A DNA stretch of 64,000 nt from an uncultured bacterium (GTDB lineage Bacteria; Bacillota_I; Bacilli_A; RFN20; CAG-826), in the NCBI GenBank assembly GCA_949285455.1, contig CASDXP010000001.1, positions 1 to 64,000 of the forward strand, in the 5' to 3' direction. Positions 1 through 64,000 of this stretch are shown here, in pieces. The translations under genes were made by a program, and so were the position numbers. The notes below the pieces were generated by a model. The model did not search any database. It saw only the letters and a list, made by a program, of their open reading frames with translations, and had not been told where the DNA came from. The first letter of the stretch is position 1. Every line of letters starts with the position of its first letter.

Positions 1-100
1 TTTGTCAAAGAAATGACAAGGTAAATGCAACACATTTCTTAAAATGATAGAAAAGGACTAATAATTTTTTTTCGTTGCAATGAGTTTGTCACCTAACAAG

Positions 101-643
101 CTAATAACTTTTAAATCTAATTACACGGTAATTGGAATTATTTACATCTAAAATAATAGAAGCAATTTGACTTTCATCTTCATTATAAGGGTATTCTCCT
201 GGGGTAATCATAGCCTCAGAATTATTATTTAAACTACAATAATAGGAAAGTTCTGTATGCGATATAACTTTATCAATTTCAAAATTAGTGAATGTGTATT
301 CTTGATAATCTAATTCATTTTCATCTACGGACGACAAAGAAATGTTCCGATAATCATGCGTTCTAGCAATCGATTGATCTTCGACAACGTTCACTCCATT
401 CGCTTCTAAAAAAGTTGCTTCATCGATAGGAGAAATAATGAGATGATAAGTTCGATTATCTTCCGCTATTGAAGTTAAATCGCAAGCAACGAAATAATTG
501 GTAAAACGATAAGTTTGTGACACCAATAACATCACTAATATCACCGAAAGGAAAATAGTAAAGATTAGTAAGAATAATCCTAGCGAAGAAAAGATAGCAA
601 TGTAGAAACCTAAAATAATATTTTTTGTCTTCTCTTTTAGCAT
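101..643 (-). CDS. Single-pass membrane protein, unknown function
   Basis: A 180-residue protein of no family I recognise. One long hydrophobic segment (about residues 9-42) follows a lysine-rich N-terminus (MLKEKTK), predicting an N-in membrane anchor; the remaining 135 or so residues are polar, rich in Asn, Ser and Glu, and would lie outside the cell. The start is supported by an AAGGAAGAAG ribosome site just upstream. It lies downstream of engB on the same strand but behind a clear terminator (679-704), so it is probably transcribed separately. Nothing recognisable is seen in the 100 bases after its stop. Confidence 0.65.
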   Translation of the reverse strand: MLKEKTKNIILGFYIAIFSSLGLFLLIFTIFLSVILVMLLVSQTYRFTNYFVACDLTSIAEDNRTYHLIISPIDEATFLEANGVNVVEDQSIARTHDYRNISLSSVDENELDYQEYTFTNFEIDKVISHTELSYYCSLNNNSEAMITPGEYPYNEDESQIASIILDVNNSNYRVIRFKSY

Positions 644-678
644 AAACTTCTTCCTTGATTTCAGTATATATGAAATTT

Positions 679-704
679 AAAAAAACGCTACTTGTAATAG
701 CGTT
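679..704 (-). terminator. Intrinsic terminator after engB
   Basis: On the minus strand AACGCTA-TTACAAG-TAGCGTT forms a 7-bp stem with a 7-base loop, followed directly by a T run. It closes the tig-lon-engB transcription unit. Confidence 0.85.
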
Positions 705-732
705 CCATTACCTTTACTAAATTATAAATAAT

Positions 733-1317
733 TTACTTCAATGCTTTTTCAATCGTTTCTTTTAATATTTCTAAACCGACTCGATCTTTGGAAGATGTAA
801 AGATAATATCTAATTTATCGATATTATAAATATCCATGAGCATCTTCTTAGCTTTAGCTTTCTCTTGCTGATTAGCCTGATCTAACTTAGTGAACACTAA
901 GCGATATGGAATGTGATTCGCTATTAAGTAATCGACCATCAATTTATCATCTTCGTTAATTCTTCTTCGAATATCTAAGAGCACGATAGCGAATTTTAAT
1001 TTATCAGTTTTCTTAAAGTAATTATCCATCAAATGAGCGAACAATTTATAATGATTTTTATCGCGACTTGAAAAGCCATAACCTGGCGCATCCACTAAAT
1101 AAAATTTTTCATCGATTAAATAATAATTTAATAAAGTCGTGTGACCAGGATTTTTCGAGACGAACGCTAAAGACTTTTTATTACATAGAGCATTGATGAT
1201 GGAAGACTTTCCCACGTTCGAGCGACCGAGAAAAAGGACTTCCCAAAGTCGAGGCGATGGAAAGTCCATATCGCTTGCGACGCTTTTTATGAATGTTGCG
1301 TTCGCAAAATTGATCAT
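733..1317 (-). CDS. engB: Ribosome-biogenesis GTPase EngB (YsxC/YihA)
   Basis: Small TRAFAC GTPase needed for 50S subunit assembly. The 194-residue length is normal for the family. The G1 loop GRSNVGKSS lies at about 31-39, G3 DAPG at 76-79, G4 TKLD at 143-146 and a G5-like TSSK at 174-177. The ATG overlaps the lon stop in an ATGA arrangement, so translation is probably coupled to lon, the usual Firmicutes pairing. It is the last gene of tig-lon-engB and is followed by a good terminator. Confidence 0.96.
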   Translation of the reverse strand: MINFANATFIKSVASDMDFPSPRLWEVLFLGRSNVGKSSIINALCNKKSLAFVSKNPGHTTLLNYYLIDEKFYLVDAPGYGFSSRDKNHYKLFAHLMDNYFKKTDKLKFAIVLLDIRRRINEDDKLMVDYLIANHIPYRLVFTKLDQANQQEKAKAKKMLMDIYNIDKLDIIFTSSKDRVGLEILKETIEKALK

Positions 1318-3692
1318 TGTTTAATTGCCACCTGCAAGGCATCATCAACATTTTTCATGTAGATGATATTTAAATTATCAGTAACTTCCTTAGGAAGTTC
1401 AGCGACCATCTTCTTATTTTCCATAGGGACGATGATCGTCTTAATACCACTTCTTAAAGCCGCGAGAGATTTTTCTCTTAAGCCACCGATGGGAAGAGCG
1501 TTCCCACGTAAAGTTACTTCCCCTGTCATAGCGACGTTATTATCGACGGCTTTTCCAGTTAGACAAGAATAAATTGCGGTCGATATCGCCACCCCAGCAC
1601 TTGGGCCATCTTTTGGAATGGCGCCTTCAGGGAAATGGATGTGGATATCGTTTTCAGCAAATAGCTTACTATCGATACCGTAACGTTTTGCGTTAGCCTT
1701 GACGTAATCTAAGGCGATCGAAGCACTTTCTTTCATCACGTCACCAAGTTTACCAGTGAGAATTAATCCACCTTTACCAGGGAAGTAATTGACCTCGATC
1801 GGTAAGATATCACCTCCAAATTGGGTGTAGGCTAAGCCGGTGACGACACCTACTTGGGCTTCTTTTTCTTTTTCTAAGGAATCAAATATTTCGACACCTA
1901 AATATTTTTTGACGGCTTCGACATCGACTTCGACATGCTTTACATCTTTATTAGTGAGCAATTCGACATCAATTTTACGAAGTAAAGCTGCGATTTGTCT
2001 TTCGAGTTCACGCACGCCTGCTTCTCTTGTATATCTTTCGATGATGTAAAGAATTGCTTCTTCTTTAAATGTTACTTGGTCTTCTTTTAAACCGTTCGCT
2101 GCGATTTGCTTTTTGACGAGATGGCTCTTCGCAATTTCACATTTTTCTAAAGTTGTATAAGAGGGTACTTCGATAAGTTCGAGACGATCACGAAGTGGTC
2201 CAGGGACATTTTCTAGATAGTTTGCCGTCGCGATAAATAAGACGTTAGAAAGGTCGTAAGGTTCTTCTAAATAATTGTCGTTGAAGGCAAAATTTTGTTC
2301 AGGATCTAACACTTCTAAAAGCGCACTTGAAGGATCACCTTTATAAGAATTGGACAATTTATCGACTTCGTCGAGAAGGAAGACTGGATTTATCGTTCCG
2401 CATCTTCTCATGCCGGCGATAATTCTTCCAGGCATGCTACCGACGTAAGTTCTTCTATGTCCACGAATTTCCGCTTCATCGCTAATGCCACCCAAACTCG
2501 CTTTGAAAAATTTTCTTCCTAAGGCTCTTGCGATACTTTTACCAAGAGAAGTTTTTCCGCATCCTGGCGGACCATAGAAACATAAGATAGGAGCTTTTAA
2601 ATTACCCGTCATCTTTTTGACCGCTAAATATTCGATAATTCTTTCTTTGACTTTCTTAAGACCATAATGGTCTTCATCAAGTATTTTTCTCACGTTATCT
2701 AAATCGTCATTATCTTCGGTCTTTTGATACCACGGTACATCCATTAACGTATCGATATAAGATTTAATTAATGATGCTTCAAGCGTCCCTTGTGGCATAA
2801 GTTCATAGCGTTTTAATTCCGCTTTCACTTTGGCTTTGACATGCGCTGGATAAGGATTTTTTTCTAATTTATCTTTGATGCCTTCTTCCGAATTTTCCCC
2901 ATCGACATCTTCCCCTAATTCTTTTTTGATAGCTTTAAGTTTTTCTCTTAAGAAATATTCTTTCTGCGTTTTTTCAGTCGATTTTTGAATCGATTGGGCA
3001 AGATTACGATCGATTTCAGAAATTTGTTTTTCTCTTTCAAAGAAAGCGAGCAGTAACTTAATTCTTTCTTCGACGTCCGCGGTCGCAAGAATTTGTTGAC
3101 GTTCAGCGTTCGTCACGTTTTCTAAGTAATTCGCGATCATATCTGTCACTACTGAAGCTTTTTGGGTACGTGAGAAATTGAAAGGGAAATTACGTGGGAA
3201 TTTTGGTCCACCTTGACCCGCTAGTTTGATAAGTTCATCAGCGAGATGTTTGAACGCTACTTGGGTATTAGGGCTATCTTCATTGATAGGAAGAATCGTT
3301 TCCCCACTACAAGCGTAGAAATTTGACGTCTCGTTTGGAAGGTAAACTTTTTCAATTTTAAAACGACGTAACGGTTCAAGTCTAACTCTGACGTAACCTT
3401 TATCTTTCACTTGGGTAAGAGAGACGATACGGCATAACGTTCCGACATCGTAAATGTCATCTTGACTTGGCATATCGACATCGAAACTTTTTTGTGAGAC
3501 GCTCACGATGAGCGAATTTTCAATCTCTTTAGCTTTCAAGACCGCATTCATCGAAAAGTCTCTGCCAGCTTCGACTGTTTGAACGTTTCCGTCTGGTAAG
3601 ATAACTAAACCTCTCGTCACGAGGAGCATCAGATCCATGTGCGTTGGGTTTAAGTCGTCTAAAATGTTAGTGAGGTTTTGTTCACTTGCCAT
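1314..3692 (-). CDS. lon: ATP-dependent Lon protease
   Basis: Cytosolic AAA+ serine protease degrading misfolded and regulatory proteins. Domains in order: N-terminal LON substrate-binding domain (about 18-220), helical linker, AAA+ module with Walker A GPPGCGKT (374-381) and Walker B FLLDEVDK, then the protease domain with catalytic Ser in KDGPSAGVA (about 698) and Lys in GLREKS (about 741). The 792-residue length is normal for a bacterial LonA. A strong AAAGGAGGTG site supports the start. It sits 35 bases downstream of tig with no terminator between, so chaperone and protease are probably co-expressed. Confidence 0.98.
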   Translation of the reverse strand: MASEQNLTNILDDLNPTHMDLMLLVTRGLVILPDGNVQTVEAGRDFSMNAVLKAKEIENSLIVSVSQKSFDVDMPSQDDIYDVGTLCRIVSLTQVKDKGYVRVRLEPLRRFKIEKVYLPNETSNFYACSGETILPINEDSPNTQVAFKHLADELIKLAGQGGPKFPRNFPFNFSRTQKASVVTDMIANYLENVTNAERQQILATADVEERIKLLLAFFEREKQISEIDRNLAQSIQKSTEKTQKEYFLREKLKAIKKELGEDVDGENSEEGIKDKLEKNPYPAHVKAKVKAELKRYELMPQGTLEASLIKSYIDTLMDVPWYQKTEDNDDLDNVRKILDEDHYGLKKVKERIIEYLAVKKMTGNLKAPILCFYGPPGCGKTSLGKSIARALGRKFFKASLGGISDEAEIRGHRRTYVGSMPGRIIAGMRRCGTINPVFLLDEVDKLSNSYKGDPSSALLEVLDPEQNFAFNDNYLEEPYDLSNVLFIATANYLENVPGPLRDRLELIEVPSYTTLEKCEIAKSHLVKKQIAANGLKEDQVTFKEEAILYIIERYTREAGVRELERQIAALLRKIDVELLTNKDVKHVEVDVEAVKKYLGVEIFDSLEKEKEAQVGVVTGLAYTQFGGDILPIEVNYFPGKGGLILTGKLGDVMKESASIALDYVKANAKRYGIDSKLFAENDIHIHFPEGAIPKDGPSAGVAISTAIYSCLTGKAVDNNVAMTGEVTLRGNALPIGGLREKSLAALRSGIKTIIVPMENKKMVAELPKEVTDNLNIIYMKNVDDALQVAIKQ

Positions 3693-3727
3693 ATTTGCAC
3701 CTCCTTTTATTAATTTAATAAATAAGA

Positions 3728-5005
3728 TTAATCATTATGGGCGAATAAGAAATCTTCGATACGGCGCGTACGAATATTTTGCGTGAAGCGTTCCATATCT
3801 TTCGTGAGTAATTCTTTTACTTTATTGAATTCCATCTTGTAAGCATCTGCAATCTTAGCGATTTCAAAATCGATTTCTTCCGGCGTAACTTGTAATTCTT
3901 CTAGTTCAGCAACTTTTTCCATAATTAAGACAGTGCGAATATTTTTATCCGCTTCTTTTCTTAAAGTCTTATCTAATTCTTCTTCGCTTTGACCAGTGAT
4001 GGAAAGATATTGTTCAAGATTCATGCCACTTTGAGCCGCTTGACGGGCTAAATTATCTTTCATCGCATGCACTTCTTCATCTAAGACTTCGTCTTCGATA
4101 TTCATTTCGCTATCCTTGATGATAGCATCGATGAGTTTTTCCCAATAAGCACGACGGACATCTTGTTCTTTATGGCTACGAAGATGTTCTTCTTCATATT
4201 TTCTTAAGCCAGCAAGATCTTCGACACCCTTGATATCTAATTCTTTGACGGATTCGTCATTAAGTTCAGGAATCTTCTTCGCTCTTACTTCGTGCACTTT
4301 GACTTTGAAAGTTGCAGCTTTACCTTTTAATGAATCGATGTATTGTTCAGGGAAAGTGACGTTAACGTCAAGTTCATCATTAGCTTTCTTTCCGACGAGT
4401 TGTTCTTCAAAACCGGGGATGAAAGAATGTGAACCAAGTTCTAGACTATAATTTTCCGCTTTACCGCCATCGAAAGGTTTACCATCGATAAAACCTTCGA
4501 AATCGATGACGACTGTATCGCCCATTTCAGACGCTCCATCTTTTAAAACGAGTTCAGCGTTTTGTTCTAATCTAGCTTTCATCGCGTTTTCAACTTCTTC
4601 AGGCGTCACTTTCACTTCTTCTTTACCTAAGTGATGATCTTTATATTGGCCAAGTTTTACTTTTGGTGCGGTAATGATATTAAATTTCAAAGTTAAATCG
4701 TCATCGCTAAGTTTGGTCACATCGACGCTTGGACGAGTGAAGGGACGAAGCTTTTCTTCATCTAAGACTTCTTTAAAGACGCTCGGAAGTAAAGAATTGA
4801 TGGCTTCATTGAAGAGTTGACCTTGATCGATATGTTTCTTCGCTACTTCCGCAGGCACTTTACCTTTTCTAAAGCCTTTGACGTTCACGTCTTTCGCTAA
4901 TTTTTCTAAAGCCTTTTCTTGGGCTTTCTTCCACGTTTCCTTATCGACTTCTACTTCGACTTCGAAACGTGATTCTTTAATTTCATTGACTGTTCTTTTT
5001 GACAT
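3728..5005 (-). CDS. tig: Trigger factor, ribosome-bound chaperone
   Basis: Ribosome-associated chaperone and peptidyl-prolyl isomerase. The ribosome-docking signature GFRKGKVP is at about 44-51; an FKBP-type PPIase domain (starting GDTVVIDFEGFIDG) covers roughly 160-245; the C-terminal arm domain follows. The 425-residue length is typical. The start follows a good CAAAGGAGG site. A -10-like TATAGT lies about 35 bases upstream but no convincing -35 was found, and no terminator separates it from the upstream 5093-5971 gene, so read-through is possible. Confidence 0.97.
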   Translation of the reverse strand: MSKRTVNEIKESRFEVEVEVDKETWKKAQEKALEKLAKDVNVKGFRKGKVPAEVAKKHIDQGQLFNEAINSLLPSVFKEVLDEEKLRPFTRPSVDVTKLSDDDLTLKFNIITAPKVKLGQYKDHHLGKEEVKVTPEEVENAMKARLEQNAELVLKDGASEMGDTVVIDFEGFIDGKPFDGGKAENYSLELGSHSFIPGFEEQLVGKKANDELDVNVTFPEQYIDSLKGKAATFKVKVHEVRAKKIPELNDESVKELDIKGVEDLAGLRKYEEEHLRSHKEQDVRRAYWEKLIDAIIKDSEMNIEDEVLDEEVHAMKDNLARQAAQSGMNLEQYLSITGQSEEELDKTLRKEADKNIRTVLIMEKVAELEELQVTPEEIDFEIAKIADAYKMEFNKVKELLTKDMERFTQNIRTRRIEDFLFAHND

Positions 5006-5092
5006 ATTTTATGCCTCCTTTGACGTCTATCACTATAAGACAAACAAAAAAGGAAGCGAAGTAAAACTAGCATTTTGTTGAATTTTTATATT

Positions 5093-5971
5093 TTAAGAGA
5101 GTAATTCTTCTTTTAATTTCGCAACTATTTTCAATTGTTCTTCGTTCATCTCATTATTTTTTAAATTGAATAAAGATCGGGAAATATAATTAATTAAATT
5201 ATAAAGTTCATTTTCTTCCAATAAATCTTCATCTAAAAAATGTAAGTAAAAATATCTTTTAATCAGTTCTTCGTTAATGTTAGAAACACCGATATCTTTC
5301 ATCTCTTTTCGATTGATTTTTAAAACTTCTTCAAGATAAGAATGAGAAAGATTAGGATTGAGTTTAGAAGTTAAGTTAATTTCTAAAATCTTATCTTGAT
5401 AATTTATTTTAATAAAACCTTGATTATTCTCATCTTCAAATATCGCAAGGACGATAAGTTTTTTTAAACTATCATCCCACTCTTTTCCTAATAAAATTTC
5501 TTCTAACTTACTTTTATATGAAGGAGTGAGTCGATTTTTCGCTAAGGCGGAGATAGCTTTATAACGTAATTTATCTTTGCTTGCATTCAAACCTTCTTCT
5601 ATTACTTCCATTGGATTTTTATCTTTATCTTTCATCTTTGAATAAATCATCTTCTTCAAATTCATTAAAGTGTCTAATAACGAAATAGAAATGTAAGGTA
5701 ATTCTCTTATTTCTTCGATAGCTTCTAAAGCCTTAACGTAATCCTTATTAACTAAGAAAGATTTGATGTAAATATTTAAAAAATATTCATCGCCCTTCAC
5801 TAAGAAATCGTAGAGGTGAAGATGGGTGAGATTTTGAAAATCGATGAAATTATGTAATTTATAAAACGCAAGTGCACGAAAATAAAGTTTATCTATATCT
5901 TTAGAATCATTGCTAAGTTTGATCACTTCTTCATATTTTTCTTGATTAAATAATGTTTCAACTTTATCCAT
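5093..5971 (-). CDS. TPR-like helical protein, unknown function (DUF3196-like?)
   Basis: A soluble, all-helical protein of 292 residues. The N-terminal third has paired helices with a TPR-like look (Phe/Tyr at repeated positions, as in EKYEEVIKL and KDYVKALEAIEEI). It resembles the DUF3196 proteins of Mollicutes and related Firmicutes in size and flavour, but I cannot confirm membership. There is no signal peptide. No Shine-Dalgarno sequence precedes the ATG; instead a perfect TATAAT ends 9 bases upstream, suggesting a leaderless mRNA. It lies upstream of tig on the same strand. Confidence 0.7.
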   Translation of the reverse strand: MDKVETLFNQEKYEEVIKLSNDSKDIDKLYFRALAFYKLHNFIDFQNLTHLHLYDFLVKGDEYFLNIYIKSFLVNKDYVKALEAIEEIRELPYISISLLDTLMNLKKMIYSKMKDKDKNPMEVIEEGLNASKDKLRYKAISALAKNRLTPSYKSKLEEILLGKEWDDSLKKLIVLAIFEDENNQGFIKINYQDKILEINLTSKLNPNLSHSYLEEVLKINRKEMKDIGVSNINEELIKRYFYLHFLDEDLLEENELYNLINYISRSLFNLKNNEMNEEQLKIVAKLKEELLS

Positions 5972-5980
5972 AACGAGTTA

Positions 5981-5986
5981 ATTATA
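5981..5986 (-). promoter_or_regulatory. -10 box 9 bases from the start codon
   Basis: TATAAT on the minus strand in the context AAAATTGTTATAATTAAC. With 9 bases to the ATG, transcription would start about 2 bases before the start codon. The context closely matches that in front of ezrA (61791-61796). Confidence 0.6.
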
Positions 5987-6285
5987 ACAATTTTTACATC
6001 AAAAAAATGAAGAAAAGAAGTAATCCTAATCCACATTTTTTAAATAATTACGAATAAGGAAAACACAAAAATAAGGAAAAGAATAAAGTTTGTTTTCACA
6101 TTTTATGAGCGAATATTTGAAGTTTCATCACATTTTATGAGGGAATAATTGGCGTTTTCTCACATTTTATGAGGGAATAATTTCAAAAAATAGCGATTTT
6201 TTTAGATTTTCTTTATTTTTTAACATTATTATTTATAGTGTTTATTTTCTAATTATATTTAATTCAATTTTTAGTCCGAAATAAA
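5987..6285. other. Gene-free AT-rich gap
   Basis: About 300 bases between the TPR-like gene and the tRNA terminator, with no plausible ORF on either strand. It contains the 32-base-period direct repeats (6096-6191) preceded by purine-rich A/G stretches. Two more CAC-starting segments at 6032 and 6064 continue the spacing and may be decayed copies, though their similarity is weak. Confidence 0.6.
6096..6191. repeat. Three tandem 32-base direct repeats
   Basis: Three copies begin at 6096, 6128 and 6160. Each starts TCACATTTTATGAG followed by CGAATATT or GGGAATAATT; copies 2 and 3 are identical over 23 bases. The remaining bases of each 32-base unit are not conserved. The exact spacing of about three helical turns suggests protein-binding sites on one DNA face. 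An IS21-type transposon end, which carries multiple terminal repeats, or an operator array are the explanations I consider; no transposase gene is present. Confidence 0.85.
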
Positions 6286-6312
6286 GAAAAAAGACTTGAA
6301 TGATTCAAGCCT
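6286..6312 (-). terminator. Terminator after tRNA-Arg
   Basis: Minus strand AGGCTTGAA-TCA-TTCAAGTCT, a 9-bp stem with one G-U pair, followed by a T run. The opposite strand also ends in a T-rich stretch, so it may work in both directions. Confidence 0.8.
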
Positions 6313-6329
6313 AATTTTTCTTTTCTAAA

Positions 6330-6406
6330 TGGCGCCCTCAAAGCGACTCGAACGCTTGACCTACGGCTTAGAAGGCCGTTGCTCTATCCAACTGAGCTAT
6401 GAGGGC
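6330..6406 (-). tRNA. tRNA-Arg (anticodon UCU)
   Basis: A complete 77-base cloverleaf on the minus strand. The acceptor stem is GCCCTCA/TGAGGGC, the D arm GCTC..GAGC, the anticodon stem ACGGC/GCCGT around CTTCTAA (anticodon TCT at 6370-6372), and the T arm AAGCG-TTCGAGT-CGCTT. The discriminator G is followed by an encoded CCA. It decodes AGA/AGG. It has its own promoter and terminator. Confidence 0.96.
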
Positions 6407-6415
6407 ACAAGCAAT

Positions 6416-6443
6416 ATTATAAAGAAACTATGAAAAATTACAA
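6416..6443 (-). promoter_or_regulatory. Promoter of tRNA-Arg
   Basis: Minus strand TTGTAA (6438-6443), a 16-base spacer, then a perfect TATAAT (6416-6421), ending 9 bases before the mature tRNA 5' end. The -35 lies inside the end of uvrC. Confidence 0.7.
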
Positions 6444-8201
6444 CATTTCATCGAGTTTATCTTTCACGCGCTTCGCTACATCTTTAGGAACGAGTTGGGC
6501 AATCTCTTCTAATGATGACTCTTTAATCTTTTCGACGCTTCCATAGACGCTAAGAAGTTTCATCTTTCTTTTTTCTCCTAACCCTTCGATATCATCTAAC
6601 GGGCTAGCAAATAAAGATTTAGCTCTTCTTTGATGATGAAAGCTGATAGCGAAGCGATGTACTTCATCTTGCATTCTTACTAATAAAAAGAATAATTTTT
6701 GTTCATTATCCAAAGGATAAATCTTCTCATTAACGTCCACTAAACCTTTCGTATTATGGTGATTATCTTTATATAAGCCAAAGACTGGGATATTCACTTC
6801 TAATTCTCGTAGAACTTCTTTCGCTGCTTTAATTTGATTAACTCCACCATCCACTAAGATTAAATCGGGGTAGGGTTTATTTTCTTCTTTTAATCTACGA
6901 TAACGACGATAGACTATCTCTTTCATAGAAAGAAGATCATCTTGTCTTTTAAAATTTTCTAAATTGTATTTACGATACATCTTCTTCTGCGGTAAGCCGT
7001 TGATAAAACAAACCATCGCTCCGACTGGCTCATCACCTTGTAAATGTGAGTTATCGAATAATTCGATGCGATTAGGTGAAGGAATATGTAATAATTCTCC
7101 TAATTTTTCTATGAGCGATAAATTATCATCCTCTAATCTTGCTGTCTGAAAATGTAAAATTAAACCTTCGACGGCGTTTTTTTGAGCCATGAGTAAAATA
7201 TCTAAAAGTTTTCCACTCTGTGGATGAATAATTTTAGTTTCTTCATAACTTGCTTCTAACTTCGTTTTAAGTATGTCATCGCCGATGATAATTTCACTAG
7301 GTAATTCGTTATTTTGATAATATTGTTCAATTAAAGAAGAGACATCATCATAGACATCAAAAATAAGAGCGGAAGTAAATGTATTTTTACCTAATAAAAT
7401 ACCTTTTTTATAAGTTAAAATAGCGATGGTAACATAGCCTTCTTTCGATGAAAATGCGATGACGTCACGGTCGACTCGATCATTCATTTCAACACGCTGA
7501 ATATCATTCGTGTGGTCGATAGCTAAAATCATCTTTTTAATACGATTCGCACCTTCGAAATCTAAGTTCGTAGAAAGTTTATTCATCTTCGCTATTAAAG
7601 CTTGCTTTTCTTCTTTATTATCGCCATTTAAAAAACGTTTAATTTTCGCTACTAAATCATCGTAAATTTCGCTATTAATATCGTTGATGCAAGGTGCAAG
7701 ACATTCACACATATGATAATATAAACAAGGCTTTTTAGGTAATTTTTGGCACTTTCTTAGTGGAAAGATAGTATTTAATATATCGATCATTTCATAGCAA
7801 CTTGTCGAATTTGGAAACGGGCCAAAATAGACGCTATTCCGATCATCTTTTTTCCTTGCAATTCTTAGGTATGGATCCTTACTTTTTTTGATAGCAATAT
7901 AAGGATAATGTTTATCATCTTTTAATAAAATATTGAATTTAGGATAATGCGTTTGAATAAGGTTTAATTCGAGTATTAAAGCTTCTTTTTCGCTACGCGT
8001 TACGATCGTTTCAAGGTCTTCTATTTCACTTACCATCTTCATCACTTTCCCTACTTGGGGACGTAAGAAATATTGGCTTACTCGATTCTTTAAATTTTTA
8101 GCTTTGCCGACGTAGATAATATGATGAAATTTATCGTACATCAAATAGACGCCAGGACTAGTTACTAAGTTATGTATTTTCACTTTGAGATTAGCGTTCA
8201 T
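6438..8201 (-). CDS. uvrC: Excinuclease ABC subunit C
   Basis: Dual-incision nuclease of nucleotide excision repair, acting with UvrA and UvrB. An N-terminal GIY-YIG nuclease domain (SPGVYLMYD then IIYVGKAKNLKNR), a cysteine cluster (CLYYHMCECLAPC), a UVR helical hairpin for UvrB contact at about 200-230, a C-terminal RNase H-like nuclease domain (IELFDNSHLQG) and a terminal helix-hairpin-helix region are all visible. The 587-residue length is normal. The start has only a weak GAAG upstream, with a TAAAAT box (8211-8216) 9 bases away, so the mRNA may be leaderless. It is divergent from rnhC. Confidence 0.96.
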   Translation of the reverse strand: MNANLKVKIHNLVTSPGVYLMYDKFHHIIYVGKAKNLKNRVSQYFLRPQVGKVMKMVSEIEDLETIVTRSEKEALILELNLIQTHYPKFNILLKDDKHYPYIAIKKSKDPYLRIARKKDDRNSVYFGPFPNSTSCYEMIDILNTIFPLRKCQKLPKKPCLYYHMCECLAPCINDINSEIYDDLVAKIKRFLNGDNKEEKQALIAKMNKLSTNLDFEGANRIKKMILAIDHTNDIQRVEMNDRVDRDVIAFSSKEGYVTIAILTYKKGILLGKNTFTSALIFDVYDDVSSLIEQYYQNNELPSEIIIGDDILKTKLEASYEETKIIHPQSGKLLDILLMAQKNAVEGLILHFQTARLEDDNLSLIEKLGELLHIPSPNRIELFDNSHLQGDEPVGAMVCFINGLPQKKMYRKYNLENFKRQDDLLSMKEIVYRRYRRLKEENKPYPDLILVDGGVNQIKAAKEVLRELEVNIPVFGLYKDNHHNTKGLVDVNEKIYPLDNEQKLFFLLVRMQDEVHRFAISFHHQRRAKSLFASPLDDIEGLGEKRKMKLLSVYGSVEKIKESSLEEIAQLVPKDVAKRVKDKLDEML

Positions 8202-8210
8202 ATCTTCTTT

Positions 8211-8258
8211 ATTTTATCACAATTAATATTTTAATTATTAAATTTAGTGTATTATATT
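8211..8258. promoter_or_regulatory. Divergent uvrC / rnhC -10 boxes
   Basis: In 66 bases between the two start codons, TAAAAT (8211-8216, minus) lies 9 bases from the uvrC ATG and TATATT (8253-8258, plus) lies 9 bases from the rnhC ATG. No Shine-Dalgarno sequence is seen for rnhC. No clear -35 was identified for either. Confidence 0.45.
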
Positions 8259-8267
8259 TATTATCCT

Positions 8268-9182
8268 ATGTATTCACTTAAATTAAATGCTGCAGAAATA
8301 ACGAAACTTGATGAACTTTACCGTCCTTTTCAAGTGAAAGAAAATCTTCCTGATTACGTCATTACCTCCTATCAAGATAAAAACTTTAAAATCGATGTCT
8401 ATATCGAAAAGAAATCTTTACATAGCGTAAATTTCTACGGTAAAGATGCTTATAAAATTGCTCGAATGTTCGATCCTAATCTAAAGGAAGAAACTGATGA
8501 AAAAGATGCTTCCAACAAATTAGTGTATTCTTTAGATTCTCAAATCGGTTCCGACGAAGTCGGAGCAGGTGATTTTTTCGGACCTCTCATCGTCTGCGCT
8601 GTCCACCTTACGAAAGAAGACATTCCTCATTATATGGAATTAGGTTTTAATGATTCTAAAACTTTAGATGACCGTAAAATTCTTAAAATCGTTCCATCTA
8701 TTTTAAAAGATGTCCATTATTCCTTGTTAGTTTTAGATAATAAAAAATATAATGAGATGTACGAAAAAGGTTATAACTTGAATAAATTAAAAGCTTTATT
8801 GCATCATCGAGCGCTACTTAATTTAAGTAAAAAATATCATCTAAACAAGAATATTTACGTCGATAAATTTTGTAGCGAAGAGTTATTTTATCGTTACGTG
8901 AAAGACGAAAAAGAAATTTTAAAAGATATTACTTTTAAAGTGCATGGTGAAAGTCATTATCCTAGCATCGCTATTGCGTCTTGCATCGCTAGATATGCCT
9001 TTTTAAGATACATGCAAAAACTCGATGATAAATATCAAATGCATTTCCCTTTCGGTGCTTCATTTGAAGTCATACAGGCTGGAAAAGAATTTATCAATAA
9101 ATTTAGTTTAGATGATTTAAAAGACGTCGCTAAGCTGCATTTTAAGACGCTTAACGCCATTTTAGAGGTCAAATATTTATGA
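8268..9182 (+). CDS. rnhC: Ribonuclease HIII
   Basis: Cleaves RNA in RNA-DNA hybrids. The N-terminal ~90 residues match the substrate-binding domain of RNase HIII and are followed by the type-2 RNase H core starting GSDEVGAGDFFGP, with the D-E catalytic pair characteristic of HII/HIII. I place the start at ATG 8268; an upstream GTG at 8247 would add seven aromatic residues inside the putative promoter. No Shine-Dalgarno is present. The stop overlaps the ATG of the next gene (ATGA), so the two are translationally coupled. Confidence 0.93.
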   Translation: MYSLKLNAAEITKLDELYRPFQVKENLPDYVITSYQDKNFKIDVYIEKKSLHSVNFYGKDAYKIARMFDPNLKEETDEKDASNKLVYSLDSQIGSDEVGAGDFFGPLIVCAVHLTKEDIPHYMELGFNDSKTLDDRKILKIVPSILKDVHYSLLVLDNKKYNEMYEKGYNLNKLKALLHHRALLNLSKKYHLNKNIYVDKFCSEELFYRYVKDEKEILKDITFKVHGESHYPSIAIASCIARYAFLRYMQKLDDKYQMHFPFGASFEVIQAGKEFINKFSLDDLKDVAKLHFKTLNAILEVKYL

Positions 9183-10705
9183 AATATAAATATCTTTCTT
9201 TTCTTAGCGTTATTCCTCTTCTTTTCGGCTGCGCTACTGAACCACAAGATTTACCAGACGATGTCAATATTTTTATCGATTCCCCCGCTAAAACGTTAAC
9301 GAAAGGTCTCAAATATCAACTTGATTATCATCTCGATGGTTCTTATGACGCTGATGACCTTTCTTTTTCTAGTTCGAATGAAGATGTGATGAATATTTCT
9401 TCCACTGGTGAAATTAAAGTATTAAATGAAGGAAGTTCCACCATTACTTTATCTTATAAAGAAAAAAGTAAAGATATAATCTTTAATGTCGAAGAAAAAG
9501 AAATTAATCAAGCTTATTTAGATTTAGTGAATGAAAGTAAGAAGACTAACGCTACGCTAGTAAGTGATGATGCAAGTGCTCCACTTCTTACTTCCATCGA
9601 TGTTAGTTATCCACAAGGTGAAGCAAAAAATCCTTTGAGTCACGAAGAAGTAGAAACGATTGAAATAATAAGTATCGAGCAACCCATCGAATATGGCGAT
9701 GCCTTCTTAATTATGTTAGATGATATTTCGATCGTCATGGACGTCGGAAATTTTGCTAGCGAATATTACGATGATGGAACAAATTATGGTCAATATTTAA
9801 GTGAAATTTATGAAACTTACGTTCCAGATAGAGAATTAGATGTCTTAATTTTAACTCATCCTCACGCTGATCATTACGGTGGCTGGCCAGCGCTTACAAA
9901 TAGTTTTGATAAAATTAATTACATCTTCGATTATGGTTACGATGAAGCAAGTGCTTACATCGATAACGTCCGATTAAATTATTTTGCTAAAGGTGCGAAA
10001 TATCGTTCAATTTACGATGTGACGCATGGAGTTGATAATTTATCTTCAAGATTTTATCTTGCTCCGAATGCTTTCATCGATTGGATCGATACTGGTCTAT
10101 ATAATCCAGTTCTCACCTCTTCTTCTTTATATAGCGATGAAAATGTCACTTCTATCGTCGGCATATTAAATTTCAATAATTTCTCTTTCTTATTTAATGG
10201 TGACTTACAAGGAGAGGCAAGTTACGGTGATTCTGGAATCGATGGCGAAGCTTCTTTACTAGAAATGAATGAAAATAATCCAAACTTCCATCAAGTCAGC
10301 ATGTTAAAAGTCGCTCATCACGGTTCTTATCTTGCGACCACTTATCCTCTACTCAATAAATTGAATCCTCAAATCGCTATCATCTCAGCAGGTAGACCCG
10401 CGAGTGATGAAAGTTATGCTGGAACGTATGGTATCTGCGCTGGTCATCCGCACGATCAAACGATCGAAAGATTATACAATTATCAAAATAGAAGGGAAAC
10501 GGAAGTTTATCTAAATTATTTAAACGGTACAACTTCTTTTATCAGCGATGGTCTCACTAGCGTCTACATGCACGGTTCACCATTAAAAAGCGCCCCTTAC
10601 GGCGCTTGGAATAGCGAAGTTAGCTATCAAATTGGTGATGTGACCGAAATGTTTAACGAAGTTAAAGATACTTTATATTATTCGACCTGCGTCCTCGGAC
10701 TTTAA
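9179..10705 (+). CDS. Lipoprotein with Ig-like and ComEC-type metallo-beta-lactamase domains
   Basis: A 508-residue exported lipoprotein. The signal peptide ends in lipobox LFGC (lipidated Cys at about 18). Residues 29-105 look like a bacterial Ig-like (Big2) domain (SSNEDVMNISSTGEIKVL, then a Gly-Ser-rich strand). The rest is a metallo-beta-lactamase fold with the metal site THPHADHYGG (His at about 227, 229 and 232) and a downstream AHHGS, the form seen in ComEC-associated and related extracellular hydrolases. It lacks the ComEC channel domain. Substrate unknown; a surface nuclease or phosphodiesterase is possible. It is coupled to rnhC and overlaps rluD tail-to-tail by 33 bases. Confidence 0.85.
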   Translation: MKYKYLSFLSVIPLLFGCATEPQDLPDDVNIFIDSPAKTLTKGLKYQLDYHLDGSYDADDLSFSSSNEDVMNISSTGEIKVLNEGSSTITLSYKEKSKDIIFNVEEKEINQAYLDLVNESKKTNATLVSDDASAPLLTSIDVSYPQGEAKNPLSHEEVETIEIISIEQPIEYGDAFLIMLDDISIVMDVGNFASEYYDDGTNYGQYLSEIYETYVPDRELDVLILTHPHADHYGGWPALTNSFDKINYIFDYGYDEASAYIDNVRLNYFAKGAKYRSIYDVTHGVDNLSSRFYLAPNAFIDWIDTGLYNPVLTSSSLYSDENVTSIVGILNFNNFSFLFNGDLQGEASYGDSGIDGEASLLEMNENNPNFHQVSMLKVAHHGSYLATTYPLLNKLNPQIAIISAGRPASDESYAGTYGICAGHPHDQTIERLYNYQNRRETEVYLNYLNGTTSFISDGLTSVYMHGSPLKSAPYGAWNSEVSYQIGDVTEMFNEVKDTLYYSTCVLGL

Positions 10706-11608
10706 TTTATTTAAAACTTCTGAAAATTCTTTTGGAAGTGGAATTTTAAATTCCATCAACTTTTCATCTTTTGGTCTTTTAAACACTATCTTATAAGCCA
10801 CTAATAGTTGGCCGTTTCCGTACAATGAAGATTTTCCTCCATATAAATCATCGCCGACAATCGGATGATCGATGAAAGCAAGATGTGCTCTTAATTGGTG
10901 CGTTCTCCCTGTCTTTAAATCTAAGTTTAATAAAGTGTAATGCGAAAATCTTTCGACTACTTCATAATAACTAATAGCGTTTTTACCATCCGCTTTCACT
11001 TTCATTCTAAGTCTATTCGCCGGGTCTCTACCTATCGGGGCATCTATTTCACCTTTATTATTTGGAAATGTTCCTTTCACTAAAGCTAGATAACTTCGAT
11101 GCATAGCGTGATTTTCTAATTGCTTCGCTAAATAAGTGTGCGCTTCATCGTTTTTAGCGACGAGTAATAAACCCCACGTATCTTTGTCGATACGATGGAC
11201 GATACCGGGTCTAAATTCGCCATTTAAAGAAGATAGATCTTTCGCATAATGTAAAAGTGCGTTCACTAAGGTATGAGCATAATTCCCTGCGCCTGGATGG
11301 ACTACTAAACCTTTAGGTTTATTAATCAAAATTAAATCTTCATCTTCGTAGATGATATCTAAAGGAATATCTTCGGCGAGAAGTTTGTTGTTCACTTCAT
11401 CTAGCAAAGTTAAATCGACTGCTATTTCATCATTAACTCTTACTTTGTAACCACTTTTTGTCGGTTTATTAAAAACGAGAACTTCCCCTTTTTCTATCGC
11501 TACTTGTGCCTCTTTTCTTTTCACGTCTAAAACTTTACTTAAATAGACGTCGAGACGTTCTTTAGCATATTGTTCACTGACCGTTAGATTCTTCTTTATT
11601 TTCTTCAT
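10673..11608 (-). CDS. rluD: RluD-family 23S rRNA pseudouridine synthase
   Basis: Converts uridines to pseudouridine in large-subunit rRNA (family of RluD/YlyB). An N-terminal S4 RNA-binding domain (ERLDVYLSKVL onwards, about 17-75) precedes the catalytic domain with the signature HRIDKDTWGLLLVAKN containing the catalytic Asp; the usual Ser after DT is Trp here. The 311-residue length is normal. The start overlaps lspA by 35 bases with no clear ribosome site, so coupled translation is likely. Its 3' end overlaps the convergent lipoprotein gene. Confidence 0.94.
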   Translation of the reverse strand: MKKIKKNLTVSEQYAKERLDVYLSKVLDVKRKEAQVAIEKGEVLVFNKPTKSGYKVRVNDEIAVDLTLLDEVNNKLLAEDIPLDIIYEDEDLILINKPKGLVVHPGAGNYAHTLVNALLHYAKDLSSLNGEFRPGIVHRIDKDTWGLLLVAKNDEAHTYLAKQLENHAMHRSYLALVKGTFPNNKGEIDAPIGRDPANRLRMKVKADGKNAISYYEVVERFSHYTLLNLDLKTGRTHQLRAHLAFIDHPIVGDDLYGGKSSLYGNGQLLVAYKIVFKRPKDEKLMEFKIPLPKEFSEVLNKLKSEDAGRII

Positions 11609-12260
11609 CGTTAATTTCTAATTCTTTCGAAACTTTTTCTTCTTCCAATTTTTTCTCTAATTTGGAAATTTCTTCTTGCGATAAAATAGCTTTTTTATGT
11701 CCTTTATTTTCGCTTGCGGCTTTCATTTCCTTCGGAGCCTTCTTCTTTTCTTCTAAATATTCTTTAATCCATTCGACGATGAGATAGATGACGATGATGA
11801 TGATAGCGACGACAAGATAAGAATCCGCTAAATTGAAGACTGGGAAGAAATAAGAACCAAATTGGAAGCCGATCCAATCGATGACACCTTTTGGATAAAA
11901 TGTACGATCGATGAGATTGCCAAACGTTCCCGCTAAAAGCATAGCGAGCATCGCTTTCCAAAATTTATTAAGTTTTTTAAATTTCCAAACGTAGACAGCG
12001 ATGATAATAGCGGAAGCAAGCCAAGAAACAACTGTCAAAATAATTCTACCCGTCTCGCCACTAAACATACCCCAGGCCATACCCGTGTTATAGGTTAAAG
12101 TGACGTAAAGGAAATTAGGAATAAGATAGATTTGAGTGCCTTCGCTTATGTAAGCTTGACATAATAATTTAGTTATTAAGTCCACTAGAAAAAGTAAGAC
12201 GAAAAGCCAGATGAATGATAGAAAGAACCAAATACCGTACTTTTTAAATTTATTTTTCAT
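11574..12260 (-). CDS. lspA: Lipoprotein signal peptidase with long charged tail
   Basis: Membrane aspartyl protease that cleaves signal peptides of lipidated prolipoproteins; the neighbouring lipoprotein at 9179-10705 is a plausible client. Four membrane helices, the conserved NTGMAWGMF segment, and the catalytic regions GTFGNLIDR and FNLADS are present. At 228 residues it is some 60 longer than a typical LspA: after the last helix comes a Lys/Glu-rich tail (EEKKKAPKE...), probably cytoplasmic and coiled-coil. The start overlaps the ileS end by 11 bases and uses an AGAGGAA site inside ileS. Confidence 0.95.
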   Translation of the reverse strand: MKNKFKKYGIWFFLSFIWLFVLLFLVDLITKLLCQAYISEGTQIYLIPNFLYVTLTYNTGMAWGMFSGETGRIILTVVSWLASAIIIAVYVWKFKKLNKFWKAMLAMLLAGTFGNLIDRTFYPKGVIDWIGFQFGSYFFPVFNLADSYLVVAIIIIVIYLIVEWIKEYLEEKKKAPKEMKAASENKGHKKAILSQEEISKLEKKLEEEKVSKELEINDEENKEESNGQ

Positions 12261-15033
12261 CGCTTTGTTCCTCTAAATTTTTAATGACTTCGTAACAACG
12301 ATCACAAACTTCGTCTTCGCCAACTTTATGCATGTGTGAAGCCTCTTCATAATTCCAGCATCTAAGACACTTATGACCAGCATGCTTTTCGACTTTAACA
12401 TAGCTCACTTCGCCTTTTTCTAGGCCGTTTGAAACTTCCACTAAGGTGACGTTAGAGACGATGAAAAGTCTCGCTAGTTCTTTTTCATCTAATTGTTTTA
12501 AAGCTTCATTTAACGTCTCGTTTAAGACATGAATTGTTAAGTTCGCTTCTTGTGAAGAACCGATGACCCCTTCTTGACGTTTATTTTCTAACACTTTTAA
12601 GACGTCATCGCGAAGCGCTAAGAAAGAAGAATAAAGTTCATCTAATTTAACGCTCGTTTCGATAGCGGTTGGATAAGTTAGATAAGTCGGATTATCAACT
12701 TTTCTTCCGGGGAGATATTTATTCACTTCATACATCGTAAAAGGTAAGATGGGGTTAAGTAGACGCATGGAAGTTTCTAATACTTCATAAATTACTTTTT
12801 GTACCATGAGACGGCGCTTAGAATCTAAAGGTTCACAATATAAAATATCTTTTGTAATATCTAGGTAGAAGGAAGACATATCGAAACTTAAGAAATTTAA
12901 AATCTTGGCCATCCCACTAGCGAAATCGAAACGTTTCATCGCTTCGACAAAATCGTTTTGCACACGATGGAACTTGTTTAGAACAAGTTTATCGATGAAA
13001 TAATCACTTTCTTCCTGCACTTTATGAGGATCGTAAGCTAGACCATCTAACGACTCATTTAAATTGCCGAGTAAGAATCTAAATGTATTTCTTAACTTAC
13101 GATAAACTTCGCTACTTTGTTTGATAATATTATCGGAGATGCGCATATCTTGGTCGTAACTAATCGTCGAAGTATATAGTCTTAAGACATCTGCACCATA
13201 GATGTTAGCAATTTGATTAGGATCGATGCCGTTACCTAAAGATTTTGACATCTTTCTTAAATTTTCATCCATCACCCACCCATGGGAGATAACTTGTTTG
13301 TAAGGTGCTTCTTTTTGCGTAGCGACGCTGATGATTAAAGAAGAATTGAACCAACCACGATATTGGTCACTTCCTTCTAAATATAGATCAGCTGGAAATT
13401 TTTCCCCTTGTTCTTTTAAAGTGTAAGCGAAAGAAGAACCGCTATCGAACCAAACATCCATAATATCTTTTTCTTTGTAGAAATTAGCGTTTGGAGAATG
13501 GACATTTTTATAGCCTTCTGGTAACAATTCTTTCGCGCTCTTATCGAACCAAACATCCGAACCATATTCATCGAATAATTTAGCGATATGTTCGAAGACA
13601 TCTTCATCGATGATAGGCGTATCATCTTCGTTGTAGATAATTGGGATAGGTACACCCCAAAGTCTCTGTCGAGATATGCACCAATCGGAACGGTCTTTAA
13701 TCATATTGCTCATACGAAGTTCGCCCCATGCTGGTTTCCATTTCACATCTTTGATAGCTTCTAATAATTTTTCTTTTAGAGGTTCAATTTTAAAGAACCA
13801 TTGTGGCGTCGCTCTAAAAATGAGCGGTTTTTTCGTCCTCCAATCGTGAGGATAGGCATGGCTAAATTTATTCGACGCTAAAAGTAGGCCTTTTTCTTCT
13901 AACATCTTCAATACGATCGGATTTGCGTCTTCGTAGAACATGCCCGCAAGTCTAGGACCAACTGAATCATCAAATTTACCTAAAGAATCGACTGGACAAT
14001 AGATAGGTAAATGATATTTTATAGAGACGACGTAATCTTCTAAACCATGTCCTGGAGCGGTATGAACTAAACCAGTGCCAGTTTCGTTTGTGACATGTTC
14101 ACCGACGATGACTAGCGATTCTTTTTCATCGTAAAGTGGATGGACGCAAGTGATGCTTTCTAATTCGCTACCTTTGTATTCTTTTACTAATTTCATCTTA
14201 CCAAGATGAAGTTCTTCTTTTAATCTTTCTTCAAATTCTTTTAAGATGACGATGCGCCCGACATTTGTCTCATATAGACCATAGACGAAACGCGGGTGAA
14301 CAGAAATGGCTAAATTAGCAGGAATAGTCCAAGGCGTCGTCGTCCAAATGATAAGTTTATCACCTGGTTTTAAAATATTTTTACCGTCTTTCACTTCGAA
14401 AGCCACATAGATGCTATAAGATTCGACATCATAATATTCGATTTCTGCTTCCGCTAAAGCGGATTCGCTCGATGGTGACCAATAGACTGGTTTAAATCCT
14501 TTATAGATGTAACCTTTTAATGCCATCTTAGCAAATAATCTAATTTGCGTAGCTTCATAATGCTTTAATAGCGTCAAATAAGGATGATCGAAATCTCCTA
14601 CTACCCCTAATCTTTTAAACTGAGCTTTTTGAATTTCTACTTGGCTTAAGGCGTAATCGTGGCAATGCTTACGAAATTCGCTTGCAGGCATATGTTTACG
14701 ATCGACGCCAGATTTCGTCACTTTAACTTCGATTGGTAAACCGTGCGTATCCCATCCTGGTTTAAAAGGTGTGTAGAAACCAGACATATTTTTATATCTT
14801 ACGATAATATCTTTTAAAATACGGTTGACCGTCGTTCCGCAATGAATTGCCCCATTAGCGTAAGGTGGGCCATCATGCAAAACGAACGATAAATCTTTAT
14901 TTTTGTTCGCATTCATCTTAGAAAAAAGATGATCATCTTCCCATTCTTTAAGATAGATTGGCTCTTTTTTCGCTAAGTTGCCTCGCATCTCGAAGTCCGT
15001 GCGTGGCATCTTCAATGTCTTCTTCAATTCCAT
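12250..15033 (-). CDS. ileS: Isoleucyl-tRNA synthetase
   Basis: Class I aminoacyl-tRNA synthetase charging tRNA-Ile. The ATP-binding signature reads IHCGT (residues 63-67), where most IleRS have IHIGH, so the second His of HIGH is Thr. KMSKS is intact at about 594-598. The CP1 editing region, anticodon-binding helices and a C-terminal zinc ribbon (CLRCW...CDRC) are present; 927 residues is normal. A good AAAGGAGAG site supports the start. It is the first gene of ileS-lspA-rluD and is controlled by an Ile T-box. Confidence 0.97.
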   Translation of the reverse strand: MELKKTLKMPRTDFEMRGNLAKKEPIYLKEWEDDHLFSKMNANKNKDLSFVLHDGPPYANGAIHCGTTVNRILKDIIVRYKNMSGFYTPFKPGWDTHGLPIEVKVTKSGVDRKHMPASEFRKHCHDYALSQVEIQKAQFKRLGVVGDFDHPYLTLLKHYEATQIRLFAKMALKGYIYKGFKPVYWSPSSESALAEAEIEYYDVESYSIYVAFEVKDGKNILKPGDKLIIWTTTPWTIPANLAISVHPRFVYGLYETNVGRIVILKEFEERLKEELHLGKMKLVKEYKGSELESITCVHPLYDEKESLVIVGEHVTNETGTGLVHTAPGHGLEDYVVSIKYHLPIYCPVDSLGKFDDSVGPRLAGMFYEDANPIVLKMLEEKGLLLASNKFSHAYPHDWRTKKPLIFRATPQWFFKIEPLKEKLLEAIKDVKWKPAWGELRMSNMIKDRSDWCISRQRLWGVPIPIIYNEDDTPIIDEDVFEHIAKLFDEYGSDVWFDKSAKELLPEGYKNVHSPNANFYKEKDIMDVWFDSGSSFAYTLKEQGEKFPADLYLEGSDQYRGWFNSSLIISVATQKEAPYKQVISHGWVMDENLRKMSKSLGNGIDPNQIANIYGADVLRLYTSTISYDQDMRISDNIIKQSSEVYRKLRNTFRFLLGNLNESLDGLAYDPHKVQEESDYFIDKLVLNKFHRVQNDFVEAMKRFDFASGMAKILNFLSFDMSSFYLDITKDILYCEPLDSKRRLMVQKVIYEVLETSMRLLNPILPFTMYEVNKYLPGRKVDNPTYLTYPTAIETSVKLDELYSSFLALRDDVLKVLENKRQEGVIGSSQEANLTIHVLNETLNEALKQLDEKELARLFIVSNVTLVEVSNGLEKGEVSYVKVEKHAGHKCLRCWNYEEASHMHKVGEDEVCDRCYEVIKNLEEQSDEK

Positions 15034-15046
15034 AACTACTCTCCTT

Positions 15047-15290
15047 TAAAAATAAAATGAAACGTCCCACCTAAGGACGCTTCATGACTTGCGCGGTACC
15101 ACCTTAGTTCTATAAAGAACATTCTTTATAGCTCTTGTCTAGTTTATAACGGAACTACCCGGATTGCTTACTCATATTTCAGCTTTCAGCTCGGAAGTGA
15201 TACCTCTTAAATAATCTACGTTAGGCTTTCACCATCCCTAACTCGCTAAGAAGGTAAATTTAAGAGGCGTGTCTTCTTTTTTGCGCCATT
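15047..15290 (-). promoter_or_regulatory. T-box riboswitch of ileS (specifier AUC, Ile)
   Basis: The T-box sequence AAGGTGGTACCGCG is at 15092-15105 (minus). In the Stem I region GGTATCACTTC presents AUC, an Ile codon, at 15199-15201, with the expected trailing A. A terminator stem GAAGCGTCC/GGACGTTTC followed by a T-rich stretch precedes the ileS ribosome site. Uncharged tRNA-Ile binding should favour the antiterminator and so permit ileS expression. Confidence 0.95.
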
Positions 15291-15293
15291 AAG

Positions 15294-15299
15294 ATTATA
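15294..15299 (-). promoter_or_regulatory. -10 box for the ileS T-box transcript
   Basis: Perfect TATAAT on the minus strand just ahead of the T-box leader, 13 bases from the ftsZ stop. No good -35 was seen, and no terminator separates ftsZ from this promoter. Confidence 0.5.
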
Positions 15300-15306
15300 A
15301 ATAAAA

Positions 15307-16443
15307 TTAAGAACGAGGTAAATCTTTAAAATAGCGTGGAAGAATATCTTCTTCCTCCTCTTGAACTTTCTCTTCGACTTTAGCATTATCGTCAAGCCCT
15401 AGAGTGACGTTATTATCATTAGTGTTATTCGTCACATTGACGTAAGGTTTAAGCGGCGCTTGATATTTTGGTACGTCAGTGAAATCGATATCTTCGATGA
15501 AATCGCTAGCGATGACGCTGACAAGAATTTGATCTTCAAGTTCCGAATTGATGCTCACACCAAATAAGACGTTGATGCCGCTACCGGCGGCTTCGACTAA
15601 ACGATTGACCGTCTCTTGGGCTTCGTAAAGAGAAACTTTCGCTCCGCAAGTGACAGCAATGATCGCTCTTCTTGCCCCGCTAATAGAAGTTTCAAGTAAC
15701 GGTGAATTGATCGCACTTTGCGCTGCATCTTGTGCACGATTTGGTCCTTCCCCAACACCGAAGCCGATGAGTGCTACTCCACTATCTTTCAAAGTTCTTT
15801 TGACGTCAGCGAAGTCCAAGTTGATGATAGCAGGCATCAAAATTAAATCGGTGACAGTTTTGACAGATTGGGCTAAGACACGATCAGATTCGGAGAAAGC
15901 GTCGCTAATGTAAGCATTACCGTTCACCATAAGCAATTTATCATTGCTTACGACGATGATAGCATCGACGACCGCTTTTAAATTATTTAAACCTTCGACT
16001 GAATTAGCAATTCTTTCTTTTCCTTCGAAAGTGAATGGACGAGTGACGATAGCGATGACGAGCGCGCCAGCATCTTTAGCAATCTTTGCGATGACAGGTG
16101 CGGCACCAGTACCAGTTCCACCACCCATCCCAGCGGCGATGAAAACCATATTTGCCCCTTCGACGATTTTTTTAATATCATCCGCGCTAGCTTCCGCTGC
16201 CATCTTACCGACGTTAGGATCACCCCCAGCTCCTAAACCGTTGGTGATTTCTTGGCCGAGAATTAAACGATTTTTCGCACGCGAAGTCGATAGAGCTTGC
16301 TTATCCGTATTAGCGACGAAAAATTCGACGTTAGAAATATTATCATCAATCATGCGATTGACCGCATTATTACCGGCTCCACCAACACCGATGACGATGA
16401 TGCGAGCAGCGGGTTCGAAATTATCTAAATTATAAGCATCCAT
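15307..16443 (-). CDS. ftsZ: Cell-division protein FtsZ
   Basis: Tubulin-like GTPase forming the division ring. The N-terminal Rossmann motif GVGGAGNNAVNRM, the tubulin signature GGGTGTGAAP at 107-116 and the T7 loop region (NLDFADVKRTL) are intact. After the globular core there is a short acidic linker and a C-terminal peptide (ILPRYFKDLPRS) in the position of the FtsA-binding tail. The 378-residue length is typical. A TAGGAGGAA site precedes the ATG, 14 bases after ftsA ends, so ftsA-ftsZ form an operon. Confidence 0.98.
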   Translation of the reverse strand: MDAYNLDNFEPAARIIVIGVGGAGNNAVNRMIDDNISNVEFFVANTDKQALSTSRAKNRLILGQEITNGLGAGGDPNVGKMAAEASADDIKKIVEGANMVFIAAGMGGGTGTGAAPVIAKIAKDAGALVIAIVTRPFTFEGKERIANSVEGLNNLKAVVDAIIVVSNDKLLMVNGNAYISDAFSESDRVLAQSVKTVTDLILMPAIINLDFADVKRTLKDSGVALIGFGVGEGPNRAQDAAQSAINSPLLETSISGARRAIIAVTCGAKVSLYEAQETVNRLVEAAGSGINVLFGVSINSELEDQILVSVIASDFIEDIDFTDVPKYQAPLKPYVNVTNNTNDNNVTLGLDDNAKVEEKVQEEEEDILPRYFKDLPRS

Positions 16444-16457
16444 CTAAGTAATTCCTC

Positions 16458-17684
16458 CTAAAGTTCATCTTCCATTTCACTATATGATTTATTTTCGCTT
16501 CCCTTACGATTCAAAGGCGAAACTCGAATTCTTTCATCTTCTAACGTCCCACGATAAATTGAAGCAGCTTTGATAAGACCTAAACAGTTGAAGTAAGATG
16601 GGTCTCTTGCCCCAAAGGAAGTTGGGATGATAGCTTTGACGACGTTATCTTTAAAAGCTTTAGAGAAATATACTTCGATACCGTTAAGTAGGCTACACCC
16701 GCCACTTAAGAGTAATGGAAGTAAATAATAACGTTCGTCATATTCTTTAAGTAAGACGTTCAAAGCAAGTTTGATATCATTCGTGTAAGTAGCGAGCCAA
16801 CTTTCGACCGCTTCTTTAAAATCTTTTAGATAAATATCCCTAGTCAAATTATTTTCTAAGATAGAAATATTAGGAGAAATAGGACTATGATCATCACCAT
16901 AAAGTTCTTTTAAATCGTTCGCAACTTTAAAATCGAGATGGAATTTATCAGCGAGGAAACGGGTTAAATCATCCCCACCTTTAGCGATGTAAGTCGAAGC
17001 GAATAGACGGGATTTATTTCCCATGAGAGAGATAGTCGTAAGATTTGCCCCCATATCGATAAGTAAGTAATGATCTGGGATATCTTTATACGTTTTTAAA
17101 AGTTCTCCTAAGGCGTAAGGTGTGACCATGATACGCTTCACACGTAAGGAAGCATTTTCGCAAACTTTTAAATAACCATCGATAATATTTTTAGGTAAAG
17201 TATGCACTTTTGCATTTAGCGCGAGTGAATTAGAAACTTTACCAATGGGTGGAGTATAAAATACTTGGTCGTGATCGAGGATGAAAACATCAGGAATAAT
17301 ATCCACTATTTGGTCGACCGTCTTCACTTGCTCTTTTTTTACGAGCGAGATGACGTTAGTGATATCGATGCGAGAAATGCGTCCATCATCGCTTACGACG
17401 TTCGTCACTTTATCATTTTGATAGACTTCTAGACCAATAGGCGGTAGACCGAGAACGACTTCCGAAATATTGATTTTCAATTTTTTCGATTCATCTTTAA
17501 TGTTCGCTAAAGTCTTAAGGACGTCGCTTACTTTTTCAAAATCTCTTATCTCCCCATCGATGATAGCCCCTTCTAAAGGCAGCGTCGAAGAATAGACGAC
17601 GCACACTTCGTCATCGATGACGTAACCGACGATTAGCTTCGCGGCTTTGGACGTAATTTCTAAGGCAGCAATTGGTCTATCCAT
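16458..17684 (-). CDS. ftsA: Cell-division protein FtsA
   Basis: Actin-fold ATPase that tethers FtsZ to the membrane. The phosphate-1 region (IAALEITSKAAKLIVG), the SHS2-type insertion, the phosphate-2/adenosine region (LLIDMGANLTTI, then SGGCSLLNG) fit the family; 408 residues is normal. No Shine-Dalgarno precedes the ATG; -10-like TATATA ends 7 bases and TATAAT ends 16 bases upstream, so its mRNA has a very short or no leader. A terminator separates it from mraZ-rsmH, unlike the continuous cluster of many Bacilli. Confidence 0.95.
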   Translation of the reverse strand: MDRPIAALEITSKAAKLIVGYVIDDEVCVVYSSTLPLEGAIIDGEIRDFEKVSDVLKTLANIKDESKKLKINISEVVLGLPPIGLEVYQNDKVTNVVSDDGRISRIDITNVISLVKKEQVKTVDQIVDIIPDVFILDHDQVFYTPPIGKVSNSLALNAKVHTLPKNIIDGYLKVCENASLRVKRIMVTPYALGELLKTYKDIPDHYLLIDMGANLTTISLMGNKSRLFASTYIAKGGDDLTRFLADKFHLDFKVANDLKELYGDDHSPISPNISILENNLTRDIYLKDFKEAVESWLATYTNDIKLALNVLLKEYDERYYLLPLLLSGGCSLLNGIEVYFSKAFKDNVVKAIIPTSFGARDPSYFNCLGLIKAASIYRGTLEDERIRVSPLNRKGSENKSYSEMEDEL

Positions 17685-17691
17685 AATTTTC

Positions 17692-17729
17692 TATATAAAA
17701 ATTATAGACTTTTGCTAGCCCTTAGACAA
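17692..17729 (-). promoter_or_regulatory. Promoter of ftsA-ftsZ
   Basis: Minus strand TTGTCT (17724-17729), 17 bases, then perfect TATAAT (17701-17706). A second -10-like TATATA (17692-17697) lies 7 bases from the ATG. Together with the terminator at 17791-17822 this makes ftsAZ an independent unit. Confidence 0.6.
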
Positions 17730-17790
17730 CACAATTTTATAAACTTATGAAAATATATGAAAAAAACTACTAATTATTTACTAAAATATT

Positions 17791-17822
17791 AAAAAAGGCT
17801 GTGGGAGAGAATGCACAGCCTT
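17791..17822 (-). terminator. Terminator of mraZ-rsmH-small peptide unit
   Basis: Minus strand AAGGCTGTG, a 10-base loop, CACAGCCTT, then a T run. A 9-bp perfect stem. Confidence 0.9.
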
Positions 17823-17891
17823 CTAGTCAAATTCTTATTAGGTTAAGGTTTAGAATATGTTAATTAGAGGGAAAAGTTATTATTTTGTAGC

Positions 17892-18113
17892 TTAACAATA
17901 ATAAGAATCTACATGCATGCTGAGTTCGTTTTGAGTCTTATCATCTGTCACTTCTTTTTGTTCGTTATCAGCCTTAGCGGCGTTCACTAAGGAGACGGAA
18001 ACAGGAAGGACGACGGAAAGAGAAAAAGCCGAGACGAAAGCGAAAGCCACACCAATTTTACGCATACGGTAATAGCCAGCTTTATGATTAAATTTCACTA
18101 ATTTGTCTTTCAT
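17892..18113 (-). CDS. Small secreted or membrane peptide, 73 residues, at the ftsL position
   Basis: A 73-residue protein of no family I recognise. A basic N-terminus contains YRMRK (15-19), similar to a YSIRK-type signal, followed by a hydrophobic stretch (about 20-44) and a possible signal peptidase site after NAAKA (44-48). That would release a polar peptide of about 25 residues ending MHVDSYYC, with a single C-terminal Cys. Alternatively it stays as a bitopic protein and is a drastically shortened FtsL, which occupies this position between rsmH and ftsA in other Bacilli. The strong GGAAAGGAGA ribosome site makes it a real gene. It is followed by a terminator. Confidence 0.75.
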   Translation of the reverse strand: MKDKLVKFNHKAGYYRMRKIGVAFAFVSAFSLSVVLPVSVSLVNAAKADNEQKEVTDDKTQNELSMHVDSYYC

Positions 18114-18131
18114 AGTTTTTCTCCTTTCCTA

Positions 18132-18149
18132 GGTTAAATATATTTAACC
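18132..18149. repeat. Perfect 18-base palindrome at the rsmH stop
   Basis: GGTTAAATATATTTAACC is fully self-complementary. It includes the last codon and stop of rsmH and lies immediately before the ribosome site of the 73-residue gene. It could be an operator, an mRNA-processing hairpin, or chance in AT-rich DNA. Confidence 0.6.
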
Positions 18150-19127
18150 AATACGTTCGATGATACGAAGTTTTGCACTGCTCGCGCGGTGATTAATATC
18201 AATTTCTTCTTCTGATGGTTCGATAGCTTTCTTATTGACTAGACGGAATTTAGGTTGCTCTAGTTTTTTAGGATCCATCGGAGGAGAATTCCTATCACCT
18301 TCGATGACCGCTAATTTCTTAAAGTAAGTTTTGACGATACGATCTTCACCAGAATGGAATGTGATGATAGCAAGTCGACCATTGATATTAAGTCTTTCCG
18401 TTATCTTTTCTAGCACTTCTTTTAAAGCATTATATTCATCGTTAACTTCAATTCTTAATGCTTGGAAGACTTGTTTGGCGGGGTGACCGATTTTTCTTAA
18501 TTCGCGACTAGGTTTACTATCTTTGATAATATCCACTAAAGCGAACGTCGTTTCAATCGGCTTTATTTTCCTTGCTTTAACGATATTTTTAGCGATACTT
18601 TTAGCGAATTTTTCATCGCCATATTCTTTGAATATTTGAGCAAGTTTTGCTTCGCTATAAGTATTGATAATATCGTAAGCGGTAAGATGCTGTTTTTGAT
18701 CCATACGCATGTCGAGTCTCGTATCGTAACGATATGAGAATCCACGGCTTGGATCATCAAATTGTGGGGAAGAGACACCTAAATCTAATAATGCACCATC
18801 AACTTTGCGAATATTTAATTCATCGAGAATGAGGTCTACATCTTTGAAATTGGCGTTCCTTATGATGTAGAGGCGTTTTTGCTTCGCTAAGATTTCTTTG
18901 GCGGCTCTTATCGCTTCTAAGTCGCGATCGATGCCGACGAGAAGTCCCTTATTTAGTTTAGCTAAAATCGCTTGAGCGTGTCCTGCCCGACCTAAGGTCA
19001 AATCGACGTAGATACCGTCAGGATTGATGTTAAGTCCCGTGATGACTTCGTTTAAAAGAACTGGGACATGCTGGTAATCGTTCTCTTCAGCGCACGTTGT
19101 TTGTTGGGAGTCGTTCTGCGTTATCAT
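18144..19127 (-). CDS. rsmH: 16S rRNA (cytosine1402-N4)-methyltransferase RsmH (MraW)
   Basis: SAM-dependent methyltransferase modifying C1402 of 16S rRNA. After a variable N-terminus the conserved HVPVLLNEV, the SAM-binding VDLTLGRAGHA, the SSPQFDDPSRGFSYR segment and the C-terminal ITFHSGEDR and HRASSAKLR motifs are seen. I choose the ATG at 19127 because GGTGAGGA lies at a good distance before it; an ATG at 19145 has no such site. Either start overlaps the end of mraZ, indicating coupled translation. Confidence 0.95.
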   Translation of the reverse strand: MITQNDSQQTTCAEENDYQHVPVLLNEVITGLNINPDGIYVDLTLGRAGHAQAILAKLNKGLLVGIDRDLEAIRAAKEILAKQKRLYIIRNANFKDVDLILDELNIRKVDGALLDLGVSSPQFDDPSRGFSYRYDTRLDMRMDQKQHLTAYDIINTYSEAKLAQIFKEYGDEKFAKSIAKNIVKARKIKPIETTFALVDIIKDSKPSRELRKIGHPAKQVFQALRIEVNDEYNALKEVLEKITERLNINGRLAIITFHSGEDRIVKTYFKKLAVIEGDRNSPPMDPKKLEQPKFRLVNKKAIEPSEEEIDINHRASSAKLRIIERIG

Positions 19128-19521
19128 CGTAAGATTCCTCACCATCTTTCACGTAGCTTAGCCATTTGTCACGCGACCATATTTCGATATGATCGTAGAC
19201 CCCGATAATCGCCACATCTTTGCTGATGTGATAATCGTTTATCACTTGTTGGGGTATTTGCACTCTTCCTTGACGATCGACATCTAATTCGACGACGCTT
19301 GATAAAGAGAGCCTAACAAAGTCACGAGAACTTTTTTGGTTATAGGGCAATTTGGCAATTTCTTCTAATTTAGTTTCAAAACATTCCTTACGATAAATTT
19401 CTAACGCCCCATCATGGCCACGCATGATGTAGATACGAAGCCCTGCTTCTTCTCTCATCTTCGCGGGAATGACGACACGCCCTTTATCGTCTAATGAATG
19501 GAAATAGGAACCAAAGAACAT
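19087..19521 (-). CDS. mraZ: Transcriptional regulator MraZ
   Basis: DNA-binding repressor/activator of the division cluster, a ring of AbrB-like subunits. Both SpoVT/AbrB half-domains are visible: SLDDKGRVVIPAKMRE near the N-terminus and LDVDRQGRVQIPQQV in the second half. About 144 residues is normal. I start at ATG 19521 (MFFGSY, the common MraZ beginning) rather than an in-frame GTG at 19536 that lies within its operator repeats. It heads mraZ-rsmH-small peptide. Confidence 0.95.
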   Translation of the reverse strand: MFFGSYFHSLDDKGRVVIPAKMREEAGLRIYIMRGHDGALEIYRKECFETKLEEIAKLPYNQKSSRDFVRLSLSSVVELDVDRQGRVQIPQQVINDYHISKDVAIIGVYDHIEIWSRDKWLSYVKDGEESYDDNAERLPTNNVR

Positions 19522-19545
19522 ACCACTTTCTACCACTTTCTACCA
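19521..19545 (-). promoter_or_regulatory. MraZ operator repeats overlapping the mraZ start
   Basis: The minus strand reads TGGTAGAAAG twice and then TGGTA, so TGGTA recurs three times on a 10-base period. This contains AAAGTGG-N3-AAAGTGG, the form known for Mollicutes MraZ boxes, and matches the 10-base spacing of TGGG boxes in other bacteria. Its position at the start codon predicts autoregulation of both transcription and initiation. Confidence 0.85.
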
Positions 19546-19555
19546 ATGTAACTAA

Positions 19556-19585
19556 ATTATAGTGCATAAGATAGGGATATGTAAA
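19556..19585 (-). promoter_or_regulatory. Promoter of mraZ
   Basis: Minus strand TTTACA (19580-19585), 18 bases, perfect TATAAT (19556-19561). The start site would fall just before the MraZ boxes, so bound MraZ would block early elongation. Confidence 0.75.
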
Positions 19586-19628
19586 TAGGAAATTGCGGAT
19601 TTTTTATAATTTTTTATCTTGACTCATT

Positions 19629-19654
19629 TAAAAAAATAGATGCAAAGCATCTAT
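19629..19654 (-). terminator. Terminator after ugd
   Basis: Minus strand ATAGATGC-TTT-GCATCTAT followed by a T run. An 8-bp perfect stem ending the pheS-pheT-yceD-ugd unit. Confidence 0.88.
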
Positions 19655-19704
19655 CTTTCTTAATTTCATCGATTTGATAAAAATGTGGGAGATTTTTTTA
19701 AAAA

Positions 19705-20907
19705 TTAATCGATTCTTTTTAAATCACGGCTAAAAACTTTCGCTGAAACATCTTCTAAATTATCATCTAACCGATTAGCGACGATAATTTTTGCCTCTTC
19801 TTTAAATTTCTCTAGTCGATCGTAAACTAAAATATCATCATATTTTTCTCGTCCGAAAGATGGCTCGTAGATGATGAGATGGATGTTTCTTGCTTTCAAA
19901 GCTTTTATCAAAGAAAAGATGATGGAAGTTCTAAAATCATTCGTGTTCGCCTTCATCGTAAGACGATAGACACCGACGACATCATCTTCTCCTTCTAATT
20001 TATCCGCGATTGCATTTGCGATGTCTTCTACTCTTTTTTCATTCGCTAATTTGGTGGCTTTGAAGATGTAACCATCATAATTTTCGTCCAATGTTAGTTC
20101 GGCGATATCTTTAGGTAAGCAAAATCCCCCGTAGCCAAAAGAAGGATTGTTATAAAAATCACCGATTCTTTCATCCATGCCCATCCCGGCGATAATACTT
20201 TTCGCGGACATATTTCCATCTTTTAAACAATAGGAATCGATTTCGTTGAACAAAGCGACGCGCGTCGCTAAGAAAGCATTAGAAAATAATTTGATAGCTT
20301 CCGCTTCTTTTGCAGAACAAAAGACGATAGGTACATCATTTTTTAAGACGCAAGATTGTATCAAACTTGCGTAATTTTTCATCATTTTTGCCACTTCTTC
20401 GTCTTGTTTATTGCCCCCGACGACGATACGGCTAGGATATAAAGTATCGTAGATGGCATGTTGTTCTCTTAAAAATTCTGGAGAGAATAAAATGAATTTA
20501 TGGCTAAATTCTTCTTGCATCTTCTCACTCACTCCGATCGGTAGAGTCGATTTGATGACGATATGAGCGTTTTCGTTTACATTTAAAATGTCTTTGATGA
20601 CTTTTCTTAAAGAAGAAATATCGAAATGTTCATCGAAACTTTTCGCATGAATTGGAAGACAAATAATATAAAAATCTTGATTTTGATAAGCTTCATCTTT
20701 ATCGATCGTAGCGATTAAAGAAAGACTATCATCTTTAAAAGCACTTTGCACGTAAGGTTCATCGATAGGTGAGATTCTTTCATTGATCATCTGCACTTTC
20801 GCTTCATCGATATCGAAGCACGTCACATCATGTTTTAATCCTAAGACAATACCTAAAGATAGGCCGACGTAACCGGCACCGACGATACAAATGCGTTCAT
20901 TTTTCAT
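19705..20907 (-). CDS. ugd: UDP-glucose 6-dehydrogenase family (nucleotide-sugar dehydrogenase)
   Basis: NAD-dependent four-electron oxidation of a UDP-hexose, most likely UDP-glucose to UDP-glucuronate for a surface polysaccharide. The Rossmann motif CIVGAGYVGLSLG is at the N-terminus; STLPIGVSE, SPEFLREQHA and the catalytic Cys in GYGGFCLPKD follow. UDP-ManNAc dehydrogenase is a possible alternative. The start is one of two adjacent ATGs (20910 or 20907) after GGGAGGA; both overlap the yceD end. No other sugar-nucleotide genes are nearby. Confidence 0.9.
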   Translation of the reverse strand: MKNERICIVGAGYVGLSLGIVLGLKHDVTCFDIDEAKVQMINERISPIDEPYVQSAFKDDSLSLIATIDKDEAYQNQDFYIICLPIHAKSFDEHFDISSLRKVIKDILNVNENAHIVIKSTLPIGVSEKMQEEFSHKFILFSPEFLREQHAIYDTLYPSRIVVGGNKQDEEVAKMMKNYASLIQSCVLKNDVPIVFCSAKEAEAIKLFSNAFLATRVALFNEIDSYCLKDGNMSAKSIIAGMGMDERIGDFYNNPSFGYGGFCLPKDIAELTLDENYDGYIFKATKLANEKRVEDIANAIADKLEGEDDVVGVYRLTMKANTNDFRTSIIFSLIKALKARNIHLIIYEPSFGREKYDDILVYDRLEKFKEEAKIIVANRLDDNLEDVSAKVFSRDLKRID

Positions 20908-21406
20908 CATCTTCTTCCTCCCAAACGAATTCATCTAAAGCACTGAGGCGTGGATCTAGTTGTTCTTCTTTTTCCAATCGATAAGTTTTTTCATCCTTCA
21001 AACCTTCAATTTTATCGATTTCGACATCTGGACTTTTAGGGGCGAGACCAATTTCCGCATCGATTAAGGGAAGTAAGAAGCCACCATCGATATTGAGATG
21101 TGGCGAATCGATTTGTAAAGTTTCCAAATCTTCACTTTCTTCGTAAGTGAGATAGAAATGATCATGGCTCACTACTTCTTTTTCAAAAGGCTTTAAAGAA
21201 TAAGCGCAGACGAGAATAAATCTACCTTTAGTGGATATTTCTAAATCGTAAATTTCTTCACCTAAATTAGATAATCTAATGTCGACGTCAAAACTTAAGA
21301 CATCTTTAATTTTAAAAGTCGGCAAGAAAGATTTTAATTCATCTTTCAATGATGTTTTAATTCTTAATGGTTCACCAACTTTCAAAGTTTTTAGATTGAT
21401 TTGCAT
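20897..21406 (-). CDS. YceD/DUF177 family protein
   Basis: A 169-residue member of the DUF177 (YceD/YlbN) family, linked in other bacteria to 23S rRNA accumulation and usually encoded beside rpmF (ribosomal protein L32). The central VCAYSLKPFEKEV region corresponds to the family's conserved CxRCL-type segment with only one Cys retained. The acidic C-terminus is typical. It starts directly after pheT with a GAGGAG site and overlaps ugd. No rpmF is adjacent. Confidence 0.8.
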   Translation of the reverse strand: MQINLKTLKVGEPLRIKTSLKDELKSFLPTFKIKDVLSFDVDIRLSNLGEEIYDLEISTKGRFILVCAYSLKPFEKEVVSHDHFYLTYEESEDLETLQIDSPHLNIDGGFLLPLIDAEIGLAPKSPDVEIDKIEGLKDEKTYRLEKEEQLDPRLSALDEFVWEEEDDEK

Positions 21407-21407
21407 C

Positions 21408-23813
21408 TTAACTCCTCAATTCGATACCTAATTCCTTATGCAATGCATATTTGATATCATTTTCCGCTCGATTAACTTCTTCATCCACGAGTGTCTTCTT
21501 CAAATCACCATACGTGATAGTGATGGCTAAAGAATGATAGCCCTTTTCTAGATGCTCACCTTTATATAGATCAAAAGGCGTCACATCCACCACCAATTGG
21601 TGACCACTATTCTTGATGACTTTACGAATACTTGCGTAACTGACTTCATCTTTTACCACTAAGGCTAAATCGCGTTTTACCGTCGGGAAACGATTGATTT
21701 CTTTGAACGCTAATGGAGAAACTTTTACTTCTAATAAACTAGATAAATCTAATTCTAATAAAGCGACGTTTTCTTTTCCAAAATCATATTCTTTTTTCAA
21801 ATTAGGATAAATTTCACCCATCACCCCAATAAGATTTTTACCTAGATAAATTCCAGCGCTTCTACCAGGATGGAATTCTTTTTTTGTCGTTTCAAGTCTT
21901 TTGATGACGTAACGACTCTGATCGATATTTAAAGCTGTAAAGATTGCTTCGAGATATCCTTTTAAAGAATAGTAAGAATAATTTCTCACTTCTAAAGCCG
22001 AGTGAAGATGTTCTTGGCCCACTAAGACGATAGAAAGTCTCGTCGACTTATCTTCTACTTTATCAAAGTAGACATCGCTCACTTCAAAAAGAGCAAAATC
22101 TCTATTTTGATGCGTGTAATTATAAGAGGCGACGTCGAGTAAGGAAGGAAGTAAATTCATTCTAAAATAAGCATGTTTATCCGTGAGAGGATGAAGTAAT
22201 TTCACCGCTTCTTTTCCTTCGCTTAAATAATTAAATTTCATCACATCGTTTTCTTTCACTAAAGAATAGGTGATACATTCATTTAGACCACGAGCTAATA
22301 GAAGAGAACGAATGTAATCAACTTTATTTTCTTCCAAAGAAACACCGCCTGGATGTTCTTCACTTCTTAAATTTTCTTCGTTAACTCTTTCGAAACCGAC
22401 GAAGCGGATAACTTCTTCGCTTAGATCGCACGGTTCTTTTAAATCGATGCGATAAAATGGAACGGTGACGAGCATCTTTTCTCCGCAAGTGGACACATCG
22501 AATTCGAGACGTTTAAATATTTCTAAAACTTCTTCTAATCTTAAAGAAGTCGCAAGTCTATCATTGATGTAACTTAAATTTACTTCGATCGTCGTCTTCT
22601 TTTCTTCTAAAGAAGAATATGAAGCAATATTTGATATTCCTTTCGCATTAGCTAAATCTAAACAAAGTTTTGCACTTAAGTCTAAGACATCGCGTGATTG
22701 ATGATTGTTGGTCCCTTTGACGAAGCGCATCGAAGATTCACTTACGAGATTTAATCTTCTTGAAGTATGTCTAATTCTTGCGTGATAAAAAGATGCGGAT
22801 TCGATAGCGATATTTTTTGAATTTTCATCCACCGCGCACGCTAAAGCGCCCATGACGCCACCAAGGCACATAATTTCACCATCGCACGTAATACAAATAT
22901 CACCATTTTCAATCGCGTAATGATTTTCATCTAAAGCGACGAAGTCTTTCTTTAAATCATCTCTTACGATGAGAGAATGTTTCGCTAATTTATCTAGGTC
23001 GTACATATGTAAGGGCTGACCAGTTAAAATCATGACGAAGTTACCGATATCGACGATGTTGTTGATGCTACGATAGCCAAAAGCGACGAGTAAGAAACGT
23101 AACCAACTTGGGGAAGGCTTCACTTCGACATCTTCGATAAGACGTAACGCAAATTGTGGACAAGAGGGAGTTAAACTTCCCACTTCGAAGTCATTTTTGA
23201 TGTTTTCTTTGATATCATATTTAAATTCTTTTAATTGACGATTGAAAATCGCCGCTAATTCTTTAGCGAAGTTGATCATCGATAAACAATAAGAACGAGA
23301 TGGAAGAAGTTCGACATCATAAATGATGTCATCGAGATGTAAATATTTTAAAACTTCACTTTCACCAACAGGTGCATCTTCGGGCAATTCGATGATACCT
23401 TTGCTTTCTTCTTCAGTTAAATATTTACGATGAATTCCTAATTCTTGATAAGAACAGCACATTCCTAAAGAAGTATGACCGAAGATTTTAGCTTCGTTAA
23501 TTTTTCCGTCTTTTAAATTGCAACCGGGTCTAGCTACGACGACTTTTAAACCGACTCTCACATTTGGCGCGCCACAGATGACATCGACCAAACCAATTTC
23601 TTTGCCTTCATCAACTTTTAAAAGGTGAAGATGATCGCTTCCGTCGACGTTTTTAACTTCTTCAATTTGGGCGATGATTAATTTATCGCCTTCCGCGAGA
23701 GGAGCAAAACCTGTTACTTCGATACCATGCTCACATAACTTATCTTTAATTTCTTGTGGACTAATGCCATCTAAATCGACGAGATGTCTTAATAATTTAT
23801 CACTTACTTGCAT
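21408..23813 (-). CDS. pheT: Phenylalanyl-tRNA synthetase beta chain
   Basis: Beta subunit of the alpha2-beta2 PheRS. The N-terminal EMAP-type tRNA-binding OB domain (DGSDHLHLLKVD, ICGAPNVR), B3/B4 editing domain, B5, the catalytic-like core and a C-terminal ferredoxin-fold anticodon-binding domain (INRFPTVKRDLALVV) are all present. The 801-residue length is normal. An AGAGGTGA site precedes the ATG, 13 bases after pheS, so the pair is an operon. Confidence 0.97.
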   Translation of the reverse strand: MQVSDKLLRHLVDLDGISPQEIKDKLCEHGIEVTGFAPLAEGDKLIIAQIEEVKNVDGSDHLHLLKVDEGKEIGLVDVICGAPNVRVGLKVVVARPGCNLKDGKINEAKIFGHTSLGMCCSYQELGIHRKYLTEEESKGIIELPEDAPVGESEVLKYLHLDDIIYDVELLPSRSYCLSMINFAKELAAIFNRQLKEFKYDIKENIKNDFEVGSLTPSCPQFALRLIEDVEVKPSPSWLRFLLVAFGYRSINNIVDIGNFVMILTGQPLHMYDLDKLAKHSLIVRDDLKKDFVALDENHYAIENGDICITCDGEIMCLGGVMGALACAVDENSKNIAIESASFYHARIRHTSRRLNLVSESSMRFVKGTNNHQSRDVLDLSAKLCLDLANAKGISNIASYSSLEEKKTTIEVNLSYINDRLATSLRLEEVLEIFKRLEFDVSTCGEKMLVTVPFYRIDLKEPCDLSEEVIRFVGFERVNEENLRSEEHPGGVSLEENKVDYIRSLLLARGLNECITYSLVKENDVMKFNYLSEGKEAVKLLHPLTDKHAYFRMNLLPSLLDVASYNYTHQNRDFALFEVSDVYFDKVEDKSTRLSIVLVGQEHLHSALEVRNYSYYSLKGYLEAIFTALNIDQSRYVIKRLETTKKEFHPGRSAGIYLGKNLIGVMGEIYPNLKKEYDFGKENVALLELDLSSLLEVKVSPLAFKEINRFPTVKRDLALVVKDEVSYASIRKVIKNSGHQLVVDVTPFDLYKGEHLEKGYHSLAITITYGDLKKTLVDEEVNRAENDIKYALHKELGIELRS

Positions 23814-23826
23814 ATCTATTCACCTC

Positions 23827-24885
23827 TTATTTACGGAATTCTTCTTTAAATTGTTTTAAGAAACGGACATCGTTTTGATAAAACCTTCTAATATCATCGA
23901 TGCCGTAACGTAACATAGCGAGTCTTTCCACCCCGACGCCGAAGGCGAAGCCACTAAAACGCCTATCATCGTAGCCGCACATTCTCAACACGTTAGGATG
24001 TACCATTCCCGCTCCTAATACTTCGATATAGCCTGTGCCTTTGCACATATTACATCCTTTGCCGTGACAATTCGCACAGCTCACATTTACTTCGAAGGAC
24101 GGTTCAGTAAATGGGAAATATGAAGGAACAAATTTAATCGTCCTTTTCACGCCGAAGATATGATGCATAAATTTTTCTAAAGTCGATTTAAGATGAGCAA
24201 GATTTATACCTTCATCCACTACTAAACATTCTATTTGCATGAACTGGTGAGAATGGGTCAAATCATCATCGTCACGACGATAAGTTTTACCAGGTGCGAT
24301 CATTTTAATCGGAGTGTTAGGATTTTTTAACATCGTGCGAGCTTGTACAGGGGAAGTATGCGTACGAAGCAAGGTTCTTTCATCAATGTAAAAAGAATCT
24401 TGCATATCTCTTGCTGGGTGATCTTTAGGAGTGTTTAAAAGCTCGAAATTATAATGATCATTTTCCACTTCTGGACCAGCGTAAACGTCATATCCTAATG
24501 AAGTAAAGAAACTAATAATTTCATCCCTGATGACGAAAAGTGGATTTTTGTTGCCGGCGCTATGATCATTTCCTGGCAAAGATATATCGATCTCTTCTTC
24601 CTTCAACTTTTCTAATTCTAGTTTTTCTTTCAAGATGATTTCTTTTTGGTTATAACAGTTTAAAACGTCATTTTTTAATTGATTAATTAACGACCCTAGT
24701 TTCTTCTTTTCTTCGATAGGAGCTGTCCTAATCATTTGATTTAATCCTTCTAAGGCGACGCTAAAGAAAGTAGATTTTTTTCCTAACTGTTCATTTTTGA
24801 CGTCCACTAAATCTTTTAGACACGTACAGCATTCGATATCTTGTTTAATTTTACTGACGAGTGCTTCAATTTCCGCTAGTTCCAT
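23827..24885 (-). CDS. pheS: Phenylalanyl-tRNA synthetase alpha chain
   Basis: Class II catalytic subunit of PheRS. An N-terminal coiled-coil is followed by the class II core: motif 2 (TYRRDDDDLTHSHQFMQIE), the zinc-like CANCHGKGCNMCKGTG found in many Firmicutes PheS, and motif 3 (GFAFGVGVERLAMLRYG). The start is ambiguous: ATG 24885 lies 14 bases after AAGGAG and GTG 24897 only 2 bases after it. I give the ATG. Confidence 0.95.
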   Translation of the reverse strand: MELAEIEALVSKIKQDIECCTCLKDLVDVKNEQLGKKSTFFSVALEGLNQMIRTAPIEEKKKLGSLINQLKNDVLNCYNQKEIILKEKLELEKLKEEEIDISLPGNDHSAGNKNPLFVIRDEIISFFTSLGYDVYAGPEVENDHYNFELLNTPKDHPARDMQDSFYIDERTLLRTHTSPVQARTMLKNPNTPIKMIAPGKTYRRDDDDLTHSHQFMQIECLVVDEGINLAHLKSTLEKFMHHIFGVKRTIKFVPSYFPFTEPSFEVNVSCANCHGKGCNMCKGTGYIEVLGAGMVHPNVLRMCGYDDRRFSGFAFGVGVERLAMLRYGIDDIRRFYQNDVRFLKQFKEEFRK

Positions 24886-24904
24886 AAATTTCTTCACTTC
24901 TCCT

Positions 24905-25130
24905 TAAAAAAATAAAAGATGATGCCAAAGGGCGAAATGATTATTCCGCGGTACCACCTTAATTCACATATTCAATTAATATGCCTCTTTTCCCTTAACG
25001 CGGGAGACGGAATGCTTTTTATAACATTCTTGCTCAGAGTTGAATTCACTAGGCTTCTAATTAGATGTTTTCACTCAGCCATCTATCCCTAAAAAAGAAG
25101 GAATCTAGTTACTACTTCTCGTCGACGCAA
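24905..25130 (-). promoter_or_regulatory. T-box riboswitch of pheS (specifier UUC, Phe)
   Basis: AAGGTGGTACCGCG is at 24947-24960 (minus). GTGAATTCAACTC in Stem I presents UUC (Phe) at 25042-25044 followed by A. A T-rich stretch precedes the ribosome site, but the hairpin before it is weak (GCC-CTTT-GGC only), so the terminator half is poorly defined compared with the ileS and thrS leaders. Confidence 0.92.
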
Positions 25131-25134
25131 TTAA

Positions 25135-25163
25135 ATTATGAAAGATTAACATCTTTTTGTAAA
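25135..25163 (-). promoter_or_regulatory. Promoter of the pheS T-box transcript
   Basis: Minus strand TTTACA (25158-25163), 17 bases, CATAAT (25135-25140), ending at the T-box leader. Confidence 0.65.
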
Positions 25164-25172
25164 GATAATAAG

Positions 25173-25935
25173 TTATTTTAAAAGGGGTAAAGGCTTCACC
25201 TTAGTGTTTTCTTTTAATTTGGAATTAAGCATGCTGTTTCGATTTAGCAGTTTATTTTTAGGTATGATAACTTTCGCACCACTATTTTCTAAAATGTTAA
25301 TTTGCTCCTCAAAAAAATTAGATTTTGTCGAAACATTATAGATAATGACAATTGATGGATTAACTCTTTTTATAATTTCATTTATATGTTCCTTAAAAAG
25401 TTCTTTTTGTTTTTTCTTTTTTAAAAATCCTTTTACATTCAGAGCAATAACGCTATTTCTATCTATTCCAGTAAAACATGCCTCTTTTGTCATTTCATCG
25501 ACGAAGCTAATATTTGGTATGACTATTTTGTTTAAAACATTAATCAAATATAGCGAAACAGTTCTAGCTTTTCCAATATTCATCAAGTTAATCCAAAAAG
25601 GATTATCTCCGCACAATGAATAGTCTGGCGCAATAAATATTTTAATTTTTTTAAATTTTTCATCATATTTTCTCAAGAGTTTTTTATCGTTATAGAAAAT
25701 TGCGTTCCATATTCCATTTTTGTTATCAAATTTATAATCATATTCAAAAAAAGCAAACTGCTTCGTTTTCCATATTAATTGAACAATTAATTTCAGAAAG
25801 CAAATACAAATAATCAATCTCAATATTGTCCGTTTTGCAACTCACGTTTGATAGTTCATATTTTCCTTCATATGTAGCGTAGTTTAATATATCAACGATA
25901 GAAAGCAATAATTTTTCTTTTTTAGTTTTAGTCAT
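25173..25935 (-). pseudogene. DUF4417-like gene with a frameshift
   Basis: Two overlapping minus-strand frames together make one protein: an N-terminal part (ATG 25935 to a stop at 25744, 63 codons) ending NEAVCFF, and a second frame continuing FFEYDYKFDNKN to 25173. The joined product (about 253 residues) resembles DUF4417, a family of phages and mobile elements: aVxFFxxDYxF, IAPDYSLCGDNP, IPNISFVDE, a small Asn/Ser-rich central part and a late IIIYNV strand. The break coincides with seven T's (25746-25752); six would restore one frame. It could be a true mutation, slippage-tolerant expression, or a base-calling error. Function unknown. Confidence 0.65.
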
Positions 25936-25995
25936 ATGAGAAAGAATACCCCCGTGTAGTATATATAATTCACGAATTTATTGTATAATGTTAAT

Positions 25996-26042
25996 GGTAC
26001 GAAATCGTTTGAAGCGATTTCTGGTGTGGTATCTACCACACC
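25996..26042. repeat. Island repeat copy 1 with hairpins
   Basis: GGTACGAAATCGTTTGAAGC (25996-26015) matches 18 of 20 bases of the copy at 26878-26897. It contains the inverted repeat GAAATCG/CGATTTC (26001-26021) and is followed by GGTGTGGTA-TC-TACCACACC (26023-26042) and, on the plus strand, a T-rich stretch. It lies at the 3' side of the putative immunity gene. Confidence 0.75.
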
Positions 26043-26044
26043 TT

Positions 26045-26359
26045 TTATTTGTTCACTCTAACTAGTGATTCATCTACCTTCTTAAAAATTAATTTTTCTT
26101 CATAATAAATTTCATCGGGCAAATGATAGCGATTGACTGCTATCCCCTCATTTTTTCCAATTAAAATGAAACCAATTTCATCAAATTCTTCATAATTAGG
26201 ATCATTTAAATCTAATCCATTATCACCTTCCCACATGGCTTGAAATTTGACTTCGAAACGTTTTTTGCCAAAAACCAAAATGAATAGACCACTCTTATCA
26301 CTTACAAACTCCATTAGTGAAGAAATACCATTTTGTTCTTGAATTTTATCGTCGATCAT
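26045..26359 (-). CDS. Putative immunity protein for the type-50 toxin
   Basis: A 104-residue acidic, cytoplasmic protein of no family I recognise. Its role is inferred from position: its ATG overlaps the stop of the type-50 toxin gene (ATGA), the usual toxin-then-immunity order. It is rich in Asp/Glu (DNGLDLNDPNYEEFDEIG), as expected of a protein that neutralises a basic nuclease. It ends right at repeat copy 1. Confidence 0.65.
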   Translation of the reverse strand: MIDDKIQEQNGISSLMEFVSDKSGLFILVFGKKRFEVKFQAMWEGDNGLDLNDPNYEEFDEIGFILIGKNEGIAVNRYHLPDEIYYEEKLIFKKVDESLVRVNK

Positions 26360-26778
26360 TTTTTATTCCTCCTCATAATTTTTGGAAAAGCCGGAACAAC
26401 ATGATATCCTGTTTTAGAATAATGAACAGTTCCAAAAGTTGTTTTATAACTCTTATTTTTAGAACTATTGCGATATATTCCTATGACGATTTTGAAGTTG
26501 ATTACTTCCTTGGAATTACCATATTTTGTCCCGCTACCTCTATATTTGTTTACAAGACTAGCTAGTGATACAAGGTCAATTGTAATTTCGCTTTTGCTTT
26601 CAACAAATTCTTTGGTACCGCGTACATGTTTATTTTGCTTTTGAATGTTCATCTGCTGAGATTTGTCTTTTGTAAGATTAGACAAATTATTTTTAAACTC
26701 GGTTGTAAAATTATGTAGAGAGATTCGATCGCTTCCTTGCGTTCCTATTCCGAGTTCAGCATCTTTCTCACGCCCCAT
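26356..26778 (-). CDS. Polymorphic toxin type 50 (Ntox50-like) domain protein
   Basis: About 140 residues. Residues 46-134 carry the features of the type-50 polymorphic toxin domain (predicted BECR-fold ribonuclease): KQNKHVRGT, a central YRGSGTKYG, VINFKIVIG, and the C-terminal TVHYSKTGYHVVPAFP. The N-terminal 45 residues are short and polar with no delivery domain or signal peptide, so this is an orphan toxin tip or a remnant of a larger protein. The ATG at 26778 has AGGGTGG upstream; an ATG at 26802 has none. A better ribosome site serves a short ORF in another frame just upstream. Confidence 0.8.
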   Translation of the reverse strand: MGREKDAELGIGTQGSDRISLHNFTTEFKNNLSNLTKDKSQQMNIQKQNKHVRGTKEFVESKSEITIDLVSLASLVNKYRGSGTKYGNSKEVINFKIVIGIYRNSSKNKSYKTTFGTVHYSKTGYHVVPAFPKIMRRNKK

Positions 26779-26833
26779 AAGAAAAAACCACCCTATCAGC
26801 ATGAGAAAATAAATAATTAAAAATGAATTTCAT
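26768..26833 (-). other. Short ORF overlapping the toxin start (possible lost N-terminus)
   Basis: The best ribosome site in the island, AAAAGGAG, lies 7 bases before an ATG at 26833 that encodes 21 residues (MKFIFNYLFSHADRVV...) and stops 10 bases inside the toxin frame. Removing one base from the six-T run at 26782-26787 would fuse it in frame to the toxin. It is either a leader peptide coupling translation or the original toxin N-terminus. Confidence 0.5.
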
Positions 26834-26877
26834 GAAGTTTCTCCTTTTCTAGAAAGAATTACTTCAAAACTCATTTT

Positions 26878-26931
26878 GGTACGAAATCGTATGAGGCAAC
26901 TCTTTCTCTTTTTGATAAAGTAAACTTTATC
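26878..26931. repeat. Island repeat copy 2 with hairpin
   Basis: GGTACGAAATCGTATGAGGC (26878-26897), the partner of copy 1, followed by the hairpin GATAAAG-TAAA-CTTTATC (26914-26931). Both copies are followed on the plus strand by TATCTACC and a T-rich stretch, so similarity extends beyond the 20-base core. It marks the rlmB side of the island. Confidence 0.75.
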
Positions 26932-26945
26932 TACCTTTATTATAA

Positions 26946-27689
26946 TCACTTCAACATAGAAAAGCGATATAAGATTATAGCGGCACTACTAGCGACATTT
27001 AACGAATCAATATTTGACATCGGAATTTTAATTTTAAGGCTCGCTAATGATGATAATTCTTTACTTACACCATGTCCTTCATTAGAGAAGACGATAATGT
27101 AAGGTTTTTTAACTTTATCTAACGATTCTTCTAAAAATATTGAGTCTTCATCTAAGGTTGTAGCTACTAATTGATAACCTTTTTTAATCAATTTTTTAAT
27201 GGCTTCCAAATTAACTTTTTTGTAGTTAAGATGAAATAACGCTCCTTCGGAAGCTTGTAAAGTTTTATTGTTTGTCCAACTTGCGCTTTCCCCGTACGAA
27301 TAGACATGTTTAAAATTAAACGCTAAAGCGGAACGATAAATTGTTCCGACGTTTCCTGGATCTTGCACGTTATCGAGTAAGACGATATTTTCATTATGTT
27401 CATCAATTTCTTTTGGTTTAAGTTCCACTAAGGCGATGACGCCACTTGGAGAAACGTGATTGGAAAGTAATTTTAAAATATCTTCACTTACCAAAGTAAT
27501 TTTTACGTCCTTAAATTCTTCTATAGCGTAAGTAGCGATTATTTCTTTAACGTAACCTGCTTCATAAGCCATCCTTATCGAATTTAACCCGCTTACTAAA
27601 GTAAGGTAATCTTCGCCTTTACCTTCTTTTATCTTTCTAAGATATTTGATATGTTCATTTTGTCTAGATGTAATTACAAGTTGTTTCAT
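26946..27689 (-). CDS. SpoU/TrmH-family RNA 2'-O-methyltransferase
   Basis: SPOUT-fold SAM-dependent methyltransferase, probably acting on 23S rRNA. The three SpoU motifs are present: DNVQDPGNVGTIYRSALAF, IIVFSNEGHGVS and IPMSNIDSLNVASSAAIILY. The N-terminal SpoU substrate-binding region (SRQNEHIKYLRKI) is present. In Bacilli an enzyme of this type (YsgA/RlmB-like) sits upstream of pheS, as here apart from the island. I start at ATG 27689, which overlaps the stop of the upstream metallopeptidase gene (ATGA). Confidence 0.93.
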   Translation of the reverse strand: MKQLVITSRQNEHIKYLRKIKEGKGEDYLTLVSGLNSIRMAYEAGYVKEIIATYAIEEFKDVKITLVSEDILKLLSNHVSPSGVIALVELKPKEIDEHNENIVLLDNVQDPGNVGTIYRSALAFNFKHVYSYGESASWTNNKTLQASEGALFHLNYKKVNLEAIKKLIKKGYQLVATTLDEDSIFLEESLDKVKKPYIIVFSNEGHGVSKELSSLASLKIKIPMSNIDSLNVASSAAIILYRFSMLK

Positions 27690-28288
27690 CGATAAATCCT
27701 GCGTATACACATTTTACGATACTTATAATAATTTGGACAATACGTTAATAAAGTTCGATAAAATGCTTTCGAATGATCAAAATGGAAGTGATGAGCGAGT
27801 TCATGATAGATGACACTATCGATGATAGGATGAGCAAAATGTACCATATTTAAAGCGATGACTATCGTATGTGTCGCTTTCGAATTAGAGCCGAATTTCG
27901 ATTTGACATCTTTTATTTTTAATTTGTAAGGAGAAGATATATTCATTTCCACTTCTATTTCTCTTAGTCTTTTTAGGCAATATTTGTATAAACTTTCTTT
28001 CAACTCCTCTTTAATTATTTCCTGGTTGTAGCCTTTTTTTAAAATTTCTTTTTCGCCAAAAATGTAGACGTAATCATCTCCATAAGCCGGGATAAAATTC
28101 GTCCTTTTCAAAAGTTTTCTTGCATATTTATCAAGCATTTTTCTAAGCGATTTTTCGCTAGTGAAATAAGGGACACGAAAAATAAATTTATTATCTTTAA
28201 AAGTTAGATAAAGTCTTTTTATTCTTTTAAAAGTAACCTCTACTTCATACGTTTTATCATCGATGATATAGACTAATTTTTTTACCAT
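27686..28288 (-). CDS. YgjP/SprT-like zinc metallopeptidase family protein
   Basis: A 200-residue M48-related protein of the YgjP (DUF45) group. The zinc motif HELAHHFHFDHS matches the family's HExxH followed by a third His, and the downstream YCPNYYKYRK is also family-typical. Members are variously described as WLM/SprT-type metalloproteases; YgjP itself has been reported as a UTP pyrophosphatase, so the activity is unsure. No Shine-Dalgarno; a TAAAAT box (28297-28302) ends 8 bases before the ATG. Confidence 0.85.
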   Translation of the reverse strand: MVKKLVYIIDDKTYEVEVTFKRIKRLYLTFKDNKFIFRVPYFTSEKSLRKMLDKYARKLLKRTNFIPAYGDDYVYIFGEKEILKKGYNQEIIKEELKESLYKYCLKRLREIEVEMNISSPYKLKIKDVKSKFGSNSKATHTIVIALNMVHFAHPIIDSVIYHELAHHFHFDHSKAFYRTLLTYCPNYYKYRKMCIRRIYR

Positions 28289-28296
28289 ACGTAATA

Positions 28297-28302
28297 ATTT
28301 TA
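28297..28302 (-). promoter_or_regulatory. -10 box for the YgjP-like gene
   Basis: TAAAAT on the minus strand, 8 bases from the start codon, implying a leaderless or nearly leaderless mRNA. No -35 at standard spacing was found. Confidence 0.4.
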
Positions 28303-28428
28303 ATTTAATTGAGTGTGTCTTACTATAAAGAAATAAAAAGAAAATGATGAAATATTAAAGTTTTAACTAGTTAATTACTAATTTAATACTAGAATAGATA
28401 ATATTGCTATCAATAAAATAAAAAATTA

Positions 28429-28458
28429 TTTACTTCTTATAACTTTATTAGCGATAAT
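28429..28458 (+). promoter_or_regulatory. Leaderless promoter of the DUF523 gene
   Basis: TTTACT (28429-28434), 18 bases, GATAAT (28453-28458), then 7 bases to the ATG. The expected transcription start coincides with the first base of the start codon. No Shine-Dalgarno sequence is present. Confidence 0.55.
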
Positions 28459-28465
28459 TTTTAAT

Positions 28466-28915
28466 ATGAAAAAGTTATTGATTTCAGCTTGTTTATTAAA
28501 TGAAGCTTGTCGCTATGATGGATTATCTAAAGGGCTAGATTCCCGCATCATCGCAGCACTTAAAAATAAATTTATTCTCGTTCCTATTTGCCCAGAAGTG
28601 ATGGGAGGATTATCCACTCCTCGTCTAGCGAATGAAAGAAAAGAAGATAAAGTTATAAGAAAAGACCAAAAAGACGTCACCCGTTTCTTTCTTTTAGGGG
28701 CTTATCGTGCTTTAAAAATGGCGATGGAAAACGATGTCGATTACGCTTTATTAAAAGAGAAAAGTCCATCGTGTGGAGTCCATCAAATTTATGATGGGAC
28801 TTTCTCAAAAACTTTAATGGCTGGCGAAGGCATATTCACTGAACTATTAAAGAAGGAACTGGACATTAAGATATATAGCGAATTAGAGATCGAAGAACTA
28901 TTAAAAATGGACTAG
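28466..28915 (+). CDS. DUF523 family protein
   Basis: A complete 149-residue DUF523 protein, a widespread family without a settled function. Family marks: the N-terminal LLISACLLNEACRYDG with paired Cys, VPICPEVMGGLSTPR, and KEKSPSCG with a further Cys, suggesting a metal or iron-sulfur site or redox chemistry. It is a single-gene unit, convergent with the M42 peptidase gene, with a terminator that begins within its last codons. Confidence 0.92.
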   Translation: MKKLLISACLLNEACRYDGLSKGLDSRIIAALKNKFILVPICPEVMGGLSTPRLANERKEDKVIRKDQKDVTRFFLLGAYRALKMAMENDVDYALLKEKSPSCGVHQIYDGTFSKTLMAGEGIFTELLKKELDIKIYSELEIEELLKMD

Positions 28916-28933
28916 TGACTAGCCCATTTTTTT
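28905..28933 (+). terminator. Terminator overlapping the DUF523 stop
   Basis: AAATGGACTAG-TGA-CTAGCCCATTT, an 11-position stem with one mismatch, then a T run. The gene's own TAG stop is in the stem. Confidence 0.8.
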
Positions 28934-28955
28934 CATCAAAATTGTTTAATCAAAA

Positions 28956-30035
28956 TTAACGTTCTCTTAGTTTCTTTAACGTATCTTTATCGATAGCTTT
29001 CACTACTTCTACCATCAAATTGACCGCGTTCATGTAGTCTTCATAGCTTATTAAAGAAACATGCGAATGGAAATATCTACAAGGTAAGGAAATAGTCATC
29101 GTAATAATACCATCGTAATTTAAATGAATATTACCAGCATCCGTACCGCCTGCTTCCATCAAATCGTAAGTATATTTGATATTATGCTTCTTTGCGATTT
29201 CTTCGACAAAGTCGAATAAGCCGCGGTGAGCGATGACGCTTCGATCCATGATCGATAACGCTACGCCGCTACCGAGCTTCGTTGGATTGTTAGGCGAATT
29301 AGGTAAATCGTAACTTAATGTCACATCCGTCGCAAAAGCGATATCGGGATGGACGTGATAAGAAGCGGTCTTCGCTCCTCTTAAGCCTACTTCTTCTTGC
29401 ACTGTACCAGCGACGACTAAATTCGCCTTGTGTGGCGTATCTTTTAAAGCGAGCATCGTTTCCATTGCGATAGCAAGGCCGCTTCGATCATCCCAGGCTT
29501 TGCCAAGTAAAGTATCACCATCGTTTAAAACTCTAAATTCGGTATATGGCGTGACGGTATCACCAACTTTGATACCTAATTTTTCAATATCTTTTTTACC
29601 TTTGACACCCATATCTAAGTATAAGTCTGAAGTTTGAAGCACTTTATTTCTTTGTTCAGCGCTCATACCGTGAGGTGGTTGTGCGCCGATGACACCGGTA
29701 TATTTTTTACCATCTCTTGTCTTAACGGTCATAATTTCCGCTAAAACGACATGATTCCACCAGCCGCCGATAGGAGCGAGTCTAAGTAATCCACTCTCTT
29801 CGATACGAGATACTAAGAAGCCCACTTCATCCATGTGGCCACAAATTAAGACGGTCGGTTCACCTTCTTCGCCTTTTTGATAAGCGATGATGGAACCAAG
29901 ATTATCGTATTCGAAATGATCAGCTGCCCCTTCTAATTCTTTTTTGACAAGTTTTGCCACTTCTTGTTCATTTCCAGATATTCCTTCGACTTCGGAAATG
30001 TTCTTTAAAAAAGTAAGTCTTTGTTCTTTATTCAT
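28956..30035 (-). CDS. M42 family metallo-aminopeptidase
   Basis: Cytosolic tetrahedral aminopeptidase (family of YsdC, glutamyl aminopeptidase PepA and FrvX). The di-metal site is complete: GHMDEVGF, AWDDRSG, the catalytic pair in QEEVGLRG, an Asp in FATDVTLSYD and the final His in YFHSHVS. The 359-residue length is typical. A GAAAGGAG site precedes the ATG, and the gene is 23 bases after the dUTPase, so it is probably the last gene of glgB-glgP-dut-peptidase. Confidence 0.93.
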   Translation of the reverse strand: MNKEQRLTFLKNISEVEGISGNEQEVAKLVKKELEGAADHFEYDNLGSIIAYQKGEEGEPTVLICGHMDEVGFLVSRIEESGLLRLAPIGGWWNHVVLAEIMTVKTRDGKKYTGVIGAQPPHGMSAEQRNKVLQTSDLYLDMGVKGKKDIEKLGIKVGDTVTPYTEFRVLNDGDTLLGKAWDDRSGLAIAMETMLALKDTPHKANLVVAGTVQEEVGLRGAKTASYHVHPDIAFATDVTLSYDLPNSPNNPTKLGSGVALSIMDRSVIAHRGLFDFVEEIAKKHNIKYTYDLMEAGGTDAGNIHLNYDGIITMTISLPCRYFHSHVSLISYEDYMNAVNLMVEVVKAIDKDTLKKLRER

Positions 30036-30058
30036 GATTAACTCCTTTCTTAATTATT

Positions 30059-30550
30059 TTAATAATTATTTTCTTGCCTTTCGTAATTGATAGCAAGCTT
30101 ATGTAAGTAAGCGGAAGTAATTTCTTCTTCGCTTAGATTCAAGATCTTTCCAAGAATTAAGAAATCTTGGAAGGCTCTAATATATAACTTATCGTAACCA
30201 TTTGCAACAAAAGTGGTAAAAGAATGATAAGTAGTGAGAAACATTTCCGTCGCACTTCTATTTAAGGTTTCTAATTCATCGTAACGATAAAAGGAAGTGT
30301 GAATGATATTACCAATGCTCAAAAGGAAATGTAAACCATCCGCATATTCATCTAAGATTCTTTCTTTGGGAGATGGGCCTTTTGATGACCAATATTTAAA
30401 ACATCTCGTCTCATTCGCGAGCTCACCAAGTTCCACTAAGAACGCTAAAGCACGCTCATTGAGAGTTTCTTCTAAGCCTACTCCACGTTTTTTAGCGATT
30501 GCTAAGTCTAATTCTTTTTGCTTTGCAAAAAGTTCTACTAAATTAATCAT
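30059..30550 (-). CDS. dut: All-alpha dUTPase (dUTPase_2 / MazG-like)
   Basis: Hydrolyses dUTP to dUMP, keeping uracil out of DNA. It belongs to the dimeric all-alpha type: LVELGELANETRCFKYWS carries the first metal-binding E-E pair and ILDEYADGLHFLLSIG the second E-D pair. The 163-residue length is typical of the Firmicutes form. Its ATG lies inside the last codons of glgP with AAGGAA upstream, so translation is coupled to the glycogen genes. Confidence 0.88.
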   Translation of the reverse strand: MINLVELFAKQKELDLAIAKKRGVGLEETLNERALAFLVELGELANETRCFKYWSSKGPSPKERILDEYADGLHFLLSIGNIIHTSFYRYDELETLNRSATEMFLTTYHSFTTFVANGYDKLYIRAFQDFLILGKILNLSEEEITSAYLHKLAINYERQENNY

Positions 30551-32987
30551 CGAATTCCTTAAATGTCTTGGAAGCTGTAATCTTTTTCATCTTCCAAATA
30601 TCTTTATTGTATTGTTCGATTGTACGATCGCTAGAGAAGAAACCAGAACCAGCGATATTGTAGATGCACATCTTCGCCCATCTTTCTTTATCTTCGTAAA
30701 TTTTTTCAATCTCTTCCTGCGCTTTGACGTAACTTGCAAAATCGAGCAAATTCATAAATTCGTCGTTACGATTCATAATTTCATCGAAAATTTGTCTAAA
30801 TTTATTTGGATCATCTTCCGCCCAAGGGCCGGTGAAAAGTGAATCGATAATATTTTTGACGCGCGAATCGGAATTGTAGACATCCCAAGGATTATAAGCT
30901 CCACGGAATTTGATATCTTCCACTTCTTCTTCTTTCAATCCGAAGATGACGCTATTACCCTTGCCCGCTCTTTCCGCGATATCGATATTCGCCCCATCGA
31001 GCGTTCCTAAAGTCACCGCACCATTCATCATAAATTTCATATTCGAAGTACCACTTGCTTCTTTACCCGCTAAAGAGATTTGTTCGCTAACATCCGCAGC
31101 AGGAATAGTTAATTCTGCTAAAGTAACACTATAATTTTCTAAGAAAATAACTTTGATGAATTTAGAAACATAAGGATCTTCATCGACGACTTTAGCGACC
31201 GCTAAGATAAGTTCGATAATCTTCTTAGCATATTCATAACTTGGTGCCGCCTTAGCCCCGAAGATGAAAGTACGCGGATGAATCTTAAAATTAGGATCAT
31301 CTTTTAGTCTTTGATAGAGATACATGATGTGGAAGATGTTCATTAATTGACGTTTATAAGCGTGTAAACGCTTAATTTGCACATCAAATATTGAATCTGG
31401 ATTAACTTTTAAATTAAATTGTTTGTAATAAGATTCGATATATTTAATGAATTTTTCTTTGTTCGCACGCTTAATTTTCATGATGTGATTTTGCACATCT
31501 TTATCGTCCGCGAACTTCGCAAATTCACTAATTTGATCCATATCTTTAATCCATTCATCACCAATTTTAGAAGTGATGAGTTTAGCAAGTTGCGGATTAG
31601 CGTAAAGTAACCAACGACGGTGAGTGACACCATTCGTCTTATTATTAAATTTCTTCGGATATAGTTCGTAGAATTCTTTAAAGGTGTTCTTCTTTAAAAT
31701 TTCTGTATGTAAAGGCGCGACACCATTCACGCTGAAGCAGGCGTAATTTGCGATGTTAGCCATGTAAATTAAACCATCTTTGATGATCATCATATTACGC
31801 TTCTTATCTTCTGAAACTTGTTTTTCATTCATTTCAAGAATGAAGCGACGATTAATTTCTTCGATGATCATAAAAATACGTGGGAAAAGTTTTTGCACGT
31901 AATGAATTGGCCACTTCTCCAAAGCTTCCGGCATGATAGTGTGCGAAGTAAAAGCGATACATCTCGTCACTTGTTTCCAAGCATCATCCCAACCAAAGCC
32001 ATATTCATCCATGAGTAGACGCATCATTTCTGGAATAGCTAAAATAGGATGTGTGTCGTTAAGTTGGAAGACGTAAGAATCGGCGAAATCTTTCAATGTT
32101 TTATATCTTCCCATATGTCCTCTCATCGCACTTTGTAAACCAGCGGAAACGAGGAAATATTGTTGACGTAATCTTAAGATACGACCTTCTTCGGTCGAAT
32201 CATCAGGATATAGACCGTGACATAATTCTTTTAAAGTACGTAAATATTCAGAGAATGATTGATTGGTAGGTAAATTATTTTCGCTAGGTTCTGCGCTCCA
32301 AAGACGAAGCGTATTAGCGACCCCATTACGATAACCGACGATAGAAACATCATATGGCACTGCTTTAACGCAAATTGCGTTAACAGTACGTGAAGCATAT
32401 TCACCATTCGGTTTTAAATACGTTTCGGCATTCCCATAAAATTTCACTTCGACAGCGTGTTTTGGTTTTCTTACTTCCCAAACGTTTCCGTTCGTGAGCC
32501 AAACATCGGGCAATTCGACTTGCTTACCATCGATGAGTTTTTGTTTGAAGAATCCATATTCGTAACGAATACAATTGCCGTGGCCTGGATAACCTAAAGT
32601 AGCGATCGAATCCATGAAGCAGGCGGCAAGTCTTCCTAAACCCCCATTACCGAGACCGGCATCCGATTCTTGTTCTTCTAGTTCGTGAATATCGATGCCT
32701 AGATCTCTTAGACCTTCTTTGACGACAGAATAGATGCCGAGATTCATCAAATTATTGACGAGAAGTCGTCCGATTAAAAATTCCATCGAAAAATAGATTA
32801 ATTGTTTCGGTTTATTGGTTAAAATTGCTTCTCTTGTCGACCTCCAATTGTAACCAGCGTAATCTCTTACCATCTCACCTAAGATATTGTAACGTTCGGT
32901 GATGTGCGAATCGCTTACGCCTTTACCGTATTTTTCAGATAATCGACGTTCGAATTCTTGTTTAAATTCAAGTTTGTTGCTGAACAT
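30543..32987 (-). CDS. glgP: Glycogen (maltodextrin) phosphorylase
   Basis: PLP-dependent phosphorolysis of alpha-1,4-glucans to glucose-1-phosphate. The PLP-lysine signature EASGTSNMKFMMNGAVTLG is complete, as are NGGLGRLAACFMDS and the C-terminal LDGANIDI region. I start at ATG 32987 (MFSNKLEFK), after AAAGGAAA; upstream codons in the same frame overlap glgB and lack a ribosome site. About 814 residues is normal. It follows glgB by 13 bases. No glgA, glgC or malQ is seen in the window. Confidence 0.95.
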   Translation of the reverse strand: MFSNKLEFKQEFERRLSEKYGKGVSDSHITERYNILGEMVRDYAGYNWRSTREAILTNKPKQLIYFSMEFLIGRLLVNNLMNLGIYSVVKEGLRDLGIDIHELEEQESDAGLGNGGLGRLAACFMDSIATLGYPGHGNCIRYEYGFFKQKLIDGKQVELPDVWLTNGNVWEVRKPKHAVEVKFYGNAETYLKPNGEYASRTVNAICVKAVPYDVSIVGYRNGVANTLRLWSAEPSENNLPTNQSFSEYLRTLKELCHGLYPDDSTEEGRILRLRQQYFLVSAGLQSAMRGHMGRYKTLKDFADSYVFQLNDTHPILAIPEMMRLLMDEYGFGWDDAWKQVTRCIAFTSHTIMPEALEKWPIHYVQKLFPRIFMIIEEINRRFILEMNEKQVSEDKKRNMMIIKDGLIYMANIANYACFSVNGVAPLHTEILKKNTFKEFYELYPKKFNNKTNGVTHRRWLLYANPQLAKLITSKIGDEWIKDMDQISEFAKFADDKDVQNHIMKIKRANKEKFIKYIESYYKQFNLKVNPDSIFDVQIKRLHAYKRQLMNIFHIMYLYQRLKDDPNFKIHPRTFIFGAKAAPSYEYAKKIIELILAVAKVVDEDPYVSKFIKVIFLENYSVTLAELTIPAADVSEQISLAGKEASGTSNMKFMMNGAVTLGTLDGANIDIAERAGKGNSVIFGLKEEEVEDIKFRGAYNPWDVYNSDSRVKNIIDSLFTGPWAEDDPNKFRQIFDEIMNRNDEFMNLLDFASYVKAQEEIEKIYEDKERWAKMCIYNIAGSGFFSSDRTIEQYNKDIWKMKKITASKTFKEFDD

Positions 32988-33000
32988 ATTTTGTTTCCTT

Positions 33001-34893
33001 TCAATTAATTTTCTTAAATATACAAGCACCAAATGAGGCTAATTTAATCGTCATCTTATGCGGTTTGCCTTCCGGACCAAATTCGCTCGAAGTTAATGGT
33101 AAACCATTATATTGGTTGTAACCACCGTAGACATCCTTATCGGAATTGAATATTTCCTCATAGACCCCTGGCTGCATCAAAGGAATATCATAATTTTCAT
33201 AGAACATAGGCGTCATATTGTAGACGAAGACGAGTAAAGAATCTCCGACTTGTCTTTGGAAAGCAAAGACGCTTTGATCATGATTATCGACCATGAGCCA
33301 TTGGAAATGGAAAGGATTATATTCTTCGAAATGCATCGCAGATTCATAACGATAGATTAAGTTTAAATCTCTCACTAATCTCACGATTGAATCGTGCTTT
33401 GGAAAAGTTCTTAAATTCCACGGTAAAGATTTATTTTCGTTCCATTCATCGAACGAAGCAAGTTCGTTACCCATGAAATTAAGTTTCTTGCCAGGATGAC
33501 CAAATTGATAAGTGTATAAATTTCTTAGTTGAGCGAACTTATCATCGTAATTACCATAAATCTTATTGATGATCGTTCCTTTTCCATGGACGACTTCGTC
33601 GTGAGAAAGCGGTAACATGAAATTATCGCTATAAAAATAAGCCATGGAAAAAGTCAAAGTATTATGTTCGTACTTACGATAAATTGGGTCTTTTGAATAA
33701 TATTTTAAGGTGTCATTCATCCAACCTAAATCCCACTTGTAATCGAAGCCTAAGCCACCTGACCAAGTCGATTTGGTCACATTTGGGAAATCAGTGCTAT
33801 CTTCCGCAATCATCATGACGTTATCGTGTCTATCATGAATTCTTCCGTTCATTCGTTTCAAAAATTCGATCGCTTCTTCATTTCTTCCTAAACCTTTGTT
33901 ACCTTGATGATAAACCATGTTCGAAACTGCATCGATTCTAATTCCATCGAAATGAAATACTTCCAAAAAGTAATTCATTGCAGACATCAAAAATGAACGG
34001 ATAGGATCTTTACCTAAATCGAATTGGCAAGAACCCCACTGCGAATAACGGCGATCGTCGCTATATTCAAAAAGACAAGTACCATCATATTCGCTTAAAG
34101 CCCAAGAATCAGTGGCAAAATGCACTGGAGCAAAATCTAAGATGACCCCGATATTTGCTTGGTGCAATCTATCGATAAATGACATTAATTGCATCGGATT
34201 ACCATAACGCGAATCCGCACTATAAAAGCCCGTTCCTTGATAACCCCAAGATCCTTCGAATGGATATTGGATGACGGGCATGAGTTCGATGTGGGTGTAG
34301 CCTAAATCTCTCAAGTAAGGAATTAGATCGTCAGCAATCTCTTCATAAGACATGTATCGACCTTCTTTTTTTCCTTCCCAAGAACCGAGATGCATCTCAT
34401 AAATTGATAAAGGTGCATCAAAATTTCTCGAGCGTGATCTAAGCCAATTTTCATCGTGCCAGATAAAATTTCGGTAATCGAAGAGACGAGAACACGTGCC
34501 AGGACGTAATTCGCTTAGAAAAGCAAAAGGGTCAGCTTTATCGACGTATTCACCATGTGCATTTTTGAAATGAAATTTGTAAGATTGATAATTTTCTAGA
34601 TTAGGAATAAAAATTTCAAAGACACCAGAAGAATCAATTTTTTCCATCTTGTGGACACGCGGGTCCCAATTGTTCCATTCGCCGATGACGGAAACATCGC
34701 TTGCCATCGGAGCGTAAAGTCTAAAGATGACACCTTTGACGATCGTATCTTTCTTCGTCGTACGCGGTTTACCGTTCTTAGTTGGAACGACGTGGACTTC
34801 TTGAAATTGTCTTTCTTCGAAATGCGCGCCAAAATAATGATATGCATCGATAGTTTGTCCCATGAGGAAGTCGTAAAGTAATCCGTATGCCAT
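33001..34893 (-). CDS. glgB: 1,4-alpha-glucan branching enzyme
   Basis: GH13 enzyme making alpha-1,6 branches in glycogen. An N-terminal CBM48 (VSVIGEWNNWDPRVHKM) precedes the (beta/alpha)8 barrel with catalytic residues in FDGIRIDAVSNM (nucleophile Asp), MIAEDSTD (acid Glu) and LPLSHDEVVHGK (Asp); a beta-sandwich C-domain follows. The 630-residue length is normal. An AAAAGGAT site lies 11 bases before the ATG, next to a hairpin in the leader. First gene of the glycogen unit. Confidence 0.96.
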   Translation of the reverse strand: MAYGLLYDFLMGQTIDAYHYFGAHFEERQFQEVHVVPTKNGKPRTTKKDTIVKGVIFRLYAPMASDVSVIGEWNNWDPRVHKMEKIDSSGVFEIFIPNLENYQSYKFHFKNAHGEYVDKADPFAFLSELRPGTCSRLFDYRNFIWHDENWLRSRSRNFDAPLSIYEMHLGSWEGKKEGRYMSYEEIADDLIPYLRDLGYTHIELMPVIQYPFEGSWGYQGTGFYSADSRYGNPMQLMSFIDRLHQANIGVILDFAPVHFATDSWALSEYDGTCLFEYSDDRRYSQWGSCQFDLGKDPIRSFLMSAMNYFLEVFHFDGIRIDAVSNMVYHQGNKGLGRNEEAIEFLKRMNGRIHDRHDNVMMIAEDSTDFPNVTKSTWSGGLGFDYKWDLGWMNDTLKYYSKDPIYRKYEHNTLTFSMAYFYSDNFMLPLSHDEVVHGKGTIINKIYGNYDDKFAQLRNLYTYQFGHPGKKLNFMGNELASFDEWNENKSLPWNLRTFPKHDSIVRLVRDLNLIYRYESAMHFEEYNPFHFQWLMVDNHDQSVFAFQRQVGDSLLVFVYNMTPMFYENYDIPLMQPGVYEEIFNSDKDVYGGYNQYNGLPLTSSEFGPEGKPHKMTIKLASFGACIFKKIN

Positions 34894-34910
34894 AAATATA
34901 TTATCCTTTT

Positions 34911-34929
34911 AGGATGTCTTTCACATCCT
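34911..34929 (-). promoter_or_regulatory. Hairpin in the glgB leader
   Basis: Minus strand AGGATGT-GAAAG-ACATCCT forms a 7-bp hairpin just upstream of the AAAAGGAT ribosome site. The same ATCCT could instead pair with AGGAT of that site, so two exclusive structures are possible. Regulatory use is speculative. Confidence 0.35.
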
Positions 34930-35017
34930 TGTTGCATTTTATCATTTTATCGTTCAAACGTCATCATTATTTTGCGCACACGCTTAAATTTATACATTTA
35001 CATAAATATTCGTTAAT

Positions 35018-35059
35018 TATGCTTTAAGCATATCTTTTTTACTTATTTTTCCTTATAAT
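35018..35059 (+). promoter_or_regulatory. ackA promoter region with a palindrome
   Basis: A perfect TATAAT at 35054-35059 lies about 45 bases before the ackA start; no good -35 was found. The inverted repeat TATGCTT-T-AAGCATA (35018-35032) abuts the -35 region and could be an operator. Confidence 0.5.
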
Positions 35060-35103
35060 GTAGTCGTTATGTTTAAATAATCGTTTTTAAGGAGAAACAT
35101 CAT

Positions 35104-36303
35104 ATGGCAAAAGTTATGGCAGTTAACGCTGGTTCATCAAGTTTAAAATATAAACTTTACGAGATGCCGAAAGAAGAAGTCATCTGTTCTGGCATCGTCG
35201 AAAGAATCGGCTTTGAAGACGCAATTTTTACGCTTAAGAAAGGTGAGGAGAAAAAATCTTACGTCACCCCTATCAAAGATCACCAAGTAGCAATTAATAT
35301 TCTTTTAAAAGAATTACTAGAGATGAAAGTAGTCGAACATATCGATGAAATTATCGCTGTTGGCCACCGTATCGTCCAAGGTGGAAAATATTTCGAACAT
35401 AGTGTCCTCGTCACGGATGAAGTCGTCGATATTATCGCAAAACTCATTCCATTAGGACCACTTCATAATCCGGCAAGTATCGTCGGCATCAAAGCTTTTA
35501 AAGAAGTTTTGCCTAACGTCAAGATGACCGTCACCTTCGACACTTCTTTCCACATGAGCATGAAGCCAGTCGATTACTTATTCCCTGTTCCCTATGAATT
35601 TTATGAAAAATATGATTTGAGACGTTATGGCGCGCATGGAACGAGCCATCGTTATCTCGCTAGCCAAGCAGAGAAGATGCTCGATCAAAAGCATCTAAAT
35701 TTAATTACTTGTCATTTAGGAAGCGGTTCTTCCATCACCGCTATTAAAGATAATAAATCTATCGCTACTTCGATGGGTTTAACTCCTCTAGGTGGCATCA
35801 TGATGGGAACGAGAAGTGGCGACATCGATCCAAGCGTCTACTATTACATTCAAAAAGTAAGTGGATTATCAAATGATGAAGTATTTAAATTATTAAATAA
35901 AGAAAGTGGTTTAAAAGGAGTAAGCGGCGTTTCTAGCGATTCACGCGACATCTTAAAAGCGATGGATGAAGGCGATGAAAGAGCTAAACTTACCATGGAT
36001 TTATTCGCAAGAAGAACATTAGATTTCATCGGGCAATATTACGTGAGATTAGGTCACGTCGATATGATTATCTTCTCCGCTGGTATCGGGGAAAATGACC
36101 CTTACATCCGTTCAGTTATTTGCGAGGCATTAAAAGAACCATTAGGTATCGAAATTGATGAAGAAAAAAATAAAAATGCGCGCGGAAAAGAAATTATTAT
36201 TTCTAAGCCGGAAAGTAAGATTAAAGTCGCCGTCATTCCAACGGACGAAGAAATTATGATCGCTCGCGATGCTTATAAGATTTATTTAGGAGAAGATTTA
36301 TGA
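35104..36303 (+). CDS. ackA: Acetate kinase
   Basis: Interconverts acetyl phosphate plus ADP and acetate plus ATP, an energy-yielding step of fermentation. Both family signatures are present: NAGSSSLKYKLYE near the N-terminus and FDTSFHMSM with GAHGTSHRYL; HLGSGSS, GTRSGDIDP and the ATP-site FSAGIGEN follow. The 399-residue length is normal. An AAGGAG site precedes the ATG. The stop overlaps the start of nrnA (ATGA). No pta is present in the window. Confidence 0.97.
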   Translation: MAKVMAVNAGSSSLKYKLYEMPKEEVICSGIVERIGFEDAIFTLKKGEEKKSYVTPIKDHQVAINILLKELLEMKVVEHIDEIIAVGHRIVQGGKYFEHSVLVTDEVVDIIAKLIPLGPLHNPASIVGIKAFKEVLPNVKMTVTFDTSFHMSMKPVDYLFPVPYEFYEKYDLRRYGAHGTSHRYLASQAEKMLDQKHLNLITCHLGSGSSITAIKDNKSIATSMGLTPLGGIMMGTRSGDIDPSVYYYIQKVSGLSNDEVFKLLNKESGLKGVSGVSSDSRDILKAMDEGDERAKLTMDLFARRTLDFIGQYYVRLGHVDMIIFSAGIGENDPYIRSVICEALKEPLGIEIDEEKNKNARGKEIIISKPESKIKVAVIPTDEEIMIARDAYKIYLGEDL

Positions 36304-37322
36304 AAAACAATTTACCTTTAGAAATTAAAGAATACGGTTTAAATTATAAGAAACAGTACCGACAAATTTTAAATCAAATTAAAAAGCATGATGACATAGT
36401 CATCTTTCGTCATATCATGCCAGATTTTGATGCTTTAGGTTCACAATTTGGTCTCTACACTTGGCTAAAAGATAATTTCCCCCACAAGTCGATTCATGTC
36501 GTCGGCGATAACCATGTCACCTTTACGCCAAGAATTTATCCTGAAACCGAAACTTTAAATGAATCTTATTTTAAGGAAAGAAAACCTTTAGCGATCATCT
36601 TGGATGTTTCTAACGCTAATCGTATCGCTGATCCAAGATTTAAAAAATGTCCGAAAAAAATCAAGATCGACCATCACCCAGATATCGAAAACATCGCCAA
36701 GATTTCTATCGTCGACACGAGCGCAGCTTCCACTGCCGAAATCTTAGTTGATTTTATCTTAAATGTTTCCCAAAAAGAAAATTATCATCTAAGCAAAGAA
36801 GCCGCTTCTTATTTTTATAGTGCTATCGTCGGCGATAGCGGACGTTTCCAATATTCTTCCACTTCTAAACATACTTTCGCTATTGCGATGGAACTACTTA
36901 AGTCAAACATCAACATTTCAGATATTTATAATGCTATGTATCTAAAGAAGATCGACGATTTAAAAGTGACCGCTTACATCTTAAATCACTTTACAGTTTC
37001 AAAGCACGGTGTTGCCTATTACGTCTTACCTTTAGACGTCCAAAAAGAACTTAATATCACGACCGAAAGAGGTAAAGAAAATGTAAACATTTTCGCTAAT
37101 ATCGAAGGCATCAATGCCTGGTGTTCGATCACCGAAGATAATAAAGAACCTTGCTTTAGAATATCCATTCGTTCTAAAAAAGTTGCGATCAACCAAATTG
37201 CCACTAAATGGGGGGGAGGCGGACACGCCCAAGCCAGCGGAGCGAAGATCAATTCCTTAGATGAACTAGATGCTTTCATCCAAGATTTAGATGATTTATT
37301 TATAGAAGAAGATGCCCACTAA
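36300..37322 (+). CDS. nrnA: DHH/DHHA1 oligoribonuclease-pAp phosphatase (NrnA)
   Basis: Degrades short oligoribonucleotides and dephosphorylates pAp. The DHH domain carries MPDFDALGSQFG, an Asp at VDTS and IDHHPDI; the C-terminal DHHA1 domain ends in GGGGHAQASGA, the family's RNA-contact motif. The 340-residue length fits (B. subtilis NrnA is similar). It overlaps ackA by 4 bases and dnaE by 11, so the three are translationally coupled. Confidence 0.94.
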   Translation: MKNNLPLEIKEYGLNYKKQYRQILNQIKKHDDIVIFRHIMPDFDALGSQFGLYTWLKDNFPHKSIHVVGDNHVTFTPRIYPETETLNESYFKERKPLAIILDVSNANRIADPRFKKCPKKIKIDHHPDIENIAKISIVDTSAASTAEILVDFILNVSQKENYHLSKEAASYFYSAIVGDSGRFQYSSTSKHTFAIAMELLKSNINISDIYNAMYLKKIDDLKVTAYILNHFTVSKHGVAYYVLPLDVQKELNITTERGKENVNIFANIEGINAWCSITEDNKEPCFRISIRSKKVAINQIATKWGGGGHAQASGAKINSLDELDAFIQDLDDLFIEEDAH

Positions 37323-40300
37323 ATTTGTTCCTTTACATATCAAGACTTCTTACTCTTTTTTCCAAAGTGCTTTTAGTATTCCTAAACTTATTAAAGCATT
37401 GAAAAAGAAAGATTTTTTCGCCGCGGGAATAAGCGATATTTCTAACATGCACGCTTTCCCTTCTTTTTATCATCTTGCTACAAGTCAAAATATTAAGCCG
37501 ATACTCGGGATGGAAGTTAACATTGAAGACATAGCCTTCCACTTCTACATCACTAGTGAATTAGGTTATTTAAATTTACTTAAAATTCACGCTTTAAAAA
37601 AAGAAGAGAAATTAGAACTAACTTCCCTATCGACACTTAGTGAAGACTTAATTATCGTCATCGACGCGAACTTAAAATTAGAAGATAAATTAGAAGATAT
37701 CAATTTTTTAAAAACTCTTGCTAAAATTTCTACTTCTTCTAAAGCTTTCTATTTTGGAATAGCCATCTATAAAAAAGAAGATGAAATTTTTGTAAACAAG
37801 ATAAGAAAATTCGCAAGTGAACATAATTATTCTTGCCTTGCTTTTCCTCTTATTCTCTACGAAAAAAGCGAAGATGCGATAAGCGTAGAAATATTGAACG
37901 CCATCAAAAATGATGAAAAATTGACTATTCAAGAATTGCGAGGTCCTCATTTCTTTTTAGATGACACTCATCTTGCTACTTTTTATAAAGAAGAAGAAAT
38001 CGAAGCAACGAACGAAGTAATGAATCTTATCGATTTCGATTTATTTAAAAAACGTGGTGAACTTTATAAGATGAGCGAAAATAGCGATGAGCTACTTAAA
38101 CAAATATGTCTCGACAATCTAAAAAGAAGAAATATCGACCCAAACGATGAACGTTATTTAAAACGTTTAAATGAAGAATTAAATATCATCTCTAAGATGG
38201 GCTATAGCGATTATTTCCTCCTCGTCAGCGATTACGTTAGCTATGCTAAAACACACGATATCATCGTCGGACCAGGAAGAGGAAGTTCCGTCGGTTCACT
38301 CGTGGCCTACCTTACTTTCATCACGGAAGTTGATCCTTTAAAATTCGGTTTAATTTTCGAAAGATTTTTAAATCCCGCAAGAGCGAGCATGCCTGATATT
38401 GACTGCGATTTCGCTGATGATAAAAGAGAAGAAGTAATCGCATATGTGAGAAATAAATGTGGCGAAAATAAACTCGCTCACATCGTCGCTTTTCAAACGA
38501 TTGGAGCGAAACAATCTTTAAGAGATGTCGGTAGAGTTTATGAAATTGATCATCGTATTATCGATACTTTATCTAAACTTATCACTAACCCTCGTTGGAC
38601 CTTAGGTGATGCTTATCGAAGAAATGCTCAATTTAAACATTACGTCGACATCGACCCCACTTATTTTAAAGTCGTAAGTCTCGCCTCTAAAATCGAAGGT
38701 TTAGTGAGACAAACTTCCTTGCATGCTTCCGGCATTATTATTAATAATAAAAATTTAGATGAAGTTATGCCTATATTTAAGAATGCTTTAGATGGAGCGA
38801 TATCAGAATTTGATATGCAATATTTAGAAAAACTCGGCTTTCTTAAAATGGATTTCCTCGGTCTAAGTAACCTCACGAGCATCGCACGCATCTTAAAATT
38901 GCTCGAAGAAAAAGAAAATATCACTTTAAAATTCCAAGATATTCCTTACGATGATAATAATTCCATCGCCTTAATTAGCGAAGGCCTCACGATGGGTCTA
39001 TTCCAACTTGAAAGCAGCCAAGGGATGAAAAACGCTATCAAGACGATCAAACCAAAAATATTTGAAGATATCGTCGCTTTATTAGCTTTATATCGACCTG
39101 GTCCTATGGACCAAATTAGCCATTACGCTAAAAGAAAACAAGGCTTAGAAAAGATAACTTACATCGATGATTGCTTAAAACCTATCTTAACTAGCACTTA
39201 TGGTATCATCGTCTATCAAGAACAGGTGATGCAAATCGCTCAAGTGATGGCAGGTTTTAGTCTTGGCGAAGCTGATTCTTTTAGAAGCGCTATTTCAAAG
39301 AAGATTCGTGAGAAGATGGAATCTTTACATGATTCATTTATCGAAGGTGCTTTAAAAAATGGTCATTCAAAAGAAAACGCTAGTAAGGTTTTCGATGCCA
39401 TCGCAAGCTTTGCCGATTATGGTTTTGCTAAATCTCACGCTGTCGCTTACGCTATGGTGGCCACCAAGATGGCTTATTTAAAAAAACATTACCCTCTATA
39501 TTTTTATAGCGTTATATTGGACGCAAAAGGCGCAGAAGTCGAATCGAAATTCATCGATTATTTACAAGAACTTAAAAATCTTAAAATTGAGTTAAAAAAT
39601 CCTGATGTCAATTTATCTAGCGATGCTTTCATTCCATTAAATAATGCCCTACTTTTCCCTTTGAGCGCTATCAAAGGTTTCACCTCTTCTAGCGTTCGCT
39701 TCATTTTAGAAGAAAGAAGGATGAATGGTCCTTTCGCTGATATTTACGATTTCTTCAAACGTATGTATCCTTATAAAATTAATCAAAAAGAGTTTGTAGC
39801 GCTCATCGACGCAGGAGCGTTAGACAACTTCAATATCAAACGTGAAACGTTAAGGGATAAAAACAATTTAGAAGACTTACTTCGCTTCGCAAGTGTCGCC
39901 TACGATAACGATGGTTCATTCCTTGATTTAGATCCACCTATCCTCGAAGATGTAGTTCTTGATAATACTTTGACTTTAAGTCGAGAAATGGATGTTTTAG
40001 GTACAGTTTTAAGTGGTAAATTTATCGCCTCGATCAAAAGAGAAAATAGTTACAAAAACCTTTCGAGTATCGAAGAAATAAAGGAAAGACATAAAACTTA
40101 TCAACTCATTGCTCTACTTTCGAAGAAAAAAGTTATTCGCACGAAGAAAAACGAGATGATGGCGTTCTTGACTTTACTTGATGACACTGGGCAATTAGAA
40201 GCGATCTTATTTCCTGAAGTTTTCAACCGTTATCAATTAATTTTAACCCAAAATAATTTATTACTTTTAAAGGGACATTTAGATGAGAGACAATCTTTTG

Positions 40301-40329
40301 TCGTCGAAGAGATGAAAGAAGGTAGATAG
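37312..40329 (+). CDS. dnaE: DNA polymerase III alpha subunit DnaE
   Basis: Replicative family C DNA polymerase of the DnaE type. The catalytic Asp pair lies in PDIDCDFADDKR, with GRGSSVGSLVAYL before it and the Gly-rich YRPGPMDQI segment after; helix-hairpin-helix and an OB domain follow. The N-terminal PHP domain is degenerate: the usual HxH reads HIK and the later DH reads DI, so metal-dependent proofreading by PHP is unlikely. At 1005 residues it is on the short side. Only a weak GAAGAAG site precedes the ATG inside nrnA. Confidence 0.95.
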   Translation: MPTKFVPLHIKTSYSFFQSAFSIPKLIKALKKKDFFAAGISDISNMHAFPSFYHLATSQNIKPILGMEVNIEDIAFHFYITSELGYLNLLKIHALKKEEKLELTSLSTLSEDLIIVIDANLKLEDKLEDINFLKTLAKISTSSKAFYFGIAIYKKEDEIFVNKIRKFASEHNYSCLAFPLILYEKSEDAISVEILNAIKNDEKLTIQELRGPHFFLDDTHLATFYKEEEIEATNEVMNLIDFDLFKKRGELYKMSENSDELLKQICLDNLKRRNIDPNDERYLKRLNEELNIISKMGYSDYFLLVSDYVSYAKTHDIIVGPGRGSSVGSLVAYLTFITEVDPLKFGLIFERFLNPARASMPDIDCDFADDKREEVIAYVRNKCGENKLAHIVAFQTIGAKQSLRDVGRVYEIDHRIIDTLSKLITNPRWTLGDAYRRNAQFKHYVDIDPTYFKVVSLASKIEGLVRQTSLHASGIIINNKNLDEVMPIFKNALDGAISEFDMQYLEKLGFLKMDFLGLSNLTSIARILKLLEEKENITLKFQDIPYDDNNSIALISEGLTMGLFQLESSQGMKNAIKTIKPKIFEDIVALLALYRPGPMDQISHYAKRKQGLEKITYIDDCLKPILTSTYGIIVYQEQVMQIAQVMAGFSLGEADSFRSAISKKIREKMESLHDSFIEGALKNGHSKENASKVFDAIASFADYGFAKSHAVAYAMVATKMAYLKKHYPLYFYSVILDAKGAEVESKFIDYLQELKNLKIELKNPDVNLSSDAFIPLNNALLFPLSAIKGFTSSSVRFILEERRMNGPFADIYDFFKRMYPYKINQKEFVALIDAGALDNFNIKRETLRDKNNLEDLLRFASVAYDNDGSFLDLDPPILEDVVLDNTLTLSREMDVLGTVLSGKFIASIKRENSYKNLSSIEEIKERHKTYQLIALLSKKKVIRTKKNEMMAFLTLLDDTGQLEAILFPEVFNRYQLILTQNNLLLLKGHLDERQSFVVEEMKEGR

Positions 40330-40331
40330 TT

Positions 40332-42932
40332 ATGAGTAACAAAGTTATTATCGTCGATGGAAATTCTTTGCTTTTTAGAGCCTATTACGCGACCGCTTAT
40401 CCTGGTGCGAACATCATGCGCACAAAGGAAGGAATTGCCACGAATGCGATATTTGCCTTTTCTAATATGATTTTAAAAATTGTCGATAAATTAAAAGATG
40501 AAGATAAAATATTCGTCGCTTTTGACACGGGTAAGAAGACATTTAGACATCAAGAATTAGAAACTTATAAAGCGAACCGCAAACCCGCTCCAGAAGATTT
40601 GATCGTTCAATTTCCTATCGCACGCGAACTACTTAAAAGTTTAGGTATTTATACTTTCGAAGAAGAAGGCTACGAGGGTGATGATTTAGCTGGTTCAGTC
40701 GCCATAAAAGCCGCAAATGCGGGATATCAGACGATAATTTATACTTCTGACCGCGATTTTTTACAATTAGTCGATGACAAAGTTGAGGTAGATTTGCTCA
40801 TCAAAGGTATGAGCGATATTCGTATAATGCACGAAGCAAATGTCGTTGAAACTTATGGCTTTACGCCAAAGCATATCATCGATTTTAAAGGACTTAGAGG
40901 CGATAGTAGCGATAACTTGCCAGGCATTCCTTCAATCGGGGAAAAGACTGCTCAAAAACTCATCCAAACTTATGGTACTCTAGAAAATATTATCGAAGCC
41001 GCTAATAAAGGAGAAATAAAAGGCAAGGTCGGTGAGATGATAAATCTTTATCAAGAAGATGGTAGATTATGTAAAAAACTTGCTATCATCAAAACAGATT
41101 TAGATTTGCCTTTTTCTTTAGAAGATTTAACTTACGATGGCTACTTATTCGAAAAAGTTAGCGAATTCGCTAACAAATACGAATTAAAAACTTTTCTCAC
41201 TAAATTGCCAAAAAAATGGCAACATAGCCAAAGCGAAAATTTAAATTATGAAGAACTTGTTGATACTAGTGAGATAACTTTATCAGATCATATTTCCTTC
41301 GTCTTAGCAAGCGATTATACAAATTATCATAAAGATGATGTTTTTGGCTTAGCTTTTACGAGCGAAAATAAAAATTATTACATCAGTATCGATAATCTTA
41401 AAAAAGATGAAAAATTAAAGGCATATTTAGCAGATGAAAAGATTTTAAAATCTTTTTACGATTATAAAGCTAGCAAATGCGCTCTAGCGCGTTACGGCAT
41501 CGATGTCAACGGTAACGGCTTCGATTTGATGCTCGCTTCTTATCTGCTCGATTCTTCTTCGCGCGGAGACCTCGATAGCGTCTATGCTTCAAGAGGTATT
41601 TCTCTTGACATCGAAGAAGAAGAAATGAGCATATTTAAATCGCTAAACGTCCAACGTTACATCAAAGCATCTTTTCATCTCCACCGCTTGATACCCCAGG
41701 TTCTAGTGGAATTATCTAAACTTAATTTAAAAGCTTTATTTTACGACGTGGAACTTCCACTATCGGACATCCTTGCAAGGATGGAAATAGAAGGTATTGA
41801 AGTTAACGCTAAAACGCTAGATGAACTCTCTACTATTTTCAAAGCAAAATTAGAAGAAGATGAAAAAATAATCTTTGAAATCGCTGGCCACCCCTTCAAC
41901 ATTTCTTCACCGAAGCAAGTCGCTGAAGTTCTTTTCGAGCAACTACAAATTGCGAAAGGGAATAAATCTAGTTCAACTTCTAGCGATGTCTTATTAGGTT
42001 ATGCAAGTGAGCATGAAATCGTAAGACGTATCTTAGATTATCGAAAATATGCAAAACTTATAAGTGCTTACACAGATGGATTAAAAAATCATATATTTGC
42101 TGATCATAAAATCCACTGCATCTTCAATCAAGCTGTCACGACGACAGGTAGATTATCATCTTCAGATCCTAATTTACAAAATATTGCTGTAAGAGATGAA
42201 GATGGTAAACTTATTCGAAAAGCTTTCTATTATGAAGATGAGGATTTATATCTATTATCTTTAGATTATTCGCAAATAGAACTAAGAATTCTTGCGCACT
42301 TCACCCATTCGAAAGCTTTGATCGACATCTTTAAAAATGATGAGGATATTCACGAAGCCACAGCTAAAAAAATATTTCATAAAGATGAGATAACTGATTT
42401 AGAAAGAAGGAAAGCTAAAGCAGTTAATTTTGGTATCGTCTATGGTATTTCTGAATGGGGTTTATGCGAACAATTAGGCATTTCTCGTAAGGAGGCTAGT
42501 GACATCATCTCTTCTTTCTACCTTGCCTTCCCTGAAATTAAAACTTATCTCACTAAGGTCGTCGAACAAGCCAATGAACTCGGTTACGTCGAAACTATCT
42601 TAGGGAGAAGACGTTACATTCGTGAAATTCATGACACTAATTATCAAAGAAGAGAATTCGCTAAACGCGCAGCGATGAACGCTCCTATTCAAGGAAGCGC
42701 TGCTGATCTTATCAAAGTAGCGATGATCAAAGTCGATGAATTGTTGAAAAAAGGTCAATATAAGACTCGTCTCGTTTTACAAATACATGACGAATTATTA
42801 TTTAAAATTCCTAAAGAAGAAGTCGATATATTGCCAAAATTAATTCAAAAAGAAATGGAACACGCATTGAACTTAGATGTGCCACTAAAAACATCTTTAG
42901 GAATCGCTAAAAGTTGGGATGAGGTGAAATAA
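40332..42932 (+). CDS. polA: DNA polymerase I
   Basis: Repair and Okazaki-fragment processing polymerase. The N-terminal 5'-3' exonuclease (VDGNSLLFRAYYA, YEGDDLAG, TSDRDFLQL, GDSSDNLPGIPSIGEKTA) is complete; the middle 3'-5' exonuclease domain lacks the DxE motif (reads SDYTNY) and is probably inactive, as in the Bacillus enzyme; the family A polymerase carries LDYSQIELRILAHF, RRKAKAVNFGIVYG and LQIHDELL. 866 residues. It starts 2 bases after dnaE ends and continues into the fpg-coaE gene. Confidence 0.97.
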   Translation: MSNKVIIVDGNSLLFRAYYATAYPGANIMRTKEGIATNAIFAFSNMILKIVDKLKDEDKIFVAFDTGKKTFRHQELETYKANRKPAPEDLIVQFPIARELLKSLGIYTFEEEGYEGDDLAGSVAIKAANAGYQTIIYTSDRDFLQLVDDKVEVDLLIKGMSDIRIMHEANVVETYGFTPKHIIDFKGLRGDSSDNLPGIPSIGEKTAQKLIQTYGTLENIIEAANKGEIKGKVGEMINLYQEDGRLCKKLAIIKTDLDLPFSLEDLTYDGYLFEKVSEFANKYELKTFLTKLPKKWQHSQSENLNYEELVDTSEITLSDHISFVLASDYTNYHKDDVFGLAFTSENKNYYISIDNLKKDEKLKAYLADEKILKSFYDYKASKCALARYGIDVNGNGFDLMLASYLLDSSSRGDLDSVYASRGISLDIEEEEMSIFKSLNVQRYIKASFHLHRLIPQVLVELSKLNLKALFYDVELPLSDILARMEIEGIEVNAKTLDELSTIFKAKLEEDEKIIFEIAGHPFNISSPKQVAEVLFEQLQIAKGNKSSSTSSDVLLGYASEHEIVRRILDYRKYAKLISAYTDGLKNHIFADHKIHCIFNQAVTTTGRLSSSDPNLQNIAVRDEDGKLIRKAFYYEDEDLYLLSLDYSQIELRILAHFTHSKALIDIFKNDEDIHEATAKKIFHKDEITDLERRKAKAVNFGIVYGISEWGLCEQLGISRKEASDIISSFYLAFPEIKTYLTKVVEQANELGYVETILGRRRYIREIHDTNYQRREFAKRAAMNAPIQGSAADLIKVAMIKVDELLKKGQYKTRLVLQIHDELLFKIPKEEVDILPKLIQKEMEHALNLDVPLKTSLGIAKSWDEVK

Positions 42933-42934
42933 TT

Positions 42935-44314
42935 ATGCCTGAACTACCAGAAGTTGAAACGATTAAAAAAGCCTTGGAATCACTCATCATTGGAAAGAAA
43001 ATTATATCTATAGATATATTGAAGCCAAAACTCATCAAAAGTGATTTAGATTCTTTTAAAACTAAACTCATTGGTAAAACATTTTTAAAGATGTCTCGAC
43101 ACGGTAAATATTTATTTTTTCATCTAGATGATGAACTAGTGTTAGTCAACCATCTTAGAATGGAAGGAAAATATCAATTTAAACATCCGCGTGACGAAAT
43201 CGAATCGCACGCACGAATCATCTTTCATCTCGACGATGGAAACGCTCTCATCTATCGCGATTCAAGAATGTTTGGCATGTATTATTTAAGCGATGAATTG
43301 CATTATCAAAATCTCGATTTCGTCAAAAAAGTTGGTAAAGAACCATTTTTCTTAGACGCAAAAGAATTATTTAATAATATTAAAAAACATCCAGAGACCG
43401 AAATAAAAACTGTCTTATTAAATCAAGAAGTCATAGCTGGACTTGGTAATATCTACGTCGATGAAACACTTTTTAAAAGTAGGATAAATCCTTGTAGCAA
43501 AGCTAAATATCTAACATTAGATGACGTAAGCGTCATTTTAAAAAACGCAATCGAGGTATTGAACGCTGCTATATTAAAAGGTGGTTCGACGATTAAAAGT
43601 TATAAGTCAATCGACGATGTCGATGGTCACTTTCAAACTGATCTTCTCGTCTACGGTAAGGCAAATGAGCCCTGTCCAAACTGTGCTAAACCATTAAAAT
43701 TTATGAAAATTAATGGAAGAGGCACGACTTATTGTTCGCGTTGTCAAAAGAAAATTGGACAAAAATTTATCGCTGTAACTGGTCTATATGGTTCTGGTAA
43801 ATCTAAAGTCACTCATCTATTTGAAGATAATGAATATAAAATCTATTCATGCGATAGTATCATTAAAGAACTTTACGATGAATTAGAAATACAAGATAAA
43901 GTTTTAACTTTATTTAATATCGAACAAATCGATTTTGTTCGCATTCGTAATGCGATATTTAAAGATGAAAAATTAGATAAGAAGTTAAAGAACATACTTT
44001 ATCCAGCACTCAAAGAAAAAATCTTAAAAATCTTTAAAAAACATGAGGAGAATGTCGTCATCGAAGTACCGCTACTTTTCGATGCCAAGATGGAAAATAT
44101 GTTCGATGTTGTCATCGGCGTTACTCTTCCTGACGATAGACGAGAAAAATTCATCATAAATCGCGACAAATCATTAGATTATAAAGCTTATTATGACGCT
44201 CATAATCATTTTTGCGACCACTTGAAAGAATGCGATTATGTTATTACGAATAATAAAGATGAAAAACATCTCGCGAAAGAAGTTTTAAAAATTAAGGAAG
44301 ATTTAGACATTTAA
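42935..44314 (+). CDS. Fusion: formamidopyrimidine-DNA glycosylase + dephospho-CoA kinase
   Basis: A 459-residue fusion of MutM/Fpg and CoaE. Residues 1-270 are a full Fpg: catalytic N-terminus MPELPEVET, the H2TH region GLGNIYVDE and a zinc finger with Cys 247, 250, 267 and 270. Only 12 residues later a P-loop GLYGSGKS (283-290) starts a dephospho-CoA kinase domain that runs to the end (YSCDSIIKELYD, EVPLLFDAKMENMFD, REKFIINRD). polA-mutM-coaE are neighbours in B. subtilis, so loss of the intervening stop is a simple origin. Oxidative base repair and the last step of CoA synthesis are thus physically joined. Its end overlaps dnaI by 12 bases. Confidence 0.93.
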   Translation: MPELPEVETIKKALESLIIGKKIISIDILKPKLIKSDLDSFKTKLIGKTFLKMSRHGKYLFFHLDDELVLVNHLRMEGKYQFKHPRDEIESHARIIFHLDDGNALIYRDSRMFGMYYLSDELHYQNLDFVKKVGKEPFFLDAKELFNNIKKHPETEIKTVLLNQEVIAGLGNIYVDETLFKSRINPCSKAKYLTLDDVSVILKNAIEVLNAAILKGGSTIKSYKSIDDVDGHFQTDLLVYGKANEPCPNCAKPLKFMKINGRGTTYCSRCQKKIGQKFIAVTGLYGSGKSKVTHLFEDNEYKIYSCDSIIKELYDELEIQDKVLTLFNIEQIDFVRIRNAIFKDEKLDKKLKNILYPALKEKILKIFKKHEENVVIEVPLLFDAKMENMFDVVIGVTLPDDRREKFIINRDKSLDYKAYYDAHNHFCDHLKECDYVITNNKDEKHLAKEVLKIKEDLDI

Positions 44315-45187
44315 TGGGCCAAAATCAATAATTTTTGCGCTACTTAATAATTTTTTAATTTGTAAAGATCTAGCTTTCGAAGCGTAGTTAAAATTATACA
44401 TATTCGCAATATCTTCTGCATCGAATTCACTGATGAAAACAGTTAAAGTTTCCTTCTCTTTTCTTGCTCTTAACAAAGGAATTAAAATATTATCTCTTAA
44501 CGTCTCATTTTTATATTCTTCACCGAAGTCATACAAGAAAAGAAATGGCACATCCACTAATTTATTAAAAATAAATTCAAAACGTTCTTTTTCATTAAAA
44601 TATAAATTTGCTAATTTACGACATTGTTTAGGAAAATTGATGACGCTTGCTAGATAATGATTTCTTGCGGCGAAACGATTATAGACGCCGATCAAAGTAT
44701 CTAATTTGCGTTTGCTCGCCCCTCCTATTAGATAGAGCCAATTCGCACTATTTTTACTTTTGCTAAAATCTATGAAAGCTGTTAGTAATTCCTTCGTCGC
44801 TTTATCATCATTTAAATTTTCTTTACTCAAGCTTAGTAATTTATCATCGAAATCTCTAATTTCGTAAAATGAAGTCAATTTATCATTTTTTTCTTTTAAA
44901 GCGCAGCGAGAAATATTTCTTTCGACGTAATGACCTTGTAATTCTAATTCGATAGTCGAACCTTTGACATCTTTTGGGCATTTATTAAGTCCTGGACAAT
45001 TCTTGCAGATAAGATAGTCGTCGTAACTTGTAAAAATTGTACTTAAATTATCCAAGATAATTTGTTCATCGATACCTAAATCGCTCAAACGATTTAGAAA
45101 AGTTTCATCCCCGAGCATTTGATCGAGTAGTTTCTTTTCTTCTTCTTTTAAACTTGCTACATCTAAAGTAAGACGTAATTTATCCAT
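44303..45187 (-). CDS. dnaI: Primosomal helicase loader DnaI-like, degenerate Walker A
   Basis: DnaI loads the replicative helicase with DnaB/DnaD. The N-terminal domain has a Cys cluster (CKNCPGLNKC at 61-70 and C95) like the zinc site of DnaI. The C-terminal AAA+ domain is recognisable from LYLIGG and LFLYDFGEEY, but the Walker A reads GGASKRKL (155-162) instead of GxxGxGKT, so nucleotide binding is probably impaired or altered. Position directly after dnaB supports the identity. A GAGGGATAA site precedes the ATG. Confidence 0.8.
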   Translation of the reverse strand: MDKLRLTLDVASLKEEEKKLLDQMLGDETFLNRLSDLGIDEQIILDNLSTIFTSYDDYLICKNCPGLNKCPKDVKGSTIELELQGHYVERNISRCALKEKNDKLTSFYEIRDFDDKLLSLSKENLNDDKATKELLTAFIDFSKSKNSANWLYLIGGASKRKLDTLIGVYNRFAARNHYLASVINFPKQCRKLANLYFNEKERFEFIFNKLVDVPFLFLYDFGEEYKNETLRDNILIPLLRARKEKETLTVFISEFDAEDIANMYNFNYASKARSLQIKKLLSSAKIIDFGPLNV

Positions 45188-45189
45188 AA

Positions 45190-46485
45190 TTATCCCTCGT
45201 CAATCATCTTTAAAAGTTCATCTAAAGATTTTTCTTCTTCTATGTTTTCTTCGCTATCGCTCTTAGTTATCTCTTCTACAATTTTTTCTTGTTTCGAAGC
45301 ATTTTTCTTATTTTTACCGCGTACTTTCTTATCTATTTTATATAGATAATTCATCGCATCTAATGCATTGTCTACTTCTTCTCTAGCTAAGGTAGAACCA
45401 ATTTTCATCACGTAATTTCTCGCTAAGACATTATCGTTTCTTTCTAGACAATAATCGATAAGTGCATTTATGACGCTTGGGACAAGATGTAAATTTTTCG
45501 ATAATTCGTCGATGAGCATCAAATCGCTTTCCACCGGCGCGGTGCCATTTTGTTTATAAGATAAAAACTGACCAGGCGCTACACTTTCAAAAAGACGAAT
45601 TTTAGCCCCGATTTCACCACTAGAAAAATAGTTCATCTTCTGTTTCTTACTTCTTCTCACTTGTGTCGGGAGATGGGAAACATCCCATTTTAAATCGTCA
45701 TTAAATTGTTCGAAATTAATCATTTCACCAGGTTTATTAGTTAAAATGATCGAAGAAGCTAAATGTTCTGCACAATCTTCTTCTTCGATGCCATATAAGG
45801 CTGCAATTCTTGCTACCTCATCAAATTCTTCATCGCTTATCGAGTTAGGCTTCAAATTAGGTAATAAAGCGAATAACTTTTCTTTTAAAATTGGGAGACT
45901 AAAAGAAATAGGCAATTTAGAGACATTGCGACCAAGGGTATTATTTTTTGCTTTTTGAACGCTAAAATAAGTTTTATCATCGAAATCAGGATTGTAGACT
46001 TCTTCAAAACTTAAAGAAATATCTTTATAATCGTTCGGATTCTTTCTTTTAACATAGATGTTAATTAGACGATTCATCTCCTTTACTCCTAAAATCTTTT
46101 TAAGTGTGCCTGATAAGATGACATCGTCAAAAAATGATTTAGGATCTTTAGGTTGCTTTAAGATGATGACGAAGGAAGTCGAAGTTTCATTCAATTCTTT
46201 TTTTAACGTCTTAACTAGCCCTACTCCTTCAAGATGATGAAGCGCGACTTCTAATTCGTTTAAAGAAATGTTCAATTTGGCCGCTAGAGCATCGAATGTT
46301 TCATCTTCCACAAAATCATTATTCAAGCCAGATTGATAAAAAGAAAAATAAAGAGCAAAAGCCGAGGTTCCGATCAAAGGAAGATAGAAGTTAGTCAAAA
46401 AGGTGACATCACTTGAAGCAATGATGCTTGCAAATCTCACTTCGTAACAATTCGCGTTTGGCTTTAATATATTCGACTTAATCAT
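45190..46485 (-). CDS. dnaB: Replication initiation and membrane attachment protein DnaB (Bacillus type)
   Basis: Not the helicase but the Firmicutes primosome protein that cooperates with DnaD and DnaI at oriC. The N-terminus (LTNFYLPLIGTSAFALYFSFYQ) and the central winged-helix and DnaD-like (DDBH2) regions match; the Lys/Glu-rich C-terminus is typical. 431 residues. dnaB-dnaI order is as in B. subtilis, but the pair faces polA-fpg-coaE instead of following it. No Shine-Dalgarno; TATAAT ends 7 bases before the ATG. Confidence 0.88.
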   Translation of the reverse strand: MIKSNILKPNANCYEVRFASIIASSDVTFLTNFYLPLIGTSAFALYFSFYQSGLNNDFVEDETFDALAAKLNISLNELEVALHHLEGVGLVKTLKKELNETSTSFVIILKQPKDPKSFFDDVILSGTLKKILGVKEMNRLINIYVKRKNPNDYKDISLSFEEVYNPDFDDKTYFSVQKAKNNTLGRNVSKLPISFSLPILKEKLFALLPNLKPNSISDEEFDEVARIAALYGIEEEDCAEHLASSIILTNKPGEMINFEQFNDDLKWDVSHLPTQVRRSKKQKMNYFSSGEIGAKIRLFESVAPGQFLSYKQNGTAPVESDLMLIDELSKNLHLVPSVINALIDYCLERNDNVLARNYVMKIGSTLAREEVDNALDAMNYLYKIDKKVRGKNKKNASKQEKIVEEITKSDSEENIEEEKSLDELLKMIDEG

Positions 46486-46492
46486 CGTTAAA

Positions 46493-46498
46493 ATTATA
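46493..46498 (-). promoter_or_regulatory. -10 box of dnaB, 7 bases from the start
   Basis: Perfect TATAAT on the minus strand; the expected transcription start falls on the first base of the dnaB ATG, predicting a leaderless mRNA. Confidence 0.6.
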
Positions 46499-46635
46499 AT
46501 AATTTTGTCTCGGCTTTTAAACGTTTAAAAAATTATTTCGCTAATCATCCTCTTTATTATGGAAAATTATCCTAGTCCTACACTTACTTTTTTAAAATTA
46601 TTCACAATTTCCACAATTTTGTTCACATCTATAAT

Positions 46636-46663
46636 TTGAACTTATTTTTTGTTAAAATATATT
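46636..46663 (+). promoter_or_regulatory. Promoter of the LemA-system genes
   Basis: TTGAAC (46636-46641), 16 bases, TATATT (46658-46663), about 19 bases before the ATG at 46683; the ribosome site AGAGGTGA is between. Confidence 0.55.
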
Positions 46664-46682
46664 TTCGTAGAGGTGATAAATA

Positions 46683-48530
46683 ATGGACGATAATGCTATT
46701 TTAGAGCCGAGGAAGATGTATGAAAGCAAAGTAAGAGTCGACCTCCTCGATTGTGCATCTAAATATTTTGATGATGTTTTGAAACGTTCTGGTGTGAGCC
46801 AAGACGAAAATGAAATGCTTTCTAAACAATATGAAAAAAATGCCGCGGATGCGGAAGAAAAAAATAAAAAATTAAGTGGCGCGAAGGGGCTAAGAACTTT
46901 CTTTATCATCTTAGCTATTGCTTTTGCAATTGCTGGTGCGGTCGGCGTTTATTTCATCGTCGAATTAAAAGATTTGACGATCGGGTTAAGTTTAACTATT
47001 CCAGGCTTCATCCTCGCCCTAGTGTTTTTCATTTTAATCTTCGTCTACTGTAATAAAAAAGTAAAAGAACATCAAAAAGCCAGCGACGCTGCTAATAAGA
47101 AAAGAGATGAATCTTACCAAGCAGTCGTCAGTCAAATTAGCCCCCTACTTTATTTATTCGATGAGGCGATGCCGACAGAAATTATTCGTAAAAGTGTCCC
47201 TCTCATCCAAATTGATGATTATTTCGATATCAAAAAATTCGATTATATGCACGAAAAATATGGCTTCTTAGATAACGATTCAGAGACCTCTTCGACACTC
47301 TTTGTCATGTCTGGTTCGATCGTGGGTAATCCATTTCTCATGTTAAGAAATCTCAATATGAATATGGTCGATAAAATCTATACGGGTACTTTACCTATCA
47401 CTTGGACGGAAAGAGTTTACGACGGAAACGGAAGATATAGGACAGTTGTAAGGAGCCAAGTTCTCACCGCTTCTATTAGAAGACCTGCTCCTGATTATAG
47501 TACTTACACTCACCTCGTTTACGCTAACGACGCTGCTCCTGATTTAAGCTTTTCTAGACGTCCCTGTGGAATAGACGTCAAAAACGAAAAAGCTATCGAT
47601 AAATTCGTGGAAAATAAGGCTGATGATATTAGAAAATATGCTGATAAAGCTTTGAAAGAAGGTAAGAAATTTACCCCGATGACCAACGAAAAATTTGAAG
47701 CTTTATTCGGTGGTTTAGACCGTGATCATGAAGTACAATATCGTCTTCTTTTCACCCCACTCGCACAACAAAATCTCATCGAACTTATCACGAATCCTGT
47801 CCCCTTTGGTGACGATTTTACTTTCATCAAAAGAAAAGAACTTAACTACATCGCTAGCAACCATTCACAATCGTTCGATATTTCTGGCGAACCACGTAAT
47901 TACATTCATTATAATGTCAACAAAACGAAAGAAAATTTCTTAAGTTACATCGATAACTATTTTAAGTGCGTTTACTTTGACTTAGCCCCCTTGCTTTCTA
48001 TTCCACTTTATCAACAAAATAAGCCATTTGAATACATCTATAAGAAGAATTATATGCGTAATTACACATCTTATGATGAAGAAGCTATCGTCAATCATTT
48101 CGATTATCATCGTTTCCTTCACCCATCTAGTGCCACTCGCGCTATTTTGAAAGTCTTATATCCTAATAAGAAAGGTAAGACTGACCAAGTGACTGTAAGA
48201 GCGCATTCTTTCGAAGGTATTCCACGCGTCGAATATGTCACGGTGATGGGAGGAGATGGTCATCCTCACGCAGTTCCTGTCCATTGGACAGAATATCTAC
48301 CTCTCAGCCAAGATACTCCAGTTTCTATCAAGCGTTTCGCCAATTCGCGACATGAATATAATTCACGCCAAAGCGAACTCATCGAAAAATTTGGTAATCG
48401 TTTCGACGCTGAAAGTGCCACTTATAACCGAGGTTACGTCGCATATTTAGCTGAACCAGAGGAAGATAATATCGATAGTGAAATTGATAAACTTTTCAAG
48501 TATAATAAACAAATAGAGGAGGATAAGTAA
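46683..48530 (+). CDS. Two-helix membrane protein, partner of LemA
   Basis: A 615-residue protein of no family I can name with certainty; membrane proteins of the DUF3137 kind are often next to lemA and this may be a distant, longer form. A helical N-terminus (1-70, charged) precedes two adjacent membrane helices (about 71-93 and 100-123) with a short loop, then about 490 residues that are probably cytoplasmic. Within these, TLPITWTERVYDGNGRYR looks like a beta-hairpin, and the C-terminus ends in charged residues. A good AGAGGTGA site precedes the ATG. The stop is 3 bases before lemA, so the two are an operon. Confidence 0.75.
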   Translation: MDDNAILEPRKMYESKVRVDLLDCASKYFDDVLKRSGVSQDENEMLSKQYEKNAADAEEKNKKLSGAKGLRTFFIILAIAFAIAGAVGVYFIVELKDLTIGLSLTIPGFILALVFFILIFVYCNKKVKEHQKASDAANKKRDESYQAVVSQISPLLYLFDEAMPTEIIRKSVPLIQIDDYFDIKKFDYMHEKYGFLDNDSETSSTLFVMSGSIVGNPFLMLRNLNMNMVDKIYTGTLPITWTERVYDGNGRYRTVVRSQVLTASIRRPAPDYSTYTHLVYANDAAPDLSFSRRPCGIDVKNEKAIDKFVENKADDIRKYADKALKEGKKFTPMTNEKFEALFGGLDRDHEVQYRLLFTPLAQQNLIELITNPVPFGDDFTFIKRKELNYIASNHSQSFDISGEPRNYIHYNVNKTKENFLSYIDNYFKCVYFDLAPLLSIPLYQQNKPFEYIYKKNYMRNYTSYDEEAIVNHFDYHRFLHPSSATRAILKVLYPNKKGKTDQVTVRAHSFEGIPRVEYVTVMGGDGHPHAVPVHWTEYLPLSQDTPVSIKRFANSRHEYNSRQSELIEKFGNRFDAESATYNRGYVAYLAEPEEDNIDSEIDKLFKYNKQIEEDK

Positions 48531-48533
48531 TTT

Positions 48534-49190
48534 ATGGCAAATGCACTAGATGAATTAAGTGGTCCAACGATGGAAGAAGGTCGCGATACACGCGTCATTG
48601 CTAAGCAAATACCAGCCACAATTGGCAAAGGAAGTAAACGTTTAGTCGTTTTCCTTTACATCATCAGTTTTGGTTTACTCATCATCAAAAAGAAAAAAAT
48701 CGAAAGCCACTTCTTGCAATTGGAACAAAAAATTAACACGAATGCTTCAGAAATTGATAATTATCTTGAACAACGTGTGGTGATTTTACAAAATGCCGCA
48801 AGATTACTCGATAAGGCGATCGATTTAGATAAGACGACGATGGTAGAAATTGCAAAATATCGTTCCGGTTCTGCAAATAACGAAGAAATCCGTAACGATA
48901 TCGCTACGAAGATGGAAAACATCGGCCATCAAATTAGTGTCGCTTTCGAACAATACCCAGATTTAAAAGCGCATCAAGAAATTGCTGATTGTTTACAACA
49001 AAATTCATATTTGCAACGTGAAATTACCGCCGCAAGAACTGTTTATAATGACACGGTCAATCAATGGAATCACGACGTCAACCAATGGCTTTGGAAACAA
49101 TATGTGGCCGCTAAAGCAGGCTATACAACTCGCATTCCATTCGCTACTTCAAGCGAAATTAGAACGCAAGCTAGACAAGTATTCTTTTAA
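48534..49190 (+). CDS. lemA: LemA family membrane protein
   Basis: A 218-residue LemA protein. One membrane helix (about 35-52) is followed by the helical LemA domain with ASEIDNYLEQRVVILQNA (family form: R-x-dL-x-pnLv), VEIAKYRSG (family: aRs/t) and RTVYNDTVNQWN (family: YN-x-x-V-x-x-fN). The N-terminal 34 residues before the helix are unusually long. LemA proteins have no settled molecular function. A strong GAGGAGG site overlaps the end of the preceding gene; a terminator follows. Confidence 0.9.
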   Translation: MANALDELSGPTMEEGRDTRVIAKQIPATIGKGSKRLVVFLYIISFGLLIIKKKKIESHFLQLEQKINTNASEIDNYLEQRVVILQNAARLLDKAIDLDKTTMVEIAKYRSGSANNEEIRNDIATKMENIGHQISVAFEQYPDLKAHQEIADCLQQNSYLQREITAARTVYNDTVNQWNHDVNQWLWKQYVAAKAGYTTRIPFATSSEIRTQARQVFF

Positions 49191-49214
49191 TTAATTTGGA
49201 AAAATTAACTAATA

Positions 49215-49240
49215 AAGGGACTTTAAGTCCCTTTTTCTTT
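49215..49240 (+). terminator. Terminator after lemA
   Basis: AAAGGGAC-TTTAA-GTCCCTTT followed by a T-rich run. Separates the LemA pair from pfkA. Confidence 0.9.
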
Positions 49241-49319
49241 TATAAAATTTTTTTATAATTTATTATTTATAAATTAATTTATTTTTACTAAAATAGTATC
49301 ATAAGGAGTTTTTTCAAAA

Positions 49320-50315
49320 ATGAGTGAAATAACAAATAAACGTACATCTAAACCAGTTAAATCAATTGCCGTTCTCACTAGTGGCGGTGATGCGCCAGGC
49401 ATGAACGCTGCTTTAAGAGCAGTCGTTAGAAGTGCCCTTAAACACGGACTAGAAGTTTTCTTCGTCAATGATGGCTACAAAGGTCTCGTCGAAGGTGATA
49501 TCCACCCTGTCATCGACCGTAATTTCGTCAAAGATATCATCAATCGAGGTGGCACTATCATCCAATCTGGTCGACTTCCTGAATTTGCTAAACTCGAAGT
49601 GCAAAAGAAAGCTGTCCTCCAACTTAAACGTCGTAATATCGACTCTCTTATCGCTATCGGCGGGGACGGTACATATCGTGGTTTATTAGCCCTATCGAAA
49701 CTTGGTGTCCACTGCATCGGTATTCCCGGCACGATCGATAACGATATCGCGAGCACCGATTTTACTATCGGCTTCGATACATGTTTGAACACGATCTGCG
49801 ATTGCGTCGATAAGATTCGTGATACTTCTTCATCTCATCAAAGATGTTCCCTAATTGAAGTCATGGGCCGCCACTGCGGTGACTTAGCCGTATTCAGCGG
49901 TATCGCCGAAGGGGTCGAGGCGGTCATCACTTACGATTATCGCATTCCCGAAGAAGAATTTATCAACGACTTAAGAGAACTTGAAAAGAAGAAAAAACAT
50001 CATGCTATCATCTTAATTTCGGAAAACTTATTGGATATTAACGAACTAGCGGCAAAAATTAATCGTGAGACTGGTTTCGAATGTAAGACTGAAGTCTTAG
50101 GAAGATTACAAAGAGGTGGTAAGCCGAGTGCTTTCGACCGTATCTTAGCCTCTAAACTTGGCAATCACGCCGTCGAAACTTTAATTCAAGGCCGTTACTG
50201 CCGCGTCACTGGTATCATCGCTAATGAAGTGAGAGATATCGACATCGATGAAGCACTCGCGATGCCGCGCGATAGAAAAGAAAATCTCACACGTTTACTC
50301 GATATTTTGAGGTAA
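49320..50315 (+). CDS. pfkA: 6-phosphofructokinase
   Basis: ATP-dependent phosphorylation of fructose-6-phosphate, the committed step of glycolysis. VLTSGGDAPGMNAALRA, IGGDGTYRG (ATP site), the catalytic GTIDNDI and MGRHCGDLA are intact, and ATP-type Gly residues suggest ATP rather than PPi. The 331 residues include a short N-terminal extension of about 13 residues. AAGGAG lies 12 bases before the ATG. First gene of pfkA-pyk-ROK kinase. Confidence 0.97.
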   Translation: MSEITNKRTSKPVKSIAVLTSGGDAPGMNAALRAVVRSALKHGLEVFFVNDGYKGLVEGDIHPVIDRNFVKDIINRGGTIIQSGRLPEFAKLEVQKKAVLQLKRRNIDSLIAIGGDGTYRGLLALSKLGVHCIGIPGTIDNDIASTDFTIGFDTCLNTICDCVDKIRDTSSSHQRCSLIEVMGRHCGDLAVFSGIAEGVEAVITYDYRIPEEEFINDLRELEKKKKHHAIILISENLLDINELAAKINRETGFECKTEVLGRLQRGGKPSAFDRILASKLGNHAVETLIQGRYCRVTGIIANEVRDIDIDEALAMPRDRKENLTRLLDILR

Positions 50316-50321
50316 AGAAAA

Positions 50322-51749
50322 ATGAAATTTGGAAAGAAGACAAAAATTGTCATCACCGTCGGACCAGCATCCGACACTTATAACAAAATTAAAAGGCTTG
50401 CCTCTTTAGGCGCTAATGTCGTAAGACTTAATTTCTCTCATGGTACTCACGAAGACCACAAGAAAAAAATTGATATCGTTCGTGAATTGGAAAGAAATGA
50501 AGAAATTTATCTTCCTATATTACTAGATACGCGTGGTCCAGAAATTCGTACAGGTCTATTTGAAAATAATGGTGTCGTCATCAAAAGAGGACAAACTTTC
50601 CGCATCGCTATGAAAGAATGTCTCGGTACGAAAGATAAATTTTCCGTCTCGCACGCCGGCATGTTCGATGACGTCAAAGTTAAAGATCGCATCTTAATTG
50701 ATGATGGTAATTTTGAAGCTGTCGTCATGCAAAAAGATACGAAAAATCATGAACTTGTTTGTAAAGCGATGAACACCCACTTAGTGAAGAATCGTAAATC
50801 GATCAACTTACCTGCTTCTAAATTATCTTTACCTTTCATCTCTAAACAAGATGAGGAAGATTTAAAATTTGGTTGTGAAAACGATGTCGATTATATCGCT
50901 GCTTCTTTCACTCGTCGTAGACAAGATATTTTAGATATTAAAAAAGTCTTAGCGAAATATGGAAAGCCTAACATTCCTATCATCGCTAAAATTGAAAATC
51001 CTGAAGGTGTAGAAAATATTGATGATATTTTAGATATCGCTGACGGCATCATGGTCGCAAGAGGCGATTTAGGTGTAGAAATTCCGACGGAAGATGTTCC
51101 TATCATCCAAAGAGAATTTGTCCAAAAAGCAAGAAGGCTTGGTAAACCTGTCATCACCGCGACACAAATGCTCGATAGCATGCAGACGCACCCTCGTCCC
51201 ACACGTGCGGAAGTAAGTGACGTCTTCACCGCTATTTCAGAAAGTACCGATTGCGTCATGTTAAGTGCTGAATCAGCGTCAGGCGAATACCCATTCGAAG
51301 CCGTCGAAATGCAAGCTAAAATTGCCGCTAAGACGGAAAAATATTTAGATTATAAAAAACTTTGTGAAGAAGCTTATTATTCTTCGCAACGCGGTAATAA
51401 TGACGCTATCGCTAATTCGATAGCAAATACCGCTATCTTAATTCACGCTAAACTTATCGTCAATTTCACTAACGATGGAACTTCCGCTATGCGTCTTGCA
51501 AAGGCTCGTCCTATCGCCCCTGTCCTCTCTTTAAGTGCTGATCGTAAAGTCGTTTTAAAACTTGGCCTCATCTGGGGCTTGTATAACGAACTTATCGCTT
51601 CTATTCCTACGAATATTTTCGAGATGACAAATATGGCGAGACAATATGCTTACAATTACGGATTAAAGCGCGGCGATACTATTATCGTCACTGGTAATAT
51701 CGATCAGACAAAGGACAATTCTGATTTCCTAGAAATCATCAAGATTTAA
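50322..51749 (+). CDS. pyk: Pyruvate kinase
   Basis: Makes pyruvate and ATP from phosphoenolpyruvate. KTKIVITVGPAS, LNFSHGTHEDH, the metal/substrate signature IIAKIENPEG and ARGDLGVEIP, and the VITATQMLDSM segment are all conserved. The 475-residue length indicates the short form without the extra PEP-utiliser-like C-terminal domain found in Bacillus. It starts 6 bases after pfkA ends. Confidence 0.97.
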   Translation: MKFGKKTKIVITVGPASDTYNKIKRLASLGANVVRLNFSHGTHEDHKKKIDIVRELERNEEIYLPILLDTRGPEIRTGLFENNGVVIKRGQTFRIAMKECLGTKDKFSVSHAGMFDDVKVKDRILIDDGNFEAVVMQKDTKNHELVCKAMNTHLVKNRKSINLPASKLSLPFISKQDEEDLKFGCENDVDYIAASFTRRRQDILDIKKVLAKYGKPNIPIIAKIENPEGVENIDDILDIADGIMVARGDLGVEIPTEDVPIIQREFVQKARRLGKPVITATQMLDSMQTHPRPTRAEVSDVFTAISESTDCVMLSAESASGEYPFEAVEMQAKIAAKTEKYLDYKKLCEEAYYSSQRGNNDAIANSIANTAILIHAKLIVNFTNDGTSAMRLAKARPIAPVLSLSADRKVVLKLGLIWGLYNELIASIPTNIFEMTNMARQYAYNYGLKRGDTIIVTGNIDQTKDNSDFLEIIKI

Positions 51750-51751
51750 TT

Positions 51752-52594
51752 ATGTTGAAAAGAGTTATTTCTATCGACTTAGGCGGAACGAACATCCGCG
51801 CCGCTATCATCAATTCTAATCTCCGCATCGAAAAAGTCATCAAGTCTTCCACGGAGAAATTAAATTTTGATATTCTTTTTCATCAAGTAGTGAATTTAAT
51901 TGATGAATTGATGACTAGTAAATATCCAATCGACGCCATATGTTTTGGCGTGGCTGGAAGAGTAAGATTAGATGGTTACATTAACGAACTTCCGAATTTA
52001 CATATGTCAGACATTCCTCTTTCTAATCTCATCGCTAATAAATATCATCTGCCAGTTTTCGTCATCAACGACGCCCATGCGGCTGGCTTAGCAGAAGCTA
52101 CTGCTGGTGCTGGCAAACGTTATCATCGTTCCTATTTTGTCACTATTTCTACCGGCTTTGGTGGAGCGATGTTCGTCGATAAAAAATTTGCCGTGACAAG
52201 TGATGAAGTCGGTCACACTCTATTTGAATATAAAGGCAAATATTACGAATTAGAGCATCTGGTAAGCGGCACTGGTATCAAAAATTTATGCGCGCTTAAC
52301 GGGCTTACTATCACTTCTTCTAAAGAGATGTTTGAAGGAGTAAAAGAAAGCAAAGTAGACTTTATCAAAGTCTATGAAGATTGGTTAAATCTTCTTTCTA
52401 GCGCTTTCCAATACATTGCCAAAACTTTCGAAGTGGAAGTTTTTACTATCACTGGAGGCGTGATGAAATCGCAAGATATTTTCTTCACCAATTTTAAAAA
52501 TCGCAACAAAAATTTAAAGATTGTCACTTGCCATTTTAAAGAGGACGCTGGTCTCATCGGAGGAGCTGTCTACGCTTTAGATCATGTCAAATAG
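51752..52594 (+). CDS. ROK-family sugar kinase (probable glucokinase)
   Basis: Position after pfkA-pyk suggests glucose phosphorylation. The ATP site SIDLGGTNIRAAII and the catalytic NDAHAAGLAEA with STGFGGAMF are present. The Cys-rich zinc loop common in ROK proteins (CxCGxxGCxE) is missing: the sequence runs GHTLFEYKGKYYELEHLVSG. 280 residues, slightly shorter than typical. N-acetylmannosamine or other sugar kinase activity cannot be excluded. It starts 2 bases after pyk. Confidence 0.85.
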   Translation: MLKRVISIDLGGTNIRAAIINSNLRIEKVIKSSTEKLNFDILFHQVVNLIDELMTSKYPIDAICFGVAGRVRLDGYINELPNLHMSDIPLSNLIANKYHLPVFVINDAHAAGLAEATAGAGKRYHRSYFVTISTGFGGAMFVDKKFAVTSDEVGHTLFEYKGKYYELEHLVSGTGIKNLCALNGLTITSSKEMFEGVKESKVDFIKVYEDWLNLLSSAFQYIAKTFEVEVFTITGGVMKSQDIFFTNFKNRNKNLKIVTCHFKEDAGLIGGAVYALDHVK

Positions 52595-53195
52595 ATATCC
52601 TGGCGACAATTTTCGCCGTAACGTCATCACGACGATCGTAAGTTTTTCTATCTTACTTTTGATCACTATTATCATCATCGTTTCTTACGTTTTAGTCATG
52701 ATGAATAATTACGCTATTGCGCTTTCGTTAACGTTTGATAAAGAAGAACAAACTGCCACGTGGGAAATTATTCCTCCGACAAATGAAACAATTTTAGAAT
52801 ATAAAACGAACGAAGATAATGGAGTGGATTATTTATATTTAAGTAGCGATGATTTAAACATCACATTTAAATGTGATGAACTAGCCCAAAATAAACAAAG
52901 GGAACATATTGTTAACATCTATCGCGACTTCGAATTCGTTCCACTTCAAACTGATGGGAGTTCTTCAAAAAGTAAGGACCACTACTTATTGAAAGCATAC
53001 GATCGCAATCACAATTTATTAAAAGAATATAAGATTAGTGATACTTTAGAAGAAACTTATTTTTCTTTCACTCTCGATTCATATTATTCATATTATGAAT
53101 TTTCTTACGTCAACACAGTCAAAAACTTCGATGAAAAAAGAAACGCTTATTACGACGTCAATCTTTTATTCTACGGAGTGGAAATCCTTTATTAA
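52584..53195 (+). CDS. Single-pass membrane protein, unknown function
   Basis: A 203-residue protein of no family I recognise. A basic N-terminus and one membrane helix (about 13-38) precede an extracytoplasmic, Tyr- and Asp-rich domain. In layout it is like the protein at 101-643 but I see no convincing sequence similarity. The start lies within the last codons of the ROK kinase gene (11-base overlap), so it is coupled to the glycolysis operon. Confidence 0.7.
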   Translation: MSNRYPGDNFRRNVITTIVSFSILLLITIIIIVSYVLVMMNNYAIALSLTFDKEEQTATWEIIPPTNETILEYKTNEDNGVDYLYLSSDDLNITFKCDELAQNKQREHIVNIYRDFEFVPLQTDGSSSKSKDHYLLKAYDRNHNLLKEYKISDTLEETYFSFTLDSYYSYYEFSYVNTVKNFDEKRNAYYDVNLLFYGVEILY

Positions 53196-53200
53196 AATAG

Positions 53201-53228
53201 TTGCAAATTCATATATTTGCATTACAAT
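53201..53228 (+). promoter_or_regulatory. Promoter of the thrS T-box transcript
   Basis: TTGCAA (53201-53206), 16 bases, TACAAT (53223-53228). Confidence 0.65.
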
Positions 53229-53234
53229 TAAAGT

Positions 53235-53455
53235 GCGTTGAGGAAGACAAGATGATATCTTTTCTTAGCCTAGAGAGATGAAGTTCGGTGCAATTCATCC
53301 TAAGAACGATATCGTTACCACTTCGGAGCATGATGAAAACCAATTCATCCGTCGGTCGCGTTAAGACTATTCGAGCGTGCATATGATTCATATGTGAATT
53401 AAGGTGGTACCGCGCAACGAAAGATGCGTCCTTAAGAGGGCGTTTTTTATTTTAT
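53235..53455 (+). promoter_or_regulatory. T-box riboswitch of thrS (specifier ACC, Thr)
   Basis: AAGGTGGTACCGCG is at 53401-53414. CGTTACCACTTC in the specifier loop presents ACC (Thr) at 53317-53319 followed by A; a CTAGAGAGATG (AGAGA) motif and a GGTG motif occur earlier in Stem I. The terminator stem GCGTCC/GGGCGT (two G-U pairs) is followed by a long T run and then the thrS ribosome site. Confidence 0.95.
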
Positions 53456-53471
53456 AAAAAGGAGAAAAAAT

Positions 53472-55196
53472 ATGGAACTAGACAATGAAGCATTAAGATT
53501 ACTTCGTCATTCGACAGCACACATCTTAGCTGAAGCTGTTTTAAAACTTTATCCTGACGCTAAATTAGGCATTGGACCAACGATTGAAGAAGGCTTTTAT
53601 TACGATATTAAATTCGATCGACCAATCGTCGATAGCGATTTAGCTAAAATCGAAAAAGAAATGCACAAATTAGTGGCGACGAATCGTAAGATTGAAAAAG
53701 AAATTATAACTTATGAAAAAGCAAAGGAATTATTTAAAAATAATCCTTACAAATTAGAGCTCATCGAAGAATATCATAAAGAGGGCCGTGAACTTAGCAT
53801 TTATAAACAAGGTAATTTCTTCGATTTATGCGCTGGCCCACATCTAGAAGAGACCAAACCTATCAAATATTTTAAATTATTGTCACTTGCTGGCGCTTAT
53901 TGGCGGGGCGATGTTAAAAGAGATCAACTCACAAGAATTTATGGCACAGCTTTCTATTCCCAAGAAGATTTAACTAATTATTTAAATCTCGTCGAAGAAA
54001 GAAAGAAAAGAGACCACCGTCTCATCGGCAAAGAGATGAAAATTTTTATGATGTCAGAATATGGTCCTGGCTTCCCCTTCTTCCTTCCTAACGGCATGAT
54101 CATCCGCGATGAATTAGAAAATTATTGGAAGGAATTACATCGTTTGCACGGTTACGAATTCATCTTGACCCCAACGATGTTATCGAAAGAGTTATGGCTC
54201 ACTTCTGGACATTACGCTAATTACAAAGATAATATGTTCTTCTCACATATCGACGAGAAGGAATTCGCCATTAAGCCAATGTCTTGCCCTGGTGCGATGC
54301 TCGTCTATAAAAACGATTTACATTCGTATCGTGAACTTCCTATTAGACTAGCCGAACTTGGTCACGTCCACCGTTACGAGGCTAGCGGTGCGCTTTCAGG
54401 CTTATTTAGAGTAAGAGCGTTCACGCAAGATGATGCGCACATCTTCTTAAGAGAAGATCAACTACAAGAAGAAATTATTACTTTATTAAAACTTTACGAT
54501 ACAGTTTATAAGCAATTTAATCTCCCTTATCACATCGAACTTTCGACGAGACCTGAAGATAAATATATCGGTAGCATCGACATTTGGAATAAATCAGAAC
54601 ATGCTTTAGAAGAAGCGATTAAACATCTTGGTATTCCTTATAAAATTAATCCTGGTGATGGAGCGTTCTACGGACCAAAACTTGATTTTAAACTTAAAGA
54701 TAGCATGAATCGTATTTGGCAATGCGGCACTATTCAACTCGACATGAATTTACCTGAAAGATTCGATATTACTTACATCGATCAAAACAATGAAAAAGTA
54801 AGACCTATCATGCTCCACCGCGCGATCTTTGGTAGCATCGAAAGATTCATCGGCATCTTAATTGAAAATTATGCTGGTCATTTCCCTCTTTGGCTCGCTC
54901 CTGAACAAGTCGCTATCTTACCAGTTGCTAAACCCCACGAAGAAAAAGCGATAGAAATTGCTTCTAAATTAAAAGAACTTAATTTGAGACCAGTCATCTT
55001 CACTAGTGAAGAAAAACTTGGCTACCGCATGAGACAAGCACAAATAAGAAAAATCCCTTACACTATCGTTTTAGGCGATGAAGAATTGAACACTAATTCT
55101 GTCACTTATCGTAAAGCGATGCAAAAAGAACAAATTAACGTCTCACTCGACGAATTCATTTCGATGTTAAAAGAGGAAAGAGATGAAAGAATTTAA
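53472..55196 (+). CDS. thrS: Threonyl-tRNA synthetase lacking the TGS domain
   Basis: Class II synthetase for tRNA-Thr. The protein begins directly with the N2 editing domain (HSTAH at 13-17; CAGPHLEE later) without the ~60-residue TGS domain seen in most bacterial ThrRS; the AAAAAGGAGA site immediately upstream shows this is the true start. Catalytic motifs (KPMSCPGAM, FRVRAFTQDDAHIF, HRAIFGSIERFIG) and the C-terminal anticodon-binding domain are intact. 574 residues. Under Thr T-box control. Confidence 0.96.
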   Translation: MELDNEALRLLRHSTAHILAEAVLKLYPDAKLGIGPTIEEGFYYDIKFDRPIVDSDLAKIEKEMHKLVATNRKIEKEIITYEKAKELFKNNPYKLELIEEYHKEGRELSIYKQGNFFDLCAGPHLEETKPIKYFKLLSLAGAYWRGDVKRDQLTRIYGTAFYSQEDLTNYLNLVEERKKRDHRLIGKEMKIFMMSEYGPGFPFFLPNGMIIRDELENYWKELHRLHGYEFILTPTMLSKELWLTSGHYANYKDNMFFSHIDEKEFAIKPMSCPGAMLVYKNDLHSYRELPIRLAELGHVHRYEASGALSGLFRVRAFTQDDAHIFLREDQLQEEIITLLKLYDTVYKQFNLPYHIELSTRPEDKYIGSIDIWNKSEHALEEAIKHLGIPYKINPGDGAFYGPKLDFKLKDSMNRIWQCGTIQLDMNLPERFDITYIDQNNEKVRPIMLHRAIFGSIERFIGILIENYAGHFPLWLAPEQVAILPVAKPHEEKAIEIASKLKELNLRPVIFTSEEKLGYRMRQAQIRKIPYTIVLGDEELNTNSVTYRKAMQKEQINVSLDEFISMLKEERDERI

Positions 55197-55719
55197 TTCT
55201 AAAATCTTTTTAGATTTTATTCCTAAAAATATTAAAGACGATATTTCTTATCATGACCGAATCGTCATTAGAGCTATCCTTCTTGATGAAAATAATTTTA
55301 TTTGCCTTCATCAAATCAAAAGAGATGACATCTTTGGAAATCTCATTTATTTAGAAACGCCAGGTGGAGGCAAAGAAAAAGATGAATCTTTAGAAGATGG
55401 TTTAAGAAGAGAAATATTAGAGGAATTAGGCTACACTTGTGAAATCATCGCTTATCTAGGTGAGGTAAAAGATAGTTACGATTTAATTAAGCAAAGAAAT
55501 CATGTCCACTTCTTCCTAGCGAAAATAAAAGAAGATACTCATCACCTAAATCGCATATCAAAAGGCGACTCTCTCATCGAAAAATCGTTGAAATTAAAGT
55601 TAGAAGATGTGATAAATATCTACGAAAATTACGCAGATCAACCACTTCTTAACATAGTTAAAAGGCGTGAACTACCATTTTTTAAAATTTTAGTTGATAA
55701 ATTAGACATCTTAGTCTAA
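55183..55719 (+). CDS. Nudix hydrolase
   Basis: A 178-residue Nudix-fold pyrophosphohydrolase. The Nudix box is complete at about 62-84 (GGKEKDESLEDGLRREILEELG, matching Gx5Ex7REUxEExGU). A preceding ETPGG strand is reminiscent of the ADP-ribose/NDP-sugar subgroup, but the substrate cannot be fixed. It overlaps the end of thrS by 14 bases and has an AGAGG-type site inside it. Confidence 0.88.
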   Translation: MKEFNSKIFLDFIPKNIKDDISYHDRIVIRAILLDENNFICLHQIKRDDIFGNLIYLETPGGGKEKDESLEDGLRREILEELGYTCEIIAYLGEVKDSYDLIKQRNHVHFFLAKIKEDTHHLNRISKGDSLIEKSLKLKLEDVINIYENYADQPLLNIVKRRELPFFKILVDKLDILV

Positions 55720-55724
55720 TATAT

Positions 55725-55850
55725 TCATTGCGAAAACGTAGAAAGAAGAAAGCCCATTTCTCACCAGATTGACTAAAGTTAATTGGTTGACGCTACGATA
55801 TCAGAATAATTTGATATTTAACGGGCTCTCTTCGGGTCCGTTTTCTTATT
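55725..55850 (+). promoter_or_regulatory. Candidate L20 leader / attenuator of infC-rpmI-rplT
   Basis: A structured leader ahead of infC, where Firmicutes carry an L20-binding autoregulatory RNA. ACGGGCTC-TCTTC-GGGTCCGT (two G-U pairs) followed by a T-rich run forms a terminator; an earlier AGCCC can pair with GGGCT of its first arm as an antiterminator. Excess L20 would be expected to favour termination. Identification rests on position and these pairings. Confidence 0.7.
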
Positions 55851-55867
55851 GAAGGAGGCTGATTAAT

Positions 55868-56419
55868 ATCTATAACAACAATCTTCCACAAGGTAAAAAA
55901 CCCAATCGTCAAGACGAATTAGTGAACGAGAGAATTCGTTTCAACGAAGTTCTTCTCATCGGTCCTAAAGGCGAACAATTAGGTGTCGTCTCACGTCGCG
56001 TCGCTTTAGAGACAGCGGAACGTTACGAATTAGACCTTCTTTGCGTCGCCCCGAACGCTAACCCACCAGTGTGCAAAATCTTAGATTATGGTAAACATCG
56101 CTTCGAAGCTCAAAAGAAAGCAAAAGTTGCGAAGAAAAATCAAAAGATTATTCAAACAAAAGAAGTTCAATTAACTCCGATGATCGGCGAACATGATTTG
56201 CTCGTCAAAGTCAAAGCCGCCATCCGCTTCTTCGAAGATGGTAGCCGCGTCAAAGTGGGTGTTAGATTCCGTGGACGTCAATTAGCCCATCCGGAAGTCG
56301 GTCAGGAAACGATTGAAAAATTTATCGATTTAGTGAAAGATTACTCCGTCGTAGAAAAAGCCCCTTACATGGAAGGTAAATGGCTCAATGCGATTTTAGC
56401 TTCCAAAATCAAAAAATAG
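55868..56419 (+). CDS. infC: Translation initiation factor IF-3 (non-AUG start)
   Basis: IF-3 prevents premature subunit joining and checks start codons. Both halves are present (NERIRFNEVLLIG and VAPNANPPVCKILDYG, then the C-domain ending NAILASKIKK). Reading up from a GTG at 55922, the frame stays open to GAAGGAGG (55851-55858). The best-spaced start is ATC at 55868, 9 bases after it; ATT at 55862 is only 3 bases away. Rare start codons are typical of infC and allow IF-3 to repress itself. First gene of infC-rpmI-rplT. Confidence 0.93.
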   Translation: MYNNNLPQGKKPNRQDELVNERIRFNEVLLIGPKGEQLGVVSRRVALETAERYELDLLCVAPNANPPVCKILDYGKHRFEAQKKAKVAKKNQKIIQTKEVQLTPMIGEHDLLVKVKAAIRFFEDGSRVKVGVRFRGRQLAHPEVGQETIEKFIDLVKDYSVVEKAPYMEGKWLNAILASKIKK

Positions 56420-56439
56420 TAAGAAAAGGAGAAAAGATT

Positions 56440-56631
56440 ATGCCGAAGATGAAAAGCAAAAAAGCTTTAACTAAAAGAGTTAAAGTAACTGGAACCGGTA
56501 AATTGGTCCGCCACAGCGCTTACACCGGTCACAACAGTCACCAAAAAACGACCAAACAAAAGAAGAGACTTTCCAAAGCGAGTGTCGTCGATCATAGCGA
56601 CTACAAGCGCATTAAGGATCTCATTCAATAA
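56440..56631 (+). CDS. rpmI: 50S ribosomal protein L35
   Basis: A basic 63-residue protein beginning MPKMKSKKALTKRVKVTGTG, the L35 pattern, with HNSHQKTTKQKKRL in the middle. The start follows AAAGGAGA; codons upstream in the frame overlap infC and are not used. It lies between infC and rplT in the standard operon order. Confidence 0.97.
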   Translation: MPKMKSKKALTKRVKVTGTGKLVRHSAYTGHNSHQKTTKQKKRLSKASVVDHSDYKRIKDLIQ

Positions 56632-56650
56632 GAAGGAGGATAGATGAACT

Positions 56651-57010
56651 ATGGCAAGAGTTAAAGGTGGTCCAAAGACCCATTTAAGACGTAAAAAAGT
56701 ATTGAAGATGGCCAAAGGTTACTATGGCTCCAAACATCTTCTTTACAAGACGGCTAAAGAACAAGTCATGCATTCATTAAATTATGCATACGCTCACCGT
56801 CGCGAAAGAAAAAGTGATTTTAGAAAATTATGGATTCGTCGTATCAATGCGGCCTGCCGTATGCACGATATTTCCTATAGCCGTTTCATGAATGGCTTAA
56901 AAATAGCGAACATTAATCTTAACCGTAAGATGCTCGCTGAAATTGCTATCGCTAACCCTGGCGATTTCAAATCGCTCGTCGATCAAGCTAAGAAAGCACT
57001 AGCGAAATAA
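56651..57010 (+). CDS. rplT: 50S ribosomal protein L20
   Basis: A 119-residue, highly basic early-assembly protein ([19 protein letters not shown]; later [14 protein letters not shown]). In Firmicutes L20 represses this operon by binding the leader. An AAGGAGG site precedes the ATG. A terminator follows. Confidence 0.98.
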
Positions 57011-57034
57011 CAATTTCTTGTTATTCATCGAATT

Positions 57035-57063
57035 AAAGTGGGTTTTAATAATCCACTTTTTTT
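57035..57063 (+). terminator. Terminator after rplT
   Basis: AAAGTGG, an 11-base loop, CCACTTT, then a T run. Confidence 0.85.
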
Positions 57064-57087
57064 GTTATAGTTAAATATAGATGTATG

Positions 57088-57105
57088 ATATATATATATA
57101 TATAT
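57088..57105. repeat. (AT)9 dinucleotide tract
   Basis: Eighteen alternating A/T bases about 80 bases upstream of the membrane protein gene at 57183. It is a slippage-prone tract in the probable promoter region. Confidence 0.8.
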
Positions 57106-57182
57106 TAAATCTTAGATTAAGTTTTATTGCTTATGAAATAAAGGGGAGAAATATTTTAAATTTCTGAAAGGAAACTTAATTT

Positions 57183-57749
57183 ATGCAACTTAAAAAGACG
57201 TTTGGGTGGCTCTTAGGTTCTTTAATATTTATTGGTCTCGTAACCATTATACTTATCGCATTCGCATTCATCTACACGGATTGTGCAATGGTGTGCGCTA
57301 TGAATCCAATGTCAAGAAATTGGTTAGCGTCGCTAGATATAGCGTTTCTATATGCACTCACATTTATTTTCTTTTCTTTAGCAGGTTTAACTCTTTTCAT
57401 TTTCTTAATAGTTTCACTCACTAAAATTAGAAAGAAAATTGTCGAAGAAAATTACGATTTAACCCCTTTTATTTTAAAACTTAAAAAGAACGCATTTTTA
57501 TTCGGAGCAATACTCATGTTAATCGCTAGCGCATTCGCAGCCATTTATCTGATGTATGTCGTCTTATTTCCTAATTATTTGAATCGATTTGATCCTATCG
57601 TCATCGATATGTATTATTATGCATTTTATAATTATTATCTCGCTTATTTAATTCCAACTATTATTTTTCTCATCTTATTTTTATCTAGTGCAATTACTTT
57701 ATTTATCTATACCAAAAAGAGTAAGAAATTAGTTGAAAAAAATATTTAA
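57183..57749 (+). CDS. Four-helix membrane protein, unknown function
   Basis: A 188-residue integral membrane protein of no family I recognise, with four predicted helices (about 8-31, 52-79, 104-129 and 148-177), a lysine-rich cytoplasmic loop between helices 2 and 3, and a lysine-rich C-terminus. The third segment is followed by an aromatic Tyr-rich loop (MYYYAFYNYYLAY). An AAAGGAAA site precedes the ATG. It is a single-gene unit convergent with thiI, separated by 17 bases holding an all-AT inverted repeat. Confidence 0.75.
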   Translation: MQLKKTFGWLLGSLIFIGLVTIILIAFAFIYTDCAMVCAMNPMSRNWLASLDIAFLYALTFIFFSLAGLTLFIFLIVSLTKIRKKIVEENYDLTPFILKLKKNAFLFGAILMLIASAFAAIYLMYVVLFPNYLNRFDPIVIDMYYYAFYNYYLAYLIPTIIFLILFLSSAITLFIYTKKSKKLVEKNI

Positions 57750-57766
57750 ATAAATAATTAAAATAA

Positions 57767-58930
57767 TTATTTAAGTTTAATAGTTTCAACGTTATTAACA
57801 CATTCATCCACTAAGGAAGAAAAATCAAATTTAGATTCGAAAGCTAAAACTTTATCAAGATGTGGTTTTGTTTTAGGTTGTTTTGGAGTAAAGATAGTAC
57901 AACAATCTTCGTAAGGACGAATAGAAATATCATAGGTATTTATTTCTTTTGAAATCTTAATAATTTCAACTTTATCATAAGTAGCGAGTGGACGAAGAAT
58001 TACTTCATCAGCAACATCAGAAATAACTTTCATCGATTCGAGTGTTTGAGAGGCAACTTGACCAATTGATTCACCCGTCGCAATAGCGAGCAAATGTCTT
58101 TTTTTCGCTACTTTACATGCGATACGTATCATCATGCGTCGCATGATCGTAATAGCGTAACTTTCATCTACGTGACGATAGATTTCTTCTTGTAATTTTG
58201 TAAATGGAACAACATGTAAATAAACGTGACTTTGCTGAGCTGAAATAACGTTTAATAAATCTTTAACTTTATCGATAACTGCGACATTCGTGTAAGGCGG
58301 GGAAGCAAAATGTAAATATTCGAGATGAACTCCTCTTTTAAGCAGTAATGAAGCAGCGACAGGAGAATCAATTCCACCGCTTATTAGCATTAAGACTCCA
58401 CCCATTGTATTGGAAGGATAACCACCTAATCCTTTAATAGTACGAAGGAAAATATAGGCAAAATGCGGTCTAATTTCGATAGATAAAAGATAATCAGGAT
58501 GATGAACATCCACTTTGTAATCACTATTTTTTAATATCTTAGTGGCGACGAGACGGTTGATATTATCAGAATGAATAGGGAAAGATTTATCAATTCTTCT
58601 CGCATATACTTTAAAGGTATGCATCGTAGGTGATTCTTTTAAAATTTCATAACTTCTTTCGATGATATCTTCTTCGCTTGCCTTAACTTTATAAGCTAAA
58701 GAAAAAGAATAAATACCAGGAATATTTTTTAGTTGATCGATAAGATTTTTTTCATCGATATCTTGTTTAATTTCTAAATAGATGTGATCGTGTGCCTTGA
58801 TGAATTCAATACCTTCATAAGAAATATTGTTTTTAATATTATAAAAAAGTCGATTGACGAAATCTTTTTTATTTTTACCTTTTGTATAAAGTTCACCGAA
58901 ACGGATAATAATCGTATCAAATTGTTTCAT
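57767..58930 (-). CDS. thiI: tRNA sulfurtransferase ThiI
   Basis: Makes 4-thiouridine at tRNA position 8, and can also feed thiazole synthesis. The NFLD and THUMP domains lead into a PP-loop ATPase with LISGGIDSPVAASLLLKRG and later ATGESIGQVASQT. There is no rhodanese domain, as in Bacillus, where a dedicated NifZ-type desulfurase supplies sulfur. Its start overlaps the nifZ stop (ATGA). 387 residues. Confidence 0.95.
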   Translation of the reverse strand: MKQFDTIIIRFGELYTKGKNKKDFVNRLFYNIKNNISYEGIEFIKAHDHIYLEIKQDIDEKNLIDQLKNIPGIYSFSLAYKVKASEEDIIERSYEILKESPTMHTFKVYARRIDKSFPIHSDNINRLVATKILKNSDYKVDVHHPDYLLSIEIRPHFAYIFLRTIKGLGGYPSNTMGGVLMLISGGIDSPVAASLLLKRGVHLEYLHFASPPYTNVAVIDKVKDLLNVISAQQSHVYLHVVPFTKLQEEIYRHVDESYAITIMRRMMIRIACKVAKKRHLLAIATGESIGQVASQTLESMKVISDVADEVILRPLATYDKVEIIKISKEINTYDISIRPYEDCCTIFTPKQPKTKPHLDKVLAFESKFDFSSLVDECVNNVETIKLK

Positions 58931-60060
58931 AAACTGAGCCTTTCTAATAATTCTTTTAGGGTATTTAAAAAGATATCGATATCTTCTACTTTGTTATCGT
59001 AGCCTAAAGATAGTCGAATAGAATTTTCTGCCCTAAAAGTATCTTTAAACATCGCATAGATGACGTAAGACATCTTCGATTTTTTAGCGGAACAAGCACT
59101 TGAAGTAGAAACATAAATTCCTCTATTAGATAAGGCTTCCACTAAGACGGAAGCACGTAATTTTTTTAAGGAAAAATTGATGATAAAACTAGAACCATCT
59201 TTAGAAGAATTTAACTTAATATATCTATCTAGTTTCACAAGTCCATCATAAAGTGCATCGTGCATTTCTTTAATACGGTTATGTTCTTTAGAAAAAGAAT
59301 GGAAAACATTTTCAATAGTCAATGGCAAAAGTAAATCTTTTTCGACATCTTCCGTCCCACTTCGAAAACTTGCTTCCTGTTCACCACCATAAAAAAGTGG
59401 AGAAAAAGTAGTATTTTTTCGATAAATTAACGCTCCGCTACCCTTAAGACCATGAATCTTATGAGCGGAGAAAGATAATAAGTCGACGTGAGAATAATCT
59501 AAATTAAGATGGCCGATTGCTTGAGCGATATCGACGTGGAAGAAAATGGTTGGAAAATTCTTTAAAAAAGTAGCCATCTCTTCGATGGGATTGATCGCTC
59601 CTGTTTCATTGTTGATAGCCATAATGGAAACAAAAAAAGTCTCTTTCTTCACATGCTTTTTTAATTCTTCTAGAGTGATTATTCCTTCTTCGTTTGGCGA
59701 AAGATAACTCACTTCAAAGCCCAAATCTTTTTCAAGATGACGAAAGACATTTAAAACAGAGGGGTGTTCAATACTTGTGGTAATAAGATGTTTTCCACGG
59801 TTTCGATATTTTAAAACCACACCTTGAATAGCTAAATTGTTAGCCTCAGTCGCCCCGCTTGTAAAAATGAGTTGATGAGTGTTTTCTAAATTTAGCAATT
59901 TTAAAGTATCAAACCTAGCTTCAGCTAGCATCTTAAAGACGTTATAACCACCTAAATGTGGACTAGATGGATTTAATAAATCCATATTTAAATATGAGAT
60001 ATATTTTTCTTTCACTGCTTCATCTAATTTTGATGTCGCCGCGTTATCGAAATTAATCAT
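58927..60060 (-). CDS. nifZ: NifZ-type cysteine desulfurase
   Basis: PLP-dependent removal of sulfur from cysteine. The PLP-lysine region SFSAHKIHGLKGSGALI and the catalytic-loop Cys in STSSACSAKK are intact; FTSGATEANNLAIQG is the phosphate-binding part. Being fused by overlaps to both ezrA and thiI, as the pair is in B. subtilis, it most likely supplies ThiI rather than general Fe-S assembly. 377 residues. Confidence 0.93.
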   Translation of the reverse strand: MINFDNAATSKLDEAVKEKYISYLNMDLLNPSSPHLGGYNVFKMLAEARFDTLKLLNLENTHQLIFTSGATEANNLAIQGVVLKYRNRGKHLITTSIEHPSVLNVFRHLEKDLGFEVSYLSPNEEGIITLEELKKHVKKETFFVSIMAINNETGAINPIEEMATFLKNFPTIFFHVDIAQAIGHLNLDYSHVDLLSFSAHKIHGLKGSGALIYRKNTTFSPLFYGGEQEASFRSGTEDVEKDLLLPLTIENVFHSFSKEHNRIKEMHDALYDGLVKLDRYIKLNSSKDGSSFIINFSLKKLRASVLVEALSNRGIYVSTSSACSAKKSKMSYVIYAMFKDTFRAENSIRLSLGYDNKVEDIDIFLNTLKELLERLSL

Positions 60061-61781
60061 GCATTAGAAGCCTTACTTTTTTCGCTCGATTCAAGGCTAG
60101 AAAGAAGCGCACGGGTATCGAAATAAACTCTTTCAAAATCGCCTGCGTAATATCTTTGCTCAAATGTTTGAAGTTGTTTGTTTAAATTGTTAAAACGTTG
60201 TCTAGATCTATTAGCGTAGACAATTGATGTTTCCGCAAGGACACCCATATTATAAGTCTTTTCAATCTCGGAGATGATGCGAGAAGAAAGACGATTAAGT
60301 TCTTCTAATGAAGTCATGACCTTAATGACATCAATTGGTAAAACTTTCAATGTTTCATCGATCGTTTTAATTATGCCATAGGCTTTATTAATTTCATCTT
60401 CGTAAATATCGACACTTGGAATAGCTAGATCGCGAATCTTCTTCGCTCCTCTTTTTAAATTAATATAAATAGCGTGAATTGTTTGATAAGCTTCTTCCGT
60501 ATGCGTCTTTAAGGAAGCAAGATAATGTGTGAAGGCATCCATCGATTCAAAAGCTTCGTCAGCTTTAGCTTCTAATTCATTCATATGCGTCACAAGAATT
60601 GTGTAAGGTTGTCTTGTCGAAGAATGGACGTAATTATCTAAAACACGTTTCGCGGCCCCTACTTCATTAATTTGATTTTTAATTTCATCGAGGCGATTTT
60701 CAGATTCAGCGTTGATTATATAAATCTTACGAATTTCTGGTAATGTATGACACATCTTCATGAAACGTTTTTCTAAATTGGAAACAATTTGATAAAGTTC
60801 TTCATACCTTGCATCAAATGTCTCCTTAGCTTCTTTTTCTTTTTCAAATTGTTCGCCATATTCATCAATTTTATTTTCGATGATATTAAGTTTTTCTTGT
60901 AAGCCACGGACTTTTAAAACTTTAAGATCACGCATGATATCAGCAAGTTCGACATGAAGTTCATTTAATCCAGATTTAACCATTAAATGGTTAAGTGGAA
61001 CATCCATCGCTTCCAATCGTTCCTTCGCTTGTTCCACTTCGGATAATTTTTCAGGAAGAACAGAAGTAGTAAGAGCGACGAGTATCGGAGCAATAGTCAA
61101 AGCTTCTTTTAAAGCCGCAAGAGTTAATTTAATACCATCTAATAGACGATTAGCCTCGTCATATTCCGCCCCATCCACTGCCACATCGACATTCATAAAG
61201 TCTTTATCGATAGCGTTGAAAACGTGTTCAAAAGAAGAAGCAAGTAAAGCTAGATCGACACTTTTAGAAAAGTAATCTTGTTTGACGCTTCTCAATTGTT
61301 CTTTAATGAGTAAGGCTTTTTGATGCGTATCTTCTTCTGGTCTTAAGATAGTATTAATCTCACTATCAAATTTGAGCATGTTCGTCTCGTAATTGGTAAT
61401 AACTTGTTTAGCATCAGGCAAATGAGCTTTACAAGATTTAAAATCTTTCTTACCTAAATCATCATCAAGAATCTTCAATTGATGGCTAGCTCTAACATCA
61501 TCTTTATCTTTGAGACGATTGAATGATTCCATGGAACGAGCGTAAGTATCGGAATAAAGTAAATTCGTACGAGAAATAAGTTCTAATCGACGGACGCTCT
61601 GCGCGCATTTACCAATTAATAAAGCGTGAAAATAATCGTATTTTCGATGTAATTCTTTCACGCTAGAAGAAATTCTTTTACGACTTACGTAAAATATTCC
61701 TAAACCAGCGATAATGAGGACGATTATTATTCCCCCGATAGCGATAAGTGAAATTTCTAAAGTTCCAAGTAAAGTACACAT
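60057..61781 (-). CDS. ezrA: Septation ring regulator EzrA
   Basis: Negative regulator of FtsZ ring formation found in low-GC Firmicutes. One N-terminal membrane helix (about 8-31) followed by roughly 540 residues of continuous helical, coiled-coil-like sequence made of spectrin-like repeats is the EzrA layout; 574 residues is close to the family's size. ezrA-nifZ-thiI order is as in Bacilli and supports the name over a generic coiled-coil. No Shine-Dalgarno; TATAAT ends 9 bases before the ATG. Confidence 0.88.
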   Translation of the reverse strand: MCTLLGTLEISLIAIGGIIIVLIIAGLGIFYVSRKRISSSVKELHRKYDYFHALLIGKCAQSVRRLELISRTNLLYSDTYARSMESFNRLKDKDDVRASHQLKILDDDLGKKDFKSCKAHLPDAKQVITNYETNMLKFDSEINTILRPEEDTHQKALLIKEQLRSVKQDYFSKSVDLALLASSFEHVFNAIDKDFMNVDVAVDGAEYDEANRLLDGIKLTLAALKEALTIAPILVALTTSVLPEKLSEVEQAKERLEAMDVPLNHLMVKSGLNELHVELADIMRDLKVLKVRGLQEKLNIIENKIDEYGEQFEKEKEAKETFDARYEELYQIVSNLEKRFMKMCHTLPEIRKIYIINAESENRLDEIKNQINEVGAAKRVLDNYVHSSTRQPYTILVTHMNELEAKADEAFESMDAFTHYLASLKTHTEEAYQTIHAIYINLKRGAKKIRDLAIPSVDIYEDEINKAYGIIKTIDETLKVLPIDVIKVMTSLEELNRLSSRIISEIEKTYNMGVLAETSIVYANRSRQRFNNLNKQLQTFEQRYYAGDFERVYFDTRALLSSLESSEKSKASNA

Positions 61782-61790
61782 AGTAAGTTA

Positions 61791-61796
61791 ATTATA
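61791..61796 (-). promoter_or_regulatory. -10 box of ezrA, 9 bases from the start
   Basis: Perfect TATAAT on the minus strand with TTCAAA 17 bases upstream. The context AAAATTGCTATAATTAAC nearly repeats that at 5981-5986. Confidence 0.6.
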
Positions 61797-61873
61797 GCAA
61801 TTTTTTTCTAAATTTGAATATTTTATATTCATAATTGTTAAATGAATTCGCTTATACATAGTATAAATTTTCA

Positions 61874-61903
61874 TTGACTAAACTATCTTAATCGTGCAAT
61901 AAT
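61874..61903 (+). promoter_or_regulatory. Promoter of rpsD
   Basis: TTGACT (61874-61879), 18 bases, AATAAT (61898-61903). Confidence 0.6.
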
Positions 61904-61909
61904 ATGTCT

Positions 61910-62055
61910 CGCATGTAAAGTAGCAGATAAATACCACTCGTCCGACGTCTTGGCCAACGCGGAACAAAGTAGCCGAAGCTCAAAGGTGAAAAGTTGAAAT
62001 CAAGACATCCGGGGTGAGGAATTTATCCCTTCGAAAATATGCAATATTTAAGGAA
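61910..62055 (+). promoter_or_regulatory. Candidate S4-binding leader of rpsD
   Basis: About 150 bases of leader, richer in G+C than its surroundings, with several possible pairings (such as GTCTTGG with the later CAAGAC), ending in GGAAGGAGG before the ATG. Firmicutes rpsD mRNAs carry an autoregulatory S4-binding structure at this place; I infer the same here without a full fold. Confidence 0.6.
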
Positions 62056-62069
62056 GGAGGAAAAAAGAC

Positions 62070-62672
62070 ATGAGAGATCGTAGTTCTACCTGGAAGAAAT
62101 CACGTCGCTTAGAATTCTCAATCTTAGAAAATGGAAAAGAATTCAAGAAACGTAAATATGGTCCAGGTCAACACGGTAATGACCGTAAGAAAAAACCATC
62201 TGAATATGGTAAGCAATTGATTGAAAAGCAAAAACTTCGCCACATGTATGGCGTCAGTGAAAAACAATTCCGTCGTCTCTTCAACATTGCTAAAAAATCT
62301 AAAGATGTTACCGGTTTAGCGTTCATGCACATCTTAGAGAGCCGTCTAGACAATGTCGTCTATCGTCTCGGCTTTGCAAGAACTCGCAAAGGTGCAAGAC
62401 AAATCGTCAGCCACAACCACATCTTACTCAACGGTCAAAGAGCGAATATTCCAAGCATGCTCGTCAAGATTGATGACGTCGTATCCGTCAAACCAGGTCA
62501 CGACTTAAAAGTCATCAAAGAAAGTCTTGAAGCGAACAAAAATAGTTGTGCTTGGGTCGAAGTTGACGCTGATAAATTAAGTGGCAAACTCATTCGTTTA
62601 CCAGAACGTAATGAATTGCCAAAAGATATCAACGAAGCGCAAATCGTCGAATACTACAACCGTTTGCTCTAA
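62070..62672 (+). CDS. rpsD: 30S ribosomal protein S4
   Basis: Primary 16S rRNA-binding protein of 200 residues. GPGQHGNDRKKKPSEYG and EKQKLRHMYGVSEKQFR are typical; the S4 RNA-binding domain (LESRLDNVVYRLGFARTR...HILLNGQ) is complete. The N-terminus starts with RDRSSTWKKSRRLEFSIL and lacks zinc-binding cysteines, so it is the zinc-free form. A strong ribosome site is present. Monocistronic, with its own leader and terminator. Confidence 0.97.
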   Translation: MRDRSSTWKKSRRLEFSILENGKEFKKRKYGPGQHGNDRKKKPSEYGKQLIEKQKLRHMYGVSEKQFRRLFNIAKKSKDVTGLAFMHILESRLDNVVYRLGFARTRKGARQIVSHNHILLNGQRANIPSMLVKIDDVVSVKPGHDLKVIKESLEANKNSCAWVEVDADKLSGKLIRLPERNELPKDINEAQIVEYYNRLL

Positions 62673-62695
62673 TACTAATTTATCTACTCAAAATG

Positions 62696-62727
62696 AAAGG
62701 ACAGCCGTACGGCTGTCCTTTTTTTAT
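62696..62727 (+). terminator. Terminator after rpsD
   Basis: A perfect 26-base palindrome (13-bp arms AAAGGACAGCCGT) followed by a T run. It lies between convergent rpsD and tyrS and may serve weakly for tyrS too. Confidence 0.93.
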
Positions 62728-62745
62728 TAATTTTTAAGTTAAAGA

Positions 62746-63999
62746 TTAAATATGTTTAACAAGATAATAATTTTTCTTACCACGTTTGATGAGATGATAT
62801 TCATCAAATAACGCATTCGTTTGGTCGATAATTAAGTTAGGATCACTAACTTTTTCACCATTTAAACGAATCGAACCGCCATTGATAAATTCTCTTGCTT
62901 CGCGTTTAGATTTAGCAGCCCCAATCGTGATGAGCAAATCTTCTAGTTTCAAATCATCTTTTACTTCGACCATAAAAGAAGAAAAAATATCTTCTAATTG
63001 ATTTTTATTAAGTTTAGAGATTTCACCACTAAAAAGAATACTAGACATCTCTTTTGCTTCTTTAGCAGCTTCTTCACCATGAATCGTCTTCGTCACCTCG
63101 AACGCTAAAGCTTCTTGCGCTAGTCGTAGATGAGGCGCTTTAAGGTGTTCTTCGCTAATGCGTTCAATTTCTTCTTTAGAAAGGAAAGTAAATATCTTCA
63201 GATAACGAAGTGTATCTTCATCGCTCGTATTGATTAAATATTGATAAAGTTTATATGGACTAGTTAATTCTTTATCAAGGAATAACGCTCCATCTTCCGA
63301 TTTACCAAATTTTCTTCCATCGCTACGCGTAATCAAGGGAGCGGTTAAGACTTCAACTTTCGCATCTGTTCCACGCACTTTTCTAATAAGCTCAAGCCCG
63401 CTTGTAAGATTGCCCCATTGGTCGCTTCCACCAATTTGGATATGGCAATCTTTAGTATCGTAAAGGTGTAAGAAATCGATCGATTGTAAGGTCATGTAAG
63501 AAAATTCACTATAAGAAATACCAACATTTAATCTCGAAGCGATAATATCTTTTGAAAGCATGTAATTAATAGAGAAATATTTACCATAATCTCTTAAGAA
63601 ATCGATGACTTTTAAATTGCCGAGCCATTCGTAATTATCAAGTAATTCACCCTTATTAGGATCACTTAAGTCCAAAAATCTTTCTAGTTGTTTCTTAATG
63701 CAATTACGATTGTTTTCTAGTGTGTGAATATCGAGTAAATTTCTTTCTTGCGACTTGCCGCTTGGATCACCGATCATCCCTGTCACTCCACCGACGACAG
63801 CAATAATTTTATGGCCTGCGCGTTGTAAACGCATGAGAATGGATATCATGACAAAATTGCCTAAGTGCATACTTTTTGCGCTCGGATCGAAACCACAATA
63901 AATCGTTTGTTTACTTTTTAGTAATTCTTCTAAGGTTTCTTCATTCGAGCAATCTTTCACTAAGCCTCGCCATTTTAATTCTTCTAAGATATTATTCAT
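62746..63999 (-). CDS. tyrS: Tyrosyl-tRNA synthetase
   Basis: Class I synthetase for tRNA-Tyr. The HIGH-type signature is HLGNF (in DPSAKSMHLGNFV), the tyrosine pocket includes GGSDQWGN, the KMSKS-type loop reads KFGKSEDG, and a C-terminal S4 domain (KSKREAREFINGGSIRLNG) binds the anticodon arm. 417 residues, complete: the ATG is at 63997-63999. Its leader lies beyond the window, so a T-box cannot be assessed. Confidence 0.96.
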   Translation of the reverse strand: MNNILEELKWRGLVKDCSNEETLEELLKSKQTIYCGFDPSAKSMHLGNFVMISILMRLQRAGHKIIAVVGGVTGMIGDPSGKSQERNLLDIHTLENNRNCIKKQLERFLDLSDPNKGELLDNYEWLGNLKVIDFLRDYGKYFSINYMLSKDIIASRLNVGISYSEFSYMTLQSIDFLHLYDTKDCHIQIGGSDQWGNLTSGLELIRKVRGTDAKVEVLTAPLITRSDGRKFGKSEDGALFLDKELTSPYKLYQYLINTSDEDTLRYLKIFTFLSKEEIERISEEHLKAPHLRLAQEALAFEVTKTIHGEEAAKEAKEMSSILFSGEISKLNKNQLEDIFSSFMVEVKDDLKLEDLLITIGAAKSKREAREFINGGSIRLNGEKVSDPNLIIDQTNALFDEYHLIKRGKKNYYLVKHI

Positions 64000-64000
64000 A

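Follow-up and report, generated by a model that had tools for sequence, protein, structure and literature searches.

Fpg/MutM is an 8-oxoguanine/FapyG glycosylase and AP lyase, and its catalytic nucleophile is the amine of its N-terminal proline. Dephospho-CoA kinase, CoaE, is known both as a separate enzyme and as part of larger proteins. Some mycoplasmas have bifunctional HAD-DPCK proteins, according to PMC8721197. Like the protein described here, these consist of two domains, of which CoaE is the C-terminal one, and are found in reduced genomes; their partner is a HAD phosphatase-like domain, whereas ours is a DNA glycosylase. Animal COASY (PPAT-DPCK; structure 2f6r is among the matches to our CoaE half) also has a CoaE domain fused to another enzyme, but there the partner catalyses the reaction just before that of CoaE in CoA synthesis (PMC8721197). 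PPAT-DPCK and HAD-DPCK indicate that CoaE tolerates N-terminal partners. In Mycobacterium tuberculosis CoaE the functional residues include Lys14 of the P-loop, Asp32, Leu114 and Arg140 of the lid, and Arg140 mutants are nearly or fully inactive (PMC3019153, available in part).

We found no earlier report of an Fpg-CoaE fusion in the literature searched, which was mostly papers readable without subscription and did not extend to database annotation. According to a review, the CoaE of phytoplasmas is 'annotated as formamidopyrimidine-DNA glycosylase', and mutM is absent from A. laidlawii (PMC3322544). This confusion in annotation may stem from fused relatives.

The window, that is the whole stretch of 64,000 nucleotides that was analysed, encodes Fpg and CoaE in one frame (Table 1). 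The convergent gene whose end overlaps that of the fused gene is presumably dnaI, judged by its position in the usual gene order alone.

Table 1. Features of the fused fpg-coaE gene and its direct neighbours; positions are those of the window.
Feature	Position	Strand	Basis or remark
polA, directly upstream of fusion, 2 nt gap, unjoined	40332..42932	+	
Fused fpg-coaE gene	42935..44314	+	Single uninterrupted frame starting with ATG, 459 aa plus stop
Fpg/MutM half, residues 1-272	42935..43750	+	Pfam, residue alignment, MutM fold match
Four-Cys zinc finger C247, C250, C267, C270	43673..43744	+	Pfam and alignment
Linker, residues 272-277	43748..43765	+	No in-frame ATG/GTG/TTG
CoaE half, residues 279-459	43769..44311	+	Pfam, NCBIfam, fold match 8dv0
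P-loop GLYGSGKS, residues 283-290	43781..43804	+	Sequence and alignment
D307, aligned with Asp32 of M. tuberculosis CoaE	43853..43855	+	Alignment; role from PMC3019153 (available in part)
F406, in place of lid residue Arg140	44150..44152	+	Alignment; Arg140 role from PMC3019153 (available in part)
Convergent gene, 12 nt overlap with 3' end of fusion	44303..45187	-	No Pfam match

Four Pfam domains were found in the 459-aa protein, all above their gathering scores: Fapy_DNA_glyco (residues 1-115), H2TH (134-222), zf-FPG_IleRS (245-272) and CoaE (279-441). The protein also exceeds the NCBIfam cut-offs for TIGR00577, fpg (281.7 bits, cut-off 203.3), and TIGR00152, dephospho-CoA kinase (73.4 bits, cut-off 65.55). 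The preliminary description had counted 12 residues between Fpg and the P-loop, and this is the distance from the last zinc cysteine (C270) to G283; the free linker is shorter, about six residues, because the CoaE strand predicted by the structure model already begins at residue 278. An assembly or frameshift artefact is ruled out, as the same frame is found in most relatives and in two congeners, whose proteins are 77% and 64% identical.

The Fpg half is complete, as had been claimed from the sequence: all three Fpg domains are present, together with the catalytic and zinc residues. In Fpg the residues with known roles include the N-terminal Pro-Glu, Lys57, Met73/Arg108/Phe110, Asn168, Arg258 and the four zinc cysteines, and the window protein has P2, E3, K58, M76, R111, F113, N172 and R262 in addition to the zinc cysteines. 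The equivalents of Arg108 and Asn168 are kept in 193/193 rows of the alignment used for the trees below, in which Fpg residues are intact nearly throughout. The modelled Fpg half matches the fold of MutM in the MutM-DNA structure 1r2y (Z 36.2, rmsd 1.5, 269 aligned). The fused protein shares with Fpg/MutM (TIGR00577, PF01149-PF06831-PF06827) the family architecture, the catalytic and zinc residues and the MutM fold. The difference is that ordinary Fpg has no domain beyond the zinc finger, whereas the fused protein bears a second enzyme at the Fpg C-terminus.

Structure searches with the full-length model gave only Fpg-superfamily chains among the matches listed, and the CoaE half was therefore folded alone (pLDDT 94.0, pTM 0.89). 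Its best match is the dephospho-CoA kinase of Rickettsia felis, 8dv0 (Z 23.9, rmsd 1.7, 184 aligned). Of the first 19 matches, 18 bear the title dephospho-CoA kinase or CoA synthase, the exception being 1uf9, with the title TT1252. The equivalents of Lys14, Asp32 and Leu114 are present as K289, D307 and L380/L381. The CoaE domain had been described as intact, and this holds for the fold, the P-loop and the Asp32 and Leu114 equivalents, which it shares with ordinary CoaE (TIGR00152, PF01121), but not for the lid, where Arg140 is replaced by Phe and the Gln and Lys columns are changed. It also differs from ordinary CoaE in having no free N-terminus. By descent and fold the C-terminal half is a CoaE-derived domain, and the lid residue lowers the claim of normal activity.

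The assembly to which the window belongs (1,105,726 bases, 21 contigs, 97.21% complete) has one match each to PF01121 and TIGR00577, both in the fused frame; a further copy could lie in the few percent that the assembly lacks. The preliminary description had named two findings that together would speak against a fusion with two working halves, a separate coaE or mutM elsewhere in the genome and inactivating changes in one domain. The profile search of this assembly found neither gene elsewhere; one recognised catalytic residue of CoaE is changed, from Arg140 to Phe406.

In a set of 58 relatives that includes the own genome, 53 gave a match to the whole protein, and PF01121 found CoaE in 49 of the 58. 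These 49 comprise 41 with fused-length frames (437-497 aa), one whose frame is truncated where the contig ends and seven with a separate CoaE gene (G038, G040, G043, G045, G050, G053, G055). In family f4 (G043, G053) fpg is unfused and CoaE is on another contig or far away. No CoaE match was seen in G036 and G048. In a sample of the class, 320 of 395 genomes have CoaE, and at least 84 of the 395, with ten family codes, have the fusion, scored as one stop-free frame over both domains. The numbers of fused genomes per family are at least 40 in f1, 13 in f12, 8 in f3, 7 in f16, 5 in f27, 4 in f26, 3 in f28, 2 in f25, and 1 each in f2 and f19; the search of the relatives adds five more in family f5. 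The breadth check that had been proposed across relatives shows that the fusion is clade-wide and recurrent. Separately, in family f17 of the class sample many genomes with Fpg gave no match to CoaE at E 0.001, and a few gave only weak ones; CoaE loss or replacement is possible there.

Contigs were also scanned for the fusion with a pattern that needs CPxCQ encoded with TAT and that misses the window itself. Among the matches listed, fused records include Secundilactobacillus paracollinoides DSM 15502 (L123) and MAGs titled Erysipelotrichales, Bacillales, Bacilli and Izemoplasmatales. A strict test for the fused state, which classed fused loci cut by contig ends as 'other', was passed by 26 of 118 loci. 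Both TIGR00577 and TIGR00152 are matched by 24/24 fused proteins scanned. A search of a phage collection gave seven records with most of the query covered at 29-33% identity.

We collected 216 loci with both domains. Leaving out 13 with a short domain gave 203, and removing two duplicates from the own genome (L001, L002) and eight exact duplicates gave 193 rows, 89 fused and 104 split, which are a non-random sample of loci. Alignment A2 was made without L170, which contains X, and L198, a near-duplicate; alignment A3 holds the window and 43 of 95 CoaE stretches. Trees were made with FastTree and a quick IQ-TREE run, both weaker than a careful search, and are unrooted, so that changes between the fused and split states are counted and gains of the fusion are not separable from losses. 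On the 193-row tree of Fpg plus CoaE at least 14 changes are needed, 13 of them forced by starred, that is well-supported, branches, while shuffled labels gave a mean of 64. A mixture-model tree of 78 hand-picked rows has 15 changes, 11 of them forced. The state was thus switched repeatedly, with 14-15 changes on the two trees and 11-13 forced by well-supported branches, and one ancient fusion as the sole event is unsupported. The window sits in a clade of 51 rows, all fused, with no reversal seen within it. As judged from these trees, the join is old and stable in the window's clade and has been gained or lost many times elsewhere.

Gene neighbourhood is supported as the source of these events, as the preliminary description had suggested. 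Among the split loci, fpg and coaE share a strand in 111/111 examined, CoaE homology begins at most 60 nt from the fpg stop in 99/111, and the frame is the same in 37/111. We suggest that in the Bacilli gene order polA-fpg-coaE, with fpg and coaE head-to-tail, the stop codon between the latter two was lost or bypassed, giving one frame. Across the class such events would have recurred, and the fusion in the window's clade would go back to a single early one in its ancestor. The product would be an ordinary Fpg with a very short linker and the organism's only known CoaE. Both activities would work in the fused protein, each half would be held by its own function, and the join itself would be close to neutral. 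We consider such a bifunctional protein, formed by stop-codon loss between neighbours and joined nearly neutrally, the probable explanation.

The other junction of the same locus serves as a built-in negative control. Upstream of fpg, polA is found on the same strand in 175 loci (duplicates included) and lies within 60 nt in 151 of these, equally close, yet it is joined in none. Since the Fpg nucleophile is the amine of the N-terminal proline, an N-terminal partner would destroy it, and Fpg can be extended only C-terminally. The fpg-coaE junction would be permissive, and polA-fpg not, because Fpg takes only a C-terminal partner and CoaE tolerates N-terminal ones.

The join could instead be adaptive, with dephospho-CoA, CoA or ATP on the CoaE half tuning Fpg, or with the two halves cooperating at oxidative stress. 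The same join arose several times, it is never reversed in the 51-row clade, and the linker is short and confidently modelled (mean pLDDT of the linker block 86), with a narrow length range: among 50 clade rows measured, the distance before the P-loop is 12 in 33, 9 in 13, 11 in 3 and 13 in 1. The absence of reversal and this narrow range could hint at a constraint on the join. The range may simply follow kinship, however, and is not read as a sign of control between the halves. Adjacency, shared strand and an often shared frame account for the recurrence without any benefit, and split arrangements persist in relatives, of families f6 and f8, that belong to the same taxonomic order. No linker sequence common to independent fusions was seen in the fused loci compared, and the pTM of the full-length model, 0.75, is too low to settle how the domains are oriented. 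We therefore regard an adaptive join as improbable; given recurrence and gene adjacency, neutral joining is the simpler reading.

Two proteins might be made from the gene anyway, by proteolysis in the linker or by internal initiation. An in-frame ATG, GTG or TTG between the last zinc cysteine and the P-loop is found in 14/50 clade rows and in 16/51 others, the latter including some duplicates of clade loci. The linker DNA of the window itself has no such codon, and its roughly six residues are modelled with confidence, which makes separate products here extremely unlikely.

Among the 58 relatives, own genome included, PanK III was found in 47 and AcpS in 50, and CoaD scored over its cut-off in 45, of which 41 also have CoaE. 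CoaBC (TIGR00521) was found in only two of the 58, and a search of the own genome for this profile gave no match. The gene content suggests a salvage-type, shortened CoA route (PanK, CoaD, CoaE), whose last step would be the fused CoaE and which would feed AcpS. Compared with its nearest congener (NG86), the window has dN 0.127 and dS 0.99 in the Fpg half and dN 0.213 and dS 1.67 in the CoaE half; dN/dS of the CoaE half is about 0.13-0.2, a rough ratio since dS near or above 1 is saturated. Both halves are constrained, with more amino-acid change in CoaE than in Fpg. Dephospho-CoA kinase activity is expected from the CoaE half, because the domain is under purifying selection and PanK, CoaD and AcpS co-occur with it.

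The fusion is real and gene order explains it easily; the lid change is the one unexpected feature. At the Arg140 position the window and its nearest congener have Phe and the third congener has Arg. Arg is found at this position in 21/51 rows of the window's clade, compared with 35/38 other fused and 99/104 split rows. The lid Gln column has Gln in 34/38 other fused and 100/104 split rows, and in the clade the commonest residues are Thr and Asn; the Lys column has Lys in 35/38 and 95/104, and in the clade mostly Asn or Tyr. An alignment-free check for the lid motif, with a script too loose for fine lid classes, points in the same direction (12/51 clade, 33/38 other fused, 95/104 split). Since the lid is normal in most of the other fusions, the change is a trait of the window's clade and not of fusion itself.

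The CoaE half of this clade might accordingly no longer be a normal dephospho-CoA kinase, but be weakened, inactive or directed to a new substrate, and be kept because it is welded to Fpg. Besides the changed Gln and Lys columns and the Arg140 equivalent missing from 30/51 clade rows, the CoaE half has diverged faster in the clade (mean identity for Fpg/CoaE 0.463/0.303, compared with 0.411/0.364 for split genes), and the PF01121 score of the window's CoaE half is just 57.5 bits. The P-loop Lys and Asp32 equivalents are nevertheless kept in 89/89 fused rows and 51/51 clade rows, which together with the low dN/dS argues for a working enzyme. The genome has CoaD, PanK III and AcpS, yet no other CoaE was found in it, and the top structural matches are dephospho-CoA kinases. 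The Arg of the third congener also weighs against a loss of function, and by eye part of the lid difference looks like a shift of one or two residues in which Asn, or Asp in the window's genus, takes the place of Gln. On balance, a CoaE half that is no longer a normal dephospho-CoA kinase seems unlikely. A more specific and highly speculative idea is that it became a regulator: ATP and dephospho-CoA would be bound through the kept P-loop and acceptor residues, the enzyme would work slowly with its remodelled lid, and the short linker would pass the cofactor or energy state on to Fpg, which would couple base-excision repair to CoA supply.

The four relatives with CoaD and without CoaE (G002, G005, G006, G027) all lack an intact polA locus in the assembly. 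G002 and G027, like G214 and G039, have no polA, no real DnaE match and no fpg-coaE, and three of these four genomes are rated 96-97% complete. In G006 polA gave no match and dnaE is present by half, while in G005 polA is reduced to its first half. A shared fate of the two halves, read from their linked loss in these six genomes, was rejected, the locus being most likely missing or cut there. In G002, G027, G214 and G039 an assembly gap at the locus most likely explains the joint absence of dnaE, polA and fpg-coaE; genuine loss of the whole block may have occurred.

The locus shows clearly how, in nature, two unrelated enzymes have been joined to each other repeatedly, most likely through gene order. 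Through the clade-wide lid change it also makes it possible to test a dephospho-CoA kinase that lacks the usual catalytic arginine. For annotation there is a warning: coaE or mutM can seem to be missing from such genomes, because a two-enzyme protein gets one label. Elsewhere in the window, the region 46683-49190 (+) encodes a 615-aa protein to which Pfam gave no match, followed directly by a LemA-family gene (48534-49190).
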